Source: Megasphaera massiliensis (GTDB lineage: Bacteria; Bacillota; Negativicutes; Veillonellales; Megasphaeraceae). From it: a stretch of DNA of 33,472 nt. The notes beneath the pieces were generated by a model. That model searched no databases and was not told the DNA's origin. It saw only the letters and a list, made by a program, of their open reading frames with translations. The position numbers and the translations under genes were made by a program. The stretch is taken from contig NZ_HF954558.1 of NCBI RefSeq assembly GCF_000455225.1, forward strand, positions 1 through 33,472, written 5' to 3'. Shown here piece by piece: positions 1-33,472 of the stretch; position 1 is the stretch's first letter; every line of letters begins with the position of its first letter.

Positions 1-163
1 AGAGCCGGACGTTTGAATTGATTCGGTTATTTTCTTACGAAAATGACCTGCACTCCCGAGTAAAACTCGGCATAAACAAATCCAAAAGATTCATTTACTG
101 GCGTTCATTCAATCATTGTTCAGTTTTCAAAGGTCATCGTGTCGCCGTAGCGACGACTCGTTT
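1..163 (-). other. Probable rRNA operon leader, boxA-like, transcribed leftward
   Basis: Read on the minus strand, the segment near 112-134 contains CTTTGAAAACTGAACAA, which resembles the boxA antitermination element of Firmicute rRNA leaders and spacers. It lies just downstream of two tandem strong promoters. Small perfect hairpins are present: GTCGC/GCGAC with a four-base loop at 141-154, and CCGAG/CTCGG at 56-70. No coding gene is credible here. The 16S gene itself would begin to the left of base 1 and is not seen, so assignment to an rRNA operon is inference from the promoter pair and boxA-like motif. Confidence 0.6.
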
Positions 164-192
164 ATCTTACCAAACTCGAAGGAGCTTGTCAA
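164..192 (-). promoter_or_regulatory. rRNA-type promoter P2
   Basis: On the minus strand a perfect -35 TTGACA (187-192) is followed by a 17-bp spacer and a TAAGAT -10 (164-169). It lies about 100 bp downstream of a stronger promoter, giving the tandem P1/P2 arrangement typical of rRNA operons. Confidence 0.7.
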
Positions 193-194
193 GC

Positions 195-239
195 ATTCTT
201 TTGAAGAACTTTCAAAAGAATCGGCTGTTGTCTCAGCCG
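195..239. repeat. Two perfect inverted repeats between P1 and P2
   Basis: ATTCTTTTGAA (195-205) and its exact reverse complement (211-221) form an 11-bp stem with a 5-base loop. Immediately next to it CGGCTG (222-227) pairs with CAGCCG (234-239). They lie in the transcript started at P1 and upstream of the P2 -35. They could be RNA structures or a protein-binding site; no U-run follows that would make them a clear terminator. Confidence 0.6.
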
Positions 240-270
240 GCATGGAAGGATTTTCCCTCACAACTTCTTA

Positions 271-299
271 AGTATACTATGGTATATATAGGTTGTCAA
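271..299 (-). promoter_or_regulatory. Strong promoter P1 (rRNA-type)
   Basis: On the minus strand TTGACA (294-299), a 17-bp spacer and TATACT (271-276) make a near-consensus sigma-A promoter. It begins about 40 bp beyond the stop of the phosphotransacetylase-like gene and fires away from it, toward the window's left edge. Confidence 0.8.
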
Positions 300-339
300 G
301 ACAGATTACCTTATTTTGTACACTATTTTTTAAAATAGC

Positions 340-1350
340 CTATACCGTTTCATCCCAGGCATCGCAGCAGCAAACGGTTATGGTGTTGACGATGGTTTCT
401 ACCGTCGAGGCCCGTGACAGATCCATGACCGGTTTGGCCAACCCTTGCAGAAGAGGTCCCAAAACGGTCACGCCGGCAACGTGTTCCAACATCTTACAGC
501 AAATATTTCCCGTATTTAAGTCGGGAAAGACGAGGACATCGGCCTTACCGGCTACGGGAGAACGCGGTGCCCACGCTTTGGCATAGGACGGAATCAGCGC
601 GATATCTACTTCCATTTCACCGTCAAAAAGGAAATCGACGTTGCGGTCACTTAAAATCTGAACGGCTTTGCGCACCGTATCGGCGCCGCGGCCCCGTTCG
701 CTCCCCATCGTCGAATACGATAAGAGGGCTACCTTAGGTGAATCAATCTTCAGTGTCCGACGTGCCCGGTCCACACAGCTGCAGGCAATGTCTGCCAGTT
801 GGTATTCATCCGGTGTCGGGATGACGTCACCATCTCCGGCAACTAAAACACCATCATGACCAAACTGCAGCATGTCCGTCAGAAGAATAAAAGAACTGCT
901 GACCGTATCGATTCCCTTGCGGGGACCGATAATTTGTAAAGCCGCATGAAGCACGTCCGGCGCCGGCGTTTCCAATCCGGCAACCATGCCGGCCGCCTCG
1001 CCGGAAGCAACCATAAAGGCGCCAAAATAGAGGGGCGTCCGTAAAAAGCGCCGGCTTTCTTCCATGGTCATTCCGGATGCTCGCCGCATCCGGGCATATT
1101 TTTTCGCAAAACTTTCGAAATGCGTATGTTCTTTCGGATATATCAATTCAGCCCCCTCTAAGTCCAATTGATATCGAAAGGCCAATTCCTGGATATCCTG
1201 TCGTTTTCCAATCAGTACCGGAACGGCCAATCCGTCTGCCAAAATCCGATCAGCAGCCTGCAGCATACGAAGGTCGCCGCTTTCAGGCAGAACGATTTTT
1301 TGTGGTTTTGAAGCTGCCCGCCGCTTCAAAGACGTCATATACCGATTCAT
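340..1350 (-). CDS. Phosphate acetyltransferase-like protein with altered active site
   Basis: The 336-residue product is a full-length single-domain member of the PTA_PTB family, whose classical enzymes interconvert acetyl-CoA and acetyl phosphate in the cytoplasm. Family landmarks are SSSFILLTD (151-159), LSYSTMGS (210-217), FDGEM (242-246), SPVAGKADVLVFPDLNTGN (264-282) and GPLLQGLAKPVMDLSR (298-313). It departs from the canonical SRGCSVEDI motif, reading SRASTVETI at 312-320, so the Asp proposed as catalytic base in the Methanosarcina enzyme is Thr319. A usually conserved Arg before ALQ is His135. The start is preceded by GGAAGGGAT. It has its own promoter and follows the terminator of the fusion gene, whose N-terminal half is its paralog. 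True Pta activity is doubtful; a different acyl-CoA substrate or a regulatory role is possible. Confidence 0.85.
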   Translation of the reverse strand: MNRYMTSLKRRAASKPQKIVLPESGDLRMLQAADRILADGLAVPVLIGKRQDIQELAFRYQLDLEGAELIYPKEHTHFESFAKKYARMRRASGMTMEESRRFLRTPLYFGAFMVASGEAAGMVAGLETPAPDVLHAALQIIGPRKGIDTVSSSFILLTDMLQFGHDGVLVAGDGDVIPTPDEYQLADIACSCVDRARRTLKIDSPKVALLSYSTMGSERGRGADTVRKAVQILSDRNVDFLFDGEMEVDIALIPSYAKAWAPRSPVAGKADVLVFPDLNTGNICCKMLEHVAGVTVLGPLLQGLAKPVMDLSRASTVETIVNTITVCCCDAWDETV

Positions 1351-1383
1351 ACATATCCCTTCCGCATCAAGTGTATTGATTTA

Positions 1384-1412
1384 ATTATAAGAAGAGATGC
1401 CGAAGAAAGCAA
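1384..1412 (-). promoter_or_regulatory. Promoter of the stand-alone pta-like gene
   Basis: On the minus strand a perfect TATAAT -10 (1384-1389) lies 17 bp downstream of TTGCTT (1407-1412). It sits between the preceding terminator and the start codon at 1350, so the two Pta-family genes are probably separate transcription units. Confidence 0.6.
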
Positions 1413-1464
1413 GGACGAAAGCCCATACAGCCCTTTCCGATAGCAGAGAGGGCTGTATGGGCTT
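1405..1464 (-). terminator. Rho-independent terminator after the Pta-hydrogenase gene
   Basis: A perfect 14-bp stem, 1421-1434 with 1449-1462, extends to 16 bp with flanking A-T pairs around a 14-base loop. On the minus strand it is followed by a T-rich tract (TTTCGTCCTTGC). It lies about 20 bp beyond the stop of the fusion gene. Confidence 0.8.
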
Positions 1465-1482
1465 CACGGGATAGCCTTACGT

Positions 1483-3924
1483 TTATTTGAGAACGGGCTG
1501 AATCTTGTCTTCCTTTCCCAGAAGGTAATGTTTATTGATGTACTGCGTGTGAAGCAGCGCTTCGGACAAATCGCTGCCGGGCTCTCCCAAAAATTTCGCA
1601 TATAACGTCTGTAGTTCCTTATTTTCCCAGCTGGCCCGAATCGGCTTTTGGGCATCCAGCTGATAGAGCGCTTCAATGCGGGCACGCTTAGCCGGAATCT
1701 CAAGAGGCAACGGAGTCCGTGGCTGACCGCCCCCGCCAATGCAGCCGCCTGGACAGGCCATGACTTCAATTAAGGCATATTTTTTCCACGAATGCTTTTC
1801 TTCCATCAAATTGATGAACCGACGGGCATTGGCCAGTCCGCTGACGGCAACGACACGGATGATGTCGTTATCAAGAGTCAGGGCCGCTTCCTTGACACCT
1901 TCCAGTCCGCGCACGGCTTCAAAGCGGAGAAAATCATCCTCTGCCGGTTTATTCGTCTTCAAGTAAACGAGGGTACGAAGGACCGCTTCCATCAATCCGC
2001 CGCTGTTGCCAAAGAGTTCCCCGCCGCCGGACGATTCGCAAAAGACCGTATCGCAGGCAGCATTTTCAAGATTGTCAAAGTCGATTTTCTTTTCTTTAAT
2101 CCACCCGGCCAACTCCCGCGTCGTAATACAGTAATCCGTATCGCGCATGTCCGCCTGCTGCCAATAACGGCCGGCAGCATTTTGTTCCGGTCTGGATATT
2201 TCCGCCTTCTTTGCCGTACATGGCGTCACCGAGACAATGACTAGTTTGGAGGGATCAATGTGCATGCGCTTGGCGAAATACGTTTTAATCATCGGACTGA
2301 GCATACTGCTCGGACTCCGGCCCGTCGACAAGTGCGGAATCAACTCGGGGAAAAAGATTTCTGTAAATTCGACCCATGACGGACAGGCACTGGTGAACTG
2401 CGGCAACAGTTCTTTCTTATGATCCATACGATGCAGAAGTTCCGATGCTTCTTCTATAATAGCTAAATCGGCCCCAAAGTTAGTGTCAAAAACGTAATTT
2501 CCTCCGAGCCGGCGCAGGGCCGCTATTATTTTCCCTTCCACATTGTCGCCAAAGTCTTTCCCGAAGGCATCGCCAAGGGCCACGCCGACGGCCGACGACG
2601 TTTGAAATACGACGACCTTGTCCGGATCATCGATAGCTTTTTGAATCTCAGCCCGCTGAGAAACGGTCGTCGTCGCTCCGAACATGCAGGTCAGCGAGCA
2701 CTGGCCGCAGTGGACACAGATAGGGATATCCCCCGTACTTTCTAACGAGTAATACCCCGTCATAGACATGACTTCAGCGCAGCGGCGGCGACAGAGGGTA
2801 CAGTTTCGGCATTTTTCCGGATCAAACTGAATCGAGATATTGCGGTTTTCAACGGCGACTCGGCTGTCGAGTTGTTCAAATCGACTGGTAAAGGCCATGT
2901 CTCGTTTCTTTTCAGCCTGCATGTAAATGGCATCGCTGCAGCAGATAGCAATGACATCCGTAATGCCTTCAGCCGTACAACCGCGGGACAGATCCATGAC
3001 CGGCTTGGCAAGACCTTGGAGGAGCGGCCCCAGCGCCGTGGCACCGGACAGGTGTTCTAAAACTTTATAACAAATATTGCCCGAAACGAGATTGGGAAAT
3101 ACAAGGACATTGGCTTGACCGGCAACGGGAGAACCGGGCGCCTTCTGACGGGCAATCCGCGGTACGAGAGCCGCATCGGCCTGCATCTCGCCGTCAAACT
3201 CGAAATCAACATTGCGGTCCCTTAGGAGACGGACGGCTTCACGGACGCGTTCTACCTCTTCACCGGCACCACTGCCCATCGTCGAATACGACAAAAAAGC
3301 CACTTTCGGATCAAGGGTCTGCGCCGTCCGGCGTGCCCGTTCTACACAACTGACGGCAATATCAGCCAATTGCTGCGGCGTCGGTTCGATGACGACACTA
3401 CAGTCGCCGATGACAAAGATGCCGTCATCGCCAAACTGAGGCTTATCGGTAATCATGATGAAAGAACTGCTCACCGTCGACAGGCCCGGATGCGGTCCGA
3501 TGACCTGCAGGGCGGCCCGAATGACTTCTGATGACGTGGCAACGGCGCCGGCTACCATGCCGTCAGCGATATCAAAGACGACGAGACAGGCGGCAAAAAA
3601 AATATAATTCGTCAAAAGGACTTTCCGCGCCTCAGCAACGGTCATCCCTTTTTTCGCCCGCCGCTTTGCATAATATCGGCAAAAGGTATCCAACATGGGA
3701 TACGTTTCCGGATCGATGATTTCGATGCCGTCCATATCGATTTGATACTCGGAAGCGACTTCGACGATGCTCTGCGGTCGTCCGATCAGAATCGGCCGGG
3801 CAAAGCCTTCGGCCTGGACCCGTTCTGCTGCCTGCAGAATCCTACGGCTTTCCGATTCCGGCAGGACGATCTTCTTTTGTTCTTTGGCAACGCGGCGTTT
3901 CAAATTATTAATAAAGCGCGACAT
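1483..3924 (-). CDS. Phosphotransacetylase-[FeFe]-hydrogenase fusion protein
   Basis: One uninterrupted 813-residue frame joins two enzymes. Residues 1-335 are a complete PTA_PTB domain (SSSFIMITD, LSYSTMGS, GPLLQGLAKPVMDLSRGC). A linker of about 35 residues leads to a two-[4Fe-4S] ferredoxin domain (Cys372, 375, 378, 382 and 403, 406, 409, 413). The H-cluster domain follows: TSACPSW (Cys514), TPCTAKKAE (Cys569) and MACPGGCIGGGGQP (Cys724, Cys728), so all four cluster ligands are present. The position before Cys514, a proton-relaying Cys in classical enzymes, is Ala513. The Met of MPC is Thr567. The Pta motif reads SRGCTAEGI, with Gly320 in place of the proposed catalytic Asp. I chose ATG 3924, with GAGGTG seven bases upstream, over an in-frame GTG at 3951. 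The internal Met at 2898 has no good Shine-Dalgarno, favouring a real fusion. Expected role: cytoplasmic H2 metabolism linked to acetyl-CoA or acetyl phosphate (inference). Confidence 0.9.
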   Translation of the reverse strand: MSRFINNLKRRVAKEQKKIVLPESESRRILQAAERVQAEGFARPILIGRPQSIVEVASEYQIDMDGIEIIDPETYPMLDTFCRYYAKRRAKKGMTVAEARKVLLTNYIFFAACLVVFDIADGMVAGAVATSSEVIRAALQVIGPHPGLSTVSSSFIMITDKPQFGDDGIFVIGDCSVVIEPTPQQLADIAVSCVERARRTAQTLDPKVAFLSYSTMGSGAGEEVERVREAVRLLRDRNVDFEFDGEMQADAALVPRIARQKAPGSPVAGQANVLVFPNLVSGNICYKVLEHLSGATALGPLLQGLAKPVMDLSRGCTAEGITDVIAICCSDAIYMQAEKKRDMAFTSRFEQLDSRVAVENRNISIQFDPEKCRNCTLCRRRCAEVMSMTGYYSLESTGDIPICVHCGQCSLTCMFGATTTVSQRAEIQKAIDDPDKVVVFQTSSAVGVALGDAFGKDFGDNVEGKIIAALRRLGGNYVFDTNFGADLAIIEEASELLHRMDHKKELLPQFTSACPSWVEFTEIFFPELIPHLSTGRSPSSMLSPMIKTYFAKRMHIDPSKLVIVSVTPCTAKKAEISRPEQNAAGRYWQQADMRDTDYCITTRELAGWIKEKKIDFDNLENAACDTVFCESSGGGELFGNSGGLMEAVLRTLVYLKTNKPAEDDFLRFEAVRGLEGVKEAALTLDNDIIRVVAVSGLANARRFINLMEEKHSWKKYALIEVMACPGGCIGGGGQPRTPLPLEIPAKRARIEALYQLDAQKPIRASWENKELQTLYAKFLGEPGSDLSEALLHTQYINKHYLLGKEDKIQPVLK

Positions 3925-4053
3925 AGGACAACACCTCACATCTTTCAACACACGGTCTATTTGCTAAGTATAGTATAGAACAAAAATAAGACCTTTGCTT
4001 GCCTTAAGACACGAAGCGTCGTATTTAGCCGCCAAAGCGCCGCCAGGAACGAC

Positions 4054-4083
4054 AAAAAGGAGCCGCCCCGAAAGGCAGCTCCT
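4054..4083 (-). terminator. Terminator of glmS
   Basis: On the minus strand AGGAGC-T-GCC pairs with GGC-G-GCTCCT around a short loop and is followed by TTTTTGT. It lies about 20 bp past the glmS stop codon. Confidence 0.85.
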
Positions 4084-4105
4084 CTATACAGACTGGGTTA
4101 TGTAA

Positions 4106-5935
4106 TTATTCTACGGTAACACTCTTAGCCAGGTTACGCGGTTTGTCGACGTCGTTGCCGCGGCTGACAGCGATATAATAAGCCAGCAGCTGCAAGGGAA
4201 CGATAGCCAAGATAGAAACGACGAAGTCATCCGAAGCAGGAACCTTGATCAAGGTATCGACAGTATGGACGACTTCCGTGTCGTCGTCCTGAGCAATGCC
4301 GACAACAAAGGCATCACGGGCTTTGACTTCCTTAATATTGCTGATCATCTTGCCTTTGACTTCGACCTGTGTCGCCAAGGCAATGACGGGAACACCGGCT
4401 TCGATGAGCGACAGTGTACCGTGTTTCAATTCACCGCCGGCATAGGATTCAGCATGGATATAAGAAATTTCTTTTAATTTCAAAGCACCTTCCATGGCCA
4501 AACCGTAGTCCATGGAACGGCCGATGAAGAAGACGTCTTCCTTATCCTTGAAGGCACTGCACAGGCCTTTGATCGTATCGACCTGATCAAAGATCTGCTG
4601 GCACTGATCCGGAAGTTTTTCCAGGTGAGCTAAGATTTTTGCTTCGCGGTCAGCCGGCAAATTGCCGTTCAATCGACCCATGTAAAGGGCCAAAAGGAGC
4701 AAGGTTACCAGCTGTGTCGTGTAAGCTTTCGTCGAAGCGACAGCGATTTCAGGGCCTGCCAGGGTGTACGCAACTTGGTCGGCTTCACGAGAAATGGACG
4801 ATCCGACGACGTTGGTAATCGCCAACGAACGGGCACCGCGGCGTTTCGCTTCTTTAAGAGCTGCCATGGTGTCGATGGTTTCGCCGGACTGGCTGACGAC
4901 GATGCACAGCGTCTTGCTGTCAGTTAAGGGATCGCGATAGCGATATTCCGATGCGATATCGACTTCAACCGGAATGCGGGCCAATTTTTCGATAAAATAC
5001 TTGGCCAAGAGCCCTGCATGGTATGCCGTACCGCAGGCCGTGATCAAAATCTTGTCGATAGATTTTACATCTTCCGGCGTCCAGTTCAATTCGTCAAAGG
5101 AAACATGCTTTCCGCCATCTACAATGCGGCGGCCCATCGTATCCTTGATAGCCTTCGGCTGTTCATAGATTTCTTTGAGCATGAAATGTTCAAAGCCGCC
5201 TTTTTCAGCTGCTTCAGCATCCCAGTTTACTTCAAAGACTTTCTTTGAAATCGGATTGCCTTCAAGATCGGTCACCCAAACCTTGTCCTTCATGACGATG
5301 GCAATTTCGCCGTCATTCATGATGTAGGTCTTACGAGTGTAGCTGAGGATGGCCGGAATATCCGAGGCAATATAGTTTTCCCCGTCTCCCAAGCCGACGA
5401 TCAACGGATTGTCTTTTTTGGTGCAAATGATTTTATCCGGTTCAAATTTGCACATGAAAACCAAGGAATAGGAGCCGCGCAGGAGCGTCAGAACCTTGCG
5501 GACCGTACGGGTAAAATCACCGTCGTAAAGGTCTTTGCAAAGGTGAGCAATGACTTCCGTATCCGTTTCCGAACGGAAGTGGTACCCTTTTTTAAGCAGG
5601 CCTTCCTTCAATTCCATGTAGTTTTCAATGATCCCGTTGTGAACGATGACGAAATCGCCATTTTCATCCGAATGGGGATGGGCATTGATGTCCGACGGAC
5701 CGCCGTGCGTTGCCCAACGGGTGTGACCGATACCGGACGTCCCGACGACGGGATGTTTCTTGACTTCTTCTGCCAAGTTGGCCAGCCGACCCGCTTTTTT
5801 GCGAATAGCAATAGCACCGTCATGATAGACGGCAATGCCTGCCGAGTCATAACCGCGGTACTCCAGCTTGCCCAGACCATCCATTAAAAAGTCTGCCGCT
5901 TCCCTGTCTCCGATGTAACCTACAATACCACACAT
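4106..5935 (-). CDS. glmS: Glutamine--fructose-6-phosphate aminotransferase (GlmS)
   Basis: GlmS makes glucosamine-6-phosphate from fructose-6-phosphate and glutamine, the entry step to UDP-GlcNAc and peptidoglycan, in the cytoplasm. The 609-residue length is normal. The N-terminal class II glutaminase starts MCGIVGYIG, where Cys2 becomes the nucleophile after Met removal, and carries GHTRWATHG and HNGIIENY. Two SIS sugar-isomerase domains follow, with CGTAYHAG, SQSGETIDT and ESYAGGELKHG. The C-terminus DKPRNLAKSVTVE is family-typical. AGGAGG lies eight bases before the ATG. The gene is the last of the cdaA-cdaR-glmM cluster but is separated from glmM by a terminator and is controlled by a GlcN6P-activated ribozyme in its own leader. 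Confidence 0.98.
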   Translation of the reverse strand: MCGIVGYIGDREAADFLMDGLGKLEYRGYDSAGIAVYHDGAIAIRKKAGRLANLAEEVKKHPVVGTSGIGHTRWATHGGPSDINAHPHSDENGDFVIVHNGIIENYMELKEGLLKKGYHFRSETDTEVIAHLCKDLYDGDFTRTVRKVLTLLRGSYSLVFMCKFEPDKIICTKKDNPLIVGLGDGENYIASDIPAILSYTRKTYIMNDGEIAIVMKDKVWVTDLEGNPISKKVFEVNWDAEAAEKGGFEHFMLKEIYEQPKAIKDTMGRRIVDGGKHVSFDELNWTPEDVKSIDKILITACGTAYHAGLLAKYFIEKLARIPVEVDIASEYRYRDPLTDSKTLCIVVSQSGETIDTMAALKEAKRRGARSLAITNVVGSSISREADQVAYTLAGPEIAVASTKAYTTQLVTLLLLALYMGRLNGNLPADREAKILAHLEKLPDQCQQIFDQVDTIKGLCSAFKDKEDVFFIGRSMDYGLAMEGALKLKEISYIHAESYAGGELKHGTLSLIEAGVPVIALATQVEVKGKMISNIKEVKARDAFVVGIAQDDDTEVVHTVDTLIKVPASDDFVVSILAIVPLQLLAYYIAVSRGNDVDKPRNLAKSVTVE

Positions 5936-5954
5936 AGTTATATCCTCCTGATAT

Positions 5955-6105
5955 AAAGTTTTTTCCCTCTTATGATGAAGTTGTCGACAATGTTACCACT
6001 GTAATTTTCCATCATATGACGACTGAAGGTGTGCCGAGAGACATCCGCTGACAATTCGATACTTCTCTACCTCGTCTACCTGAATCGTTCAGGTACTAGC
6101 GCTAT
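5955..6105 (-). ncRNA. glmS ribozyme / riboswitch (GlcN6P-activated self-cleaving RNA)
   Basis: The minus-strand leader of glmS carries the hallmark core of this family: AGCGCTAG at the 5' end, then GACGAGGTAGAG, TATCGAATTGTCAGCGGAT and GTCTCTCGGC, in the same order and spacing as in the Bacillus subtilis ribozyme. Cleavage is predicted between the A at 6103 and the G at 6102. When GlcN6P is high the mRNA is cut and then degraded, lowering GlmS. The 3' boundary is approximate; the RNA ends shortly before the Shine-Dalgarno at about 5945. Confidence 0.93.
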
Positions 6106-6141
6106 CCATTATGACGTTAAGGATTTCCAAACGCCTGTATA

Positions 6142-6176
6142 TAAAAACAGGAATGGAGCTCAATGAACTCCATTCC
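6142..6176 (-). terminator. Terminator between glmM and glmS
   Basis: On the minus strand GGAATGGAG and CTCCATTCC form a perfect 9-bp stem with a 9-base loop, followed by TGTTTTTATA. It is 35 bp past the glmM stop. Between it and the ribozyme I see no convincing -35/-10 pair, so glmS is either read through from the operon or uses a weak promoter near 6105-6140. Confidence 0.85.
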
Positions 6177-6211
6177 CACACTTTAATATATTTGCAAGAT
6201 TTTGTCAATAC

Positions 6212-7567
6212 CTACTTAGAAGGCCCCATTTCATGTTCGACGACAACGGCGATATCATCGACGATTCGTTCCAATTGTACCAGGTCCGGTCCTTCTGCCA
6301 TGACACGAATCAAGGGTTCTGTCCCTGACGGACGGACAAGAATGCGGCCTTCATCGCCGAGTTCTTCTTCGCCCGAAGAAATGGCGGCCATGATAAGGTT
6401 GTTGTCTTCCCAGCCTGACTTAGTCTGAACGCGAACGTTTTTCAAAATCTGAGGATAGCGAGTCATGAGAGCTGCCAATTCAGATAAGGGTTTATTCTGC
6501 TGTTTCATGATGCTCAGCAGCTGCACGGCCGTAAGCAGGCCGTCACCGGTCGTGTTGTAATCGAGGAAAATGATATGGCCCGACTGTTCCCCACCGAGAG
6601 AATATCCGTCTTTTCTCATTTTTTCCAAGACATAGCGGTCACCGACAGCCGTGATTTCCGTCTTGCAGCCCATTTCCTTCAGGGCTTTATGGAAACCGAT
6701 ATTACTCATGACCGTACCGACGACGGTATCCTGTTTGAGTCGGCCTTCGGCCTTCAATTTCATGGCACAAAGGAGCATGATCTGATCGCCGTCCATATCC
6801 TGGCCCTTTTCGTCGACAGCCAGGCAGCGGTCGGCGTCCCCGTCATTAGCAATGCCGATATCGGCACCGTATTTCAAGACCGTTTCTTTCAGACTGTCGA
6901 GGTTGGTAGAACCACAGTTTTCATTGATGTTGATGCCGTTCGGTTTATTATGGATGGCAATGACTTCGGCCCCCAGCCGTTCGAGGATTTCCGGCCCTAA
7001 GAGGGAAGCCGAACCGTTGGCCCCGTCATGAACGACTTTAAGACCGGAAAGGTCGATATCCGTCGATTTGCAAATAAAATCCGCATATTCCTGCTGCAAG
7101 TCGGTCCAAGCAGAAATCGTACCGATGGCAGCCCCTGTCGGACGACTCTGGAGGCCGGCCCGTTCATCCTTCAACATATACTCTTCGATTTTATCTTCCA
7201 TTTCATCGGGCAATTTATAGCCGAAGCCGTCGAAAAATTTTATCCCGTTGTATTCAAACGGATTGTGAGACGCCGAAATCATAACACCGGCATCCATATG
7301 ATGCGTTCTTGTCAGGTAGGCAATGGCCGGAGTCGGAATAACGCCTGCCATATAGCAGTCACCACCGGCCGATGCGATGCCGGCTGCCAGGATATCGGCC
7401 AGCATGGTGCCGGAACGGCGGGTATCCCTTCCGATGAGGAAGGTCGGGTGTTCTTTATTCTGCCCAAAGATATAGGCAGCGGCTCTGCCCAAATGATATG
7501 CCAATTCCGGGGTCAACGTGTCGTTAGCAACGCCTCGCACTCCATCTGTTCCAAACAATCTAGCCAT
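6212..7567 (-). CDS. glmM: Phosphoglucosamine mutase (GlmM)
   Basis: GlmM converts glucosamine-6-phosphate to glucosamine-1-phosphate, the second step toward UDP-GlcNAc. The 451 residues are the usual length. Visible motifs are RLFGTDGVRG at the N-terminus, the phosphoserine loop SASHNP (Ser100), the metal loop DGDADRC, the sugar-binding GGEQSGH and the phosphate-binding RPSGTEPLIRV at the C-terminus. The ATG directly abuts the TAA of the upstream FAD-dehydrogenase gene, with GGAGG inside that gene's end, so translation is probably coupled. In other Firmicutes CdaA binds GlmM and is inhibited by it, which fits the shared operon with cdaA and cdaR. Confidence 0.98.
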   Translation of the reverse strand: MARLFGTDGVRGVANDTLTPELAYHLGRAAAYIFGQNKEHPTFLIGRDTRRSGTMLADILAAGIASAGGDCYMAGVIPTPAIAYLTRTHHMDAGVMISASHNPFEYNGIKFFDGFGYKLPDEMEDKIEEYMLKDERAGLQSRPTGAAIGTISAWTDLQQEYADFICKSTDIDLSGLKVVHDGANGSASLLGPEILERLGAEVIAIHNKPNGININENCGSTNLDSLKETVLKYGADIGIANDGDADRCLAVDEKGQDMDGDQIMLLCAMKLKAEGRLKQDTVVGTVMSNIGFHKALKEMGCKTEITAVGDRYVLEKMRKDGYSLGGEQSGHIIFLDYNTTGDGLLTAVQLLSIMKQQNKPLSELAALMTRYPQILKNVRVQTKSGWEDNNLIMAAISSGEEELGDEGRILVRPSGTEPLIRVMAEGPDLVQLERIVDDIAVVVEHEMGPSK

Positions 7568-9172
7568 TTACTTTACCTCCAAAGGTTGATATTTACGAAT
7601 GATTTCGACAGCCGTTTCCAAGCCGTCCAAAAAGGCGCTCATAATACCGCCTGCATAACCGGCTCCTTCACCGACCGGATAGAGTCCGGCTGTATCGAGA
7701 GCCATACGGTCGTCACCGCGAACGATACGAACGGGGGCACTGGTCCTCGTTTCGACGCCGGTCATGACGACGTCGTCATCGTCAAAACCGTGAAGGCGCC
7801 GGCCAAAATACGGCAGGGCCTCGGCCAGTGTCGCTGTGACAAAGTCCGGCAGGACGTCGTGCAAATCAGCCCAGGTCACGCCGGGACGATAGGTATGGAC
7901 AGCGCCCTCGGACGCCGCACCGGGCCGTTTTAAGAAAGAGCCGACAGTCTGAGCCGGTGCATGGTAGTTGCTCCCGCCGGCCTTATAGGCCAGTTCTTCA
8001 TAACGGCGCTGAAACTCGATGCCGGCCAAAGGCCCGTCACCGCCCATATCGTCGGGCGTAACGTTGACCACGACGGCACTGTTGGCAATGCCGCTGTCCC
8101 GCTTGTAAAGACTCATGCCGTTGGTGACGACCCGCCCTTCTTCTGACGCCGCTCCGACGACGACGCCGCCGGGACACATGCAGAAGGAATAGCACGACCG
8201 GCCGTCGGGACTGTGGTAGACCAAGGCGTAATCGGCCGGTTCCAGACCAAGTTCTTCAGCCGGGCAGCCGTATTGGTCGCGGTCGATGACATCCTGCGAA
8301 TGCTCGATGCGCACGCCGACGGCAAAAGGTTTCTTTTCCAATACGACGCCCCGGTCATGGAGCATGTAATACGTATCGCGGGCACTGTGCCCTACGCCCA
8401 TGACGACGACGCTGGCCGGGTAGCTATCCTTCCCATTGATCGTTACCGACTTGACCCGTCCCATTTCATCGCGGTCAATGGCTGTGACACAGCTCGAAAA
8501 GTGGACTTCTCCGCCTTTGGCTTCGATCATATGGCGCAGGTTCTTGACGACTCGCCGCAGGACATCCGTTCCCACATGGGGATTATAGGCATACAGGATT
8601 TCTTCCGGAGCTCCGGCATCGACGAAGGTCTGTAAAATCTGCCGCAGCATGGGGTGATTGATGCGCGTCGTCAGTTTGCCGTCAGAAAACGTTCCGGCAC
8701 CGCCCTCTCCAAACTGGACATTCGATTCCGGTTTAAACGGGCCGCCGCGCCAAAAGGTTTCCACATCTTTGGCCCGGGTATCTACGTCGCAGCCCCGTTC
8801 AAAGACCAGTGGCGCATAACCGTGTTCAGCCAGGGCCAAGGCAGCTGCCAGTCCCGACGGACCCGTGCCGATGACGATAGGCCGGCTGGCCAATGCTTCA
8901 CTGCCGGGGATGATTTCCGGCGCCGGCGTTTCTGCAATTTGGCGCACGTCCTTATTATCACGGCAGCGCTTCCACACCTTCTTTTCATCGACAAAGGATA
9001 CGTCGACGGTAAACACAAAATAGATTCGCGGTTTCCGTCGGGCATCGATGGCCCGGCGGACAATGCAGATACCGGAAATATCGCTGCGGCTGCACCGAAG
9101 TTTCTTAGCAATCAGCGCTTCCAACGGCTTTTGCATGGGCACAGCCGTACGAATATTCAATACTCTAAGCAC
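7568..9172 (-). CDS. FAD-dependent dehydrogenase of the COG2509 type
   Basis: The 534-residue protein has a short N-terminal domain rich in basic residues (about 1-95), then a Rossmann FAD-binding fold with GTGPSG (102-107) and the acidic end of the second strand in VFERG. Further family features are NVQFGEGGAGTFSDGKL, GVGHSARDTY and a C-terminal YPVGEGAGYAGGIMSA that closes the FAD site. These mark the conserved but poorly characterised 'NAD(FAD)-utilising dehydrogenase' family; substrate unknown. The start is GTG, with AAGGAG seven bases before it. The gene lies 15 bp after cdaR and abuts glmM, so it is embedded in the c-di-AMP/amino-sugar operon and probably co-transcribed. Whether it has a role in cell-wall or c-di-AMP metabolism cannot be told from sequence. 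Confidence 0.88.
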   Translation of the reverse strand: MLRVLNIRTAVPMQKPLEALIAKKLRCSRSDISGICIVRRAIDARRKPRIYFVFTVDVSFVDEKKVWKRCRDNKDVRQIAETPAPEIIPGSEALASRPIVIGTGPSGLAAALALAEHGYAPLVFERGCDVDTRAKDVETFWRGGPFKPESNVQFGEGGAGTFSDGKLTTRINHPMLRQILQTFVDAGAPEEILYAYNPHVGTDVLRRVVKNLRHMIEAKGGEVHFSSCVTAIDRDEMGRVKSVTINGKDSYPASVVVMGVGHSARDTYYMLHDRGVVLEKKPFAVGVRIEHSQDVIDRDQYGCPAEELGLEPADYALVYHSPDGRSCYSFCMCPGGVVVGAASEEGRVVTNGMSLYKRDSGIANSAVVVNVTPDDMGGDGPLAGIEFQRRYEELAYKAGGSNYHAPAQTVGSFLKRPGAASEGAVHTYRPGVTWADLHDVLPDFVTATLAEALPYFGRRLHGFDDDDVVMTGVETRTSAPVRIVRGDDRMALDTAGLYPVGEGAGYAGGIMSAFLDGLETAVEIIRKYQPLEVK

Positions 9173-9187
9173 AAAGTTTCTCCTTTT

Positions 9188-10093
9188 CTACTCATCATTT
9201 CGGATATGGAGGACGGCTTCGATCTCATCAGGATACATATTGATGCCGTCTACCGGCGGGATGATGACCTTCCAAGACTTTTCTTCCTTCATATTTTCAA
9301 CATTAATGTCCGGCAAATCGATGGAACTGATACTGCGCAGTGTATCGGCAGAGCCCCTGATTTGAATGCTCGTCGGCTGAATTGTCACCGTTTTATTCGC
9401 CGTCTGGCCGGTTATATTTACGTTTAAGGGGACGCTTTTGGACATAGCGTCATGACCGATGGAAACCTTGACATTACTCTGCCACGGCGTCATTTCAAGT
9501 CCCTCGACAGGCGATCCGTCTTCGCTGTACAAGTGAATTGGCGCCATCAAAGCAAAATCACTGTTGCGCTGGTTGACCGGCACTTCGATGACGGCCTGGC
9601 TGACCTCTTGGATCAGGCGGCGGGCACCACTGACGACAACCTTTTCCGGAACGATTTTCAGTTCACTGATAAAGTCTTTTTCATCTAAGTTGCCGACGAT
9701 ATGGGGCGTCAGTTTAAATTCTTTGACCGTATAGACATCGACGGTTATCTTCGTCGACGTCATGCTTTGTTTTTTCAGTTCCGTCCCGCTCGGTATTTCG
9801 ACGTGGATCGGCACGTCGACCGTCCCTTCCTGGACGTCGGACAAATCGATGTAGGCCTTGATATCCGAAGGACCTACGTTGATGATCGTATTGCGCGGCC
9901 CCGAAAGGCGGACATAAACCGTCTTGGGTACATTCGATGTAATATATTGAGAATTGAGGTTTTCCACGGTAATGGGAACGGTATAGCTCCCTTCACTGAG
10001 CGGATTTTGTTCGTTGATGATGACGAACCACAAGACGATAGCCAGGAGAAAGCAGATGATTTTAAGCTGCCAATTTTTATCAATCTTGTTCAT
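9188..10093 (-). CDS. cdaR: CdaR/YbbR-domain regulator of the c-di-AMP cyclase
   Basis: The 301-residue protein begins with a basic stretch and one membrane helix (about residues 9-25, rich in Ile, Leu, Val and Phe), followed by an extracytoplasmic region of tandem YbbR repeats. Repeated PxTVYVRLSGP-like and PEKVVVSGAR-like segments mark the repeats; about three can be recognised. YbbR proteins are membrane-anchored partners that modulate CdaA. The ATG lies one base after the cdaA stop codon, with GGAGG seven bases upstream inside cdaA, so translation is coupled. The gene order cdaA-cdaR is the standard Firmicute one. YbbR proteins diverge fast, so assignment rests on architecture and neighbourhood as well as motifs. 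Confidence 0.92.
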   Translation of the reverse strand: MNKIDKNWQLKIICFLLAIVLWFVIINEQNPLSEGSYTVPITVENLNSQYITSNVPKTVYVRLSGPRNTIINVGPSDIKAYIDLSDVQEGTVDVPIHVEIPSGTELKKQSMTSTKITVDVYTVKEFKLTPHIVGNLDEKDFISELKIVPEKVVVSGARRLIQEVSQAVIEVPVNQRNSDFALMAPIHLYSEDGSPVEGLEMTPWQSNVKVSIGHDAMSKSVPLNVNITGQTANKTVTIQPTSIQIRGSADTLRSISSIDLPDINVENMKEEKSWKVIIPPVDGINMYPDEIEAVLHIRNDE

Positions 10094-10094
10094 A

Positions 10095-10907
10095 CTAGGG
10101 CCTCCATTTAAAGATATTCGCCAGGCCCTGAGGTGTCCGGGTCAAAAATGTCTTGAGGACATTGCGCAGGGCGGTGCCGTCAAGATGGCGATAAATATGG
10201 CCGCCGTAAGTATAAGAAATGGATCCCGTTTCTTCACTGACGACGATAATGACAGCATCGGTCAGTTCACTGATGCCGATAGCCGCCCGGTGGCGAGTCC
10301 CCAATTCCGTCGACAAGGACCGATCGGCGGTCAGCGGAAGGAGGCAGCCGGCTGCCATAATGCGATTTTCCCGAATGATGACAGCTCCGTCGTGAAGAGG
10401 CGTATTAGGAATAAAAATATTGCCCAAGAGCTCTTGTGAAACGAGCCCTTCAATGGCAACCCCGGTGTCAATATAGTCATTAAGACCGACTTCGCGTTCA
10501 AATACGATAAGAGCCCCAGTGTGCGTTTTTGATAAGGACTCGCTGATAGCTACGATTTCGTCGATGAGCCGTTCCAGTTCTTCCATACTGATGACCTGGC
10601 CGGACCGGAATAAACGGCCCCGCCCGATCTGTTCCAAAGCCCGGCGCAATTCGGGCTGGAATACGACGGGAAGGGCGACAAGAATGACGGTCATCCCCTG
10701 CTGCAGCATCCAGTTTATGACGTGCAGGTCGAGGACTCTACTGACTAAGGTAACGACGCCCAGGACCAAGAGGCCCTTAATAAGCGCGACGGCCCGCGTA
10801 TTGCGGATCAGGATGAATAACTTATAGAGCACAAAGGCGACGAGTAAAATATCCAATATGTCCAGCAATCGAAAACTGCTGATAAAACCTTGAAAAGGTA
10901 AGTACAT
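10095..10907 (-). CDS. cdaA: Membrane diadenylate cyclase CdaA
   Basis: CdaA makes cyclic di-AMP from two ATP at the inner face of the membrane. The 270-residue protein has three hydrophobic helices in the first 80 or so residues, then a DisA_N/DAC catalytic domain. The active-site DGA motif is at 173-175 and the RHR motif at 205-207 within GTRHRAA. ITELGTRHR-like context and VVSEETGSIS are also family-typical. The start is preceded by GGAG. This is the first gene of the cluster with cdaR, an FAD protein and glmM; c-di-AMP controls osmolyte and potassium balance and is tied to wall synthesis. Upstream, TTGTAA-N17-TATTTT on the minus strand near 10940-10970 is only a weak promoter candidate. 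Confidence 0.97.
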   Translation of the reverse strand: MYLPFQGFISSFRLLDILDILLVAFVLYKLFILIRNTRAVALIKGLLVLGVVTLVSRVLDLHVINWMLQQGMTVILVALPVVFQPELRRALEQIGRGRLFRSGQVISMEELERLIDEIVAISESLSKTHTGALIVFEREVGLNDYIDTGVAIEGLVSQELLGNIFIPNTPLHDGAVIIRENRIMAAGCLLPLTADRSLSTELGTRHRAAIGISELTDAVIIVVSEETGSISYTYGGHIYRHLDGTALRNVLKTFLTRTPQGLANIFKWRP

Positions 10908-10981
10908 AGGGCTTCACTCCAGGCTATATATTAAGACAATAAAAATAAAATAGGTACTTTTATTTTACAATATTTTAAGCA

Positions 10982-11050
10982 TAAAAAAAAGGGCTGTCCG
11001 TAAACGCCCTCTTGACAGCCAAATCTGAGCCGTCCTTATCGGGGACGGCC
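10982..11050 (-). terminator. Tandem hairpins and terminator after the rrf2 gene
   Basis: On the minus strand GCCGTCC/GGACGGC (11029-11049) is followed by GGCTGTC/GACAGCC (10992-11020) and then a run of eight T (10983-10990). The second hairpin with its U-tract is a good intrinsic terminator for the regulator gene ending at 11074. Confidence 0.8.
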
Positions 11051-11073
11051 CTTCATGAGCTGAATCTTATACT

Positions 11074-11550
11074 CTATTCTTCACCGGGAACAGCCACTGC
11101 CTGTTCTTTGGTCATGCCTTGATGTACCAGGCGGAATTCTTCCTCCTGCTTGGCTAACATTTCAAAATCAATGGACTTCAGTCTGGCCGCCAAATCACGC
11201 TGAATGTCGGCAAAGGCAGCATAAATGGAACACATATTGCTGCAGCCGCGACTGCACGAGTCCATGTCATTGAGGCAACGCTGCAATTCCGTCTGTCCTT
11301 CGACGGCTTCGATGACATCAAATAACGTGATTTCCTTGGGAAGTCGCTGCAAGGCGAATCCGCCTTCCACACCGCGATAGGATTTCATGATGCCGGCCTT
11401 AGTAAGGCTGCGCATGATTTTCAGCAAAAAACGTTCTGGTATATTCTGTTTTTCAGCCAGCGCTGCGCCGGTAATTTTCGTTCCTTCCGGGAGCCCTGAC
11501 AGATAAAGGACCATGCGGAATGCATAGTCCGTAGCTTGATTCAATCTCAT
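11074..11550 (-). CDS. Rrf2-family transcriptional regulator with a cysteine cluster
   Basis: The 158-residue protein begins MRLNQATDYAFRMVLYLSGL, the typical Rrf2 start, followed by a winged helix with SLTKAGIMKSYRGVEGGF as the recognition and wing segment. Cysteines at 92, 99, 103 and 107 form a tight cluster like the Fe-S ligands of IscR, NsrR and RirA, so binding of an iron-sulfur cluster and sensing of redox state, iron or NO is plausible. The subfamily cannot be fixed by eye, and no Fe-S assembly genes lie alongside. The start is preceded by AAGGGGGT. It is flanked by terminators on both sides and has its own -10, so it is monocistronic. Regulation of the nearby hydrogenase fusion is a possibility, not shown. 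Confidence 0.9.
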   Translation of the reverse strand: MRLNQATDYAFRMVLYLSGLPEGTKITGAALAEKQNIPERFLLKIMRSLTKAGIMKSYRGVEGGFALQRLPKEITLFDVIEAVEGQTELQRCLNDMDSCSRGCSNMCSIYAAFADIQRDLAARLKSIDFEMLAKQEEEFRLVHQGMTKEQAVAVPGEE

Positions 11551-11579
11551 AATGCTACCCCCTTACATCTTTCATCCTT

Positions 11580-11585
11580 ATTATA
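11580..11585 (-). promoter_or_regulatory. Candidate -10 of the rrf2 gene
   Basis: A perfect TATAAT lies on the minus strand about 30 bp before the start codon, but the -35 region is only AT-rich (no TTGACA at 17 bp). A weak core promoter open to regulation is plausible. Confidence 0.45.
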
Positions 11586-11691
11586 CAATAAAAGACAAAA
11601 AAAGTATAGTTTTGGTTTTCATATTCATCATTCCCGCAGCATATTTCGCGGATCAAAATACGGGCACCTACGTCACGCTTCACTTTAGAAG

Positions 11692-11759
11692 ATAAAAAAA
11701 ACTCTCTCTGAGACAGGACAAGATTTTATAATTTCCCCTGCCTGCCGAAGAGAGAGCTT
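11692..11759 (-). terminator. Terminator of the DUF47-pit operon
   Basis: On the minus strand GCTCTCTC and GAGAGAGT form the outer stem, with an inner CAGG/CCTG pairing, followed by TTTTTTTTATC. It lies about 45 bp past the pit stop codon. Confidence 0.75.
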
Positions 11760-11802
11760 TCCATATACTATCGCATCCTTTCGGCCAGCCTTCGCCGGTC
11801 TC

Positions 11803-12792
11803 TCAAAGGAGCTGAATGATTTTAAAGATAATTGCTGACATGGCCGCGCTAATAGGAATGGTGACGACCCAGGCGATGAGCATACTGCGTGCTACCCCCC
11901 AGTGAACGGCACGAACGCGTTCGGCCGAGCCGATTCCCATGATGGACCCGGAAACGACATGAGTCGTACTGACAGGAAGATGGAGAAAGGTTGCCGTAAA
12001 GATGACAATCGACGAATTAAGGTCGGCAGCAAAGCCGTTGATCGATTCCATTTTAAAAATCTTGGTTCCCATCGTCGAAATGATGCGCCAGCCGCCGGCT
12101 GACGTACCGAGAGCCATGGACGTCGCACAGGCAATCTTGACCCATACCGGAATTTCCATGGTATCGATATAGCCGCCGGACAAAAGGGCCAAGGCGATGA
12201 TCCCCATGGCTTTCTGGGCGTCGTTCGAGCCATGAGAAAAGGCCATTAGACTTGCCGATAGGAGCTGCATCTTGCGGAATTGACGATTCAAAGCCAACGG
12301 CGAATAACGGCGAACGACCCATAACAGGCCGATCATGACAAAATACCCCGTAGCCAAGGCCACGACAGGCGATAAAATCAAGGATAAAATAATTTTTCCA
12401 ATGCCGCCCGTATCGAGGGCTGCCGGGCCGACACTGATACAGACAGCGCCGATGACGCCGCCGATTAGCGAATGGGATGAACTGCTCGGTATGCGGTAAT
12501 ACCAGGTAAGGACATTCCAGATAATCGAACCGATGAGGGCGGCTACGATGACGTCCAAACTGATTTCGGACGGATTCAAAACTAAATCGCCGCCAATCGT
12601 CTTGGCGACGCCGGTACTGATCATAGCACCGGCAAAATTAAGGCAGGCGGCCATCATAATGGCATGGCGAGGGGAAATAGCCCGCGTCGATACGCTGGTA
12701 GCGATGGCGTTTGCCGTATCGTGAAACCCATTAATGTAATCAAACAAAACGGCCAACAGTACGATGGCCCAAATTAACCAATGCTCAGGCAT
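11803..12792 (-). CDS. pit: PiT-family inorganic phosphate transporter
   Basis: This 329-residue integral membrane protein carries the duplicated PiT/PHO4 signature: GFHDTANAIATSVSTR near residue 22 and FSHGSNDAQKAMG near residue 195. About ten hydrophobic segments are visible. PiT carriers of this short bacterial type move phosphate (often as a metal-phosphate complex) with protons. The ATG lies inside the end of the DUF47 gene (8-bp overlap) and has no clear Shine-Dalgarno of its own, so translation is coupled to DUF47. The DUF47-pit pair is a standard module. Confidence 0.93.
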   Translation of the reverse strand: MPEHWLIWAIVLLAVLFDYINGFHDTANAIATSVSTRAISPRHAIMMAACLNFAGAMISTGVAKTIGGDLVLNPSEISLDVIVAALIGSIIWNVLTWYYRIPSSSSHSLIGGVIGAVCISVGPAALDTGGIGKIILSLILSPVVALATGYFVMIGLLWVVRRYSPLALNRQFRKMQLLSASLMAFSHGSNDAQKAMGIIALALLSGGYIDTMEIPVWVKIACATSMALGTSAGGWRIISTMGTKIFKMESINGFAADLNSSIVIFTATFLHLPVSTTHVVSGSIMGIGSAERVRAVHWGVARSMLIAWVVTIPISAAMSAIIFKIIQLL

Positions 12793-13414
12793 ATTTCAAT
12801 ACGACCCTTCTGAAGGTAACGACAAGATCTTCGCACTCATCGGTTACGTCTTCAACAGATTGAAGAATTTCTTTCCACTTGATAATTTCGACAGGATCCT
12901 TGCAGTTTTTAAACAGACTGGCCATTTCTGCATGATAGAGATCATCGCATTCTTGTTCCAGTTTCAAGACCTTCTTGCTCCTAGCTTCGACCTTCAAATA
13001 ATTTTTCTTGAGGTCCTTCATATACCCGATGGATTTGCGAATTTCCTTCATAGCCTTCGCCGCAATCGTCGCCATTTCCTTGGCACCGTCTGTTGCCTCT
13101 CCGACCTGGTACATGCACATCTTATCCATAATTTCACTGATATTATCGACCGTCGCATCGAGCTGGTCGATCATCTGCTGGATATCCTCCCGATCCATGG
13201 GGGTAATGAATGTCTTTTGCAGCCGCTTCATGGTCTCCATGACCAACCCGTCCGCCTGATCGGCCAAGGCATCAATTTTTTCTAACGCCGTTTCTTTCGA
13301 AATTTCACCATTAATGGCCTGGCTCAAGAGTTCAGCCGCCTCATGGCCTAGTGCCGCATGTTGGTCCAACAGCGAAAAAAACTTTTCTTCCTTGGGCTTT
13401 AAGTGGAATGCCAT
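12785..13414 (-). CDS. DUF47/PhoU-like accessory protein of the Pit transporter
   Basis: The product is an all-helical protein of 209 residues starting MAFHLKPKEEKFFSLLDQHA, which is the common DUF47 N-terminus. It is rich in Glu, Asp and Lys, with the conserved acidic segment ECDDLYHAEM. DUF47 proteins are distant PhoU relatives that accompany Pit carriers and are thought to regulate them at the cytoplasmic face. Two ATGs lie six bases apart (13420 and 13414) behind one AGGAG; the second has the better spacing (10 against 4 bases) and matches the family N-terminus, so it is used here. The gene overlaps pit by 8 bp and is the first gene of the operon. Confidence 0.92.
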   Translation of the reverse strand: MAFHLKPKEEKFFSLLDQHAALGHEAAELLSQAINGEISKETALEKIDALADQADGLVMETMKRLQKTFITPMDREDIQQMIDQLDATVDNISEIMDKMCMYQVGEATDGAKEMATIAAKAMKEIRKSIGYMKDLKKNYLKVEARSKKVLKLEQECDDLYHAEMASLFKNCKDPVEIIKWKEILQSVEDVTDECEDLVVTFRRVVLKYA

Positions 13415-13482
13415 AATCATCGATCTCCTTATCGAATAGATAAAAACAAGCCTTCTCAAAATTAACGAGATTTTTTCATGAC

Positions 13483-13500
13483 CTTTACAAGGCTTTACAA
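13483..13500. repeat. Direct repeat in the DUF47-pit promoter region
   Basis: CTTTACAA occurs twice with a two-base gap (13483-13490 and 13493-13500), a 10-bp period on one face of the helix. It sits directly downstream of the -10. The spacing and TTTACA core resemble PhoP-type direct-repeat boxes, but the position would fit a repressor better. Regulator unknown. Confidence 0.5.
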
Positions 13501-13503
13501 TAA

Positions 13504-13512
13504 ATTATATCA
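13504..13512 (-). promoter_or_regulatory. Extended -10 promoter of the DUF47-pit operon
   Basis: On the minus strand TGATATAAT fits the extended -10 rule (TGnTATAAT). No -35 hexamer is seen at standard spacing. It lies about 90 bp before the DUF47 start. Confidence 0.55.
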
Positions 13513-13603
13513 TATGGCCTGCCTTTATTCTACAAAAGGAGTCCTTTTTCTGAACGATACAAGTGCAATCTATGCATTACAAAGATGCTGTCATCATTCA
13601 AGC

Positions 13604-13655
13604 GGACAAAGTTAAATTACTTTAAATTGCCCCTATAATGGCTGTGAGCTATACT
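13604..13655 (+). promoter_or_regulatory. Displaced mtlR promoter with shared upstream operator
   Basis: A 20-base element (13604-13623, core ACAAAGTTAAATTACTTT, containing the inverted repeat AAAGT-N6-ACTTT) is followed after three bases by TTGCCC (13627-13632), a 17-bp spacer and TATACT (13650-13655). The same element with identical spacing to its own TTGATT-N17-TATACT precedes mtlA at 18186. The start point would fall at about 13662, inside the right end of the inserted TnpB element, so this is inferred to be the original mtlR promoter, now 1.5 kb from its gene. Confidence 0.75.
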
Positions 13656-13658
13656 ATA

Positions 13659-13793
13659 GTCAACGACTCCCACTTATAGAAGCGGGAGCTTGTAAGTCAG
13701 AGAAACATAGGTGGTAGCGATGCTGAAGACAACATCTCCCTAATTCTGCCTACATCATCAGGCAGTTGACGATGCCCGTTTTGCAAAGGAGAT
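13659..13793 (-). ncRNA. Candidate omega RNA at the 3' end of tnpB
   Basis: The 135 bases after the tnpB stop hold three compact hairpins on the minus strand: CTGCCT/AGGCAG (13746-13765), GATGTTG/CAGCATC with a TCTT loop (near 13715-13735), and the right-end hairpin (13667-13688). This is the arrangement of TnpB guide RNAs, whose scaffold ends at the element border. The guide would be the adjacent host sequence (minus strand from 13658 downward), which here is the mtlR promoter. Assigned by position and structure only. Confidence 0.6.
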
Positions 13794-15020
13794 TTACTCC
13801 GAAGCAATCGTTTTTCTCTCGTAGCGAGGGTGATTCTCTCCGAAAATCCACATCGTACCAAGATGCTGGATATTCATAGCTCCGATACGGTCATCGTTGG
13901 ATTGGTATCCGCACTGGCAGCGATACAGGTGTTGGTGAGGCTTACGGTTTTCCTTATGGATAGTAGCGCACTTCGGGCAACGCTGAGAAGTGTATTTTGC
14001 CAAGACTTTCAATACTTCCGAGCGATTTTCGTGAGCCTTATAGGTCAGAAACTGCTCAAGCTGATAGAAAGTCCAGCTTCTCAGGTCGCAATTTTGTTTA
14101 GCGGTTTTGGAAAGATTTGTTTCCTCAAAGCTGACACCCGTTAAATCTTCCAGCACAAACAGCGTATCTTTGCCGTATTTCGTAACGAGTGTCTTAGAAA
14201 TCCGATGATTTACATCGGACATCCAACGGTTCTCTCGTCCGGAAAGGGCTTTGAGTCTGCGCTTTGCAGATTTTGTGCCTTTGGATTGGAGCTGCTGTCT
14301 GATTTTGAGGAACTTATGTCGTTTGGCTGCAATCTTTCGCCCAGAAACGAACTCCGTTTGGCCTTGCTCATCGTAACTGACCGTCAGGAATCGCAAGCCA
14401 CGGTCAATCCCGACAACATGGCGGACATTCTCCTTCTGAAAATCTTCAACCGCTTTGGTGACGGGAATATGCAGATACCACAGGCCTTTGAGTTCAATTA
14501 ATTTTGCTGTGCCAAGATTCCATGAGCCGTCCAGATATTCCGAAAATGGCTTGCTTTCAAAGGTGCACCGGGTTCGTTTGCCAAGGGTGTTGATAGACAG
14601 GCTTTGTCCGTTATCCACGAAGCTGTAATCACGATTGCGAACCAAATCCGCTTGCGGGCGCTTGAAGAAGATGGGCGTCCAAAGCCATTCGAGCGTTTTC
14701 GTTATGTATTTCCAGCTGCCATCTTGGTCCTTGTATTTGTATGGCTTTTGGAAGAGCTGCTGCTTGACCGTCTTATAGCGAGCTATAGCCGTCTTGATGG
14801 ACGATTGTGCAAGCTGCGACTTTAAGCCAAACAACACACGAAGGTCGCTGTATAGTTCTTTGTTGAGGCTTTGATAAGCCAAGTTGAATTGATTGTCGAA
14901 GATGTATTGAGACACAAAATTACAAGCCTGACGATAATGCTCTGTCATTTGGCAAAACAGAATCCCTTGTTCCGGAGAAACATGGAGGCGAAGTTTTATA
15001 GTTTTGGTTAGGTCGGACAC
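13794..15020 (-). CDS. tnpB: TnpB, RNA-guided nuclease of an IS200/IS605-family element
   Basis: The 408-residue protein is a full-length TnpB (OrfB). The RuvC-like active site is complete: Asp206 in GIDRG, Glu291 in VLEDLTG and Asp377 in DDRIGAMNI. Between the last two lies a zinc finger with Cys348, Cys351, Cys368 and Cys370. TnpB proteins cut DNA guided by an RNA transcribed from the element's right end, helping the element persist. No tnpA lies nearby. The start is GTG, with AGGTGAG upstream. The gene lies antisense to any transcript running from the displaced mtlR promoter toward mtlR. No frameshift or lost residue is seen, so it is probably functional. Confidence 0.93.
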   Translation of the reverse strand: MSDLTKTIKLRLHVSPEQGILFCQMTEHYRQACNFVSQYIFDNQFNLAYQSLNKELYSDLRVLFGLKSQLAQSSIKTAIARYKTVKQQLFQKPYKYKDQDGSWKYITKTLEWLWTPIFFKRPQADLVRNRDYSFVDNGQSLSINTLGKRTRCTFESKPFSEYLDGSWNLGTAKLIELKGLWYLHIPVTKAVEDFQKENVRHVVGIDRGLRFLTVSYDEQGQTEFVSGRKIAAKRHKFLKIRQQLQSKGTKSAKRRLKALSGRENRWMSDVNHRISKTLVTKYGKDTLFVLEDLTGVSFEETNLSKTAKQNCDLRSWTFYQLEQFLTYKAHENRSEVLKVLAKYTSQRCPKCATIHKENRKPHQHLYRCQCGYQSNDDRIGAMNIQHLGTMWIFGENHPRYERKTIASE

Positions 15021-15132
15021 TTTTTCTCACCTGCCTTTCTAAAAATATATTGCTTTCATCAAGGCCACCATATCATATATTTTACTAAAACTCCAGTATT
15101 TTAAGAAAGTGAGGTGAAGCGGGCATTCCTCC

Positions 15133-15149
15133 CCGACCTAAGAGGTCGG
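15133..15149. repeat. Left-end hairpin of the TnpB element
   Basis: CCGACCT and AGGTCGG form a perfect 7-bp stem with a three-base loop about 110 bp upstream of tnpB. Such subterminal hairpins are recognised by the TnpA transposase in this family. Confidence 0.65.
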
Positions 15150-15192
15150 AGTATCCTGCCTGCATTTAAATGAAACCACAGGAGGTGAGCAC

Positions 15193-17298
15193 ATGGATTT
15201 TACACCTCGCATGCAAGCGATTCTGCGACGCTTATTAAAAGAGGAAGACTACCTCTCCGAACAGGCCCTGGCCGATGATCTCGGCATCAGCAAGCGAACG
15301 GTCCAACGCGAACTGGAAGGGACCGAAAAGGCATTGTCCTCGTATAAACTGAAACTGGTCCGCCAAAAACGGGCCGGCATCCGTTTAGACGGGTCGCCCC
15401 TTGATAAGAAAAATCTGACCCAAGCCCTTTCTGATGCATCCGCCATGGACTTCAGCGATAAAGATACGCGGCGCCGTTACCTGCTCTTTGAGCTGTTGCG
15501 CGACCGAATGCCGAAAAAACTGCTCTATTACAGCACCCTGCTCGGTGTCAGTGAAGCGACGGCGGCTTCAGATTTAGAGTCCTTATCTTCTTGGCTTGAG
15601 AAAAATAATTTAAAGGTCCTGAAAAAACAGGGTTACGGTGTCCTGCTCACAGGCAGCGAAAAAGATTACCGCGAAGCCATGCACCGCTTCATCAGCGAAA
15701 CGACGAGTGCCGACGCCTTCAAGGACCTGCAAAACGCCGACGAATCCTTATCGAAAGCCTTGGCCCATGTCACCGATAAGGGCGTCTACCAGCTGCTGAA
15801 CACCCATACGATTCAGCGCGTCTATGACGTCCTCGTGAAATTAGGCGAAAAAAAGATCGACCAATTTACGGACACGGCTAAAATCGGACTGATCATTCAC
15901 ATCGCCATCGCCGTCGAACGCATTGCCAAGGGCCAGCCTGACGATACGGACGAAGAGGTTGTTCCCATTCTTGAGGACAGCGAAGACGCCGCCCTGGCAC
16001 GACGGATTGTCGCCGCCATGGAAGCGGAATTTCAGATTACGATGCCGCCCATTGAAGCCTCGTATCTCCTGCTTCACATCAAAGGCGCGAAAATACGGTA
16101 TCAAGACAATGATCTTTTGGATCTTCCCAGCAGCGTCGATGAATCGGAACTCTTACGCGTTATCGACGCTATGATTGAAGCCTTCGATACCCGTTTAGCT
16201 TACGACCTTCGCTGTGACGACGAGTTTCTTCAAGGCCTCTTCGTCCACTTACAGCCTACCATCATCCGCCTTCAGCACCATTTAAATATCATCAATCCCT
16301 TACTCGACGCTATCAAGGAGGAATATGCCGACGTCTTTCAAAAAGCAAAGCGGGCAGCTAACGTCTTATCCCTGTCTCTCGATACCCCCGTATCGGATGA
16401 TGAAGTCGGCTATCTGACCATTCACTTCGGTGCCGCCTTAGAACGAATCAAGGGAAACAAAGCCTTTACGCGCAGTGTCTCCATCGGCATCGTCTGTGCC
16501 AGCGGCTTCGGCATTGCCCGACTGATGATGACCCGTCTTCAAAATAAACTGCCTAAAAACGTACAGCTTCAGACGTACGGCAGTGATTCCGTAACGGAAG
16601 AAGTTCTAAAACAGACGGACTTCTTCGTTTCCAGCCTGCCCATATCCCTTCCCGGCGCCGACGTACTCTTCGTCTCCCCCCTCATTTCGCCGTCGGAACT
16701 TCATCGTATTACCGGCAAAATCGAAGAGTATGCCCATGTCCCCAAAAAACGAGTTTTCATCGATAAACCGGAAGAAGACGATTTCGTAGCGGTCCTGGAT
16801 AAGACGCAGCTTCTGTCGAAAGAAATCGCCGATATCCTGCGAGCTTATCGCCAATATACACTGCCGGCAGCCGTTACCTTTGCCGAAGCCGTCCACACCC
16901 TGGCATCGGAGGCAGTAGAAGATGAAGAACAGTCGGCCCAACTGTTTGATGCCATCATCAAACGCGAACGGCTGAACAGCCAGATTTTCCCGGAACAGGA
17001 CTTCGCCCTGCTCCACTGCCGAACGACGGCGGTAAATCAGGCCTTATTCTATACGGCCGTTCCTGACAAAGACACCTTTACTAACCCGTATTTTCACGGC
17101 ATCTCGACGATTCTGTTTTTAGTCATGCCCCAGGACGAACAGAGCCGTCTTCACACCGACGTCCTGGGCTCCATCAGCAGTGCCATGGTCAGTGATTCCG
17201 CCTTTTCTCAGGCCGTTTATGGCCATGACGAAGAAAAAATCCGTTGCCATCTGCAGCGGATTTTAAAAGGCTATTTTGCTCAGGCCCTAGGATTATAA
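15193..17298 (+). CDS. mtlR: MtlR-type PRD transcriptional activator of the PTS locus
   Basis: The 701-residue protein has the layout of MtlR/BglG-type PTS-controlled activators. An N-terminal HTH (about 1-60, with LADDLGISKRTVQREL) comes first, then a second winged-helix segment to about 170 and two PTS regulation domains (about 185-400). An EIIB-like domain follows with SIGIVCASGFGIARL, Cys near 435, and a C-terminal EIIA-like domain with His near 607 in FALLHCRTT. In relatives, phosphorylation of PRD, EIIB and EIIA residues couples activity to sugar transport. GGAGGTGA precedes the ATG. The gene lies in the mtl locus and shares an operator-like element with mtlA, but its promoter is separated from it by the TnpB element. 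Its 3' end overlaps the convergent LytTR gene by six bases. Confidence 0.9.
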   Translation: MDFTPRMQAILRRLLKEEDYLSEQALADDLGISKRTVQRELEGTEKALSSYKLKLVRQKRAGIRLDGSPLDKKNLTQALSDASAMDFSDKDTRRRYLLFELLRDRMPKKLLYYSTLLGVSEATAASDLESLSSWLEKNNLKVLKKQGYGVLLTGSEKDYREAMHRFISETTSADAFKDLQNADESLSKALAHVTDKGVYQLLNTHTIQRVYDVLVKLGEKKIDQFTDTAKIGLIIHIAIAVERIAKGQPDDTDEEVVPILEDSEDAALARRIVAAMEAEFQITMPPIEASYLLLHIKGAKIRYQDNDLLDLPSSVDESELLRVIDAMIEAFDTRLAYDLRCDDEFLQGLFVHLQPTIIRLQHHLNIINPLLDAIKEEYADVFQKAKRAANVLSLSLDTPVSDDEVGYLTIHFGAALERIKGNKAFTRSVSIGIVCASGFGIARLMMTRLQNKLPKNVQLQTYGSDSVTEEVLKQTDFFVSSLPISLPGADVLFVSPLISPSELHRITGKIEEYAHVPKKRVFIDKPEEDDFVAVLDKTQLLSKEIADILRAYRQYTLPAAVTFAEAVHTLASEAVEDEEQSAQLFDAIIKRERLNSQIFPEQDFALLHCRTTAVNQALFYTAVPDKDTFTNPYFHGISTILFLVMPQDEQSRLHTDVLGSISSAMVSDSAFSQAVYGHDEEKIRCHLQRILKGYFAQALGL

Positions 17299-18072
17299 AT
17301 AAATATATTGCCTCAGTTTTTTTATATAAGAGCGGCCCACCGGAATCGGTTCCTTTTCCTGCCCTTGAAGAATCAATACGTATTGATGATTGAACCATGG
17401 TTCGATTTGCCGAACCTCATCGATATTGACGATATAATTGCGGTGACAGCGAAAAAACACCGATGCCGGCAACCGCTGCTCAAATTGGATCAGGCTGAAA
17501 TGAGTAGGATAGGTTTTCCCTTCCAGGGTCACTAAAAAAGTCCGGCGCTTTTCGGCATAAATCAAGCGAATATCCTCACAGGCAATGAGCTTTATCTTCT
17601 CTCCCTCATCGACGGAAAACCGCCGCGTCGGAAGAGAAATCGGCCCGTCATCAGCCGACGTATCCGCCAAAGAATCTTCTCTCGGAGAAGGTTCTTTTTT
17701 TATGTGCAGGGCCCTGAACTTTCGGACGGCCTGAGCAACTTCCCCTTCGGTTACGGGCTTGACTAAATAGTCCAGGGCCGTCAGCCGCAGCGTATGGGAC
17801 ACAAAGTCGCGCTGGCCGGTGACGAAGACGATATCCGGCCGGTCTCCTTCCATGCCCTGAATGGCCTTGGCAATGGCAAGACCGCCGATGCGGGGCATTT
17901 CAATCGTCAAGAAGACGAGATCCGGTTTATATTCATGAAGGCAGGCTGCTGCTTGTTCCCCTTCATAGCAAATAGCGACGACGGTTATGTCCGGATCCAC
18001 TGCTAACAGGCATTTTTTTAATTGTGCCGCCATGAGCGGCTCGTGATCAATAATTACGACCGAAAGAGCCAT
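17293..18072 (-). CDS. LytTR-family regulator with a phospho-dead receiver domain
   Basis: The 259-residue protein has a CheY-like receiver (about 1-120) and a LytTR DNA-binding domain (about 150-255, with FFRCHRNYIVNIDEVRQI and VPVGRSYIKKLR-like ending). The phospho-acceptor position reads FLTIEMP, so Thr56 (codon ACG) replaces the conserved Asp. Asp9, His10, Thr85 and Lys105 of the pocket can be placed. It therefore cannot be a normal phosphorylated response regulator. No histidine kinase gene adjoins it. The start at 18072 has AGGAG eight bases upstream. It is convergent with mtlR, overlapping it by six bases, and divergent from mtlA, so a role in the mtl locus is suggested by position only. 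Confidence 0.88.
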   Translation of the reverse strand: MALSVVIIDHEPLMAAQLKKCLLAVDPDITVVAICYEGEQAAACLHEYKPDLVFLTIEMPRIGGLAIAKAIQGMEGDRPDIVFVTGQRDFVSHTLRLTALDYLVKPVTEGEVAQAVRKFRALHIKKEPSPREDSLADTSADDGPISLPTRRFSVDEGEKIKLIACEDIRLIYAEKRRTFLVTLEGKTYPTHFSLIQFEQRLPASVFFRCHRNYIVNIDEVRQIEPWFNHQYVLILQGQEKEPIPVGRSYIKKLRQYIYL

Positions 18073-18102
18073 CCTCTCATCTCCTCCCTTTCGTTTTTCT
18101 TA

Positions 18103-18111
18103 ATTATACCA
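18103..18111 (-). promoter_or_regulatory. Extended -10 promoter of the LytTR gene
   Basis: On the minus strand TGGTATAAT fits the extended -10 consensus about 30 bp before the start codon. No -35 is recognisable. It is back-to-back with the mtlA promoter. Confidence 0.6.
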
Positions 18112-18185
18112 CCAATTGAAAGGGGCGGCAGCTGCGGCTTACGCCAGGCCAGCACTGATTCCTTCATAGTTGTCACATTGAATGT

Positions 18186-18237
18186 GGACAAAGTTAAATT
18201 ACTTTTAATTGATTTCAGTATGTACGGAAGGTATACT
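18186..18237 (+). promoter_or_regulatory. mtlA operon promoter with upstream operator element
   Basis: The element at 18186-18205 is identical over 20 bases to that at 13604 and matches at 25 of 26 bases through the start of the -35. TTGATT (18209-18214), a 17-bp spacer and TATACT (18232-18237) follow. The -35 is weak in both copies, and the element sits just upstream of it, as expected for an activator site. MtlR is the obvious candidate to bind it (inference). Confidence 0.8.
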
Positions 18238-18309
18238 GTAACCATCAAGAGAGCAGCACAGCGCAGTCCGGAGTGCCGAGTTCTGCTCCGTCAATGGAAT
18301 TATGGTTAC
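18238..18309 (+). repeat. Inverted repeat enclosing the mtlA leader
   Basis: GTAACCAT (18238-18245) and ATGGTTAC (18302-18309) are perfect 8-bp complements. Inside them GAGCAG (18251-18256) pairs with CTGCTC near 18283-18288. The left arm overlaps the expected transcription start, so the outer stem may be DNA-level or only partly transcribed. The right arm ends six bases before GGAGG of mtlA. Confidence 0.55.
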
Positions 18310-18325
18310 AAATTGGAGGCTTACT

Positions 18326-19729
18326 ATGAAAGCAAAAATACAATCCTTCGGCCGCTTCCTCAGCAGTATGGTCATGCCGAACATCGGCGCCTTCATCGCC
18401 TGGGGTCTCATAACGGCACTCTTCATTCCCAGTGGCTGGCTGCCAAATGAACAGTTAGCTAAAATGGTCGGACCGTTCCTGACCTATGCACTGCCCTTAC
18501 TCATCGCCTTCCAAGGCGGCAAGATTGTCGGCGGCCTTCGCGGTGCCGTCATGGGCGCCATCGCAACAGTCGGCGTTATCACCGGTACGACGTACACCAT
18601 GTTCTTAGGTGCCATGGTCATGGGCCCGCTGGCAGGCCTTGTCATCAAAAAGTTTGACGCCGCTGTCGACGGCCACATTAAACCGGGTTTTGAAATGCTG
18701 GTCAATAACTTCTCCGTCGGTATCTTAGGCATGATCATGGCCATCATCGGCTTCGAACTGATTGGACCGGTCATGGGCGTCATCCTCTCCTTCTTAACGG
18801 CAGGCGTCCAATTCCTACTGCAGGCCGGCATCTTCCCCCTCATCGGGCTCTTCGTGGAACCGGCAAAAGTCTTGTTCCTCAACAACGCCATTAACCACGG
18901 GATCTTCACTCCCCTCGGTGCTGAACAGGTCGCTGAATCGGGCAAATCCATCTTCTACATGATTGAAACCAACCCCGGCCCCGGCGCAGGCGTCCTCTTG
19001 GCCTACTGGTTATTTGCCAAAGACAAGATGACCCGCCAGTCAGCTCCCGGTGCTTTGATCATCCACGTATTCGGCGGTATTCACGAAATCTACTTCCCGT
19101 ACATCCTCATGAACCCGGCTCTGCTCCTGGCCACCATCGGCGGCAGCGTCGCAGCCCTGTTCTACAACATGATTTTCGACCTCGGCCTTTCCGGCCCGCC
19201 GGCTCCCGGCAGCCTCATTTCCTACCTGGCCATGGCTCCGAAAGGTTCAACCTTTGCCGTTATCCTAAGCATCGTCATCGCAACGGTCGTGTCCTTCGTC
19301 ATCGCATCGCCGATCATCAAATTGTCCAATGCAAAATCGGGAGACTCCCTTGAAGAAGCACAGCAGAAGATGCAGGACATGAAAGCCGAATCGAAGAATG
19401 CACCGGCTACGGCAACAGCCGCTGTCGATTTAAAGCATATCACCAACGTCGTCTTCGCCTGCGATGCCGGCATGGGTTCCAGCGCCATGGGCGCCGCCGT
19501 CCTGCAGAAGAAATTCAAAAAAGCAGGGCTTACGGACATCACGGTCAGCCACGCATCGGTTTCTGAAGTTCCGGCCGACGCCCAACTCGTCGTTTGCCAC
19601 AAGGATCTCGCCGACCGAGCTAAAGCCAGTGCCCCCAACGCCCGTCTGATCACGATTACCAATTTTATGGCAGCTCCCGAATACGGTATGCTCGTCGATG
19701 AGTTAGCAGCTGCCCGCAACGAAAAATAA
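18326..19729 (+). CDS. mtlA: Mannitol-type PTS permease, EIICB
   Basis: The product (467 residues) is a membrane EIIC domain (about 1-340) followed by a cytoplasmic EIIB domain. EIIC carries the mannitol-family substrate motif GGIHEIYFPY near residue 250 and about eight hydrophobic segments. EIIB carries VVFACDAGMGSSAMG, with Cys379 as the phosphorylated residue. It takes up a hexitol, most likely mannitol, and phosphorylates it. It lacks the C-terminal EIIA of the Escherichia coli protein; EIIA is the next gene. I chose the ATG at 18326, with GGAGG seven bases upstream, over an in-frame ATG at 18302 that has no Shine-Dalgarno. It leads the operon mtlA-mtlF-dehydrogenase. Confidence 0.95.
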   Translation: MKAKIQSFGRFLSSMVMPNIGAFIAWGLITALFIPSGWLPNEQLAKMVGPFLTYALPLLIAFQGGKIVGGLRGAVMGAIATVGVITGTTYTMFLGAMVMGPLAGLVIKKFDAAVDGHIKPGFEMLVNNFSVGILGMIMAIIGFELIGPVMGVILSFLTAGVQFLLQAGIFPLIGLFVEPAKVLFLNNAINHGIFTPLGAEQVAESGKSIFYMIETNPGPGAGVLLAYWLFAKDKMTRQSAPGALIIHVFGGIHEIYFPYILMNPALLLATIGGSVAALFYNMIFDLGLSGPPAPGSLISYLAMAPKGSTFAVILSIVIATVVSFVIASPIIKLSNAKSGDSLEEAQQKMQDMKAESKNAPATATAAVDLKHITNVVFACDAGMGSSAMGAAVLQKKFKKAGLTDITVSHASVSEVPADAQLVVCHKDLADRAKASAPNARLITITNFMAAPEYGMLVDELAAARNEK

Positions 19730-19744
19730 AAGGAGACGTTCTCT

Positions 19745-20176
19745 ATGAATACGATTTTACAGAAGAAAAACATCATCCTGAACTGCCCGCCCCAGCCCAA
19801 AGAAGATATCATCAAGAAAATCGGAAAGATTTTCTCTGAGGACGGCTATACCAGCGAAAAATATACCCAAGCTATGCTCGATAAAGAAGAAGTCTTTAAT
19901 ACAGCCATCGGCAACGCCGTCGCCATCCCTCACGGCATTGAAGCCAGCAAGGGCGAAGTCAAAAAATCGGGACTGGTCGTCATGACCTTCCCGGACGGTA
20001 CCGATTGGGGCGGTGAAACGGTAAAACTCGTCATCGGTATCGCCGGTGTCGGTGACGAACACCTCGATATTTTAAGCAATATCGCCATCACCTGTTCCGA
20101 TGAAGACGACGTCGAAGACCTACTTCACAGCTCTGCCGACGACATCTTCAATACCTTTGCAAACCTCGAAGCATAA
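19745..20176 (+). CDS. mtlF: Mannitol-type PTS EIIA component
   Basis: The 143-residue protein is a single EIIA domain of the mannitol/fructose class. The phosphorylated His63 sits in the motif NTAIGNAVAIPHG. It takes the phosphate from HPr and passes it to the EIIB domain of MtlA in the cytoplasm. AAGGAG precedes the start, and the gene begins 15 bp after mtlA, so the two are co-transcribed. The length equals that of free-standing MtlF proteins. Confidence 0.95.
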   Translation: MNTILQKKNIILNCPPQPKEDIIKKIGKIFSEDGYTSEKYTQAMLDKEEVFNTAIGNAVAIPHGIEASKGEVKKSGLVVMTFPDGTDWGGETVKLVIGIAGVGDEHLDILSNIAITCSDEDDVEDLLHSSADDIFNTFANLEA

Positions 20177-20235
20177 ACAGCTTCGTCACTCATATAAAAA
20201 ATTACAGTTACTTACCTATTTAGGAGGATTTTACC

Positions 20236-21501
20236 ATGAAAACAAAAGCAGTCAGAATGTACGGTACCCGCGATTTACGCTTAGAAGAATTTGAACTCCC
20301 GGAAATTAAAGACGACGAAATTTTAGCAAAAATCATCACCGACAGCATCTGCATGTCGACGTATAAACTCGTTGAACAGGGCAAGAACCACAAACGAGCT
20401 CCGCAGAACATCGACACCAACCCGATCATCACGGGCCATGAATTTGCCGGTGTCATCGTAAAAGTCGGCAAAAAATGGCAAGACCAGTTCAAACCGGGCA
20501 TGTGTTTTGCTCAGCAGCCGGCCTTGAACTACAAAGGCAGCCTGGCTTCCCCGGGTTACTCCTATGAATTCTTCGGCGGCGATGCCACGTACTGCATCTT
20601 CCCTCACGAAGTCATGGAATTAGGCGCCCTCATGCCTTACGAAGGGGAAAGCTTCTTCGAAGCATCCCTGGGCGAACCCATGAGCTGCATCATCGGCGGC
20701 TACCACGCCAACTACCATACGAATAAACAGAACTACGACCACGCCATGGGAACTAAAGAAGGCGGCAACATCATCATCCTCGGCGGCTGCGGCCCCATGG
20801 GCCTCGGTGCTGTCAGCTACGGCATCAACTACAAAAACAAACCGAAACGCATCGTCGTTACCGATATCAACGAGGCCCGCATTGCCAGAGCCAAAGAAGT
20901 CGTATCCCCGGAATACGCAGCCGAACACGGCGTCGAACTCATCTACGTCAACACGTCCAACATGGACACGGCTTATGACGACCTCATGGCCCTCACCGAC
21001 GGTCACGGCTATGACGACGTCTTCGTCTACACCCCGATCCGCGCCGTTGCTGAACTCGGTAACCGCCTCTTAGCCTTCGACGGATGCCTCAACTTCTTCT
21101 CCGGCCCGACGGACAAAAACTTCAGCGCTGAAATCAACCTCTACGACTGCCACTACACCAGCACCCATATCATGGGCACGACCGGCGGCAACAACGATGA
21201 CCTCATCGAAGCCAACACCTTGGCAGCTAAAGGCATCATCGACCCGGCCGTTATGGTAACCCACGTCGGCGGCATCGACAGCATCGCTGAAACGACCTTG
21301 AATCTTCCCAACATCCCGGGCGGCAAAAAACTGGCCTATACCCAGTTTGACATGCCCATGACAGCTATCGAAGATTTTGCCAAACTCGGCGAAAAAGACC
21401 CGTTCTTCTTAGAACTCGACAAATGCTGCAAAGCCCATAAAGGCCTCTGGAATGGCGAAGCTGAAAAAATGATTCTCAAACATTTCAACGTCGAAATCTA
21501 A
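20236..21501 (+). CDS. Zinc-type medium-chain dehydrogenase, putative hexitol-phosphate dehydrogenase
   Basis: The 421-residue protein is a medium-chain dehydrogenase/reductase. The N-terminal catalytic domain has ICMSTYK and the conserved GHEFAGVIVKVG. The Rossmann part has IIILGGCGPMG as the NAD(P)-binding turn. It resembles the sorbose-1-phosphate reductase type of proteins more than classical alcohol dehydrogenases. It directly follows mtlF, with AGGAGG before its ATG, in the slot where mtlD (an unrelated long-chain dehydrogenase) normally stands. Oxidation of mannitol-1-phosphate or another hexitol phosphate to a ketose phosphate is therefore the likely job; the substrate is inferred from context only. 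It is the last gene of the operon. Confidence 0.85.
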   Translation: MKTKAVRMYGTRDLRLEEFELPEIKDDEILAKIITDSICMSTYKLVEQGKNHKRAPQNIDTNPIITGHEFAGVIVKVGKKWQDQFKPGMCFAQQPALNYKGSLASPGYSYEFFGGDATYCIFPHEVMELGALMPYEGESFFEASLGEPMSCIIGGYHANYHTNKQNYDHAMGTKEGGNIIILGGCGPMGLGAVSYGINYKNKPKRIVVTDINEARIARAKEVVSPEYAAEHGVELIYVNTSNMDTAYDDLMALTDGHGYDDVFVYTPIRAVAELGNRLLAFDGCLNFFSGPTDKNFSAEINLYDCHYTSTHIMGTTGGNNDDLIEANTLAAKGIIDPAVMVTHVGGIDSIAETTLNLPNIPGGKKLAYTQFDMPMTAIEDFAKLGEKDPFFLELDKCCKAHKGLWNGEAEKMILKHFNVEI

Positions 21502-21535
21502 TCACGCTTTCCTTCTCAAATTCTCTATACATAGG

Positions 21536-21583
21536 AAAAAGACGAGTACCTGATGACTCCGGTTATCAGGTACTCGTCTTTTT
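21536..21583. terminator. Bidirectional terminator between the mtl operon and the aldolase gene
   Basis: A perfect 19-bp stem, A5-GACGAGTACCTGAT on the left (21536-21554) and its complement on the right (21565-21583), encloses a 10-base loop. A5 and T5 at the two ends give U-runs on both strands, suiting the convergent genes on either side. Confidence 0.9.
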
Positions 21584-21694
21584 ATGTGAAATTATATCGC
21601 CTTTTATCTCACGATTGCCTGCGAGTATTCAGCGTATCCCCTCGCTCCCCTCATTCCTCCTTTTGAAAACTGAATCGATGGTTTCCTTCCAGCC

Positions 21695-22474
21695 TTATTT
21701 GCGTATATCCGTTACGACTTGTTTATAGGCTTCAATGAGGATGTTGAAGTCGAGGTTATGGGCGACGCCGTCGTAGCCTTGGGCGATGTACTCCCTGGCC
21801 TGTGCCGTCGTGCCGGTAAAGATGTAGCAGAGTTTTTCGGCATCGTGACAGGCTTTTAGGATTCTATCGAGGGCTTCTTTAAAGCCGGGATTTTCAAATT
21901 GGCCCGGGATTCCGAGGCAGGTCGAAAGATCGTAAGGACCGATGAAGATGCCGTCCAGGCCCTCGATTTGAACGATATCTTCGATTTGTTCTAAGGCTTC
22001 TTTCGTTTCGCACTGAGGTATGACCAAGAGGCGTTCGTTGCTGTTAGCATAGTATTCTTCCAATGTTTCTGTAGCCGCCCAAGGGGCGTTGCCAAAACCG
22101 GTCCCCCTGCCTTTAATGAAGCCTCTTTGACCGACAGGAGCGTATTTTGCCAGGGCCACGGCCTTCTTGAAGTCGTCGATGTCACGCAAACAAGGCAGGA
22201 TGATAGCCTGGGCTCCACAGTCCGCCGCCCGCTGGATATCTCTATGATCGACGTTAGCCAGACGCACGACAGGGACGAGGTGAACCAGTTCGGCAGCCCG
22301 GATGAGGCCCATCATCGTTTCTGTATCAAAGGGGCCATGTTCCGTATCGATGATGACAAAATCAAGGCCTGTATAGCCGAGACATTCCACTTCCGACATA
22401 TTCCCCATACTGACAAAGGTACCAATGGCAGCTTTATCCGCCGCTGCTAAATCACGCAAACGATTCAAAGACAC
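21695..22474 (-). CDS. HpcH/HpaI-family aldolase
   Basis: The 259-residue TIM-barrel protein has family landmarks GLDFVIIDTEHGPFDTET, PVVRLANVDHRDIQRAADCG, IPQCETKEAL (metal-binding Glu) and GIFIGPYDLSTCLG (metal-binding Asp). Members are class II metal-dependent aldolases that cleave 2-oxo-hydroxy acids to pyruvate plus an aldehyde, for example 4-hydroxy-2-oxoheptanedioate or 2-dehydro-3-deoxyglucarate. The substrate here cannot be told. The start is GTG, with a perfect AGGAGG eight bases before it. It stands alone on the minus strand, convergent with the mtl operon. No sugar-acid catabolic neighbours are present. Confidence 0.9.
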   Translation of the reverse strand: MSLNRLRDLAAADKAAIGTFVSMGNMSEVECLGYTGLDFVIIDTEHGPFDTETMMGLIRAAELVHLVPVVRLANVDHRDIQRAADCGAQAIILPCLRDIDDFKKAVALAKYAPVGQRGFIKGRGTGFGNAPWAATETLEEYYANSNERLLVIPQCETKEALEQIEDIVQIEGLDGIFIGPYDLSTCLGIPGQFENPGFKEALDRILKACHDAEKLCYIFTGTTAQAREYIAQGYDGVAHNLDFNILIEAYKQVVTDIRK

Positions 22475-22814
22475 AATAACCGCCTCCTTACTTAATAAAA
22501 ACTAAATGTATAATGTCTTCCGGCACTTAGAAAGTTTAATTCAAGATTTCATCTCAAAAGACTTTTTCCAACGTATGCTCCCTATGCTTCTATCATAAAG
22601 TATACCTGCACGAAATGCCAACTCTCTGAACACAAAAACCGTAGCAGCAACAAAGGCAGCTACGGTCTGAATAGCGCATAAAGGCCGGATACTTCACAGT
22701 CTCTGTGCGTTTATCTTCACATCTCAAATTGGTTGTCAGGGACTAAGGCACCATGGATATCGATATGGATGATACAGATTAGATGTCATGAATAAATTGC
22801 TGAAAGCTTCTTTA
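22475..22814. other. Intergenic region with no further gene
   Basis: This 340-bp gap holds the leader of the aldolase gene at its left end (no convincing -35/-10 pair) and the DUF805 terminator at 22634-22666. I see no RNA gene or small ORF with a Shine-Dalgarno in the remainder. Confidence 0.6.
22634..22666 (-). terminator. Terminator downstream of the DUF805 gene
   Basis: On the minus strand ACCGTAGC and GCTACGGT form a perfect 8-bp stem with a 13-base loop, followed by TTTTTGTG. It lies about 150 bp past the DUF805 stop codon. Confidence 0.8.
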
Positions 22815-23150
22815 TCAGCCTGCAAACTGGCTGTCGAGGGGATCGGCTCCGTATTGATTCGGACCGGGCGTCCCTGCTGCAAACAGCAAGTACAGTGCCA
22901 CGAAGAAATCGATGATAGGGATGAACATCAATAAGTAAAACCAACCGCTTCGGTCAAGATCGTGGCAGCGGCGGATTCCCAGCATCACGGCACTGACGGG
23001 GGCAATCGCCGATACAGGATAAGCCAAATAGGGAGTAATTTGCGCCAATAAGGTCCCTAAAACAGAAGCAAGAATCATAACGACGAGAATTCTGAGAAAA
23101 TAGCGCAGTCTGTTAAGTCGTCCGGTGTAGGAAAAGTATTTTTGTATCAT
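22815..23150 (-). CDS. DUF805 membrane protein
   Basis: This 111-residue protein has the DUF805 pattern: an N-terminal FSYTGRLNRLRYFLR segment, several hydrophobic helices, and the conserved RRCHDLDRSGWFYLL followed by a last helix and GTPGPNQYG. Family members are small inner-membrane proteins of unknown function. AAAGGAGA precedes the ATG. It has its own terminator and a gap of about 175 bp from the upstream TM2-domain gene, also minus strand; both are small-domain membrane proteins, but a shared job is not shown. Confidence 0.88.
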   Translation of the reverse strand: MIQKYFSYTGRLNRLRYFLRILVVMILASVLGTLLAQITPYLAYPVSAIAPVSAVMLGIRRCHDLDRSGWFYLLMFIPIIDFFVALYLLFAAGTPGPNQYGADPLDSQFAG

Positions 23151-23325
23151 GAGTTCTCCTTTTAACTAAAAATTCCCAAGAAACGCTAGATACTCCATAT
23201 CAAAAAAACTCGCATACTGCCTGAACAGTTAGCCCCTCTCGTCTGATAGTAACATATTCTATGCTTTTTCTCTATATATTTTACACATAGTTTTCACAAT
23301 TACATGTTTTGTAAAGTATTGTCAA

Positions 23326-24276
23326 TTATGCGCGGTATTTGTGCAGGTACGAGGCGTAATAAAATTCATCGGTCGTCATATTCGCAAAGCGCATTCCTTC
23401 GATAATTCCCAAGAATCCCGGGATGAAGGTCCAGCAAAATAAGGCATACACATAGCCTCGGGTATTTCGCTTCATATAAAAATGATGAATGCCGAAGGAA
23501 CCTAAAAAGAAGGCCAGGGCTGCCGTAATCAGCCGTTCTTCATTGATCTTATGGCGCAGTTCCGGCGTAATGGATGAAAAGGTTCCGTCCGTATAGGCAT
23601 CGAAGCGATTGGAAGCTCGTTGTTTCCACCGTGAAAAGGCATTTTGTCTGCCCCTACTCGATCCGGTACCGGGGTCGCGATAGACTCCCCGATTTTCTAA
23701 ATTGCGGGTCATGGCCACAACTTCTCCATCAATGACCTGCAGTTCGCCCTGGAGGACTTCCGTAAATTGATTTTCATAGGCCGCATCCATCTGAAGGAGC
23801 AAGTCCCTTACCTTTTTCTTTGTCGCAACCACCTTCTGCGTCTTAAGACCGGTCACGGTGAGCTGCTTATATTTGTGGACTAAAAAGACGGCCCGGTCCT
23901 GGTAATAGTTAATAAAAGGCTCGGCCAAGGGAATCCGTTCCGGATATTGTTTCAAATAGTAGAGGAGATTGCGGGCAATATGCTGCATATTGGCGGTCGT
24001 CGCTTGAAGGTCCGGGTCGGTCAAGCCCCACCGTTCGCCTTCCATGCGGTTAAAATCAGCTACGGCTTTTTCAAAAGATGTACCATATTGGCCGGCTGAC
24101 TTTCCCTTGCGTCGTGTCAGTTTCAATGCCAGTTGGCGCGGCTGCCGTTCCAGTCGATAGAGAATATAGAGGGACAGGACGATACCGACAGCTCCCACTG
24201 CTCGTCCGTAAAAGAACCAAGCCCCGCCGCCGATGGCCATACACAAAAAGGAAAAGACGTATAAAATATATTTCAA
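23326..24276 (-). CDS. XpaC-like membrane protein with C-terminal TM2 domain
   Basis: The 316-residue protein has two N-terminal hydrophobic helices (about 1-40) and a helical, basic cytoplasmic region (about 60-210) resembling the XpaC family (5-bromo-4-chloroindolyl phosphate hydrolysis protein). A Ser/Arg-rich linker leads to a TM2 domain at about 250-300, with FFLGSFGIHHFYMKRNTRGY and PGFLGIIEGMRF. Function is unknown; XpaC relatives are often near toxic-anion-resistance (TelA) genes, but none is present here. The start codon is TTG, supported by GGAGG seven bases upstream and no nearby ATG. The XpaC assignment is weaker than the TM2 assignment. Confidence 0.8.
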   Translation of the reverse strand: MKYILYVFSFLCMAIGGGAWFFYGRAVGAVGIVLSLYILYRLERQPRQLALKLTRRKGKSAGQYGTSFEKAVADFNRMEGERWGLTDPDLQATTANMQHIARNLLYYLKQYPERIPLAEPFINYYQDRAVFLVHKYKQLTVTGLKTQKVVATKKKVRDLLLQMDAAYENQFTEVLQGELQVIDGEVVAMTRNLENRGVYRDPGTGSSRGRQNAFSRWKQRASNRFDAYTDGTFSSITPELRHKINEERLITAALAFFLGSFGIHHFYMKRNTRGYVYALFCWTFIPGFLGIIEGMRFANMTTDEFYYASYLHKYRA

Positions 24277-24352
24277 ATGAATACCTCCTTCATCACCTAG
24301 TCTTTATTGTACCAAAGTAGGGGCGGTCATGCAAAAGTCCGGCCACAGACAG

Positions 24353-24389
24353 AAAAACCCCCGCACAAGTGCTAAGAGAGGTGCGGGGG
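24353..24389 (-). terminator. Terminator of the glycolytic cluster, after tpiA
   Basis: On the minus strand CCCCCGCAC and GTGCGGGGG form a 9-bp GC-rich stem with a loop of 14 bases, followed by TTTTTCTG. It starts about 15 bp past the tpiA stop. Confidence 0.92.
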
Positions 24390-24404
24390 AAAATGGAGTT
24401 CAAT

Positions 24405-25166
24405 TTATTTTACAACGGCATTGTTGATGATGGCTAAGAAGTCATCAGCTTTGAGGCTGGCGCCGCCAACGAGGCCGCCGTCAATGTCGGCAGAACCGGT
24501 GAGTTCAGCGACGTTGCCGCCTTTGACGCTGCCGCCGTAGAGGACGGATACGTCTTCAGCTGCAGCTGCGCTGTAGAGAGCAGCTAATTTTTTGCGGATA
24601 ATGGCGCAGACTTCTTCAGCCTGAGCAGCGCTGGCCGTCTTACCCGTGCCGATAGCCCAGATCGGTTCATAAGCGATGACGACTTTCTTGATGTCGGCTT
24701 CAGAAATGCCTTTGAGGGCATTTTCAATCTGGCCTTCGATCCAAGACTGCATGATGCCTTCTTCGCGCTGTTCCAGCGTTTCGCCGCAGCAAACGATCGG
24801 TGTCAAGTTGTGAGCGAGGGCTGCTTTCGTCTTCTTGTTGACCGTTTCATCGGTTTCATTGAAGTAGGTCCGGCGTTCCGAATGGCCGAGGATGACGTGT
24901 GTTACGCCGATATCGACAAGCATGGCCGGAGAAACTTCGCCCGTGAAGGCGCCCTTTTCTTCCCAGTGCATGTTCTGAGCAGCGACATGGATGGCCGTGC
25001 CCTTAGTCATTTCAACAGCCGTCGAAAGGTACGGGAAAACAGGGGCAATGACGACTTCAGCTTTTACGTCTTTGGGCATTTTTTCAACGAGGCCCTGAAT
25101 CGTAGCCTTGGCGTCAGCGCCTAAATGATTCATTTTCCAGTTACCGGCAATAATAGTTTTACGCAT
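24405..25166 (-). CDS. tpiA: Triosephosphate isomerase
   Basis: TpiA interconverts dihydroxyacetone phosphate and glyceraldehyde-3-phosphate in the cytoplasm. The 253-residue protein is of normal length, with AGNWKMN (catalytic Lys), ILGHSERR (catalytic His), VIAYEPIWAIGTG (catalytic Glu and the flexible loop) and VLYGGSVKGGN (phosphate binding). AGGAGG precedes the ATG. It is the last gene of the cluster, 115 bp after pgk; the gap holds no terminator, so co-transcription is likely. Confidence 0.98.
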   Translation of the reverse strand: MRKTIIAGNWKMNHLGADAKATIQGLVEKMPKDVKAEVVIAPVFPYLSTAVEMTKGTAIHVAAQNMHWEEKGAFTGEVSPAMLVDIGVTHVILGHSERRTYFNETDETVNKKTKAALAHNLTPIVCCGETLEQREEGIMQSWIEGQIENALKGISEADIKKVVIAYEPIWAIGTGKTASAAQAEEVCAIIRKKLAALYSAAAAEDVSVLYGGSVKGGNVAELTGSADIDGGLVGGASLKADDFLAIINNAVVK

Positions 25167-25281
25167 AATAAATTTTCCTCCTTGGCCAGATCTGCCCGGT
25201 CCCGATCTCTTCGGAGCAGTCCGTCATGACAGCGGGAATTCCGGGCATCCGGCGTATGTATATGAAATAGTATGAAACGAC

Positions 25282-26463
25282 TTATTTATCGCTTAAAGCA
25301 ACGACGCCCGGGAGCTGTTTGCCTTCGAGGTATTCGAGGGAAGCACCGCCGCCCGTCGAGATGTGGCTGATTTTGTCAGCCAGACCGGTTTTGTTGACTG
25401 CCGAAACGGAGTCACCGCCGCCGACGATGGAAACGGCATCGGAATCAGCAACTGCTTTAGCAACGGCTTCCGTACCTTTGGCGTAGTTTTCCATTTCAAA
25501 TACACCCATGGGACCATTCCAAACGATGAGTTTCATGGAAGCCAATTCTTTGGCAAAGAGTTCCTGGGTCTTGGTGCCGACGTCGAGGATCATCCAATCG
25601 GCCGGAACGGCATCGACAGCAACGACTTTGTGATCGGCATCGTTTTTGAATTCAGCTGCGACCATGACGTCGACCGGCAGGAGCAGTTTCGTCCCCTGTT
25701 CTTTAGCCTGAGCGATGAGTTCTTTCGCCAAGTCGATTTTATCGGCTTCGACGAGGGATTTGCCGATGCCATAGCCCTGAGCAGCCAAGAAGGTGTTGGC
25801 CATGCCGCCGCCAATGATCATGAGATCGACTTTCGGCAGGAGGTTGGAAATAACTTCGATCTTATCGGATACCTTAGCACCGCCGATGATGGCTGCGAAA
25901 GGATGAGCCGGGTTATCGACAGCCCCGCCGATAAAGCGGATTTCTTTTTCGAGGAGGAAGCCCGAAGCCATGGGCAGGAACTGAGTGATGCCGGCTACGG
26001 AAGCGTGAGCGCGATGGCAGCAGCCGAAAGCATCGTTGATGCCGACTTCAGCCAAGGAAGCGAGCTGACGAGCGAAGTCTTCGCCGTTCTTTTCTTCTTC
26101 CTTGTGGAAGCGGAGGTTTTCCAAGAGGAGAACTTCGCCCGGTTTGAGAGCATCGGCCATGGCTTTCGTTTCAGCACCGACGCAGTCGGGAGCGAATTTG
26201 ACGTCGACGCCGAGGAGTTCAGACAGGCGTTTGGCGACCGGTTTCAAGGAATATTTTTCGACAACCTGTCCCTTCGGACGGCCGAGGTGGCTGGACAAGA
26301 TGACAGCCGCATTATGTTCGAGCAAGTATTTAATCGTCGGCAGCGTCTTCTGGATACGCGTATCGTCAGTGATGTTGCAGTTTTCGTCAAGAGGTACGTT
26401 AAAGTCTGCACGGACAAAAACGCGTTTGTTTTCGACATTGACGTCGGTGATTGTTTTTTTCAT
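25282..26463 (-). CDS. pgk: Phosphoglycerate kinase
   Basis: Pgk transfers phosphate from 1,3-bisphosphoglycerate to ADP. The 393 residues match the family. Motifs are [12 protein letters not shown] near the N-terminus, [23 protein letters not shown], the Lys-containing GGAKVSDK, and [12 protein letters not shown]-type and IVGGGDSV segments in the nucleotide half. AGGAGG lies ten bases before the ATG. Only 19 bp separate it from the stop of cggR upstream, so it is in one operon with the regulator. Confidence 0.98.
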
Positions 26464-26482
26464 GAATAGGTTCCTCCTCTAA

Positions 26483-27505
26483 TTAAAGCAGTTGTATGAT
26501 TTTTTCAGCCGCCCCTTCATCGGTGACCAGCGTTCCCGTATGGCAGGCCCGCATGACGCCGACAATGGCTTCAGCTTTGCTAGCACCGCCGGCTACGGCG
26601 ATGACGTGAGGGTGATATTTAATTTCTCGCAGGGAAATGCCGATATTATTCGTCCCGTACAAAATCTTGCCGTCGAGGCCGCAGTAGCAGCCCAGCGATT
26701 CCCCACAGGCACCGAGGCTGTGCAGGGCATCGCGCTGGAGTGTCGTCATTCCCCTTTTTCGGGCCATGCGGTCGGCGCGGCCAATGCCGAAGATGACGAC
26801 CTGCGCCCGGGCCGTCATGGCGACGTTTTCCTGGGTCTGGCGGTCGGCCTTCAGCATCATCTGCAAGGCAGAATCACTGAGTCCTTCGGGAATATGAATC
26901 ATACGGTATGAACTGTGTGTCTTGGCAGCGACATTGGCAGCAATATAGTTGGCCTGTACTTCGACGTGGTTCCCCATGCTGCCCCGAGCCGGCAAAATGG
27001 TGACATTTGCCAGGCATTCCGGCAGCATCCGGGCCACTTCAGCCATGGTCGATCCGCCGCTGATGGCGACGGTGTCGACGCTGCCAAAAAGATCGTTTAA
27101 GAGCAGGGCACCGCGGCGCCCTAATTCTTCCTTCGCCGTCTTATCACTGTCGCTGTCACCGGGAACGATGTAGACATTCTTCAGACCCAGCTTCTGCCGG
27201 ATTTGACGCTGGATATCGTCGAGGTTATTGAGACGCAGAAAGCATTCCAAGAGATCCGGCATGAGCCGCTTTCCTTCCGGTTCCATGGCAATGCCCAAGG
27301 TCGTAAAGCGGACGATGCCGCTGCGGCGCAGAACGTCGACGTGAGACCGGACGACGCGTTCAGAAAGCCCGGAAAGGCCGGCTAAGGTCCGGCGTCCTAC
27401 CGGTTCGGCATCGGCAATATGCCGTAACAGTAAATATCGTTCCTTAATGGTCCCCATAACATCGGGAGCTATTTTTTGAAAGATACTCAGCGTATCTTGT
27501 TCCAT
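26483..27505 (-). CDS. cggR: CggR-type central glycolytic gene regulator (SorC family)
   Basis: The 340-residue protein has an N-terminal helix-turn-helix (about 35-65, with LAGLSGLSERVVRSHVDVL) and a SorC-type sugar-phosphate-binding domain. The latter carries VAISGGSTMAEVA, LPARGSMGNHVEVQAN and the C-terminal IAVAGGASKAEAI. In Bacillus, CggR represses the gapA operon and is released by fructose-1,6-bisphosphate. Here it stands between gpmI and pgk rather than at the head of the cluster, 42 bp after gpmI and 19 bp before pgk. GGGAGAG precedes the ATG. It is the obvious candidate to act at the palindrome in the gap promoter, although that palindrome does not look like the known Bacillus CggR operator. 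Confidence 0.93.
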   Translation of the reverse strand: MEQDTLSIFQKIAPDVMGTIKERYLLLRHIADAEPVGRRTLAGLSGLSERVVRSHVDVLRRSGIVRFTTLGIAMEPEGKRLMPDLLECFLRLNNLDDIQRQIRQKLGLKNVYIVPGDSDSDKTAKEELGRRGALLLNDLFGSVDTVAISGGSTMAEVARMLPECLANVTILPARGSMGNHVEVQANYIAANVAAKTHSSYRMIHIPEGLSDSALQMMLKADRQTQENVAMTARAQVVIFGIGRADRMARKRGMTTLQRDALHSLGACGESLGCYCGLDGKILYGTNNIGISLREIKYHPHVIAVAGGASKAEAIVGVMRACHTGTLVTDEGAAEKIIQLL

Positions 27506-27547
27506 CTTACTCTCTCCCTTCGAAATGCGGCAGAACGACGGAGATCA

Positions 27548-29071
27548 TCACTGATCGATCAGGCTTTTGCCTGTCATTTCACTGGGAATATCCATTCCGG
27601 CCAAGGTCAGCATCGTCGGAGCGACATCGGCTAAGATGCCGTCGTGGAGATGAACATTTTTGTGTTCTTCACTGACCAAGATGCACGGTACATGATTGGT
27701 CGTATGAGCCGTATAAGGGCTGCCCGTTTCGGGATCAGCCATTTTTTCAGCATTGCCGTGGTCCGCAATGATGAGCAGCTGTCCATCGACAGCATGGAGG
27801 GCTTCGACGATTTTGCCGACGCAGGTATCCACCGTTTCAACGGCTTTGACAGCCGCTTCAAAAACACCCGTATGGCCGACCATGTCGGCGTTAGCGAAGT
27901 TGAGCATGATCATATCGTATTTATCGGCCTTGATCTGTTCGATGACTTTTTCCGTAACGATAGGAGCATTCATTTCCGGCTGCAGGTCATAGGTTGCAAC
28001 CTTCGGGGACGGTACCAAGATACGGTCTTCGCCCTTGTTCGGTTCTTCTTCGCCGCCGTTAAAGAAATACGTGACGTGAGCGTATTTTTCCGTTTCTGCA
28101 ATGCGAAGCTGGGTCTTGCCGGCTTTGGCCAGGACTTCACCCAAGGTATGGGGAATCCGTTCTTTGTCGTAGACGACATGGGCCGGAAGATCATCTTCGT
28201 AGCGGGTCATGGTCGCAAAGTAGACGTCCAATTTTTTCGGACGCGGGAATTCAGCAAAGTCAGGAACGACGAAAGCCGTCGTCAGCTGACGAGCCCGGTC
28301 AGGGCGGAAATTGAAGAAGACGACGCTGTCCCCATCTTCAACGGGATGTTTACGGATGACCGTCGGGACGACGAATTCATCGGAAACGTCGGCTTCATAA
28401 GAATGTTTCAAGCACGTGGCTGCATCTGGTTCCTGCGGTCCTTCTGCCAAGGCTACGGCATCGTAAGCTTTTTCAACGCGTTCCCAGCGTTTATCGCGGT
28501 CCATGGCGTAATAACGACCGCTGATGGTGGCGATTTCGCCGACGCCGAGTTCGGCGCATTTATCTTCCAGTTCCTTCAAGAATTCACCGGCACTGCGGGG
28601 CAGTACGTCGCGGCCGTCGAGGAAGGCATGGACATAGACTTTTTTCAAGCCGAAGCGTTTGGCCATTTCAAGGAGGCCGAAGAGGTGCTGTTCACTGCTG
28701 TGAACGCCGCCGGGAGAGACGAGGCCCAATAAATGGAGGGCTGAATCGTTTTTCTTGGCGTTTTCCATGGCACCGACCAAGGCCGGTTTTTCAAAGAAGG
28801 GACCTTCTTTGATGTCTTTCGTGATTTTGGTTAAAGCTTGGTATACGATGCGGCCGGCACCGATATTGAGGTGGCCGACTTCGGAGTTGCCGATCTGGCC
28901 GTCCGGCAAGCCGACATCTTCACCAGAAGCACCGAGGAAGGAATGGGGATATTCTTCCCAAAGTTTCGGCAAAACCTTGAGGTTCGCCTGGGCTACGGCA
29001 TTATCTTTTTGGATATCGCTGCAGCCAAAACCATCCATGATGATTAACATTACTGGTTTTTTATTTGCCAT
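27548..29071 (-). CDS. gpmI: 2,3-bisphosphoglycerate-independent phosphoglycerate mutase
   Basis: GpmI interconverts 3- and 2-phosphoglycerate using two Mn ions. The 507-residue protein belongs to the alkaline-phosphatase superfamily. It has MLIIMDGFG at the N-terminus, the phosphorylated Ser63 in GNSEVGHLNIGAGR, FFNFRPDRARQL, NFANADMVGHTG and IIADHGNAEKM for metal binding. GGAG lies twelve bases before the ATG, somewhat far. The 40 bp between the gap terminator hairpin and this gene hold no clear promoter, so it is probably expressed by read-through from gap. Confidence 0.97.
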   Translation of the reverse strand: MANKKPVMLIIMDGFGCSDIQKDNAVAQANLKVLPKLWEEYPHSFLGASGEDVGLPDGQIGNSEVGHLNIGAGRIVYQALTKITKDIKEGPFFEKPALVGAMENAKKNDSALHLLGLVSPGGVHSSEQHLFGLLEMAKRFGLKKVYVHAFLDGRDVLPRSAGEFLKELEDKCAELGVGEIATISGRYYAMDRDKRWERVEKAYDAVALAEGPQEPDAATCLKHSYEADVSDEFVVPTVIRKHPVEDGDSVVFFNFRPDRARQLTTAFVVPDFAEFPRPKKLDVYFATMTRYEDDLPAHVVYDKERIPHTLGEVLAKAGKTQLRIAETEKYAHVTYFFNGGEEEPNKGEDRILVPSPKVATYDLQPEMNAPIVTEKVIEQIKADKYDMIMLNFANADMVGHTGVFEAAVKAVETVDTCVGKIVEALHAVDGQLLIIADHGNAEKMADPETGSPYTAHTTNHVPCILVSEEHKNVHLHDGILADVAPTMLTLAGMDIPSEMTGKSLIDQ

Positions 29072-29099
29072 TGTAGTGTTTTACTCCTTTTTGTAGTAA

Positions 29100-29136
29100 A
29101 GAAAAACAAAAAGGGCTGTCGCCGCAGCGACAGCCC
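29100..29136 (-). terminator. Strong hairpin between gap and gpmI, terminator or attenuator
   Basis: On the minus strand GGGCTGTCGC and GCGACAGCCC form a perfect 10-bp stem with a four-base loop, followed by TTTTTGTTTTTC. It lies 75 bp past the gap stop and 40 bp before gpmI. As no promoter is visible between it and gpmI, partial read-through is likely. Confidence 0.9.
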
Positions 29137-29213
29137 CTTTCAGCGCTTTTCGATGTTTCAATCTGATTTGTAACGGGAGGCTGTTTACCCGTTGGGAAAT
29201 GCGTCGCTACAAA

Positions 29214-30365
<1,152 letters not shown>

Positions 30366-30377
30366 TTACGTCCCAAT

Positions 30378-31139
30378 TTATTGCATTCCCAAAGATGCAG
30401 CAGCGATGCCGACGTATTCCTTGATGGCCAGACAGGAATTGAGGAGATAGGCCGATTGCGGCACGACAGTATAGGGCGACCAAATCGGATTCATATTGCT
30501 GCGGTAGTCAGACGGATAGGGAATGAAGTCCATTCCTTCACGGCTGAAGAACCGAGCTGCCCGCGGCATATGGAAGGCGCTGGTCACGACGATGGGCTTC
30601 TTCCAACCCTGCTGACGGCAAATTTCTTTAGAGAAAGCGGCGTTCTCCGCCGTATTTCGACTTTTATCGTCCATAAAAATTCGTGGTTCGGGAACGCCAA
30701 GGGACAGGAGCATCCGCTTTTCAATCTGCGATTCATTGGCCTCACCTTCGAGGACGGTTCCACCGGATAACAGGATAGGCAGATTCTTTGCTTTTTCCAA
30801 GCGAAGGGCTGTCAAGAATCGATTGGCCGCCGCACTTCCGACTTGACCGGTGCCGTCGACATCAGGGACACCGGCACGGGAGCCGCCGCCGAGTACGATG
30901 ATGACGTCGCCGTCGAGAGCTTCCAGGGACGGTTGTTCATAGGCCATTTCCAAAGGTTGGATGAGGATGTCTGAAACAGGCTCCGTCGACAACAGATAGA
31001 AGACGGCCGTAATGACCAGCATGGCCCACCGGCCGCTCGCCTTCTTTCGAAAGAGCCAGGCCGTCAAAATCATAAAGGCCAATACGATACTGCCTATGGG
31101 CAAAATCCAAGCGTAAATCCATTTAATAAGATACAACAT
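30378..31139 (-). CDS. YdcF/ElyC-like DUF218 membrane protein
   Basis: The 253-residue protein has two N-terminal membrane helices (about 5-50), then a DUF218 domain. Its features are DVIIVLGGGSRAG, LLSGGTVLEGEANESQ, the conserved DDKSRNTAENAAFSKE and VVTSAFHMPRAARFF. Relatives SanA, ElyC and YdcF are linked to envelope integrity in enterobacteria; the biochemical function is unsettled. AAGGTG precedes the ATG. It lies upstream of gap on the same strand and divergent from the tmRNA gene. No terminator is seen between it and the gap promoter. Confidence 0.88.
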   Translation of the reverse strand: MLYLIKWIYAWILPIGSIVLAFMILTAWLFRKKASGRWAMLVITAVFYLLSTEPVSDILIQPLEMAYEQPSLEALDGDVIIVLGGGSRAGVPDVDGTGQVGSAAANRFLTALRLEKAKNLPILLSGGTVLEGEANESQIEKRMLLSLGVPEPRIFMDDKSRNTAENAAFSKEICRQQGWKKPIVVTSAFHMPRAARFFSREGMDFIPYPSDYRSNMNPIWSPYTVVPQSAYLLNSCLAIKEYVGIAAASLGMQ

Positions 31140-31255
31140 GTACGTGACACCTTCTTACGACTCTGCTGCGAGTCTGTTCGATGAGAGGCACTATCAGAAA
31201 AAGGGAGATGCCCCATCGTCGCTACTATTATATCATAAGACCCGTTGAAGACCAG

Positions 31256-31284
31256 TTGGCAATTTGTAAAATATATGTTATACT
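31256..31284 (+). promoter_or_regulatory. ssrA promoter
   Basis: TTGGCA (31256-31261), a 17-bp spacer and TATACT (31279-31284) form a near-consensus promoter about 30 bp before the mature tmRNA 5' end. Confidence 0.8.
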
Positions 31285-31317
31285 TAATTTGAATCTCTAT
31301 GGGGGTTCTCCATCCAT

Positions 31318-31668
31318 GGGGATGTAAAGGTTTCGACGTGGATGGTTGTATCATGAATAGCGAGCCGGGGTTTCATCTGCCCGTAAATCGGTGAACCTTT
31401 TAAATTAAACGCAAAAGAAAACAATTTTGCTTTAGCTGCCTAAGGGCGGCTAACGTCTCTTGCTGCTAATCCTGCGGGCAGTTTGCAGACGTCACTTAGC
31501 GGGATACCACATGGTTTTGCCTGGCAGCCGTGTCGGGAAACTCACAGGCTGGAATCGTCTAGTTTGTCCTTGTACGAAAACGGTTCAAGATACTAACAAG
31601 GTCTGCGCTCGGAGAAGTTCATGGGGCAGCATTTACGGACAGGAGTTCGACTCTCCTCATCTCCACCA
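31318..31668 (+). ncRNA. ssrA: Transfer-messenger RNA (tmRNA)
   Basis: The 5' end GGGGATG pairs with CATCTCC just before the encoded 3' ACCA, giving the tRNA-like acceptor. GTAAAGGTTTCGACG near the 5' end and GGAGTTCGACTCTCC (T-arm) near the 3' end are diagnostic. The tag-reading frame at 31411-31443 encodes AKENNFALAA and then TAA, a normal proteolysis tag. tmRNA rescues stalled ribosomes together with SmpB. The length of 351 bases is typical, and the gene is one-piece. Confidence 0.98.
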
Positions 31669-31674
31669 AATTCA

Positions 31675-31706
31675 AAGGACTATCGTCACTCGGTAGTCCT
31701 TTTTTA
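31675..31706 (+). terminator. Terminator of ssrA
   Basis: AAGGACTA (31675-31682) pairs with TAGTCCTT (31694-31701), and the right arm runs into a T-tract. It follows the tmRNA 3' end by seven bases. Confidence 0.9.
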
Positions 31707-31747
31707 TTGAAAAAATGCCTATACCCTTATTTTTTTCGTTTTCATCC

Positions 31748-31776
31748 TTGACAAACCTTTTACGCAGGTCTATGAT
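31748..31776 (+). promoter_or_regulatory. Promoter of the T-box/MFS transporter unit
   Basis: A perfect TTGACA (31748-31753), a 17-bp spacer and TATGAT (31771-31776) lie directly upstream of the T-box leader. Confidence 0.88.
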
Positions 31777-31804
31777 AAGGTGCATAACTTAAACACGATA
31801 TATT

Positions 31805-32063
31805 GACATTCGATGACGAGAAAGAGTACAGCTTTGCAAAAGTACACAGCGAGCCGGGTATGGTGAAAGCCGGCAGCCGGAGGAAGCATGGAAAATCATC
31901 TCTGAGGATTGCAGTTGAAATGAGTAAACTGCACCGTCTGATCCACGTTACAGGAAATGCGTATGATAGTACGTTACAAAGAGCCTTGCGTCTTTTGGCA
32001 AGGAATATCGGGTGGTACCGCGGATAAAACTTCCGTCCCTTTAGTGGGGCGGGAGTTTTTTTA
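31805..32063 (+). ncRNA. T-box riboswitch, probably isoleucine-specific
   Basis: The leader shows Stem I elements (GAGAAAGAGTA, then AGCGAGCCGGGTATGGTG and its partner arm). It has the T-box sequence CGGGTGGTACCGCG at 32009-32022 and a terminator stem ACTTCCGTCCC/GGGGCGGGAGT (32028-32057) ending in a T-tract. Aligning the specifier loop (GAA, one base, triplet, A) gives GAA-A-AUC-A at about 31892-31899, so AUC (Ile) is my reading. The UGGU bulge calls for a tRNA with A73, which suits tRNA-Ile and argues against Asn or Trp readings. Uncharged tRNA would switch the transporter on. Confidence 0.92.
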
Positions 32064-32113
32064 TTTCATGTTTATCTTATGACAATCTAACTTATCATTA
32101 GGAGGAATGCATC

Positions 32114-33469
32114 ATGGAAAACATCAATTTCGACAGTCTTAAACGGCGGAGAGATCTGCGCATTATTTTACCGGTCTTTCTCGTTTCGATTATTGCCTGC
32201 ATCGACCGCGTCAACATTTCCTATGCCAAGCTGACCATGACCCAGACATTGAGCTGGCTGTCCCCTGAAGTATACGGTTTTGGCGCCGGCATTTTCTTCG
32301 CCGGTTACCTGCTGCTGGAAATCCCCGGTTCCCTCTTTGCCGCTAAATTCTCGGCGTCGAAATGGATTGCCCGCATCATGTTTACTTGGGGTGCCGTCAG
32401 CCTTTGTATGGCCTTCGTTACGACGCAGTGGCAATTCTACCTCTGCCGCTTCCTCTTAGGTGCCTCGGAAGCCAGTCTGTATCCGGTCATTTATTCGCTC
32501 TTATTCCCCCGCTGGTTCACAGCCGCTGAACGGTCCCGGGCAACGTCTCTCATGCTGACCTCCCTGCTTCTTTCGACCATCGTCGGCGCCCCCATCGCCG
32601 GCGTCCTTTTGGAACACTCTTTCTTCGGTCTCTTAGGCTGGCAGGAACTGTTCATCCTTGAATCGATTCCGGCCCTCATCTTTGCCTTCTATTTCTTACT
32701 GGCCGTCAAGGACCGTCCGGACCAAGTCCATTGGCTGACAGACGCTGAAAAAGAATACCTGACGACCATGTATGAACAAGAACAGAGAGCCATGCAGCAC
32801 GTGAAAAAGTATACCGTCCTCCAAGCCTTTACCGATGCTAAAGTCTTAAAACTCTGCTTCATCTACTTCCTTTGGGTCGTCGGTTTCTGGGGCTTCTACT
32901 TCTGGATGCCAACAGTCCTGAAAAACCTCTCCGGCTGGTCGACATCCCTCATCGGCGGTGCCATCGCCATTCCCATGGCAGCGGCCCTCGTCGTCCAGTT
33001 GATCATCGGCCATACGGCAACCGTTACCGGCGATAAGGTATGGCACGTCTTCGCAGCTCTCACCGTCGGCGCCGTCGGTCTCGGCCTGTCGCCCTTTGCG
33101 CACAACATGGGCGTCGCCCTGTTTCTCATCTGCCTTTCCGCTATCGGCATCCACGCTTCCATGGGCGTCTGGTGGACCATTCCGACGACCTTCCTCTCCG
33201 GTCCGGCCGCTGCCGGCTCCATCGCCCTCATCAATTCCTGCGGCAACCTGGGCGGCATGTTCGGCCCCAATATGATGGCTTGGGTCCAGGCTCAAACCGG
33301 AAGCTTCGCCATGGGCTACTACTTAATGGCCATCTTCATGTTCAGCGCCGGACTCTTAGTCCTGACCTTGAAATATAAGGTAAACGGCACGGTAAAAGAA
33401 GATGTACACCTCGATACACGAACAAATACGACAGGTTACACCGGCACCCAGCCTAGCGTAACCCATTAA
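32114..33469 (+). CDS. MFS transporter, anion:cation symporter-like, under T-box control
   Basis: The 451-residue protein has twelve hydrophobic segments in two halves, with a hydrophilic middle loop near 200-250. IDRVNISYAK in the first helix, YLLLEIPGSLFAAK, CRFLLGASEASLYPVIY and FPRWFTAAERSRATS are typical of the anion:cation symporter family of the major facilitator superfamily, whose members carry organic acids and sugar acids. AGGAGG lies eight bases before the ATG. It directly follows the T-box terminator, so expression should rise when the cognate amino acid (isoleucine by my reading) is scarce. The substrate may be a branched-chain amino acid, its oxo acid or a precursor (inference). 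The stop codon is three bases from the window's end. Confidence 0.9.
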   Translation: MENINFDSLKRRRDLRIILPVFLVSIIACIDRVNISYAKLTMTQTLSWLSPEVYGFGAGIFFAGYLLLEIPGSLFAAKFSASKWIARIMFTWGAVSLCMAFVTTQWQFYLCRFLLGASEASLYPVIYSLLFPRWFTAAERSRATSLMLTSLLLSTIVGAPIAGVLLEHSFFGLLGWQELFILESIPALIFAFYFLLAVKDRPDQVHWLTDAEKEYLTTMYEQEQRAMQHVKKYTVLQAFTDAKVLKLCFIYFLWVVGFWGFYFWMPTVLKNLSGWSTSLIGGAIAIPMAAALVVQLIIGHTATVTGDKVWHVFAALTVGAVGLGLSPFAHNMGVALFLICLSAIGIHASMGVWWTIPTTFLSGPAAAGSIALINSCGNLGGMFGPNMMAWVQAQTGSFAMGYYLMAIFMFSAGLLVLTLKYKVNGTVKEDVHLDTRTNTTGYTGTQPSVTH

Positions 33470-33472
33470 GCT

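Follow-up and report, generated by a model that had tools for sequence, protein, structure and literature searches.

Malic enzymes of the MaeB type carry an appended phosphotransacetylase (PTA) domain that acts as an acetyl-CoA sensor and relays acetyl-CoA occupancy across 60 A to the redox domain (PMC7902834). For the phosphotransacetylase of M. thermophila (Pta), the roles of Asp316 and Ser309 and the residues that contact CoA, Gln286 among them, are described in PMC9706017. Among [FeFe]-hydrogenases, replacement of the proton-relay cysteine of CpI by alanine (C299A) leaves under 1% of wild-type H2 release (PMC6226526); alanine occupies this position in about 43% of sensory hydrogenases (PMC10055695), in which the rest of the proton relay is altered too (PMC8163306).

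The window, by which we mean the whole stretch of DNA analyzed, comprises the initial 33,472 bases of a contig (C27) of a 2.74-Mb genome that is 99.96% complete. Its minus strand encodes a protein in which a PTA domain precedes an [FeFe]-hydrogenase in a single frame, from an ATG at 3924 to a stop codon at 1485-1483, with the following layout.

1483..3924, minus strand: PTA-[FeFe]-hydrogenase fusion gene, 813 amino acids (open frame and full-length homologous frames)
2941..3915, minus strand: PTA_PTB domain, residues 4-328 (Pfam, 367 bits)
2965..2967, minus strand: codon of Gly320, aligned with the catalytic Asp316 of M. thermophila Pta
2845..2940, minus strand: junction, about residues 329-360, where the PTA C-terminus runs into the native hydrogenase N-terminus
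2779..2811, minus strand: first [4Fe-4S] motif, CRNCTLCRRRC (CxxCxxCxxxC), residues 372-382
2686..2718, minus strand: second [4Fe-4S] motif, CVHCGQCSLTC (CxxCxxCxxxC), residues 403-413
1729..2619, minus strand: H-domain Fe_hyd_lg_C, residues 436-732 (Pfam, 266 bits)
2386..2388, minus strand: codon of Ala513 in TSACP, aligned with the proton-relay Cys (CpI C299)
1534..1689, minus strand: Fe_hyd_SSU tail, residues 746-797 (Pfam, 68 bits)

A plausible Shine-Dalgarno sequence (AGGTG) lies 7 nt before the ATG, and many stops break the frame on the plus strand at these coordinates. The window protein scores above the cut-offs of both the phosphotransacetylase model TIGR00651 (338.2 bits; cut-off 311.2) and the group A hydrogenase model TIGR02512 (FeFe_hydrog_A, 421.1 bits; cut-off 405.95). 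Together with Pfam, these models agree with a sequence-only reading of this DNA, which had described a full PTA domain, two [4Fe-4S] motifs and an H-domain in one frame without naming a strand. By sequence, the closest solved chains to the fused PTA_PTB domain are 8fir, 6iow and 1qzt. The same reading knew of no described enzyme that couples such a domain to H2 catalysis. Among the titles and abstract openings listed from the open-licence literature, where subscription journals are mostly absent, none names the fusion, and the words phosphotransacetylase, acetyltransferase, fused and Megasphaera do not occur in the review PMC8924675. As a general statement the claim needs qualification, given that the appended PTA domain of MaeB senses acetyl-CoA (PMC7902834).

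The same domain order was found in 8 of the 17 genomes of the family, seven copies being open and one frame-broken, and no match spanning both halves in one frame was found among the other 44 genomes of the order. Within the genus the fusion is open in 6 of 15 genomes and a seventh copy (G006, strain NM10) is frame-broken, while the sister genus contributes one copy (G016), which is 63% identical to the window protein over residues 57-810 and 58% identical over 866 aligned positions. In the five other genus genomes with an open frame, identity to the window fusion is 98, 95, 81, 81 and 81%; the nearest named relatives by the fusion, among the best 80 of 433 from the scan described below, are Megasphaera sp. 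UBA1696 (98%), MJR8396C (95%) and M. cerevisiae DSM 20462 (81%). An artefact or frameshift at 2900-2960 is rejected, as six other genomes have open full-length homologues, and a chance frame is ruled out because no stop interrupts it even between lineages that share 81% protein identity and have saturated, or almost saturated, synonymous sites. The PTA-hydrogenase fusion is therefore confirmed as a real gene. Other genes on the contig that holds the G006 copy are shortened or broken too, and the gene breaks there look like sequencing error.

Wider sampling revealed no further fusion in 350 genomes of the class (E at most 1e-165) or 398 genomes of the phylum (E at most 1e-160), thresholds at which a very divergent fusion could be overlooked. 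When the 84,980 species of genome_contigs were scanned for peptide patterns, 433 relatives emerged and the best 80 of them were retained; six of these 80 span the whole query, all from Megasphaera and one being the broken NM10 copy, although the scan could miss distant fusions because it is based on six short peptides. A Spirochaetota locus (L044) considered as a PTA-hydrogenase unit elsewhere was rejected, its PTA and hydrogenase being separate genes about 5 kb apart.

Besides the fusion, the window genome encodes unfused copies of PTA and of M2 hydrogenase, each with its catalytic residues, one acetate kinase on another contig, and the maturation protein HydF. Acetate and H2 could therefore be formed in the ordinary way without the fusion, which is an addition to these enzymes. 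Every one of the 17 family genomes has a free PTA, and six of the eight fusion genomes have a free M2 hydrogenase; no such hydrogenase was found in G011 and G012, whose assemblies are 83% and 78% complete. Two hydrogenases are reported for M. cerevisiae, one of them called an NADH-dependent group A6 enzyme, and a flux model of this species makes H2 production critical (PMC13400456); one of the two may be the fusion.

The hydrogenase half is joined at its native start: MPEFHSRFENIDRRV, with which the genome's free hydrogenase opens, aligns with MAFTSRFEQLDSRV of the fusion. A fold model built on a 14-row alignment (mean pLDDT 71.5) is mostly confident in the PTA part and predicts one helix across the junction (residues 318-353), with low confidence from residue 340 and values under 50 for residues 340-420. 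The native start, together with the presence of Met343 in the window's clade, could be taken to mean that the gene is translated or processed as separate halves and that the fusion exists on paper alone. Met343, the internal Met nearest the hydrogenase start, is Ile in five of the eight homologous fusions, however, and hence no conserved start. Seven of the eight retain Met335, but in the window it has no Shine-Dalgarno sequence. An internal start as a conserved feature was rejected on these grounds, although one may exist in the window's clade. Sequence scans likewise agree with the earlier observation that the internal junction Met has no clear Shine-Dalgarno sequence and that the junction has no promoter or terminator: no promoter-like match was found at 2900-2960 and no terminator-like site between 2412 and 4056, and promoter-like matches in the region as a whole are near chance (6 found; mean of 3.7 in shuffled sequences). 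Separate halves are thus very improbable. The following elements flank the fusion.

4056..4085, minus strand: terminator-like site between glmS and the fusion gene (consensus match only)
1424..1468, minus strand: strong hairpin separating the fusion from the next gene, a possible terminator or attenuator
340..1350, minus strand: tandem degenerate PTA paralogue, 336 amino acids, below the TIGR00651 and NF007233 cut-offs

The stretch 1385-1485, when folded, has a minimum free energy of -42.4 kcal/mol (z -7.35) and no strong T-run.

Residues of the PTA half, numbered here after M. thermophila Pta, are retained in part and replaced at specific positions. All seven genus fusions keep R87, R133, S128, Q244, K257, N279, Y282, K283, S309, R310 and C312, and S309 and R310 are kept in all eight fusions. 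Position 316 is Gly in three, Asn in two, Asp in two and Glu in one of the eight, the catalytic Asp being replaced in six and retained in G001 and G006; all 25 free PTA rows, of which 23 are distinct, have Asp there. The window PTA carries Gly for Asp316, His for Arg287 and Glu for Gln286. His at 287 is common to all seven genus fusions (seven of eight overall) and Glu at 286 to six of the seven. The sister-genus copy G016 has Glu at 316 and keeps R287 and Q286, but R133 is missing from it, and so is R87 in the alignment used, in which an insertion of about 54 residues lies alongside. For these comparisons the two halves of the broken G006 copy were read separately. The fused PTA of the window shares 62% identity with the genome's free PTA, and it appears to be an altered PTA of a kind unlike MaeB with most of the pocket retained.

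The tandem PTA reaches 272.6 bits with TIGR00651, below the cut-off. It follows the fusion in all seven genus copies (that of G012 is cut by the contig end and that of G006 is broken) and is absent beside the sister-genus copy G016. All six tandem copies that reach position 316 have Thr there, and Y282, K257, Q244, G311 and C312 are lost.

In the hydrogenase half (D. desulfuricans numbering), all eight [4Fe-4S] cysteines and all four H-cluster cysteines are retained in all eight fusions, as are E156, E159, R163 and K237. In the window and two close relatives, which form the window's clade (G000, G009 and G010), Ala replaces the proton-relay Cys178 (CpI C299), whereas the other five fusions and 25 of 25 non-fused hydrogenases have Cys there; the other relay residues of the window protein (E156, E159 and S198) are intact. 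The tested proton-relay and cluster residues are all canonical in four of the seven genus fusions, and G016 shows S198A and TSCCS. Of the 111 columns that do not vary among 19 non-fused rows (one of them D. desulfuricans), 16-19 are changed in the window's clade, 6-7 in the other four genus fusions and 13 in G016. The changes A107S, P108S, R111G, C178A and I204S are confined to the window's clade, position 204 being Gln in 3 of 25 non-fused rows; A107, P108 and I204 presumably line the H-cluster pocket. M232T was rejected as a fusion-specific change, since free copies also have Thr or Ala there. NM10, which the hydrogenase tree places as sister to the window's clade (98/91), retains both Asp316 and Cys178, so both active-site changes probably appear on the same branch. 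These features hint that the hydrogenase of the window's clade may be slow or sensory; the intact E156, E159 and S198, unlike HydS, would argue against a sensory function.

Both halves may be catalytic, in a bifunctional enzyme whose fusion merely co-localises acetyl phosphate formation and H2 evolution or shares regulation. Such an enzyme would fit the universal S309 and R310, the Asp316 of G001 and G006, the TIGR00651 score of the window protein and the four genus fusions with canonical relay and cluster residues, but not the replacement of Asp316 in six of eight fusions, R287H in seven, loss of the relay Cys in three, a sole acetate kinase gene located on another contig, or the free PTA in every family genome. 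As an account of the fusions it is rather unlikely. The interpretation given by the sequence-only reading survives in part: the fusion, its domain set and its rarity are upheld, whereas plain catalysis in the window is contradicted by Gly for Asp316, His for Arg287 and Ala for the relay Cys. Of the two functions it had suggested, gating of the hydrogenase by acyl-CoA is plausible, and co-localised acetate formation and H2 evolution seems less likely in the window's clade.

The hydrogenase parts of the eight fusions form one clade (100/100, ultrafast bootstrap/SH-aLRT), and seven fused and five tandem PTAs form another (98/99), within which G016 stands apart from a single group of fused and tandem genus copies (99/98). 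The PTA tree, like the dN/dS estimates for fusion and tandem genes, was made without the broken G006 copy and the cut-off G012 tandem gene; its row L045 is a MaeB-like protein grouped with the fusions by a length rule, and only fork support was used. The fusion apparently arose once, in the ancestry of the Megasphaera family, and the simplest history would be one fusion event followed by a duplication that left a lone PTA behind the fusion.

The fusion follows glmS in G000, G001, G006 and G009, the tpi of a gap-gpm-cggR-pgk-tpi run in G011 and G012, and other neighbor genes in G016 (all fusion genomes except G010 were compared). CggR was named from Pfam and glmS is backed by a glmS ribozyme before it, while gap, gpm, pgk and tpi are names that we take to apply from the look of the sequences. 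A shared operon with one function is not supported, as the neighborhoods differ between genomes.

In the window's clade, dN/dS is 0.018-0.029 for the fused PTA, 0.047-0.060 for the fused hydrogenase part and 0.047-0.064 for the tandem PTA, and 0.008-0.015 for the free hydrogenase of the same three genomes; for many more distant pairs, saturation at synonymous sites leaves no ratio that could be used. These estimates, far below 1, show purifying selection on both fusion halves and the tandem gene, and the fused hydrogenase part is less constrained than its free paralogue. The latter difference is what would be expected of a redundant, slowly decaying paralogue whose active-site losses reflect drift after duplication, as would be the failure to find the fusion in 9 of the 17 family genomes, the broken frame of G006, and the insertion and further pocket losses of G016. 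Decay is nevertheless improbable in view of the low dN/dS of both halves and the tandem gene and the retention of every Fe-S and H-cluster Cys in all eight fusions; the G006 break, for its part, looks like sequencing error, other genes on that contig being broken too. The PTA domain could also have a structural use alone, as an oligomerisation scaffold for the hydrogenase in which ligand binding is a relic. PTA domains do form oligomers (PMC7902834), and in the window's clade the PTA part is conserved at least as much as the hydrogenase part (dN 0.011-0.015 and 0.013-0.042, respectively). Most CoA/acyl-pocket residues are retained in the genus copies, however, which should be beyond the needs of a scaffold and makes this use quite unlikely.

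The reading that we favor, while holding it as tentative, is that the PTA domain is, by analogy with that of MaeB, a mainly non-catalytic, acyl-CoA/acyl-phosphate-binding regulator of a group A (M2-type) [FeFe]-hydrogenase. A binding or regulatory role fits best because the pocket is mostly kept, the catalytic base is repeatedly replaced, selection is purifying and a degenerate PTA lies next door. A PTA dimer, in which the tandem PTA might take part, would bind acetyl-CoA or another acyl-CoA; binding would shift the conformation through the short junction and so set ferredoxin-dependent H2 evolution to the acyl-CoA (or acyl phosphate) state. The M. cerevisiae type, with Cys and Asp kept, would be a gated H2-evolving enzyme, and the window's clade a slow, sensor-like form. 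Against such a regulator, the G001 and G006 fusions may be active PTAs, their Asp316 being kept, and the pocket itself is altered at Gln286 (six of seven genus fusions) and Arg287 (seven of eight). The window's clade might alternatively hold a double pseudo-enzyme, a coincidence sensor of the H2/ferredoxin redox state and the acyl-CoA supply with the tandem PTA as partner, in which the H-cluster ligands would be kept and proton transfer throttled, and the PTA would bind acyl-CoA without turnover; we consider this unlikely.

For gut and fermenter bacteria that form acids, H2 evolution is a main electron sink, and thermodynamics and ferredoxin supply are the usual explanation of how it is matched to the acyl-CoA pool. 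If the regulator proposed here is real, a hydrogenase with a built-in acyl-CoA-binding domain would mean direct allosteric control of H2 evolution. The fusions form a natural series, from the M. cerevisiae type (both catalytic residues) through PTA types with Asn or Glu to the window type (both changed), which would allow a stepwise test of the passage from an enzyme pair to a regulated or sensory protein.

Compared with the known systems, the fusion resembles sensory hydrogenases (HydS, groups C and D) in having Ala for the relay Cys, a trait of the window's clade alone (three of eight fusions; PMC10055695 and PMC8163306). It differs from HydS in that the window protein passes the group A model and keeps E156, E159 and S198; Pfam detects in it no PAS domain, a trait of group C HydS, and with no Cys after the ACPGGC motif the C-terminal four-Cys motif of HydS is absent.

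Like MaeB (6ZNG and others), the fusion links a PTA domain to a redox enzyme from central metabolism (PMC7902834), but the order is reversed, the PTA being N-terminal, and the partner is a hydrogenase; Pfam finds no malic enzyme catalytic domain in the window fusion. R310 is lost in all 66 MaeB-like loci and retained in all eight fusions, which argues that the fused PTA is unlike the MaeB sensor. These 66 rows carry the MaeB-like label solely because they are long frames in which the PTA part begins after residue 380 (the control set also had five short and three other rows). Asp316 is retained in 46 of the 66, and its loss as sole proof of a sensor was therefore rejected. This control weakens the direct analogy with MaeB and counts against a regulatory PTA.

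Relative to Pta (M. thermophila, 1QZT), the whole domain is present in the fusion and most CoA/acyl-pocket residues are kept in the genus copies, whereas the window fusion differs in its Asp316 to Gly, Arg287 to His and Gln286 to Glu changes and in its hydrogenase partner. The nearest relatives of the other half are the group A M2-type [FeFe]-hydrogenases (the free copies of the family and D. desulfuricans HydAB, 8RYH), with which the fusion has in common two [4Fe-4S] motifs, an H-domain with four cluster cysteines and a fused small-subunit tail, at 49-57% identity to the family's free M2 copies. To this plan the fusion adds an N-terminal PTA domain, and the window's clade adds the exchange of the relay Cys for Ala together with A107S, P108S, R111G and I204S.

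The fusion of phosphotransacetylase (PTA) and [FeFe]-hydrogenase is followed on its 3' side by a second PTA gene, and an inverted repeat lies between the two genes:

340-1350, (-) strand, tandem PTA paralogue, with equivalents in four other loci (L007, L008, L010 and L011)
1424-1468, near-perfect inverted repeat in the gap that separates the fusion gene from the tandem PTA gene

The tandem paralogue carries Thr at the position of the catalytic Asp (Asp316 in Methanosarcina thermophila numbering) and has lost five further active-site residues. Within the window's clade purifying selection acts on this gene, and its product is likely a pseudo-enzyme. The folded stretch that holds the inverted repeat has a z of -7.35, and no strong T-run was found at the repeat in the window sequence; the element is possibly a terminator or attenuator. 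Elsewhere, the window contains three RNA elements, all ordinary:

5961-6114, (-) strand, glmS ribozyme preceding glmS
31318-31668, (+) strand, tmRNA gene
31804-32043, (+) strand, T-box leader preceding an MFS transporter gene

In strain NM10 (G006, locus L134), neither the fusion nor the tandem PTA has an intact reading frame. Genes adjoining them also appear broken or shortened, and these defects probably reflect a low-quality assembly rather than biology.

The sister-genus fusion (G016; L025, or L129:5850-8510) contains about 54 inserted residues, apparently the result of an internal duplication within its PTA part. Of the PTA pocket residues, it has lost R133 and, as aligned, also R87.

The hydrogenases of L150, L151 and the Spirochaetota locus L044 are about 580 amino acids each, with TSCSP as the first H-cluster motif and, in the alignment used, Ser in a cluster-ligand column. 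A further hydrogenase-like protein, encoded further along the window's own contig (L152, G000:C27:100800-104600), has 413 amino acids and a TSCCCP motif, and may belong to the monomeric group B hydrogenases.
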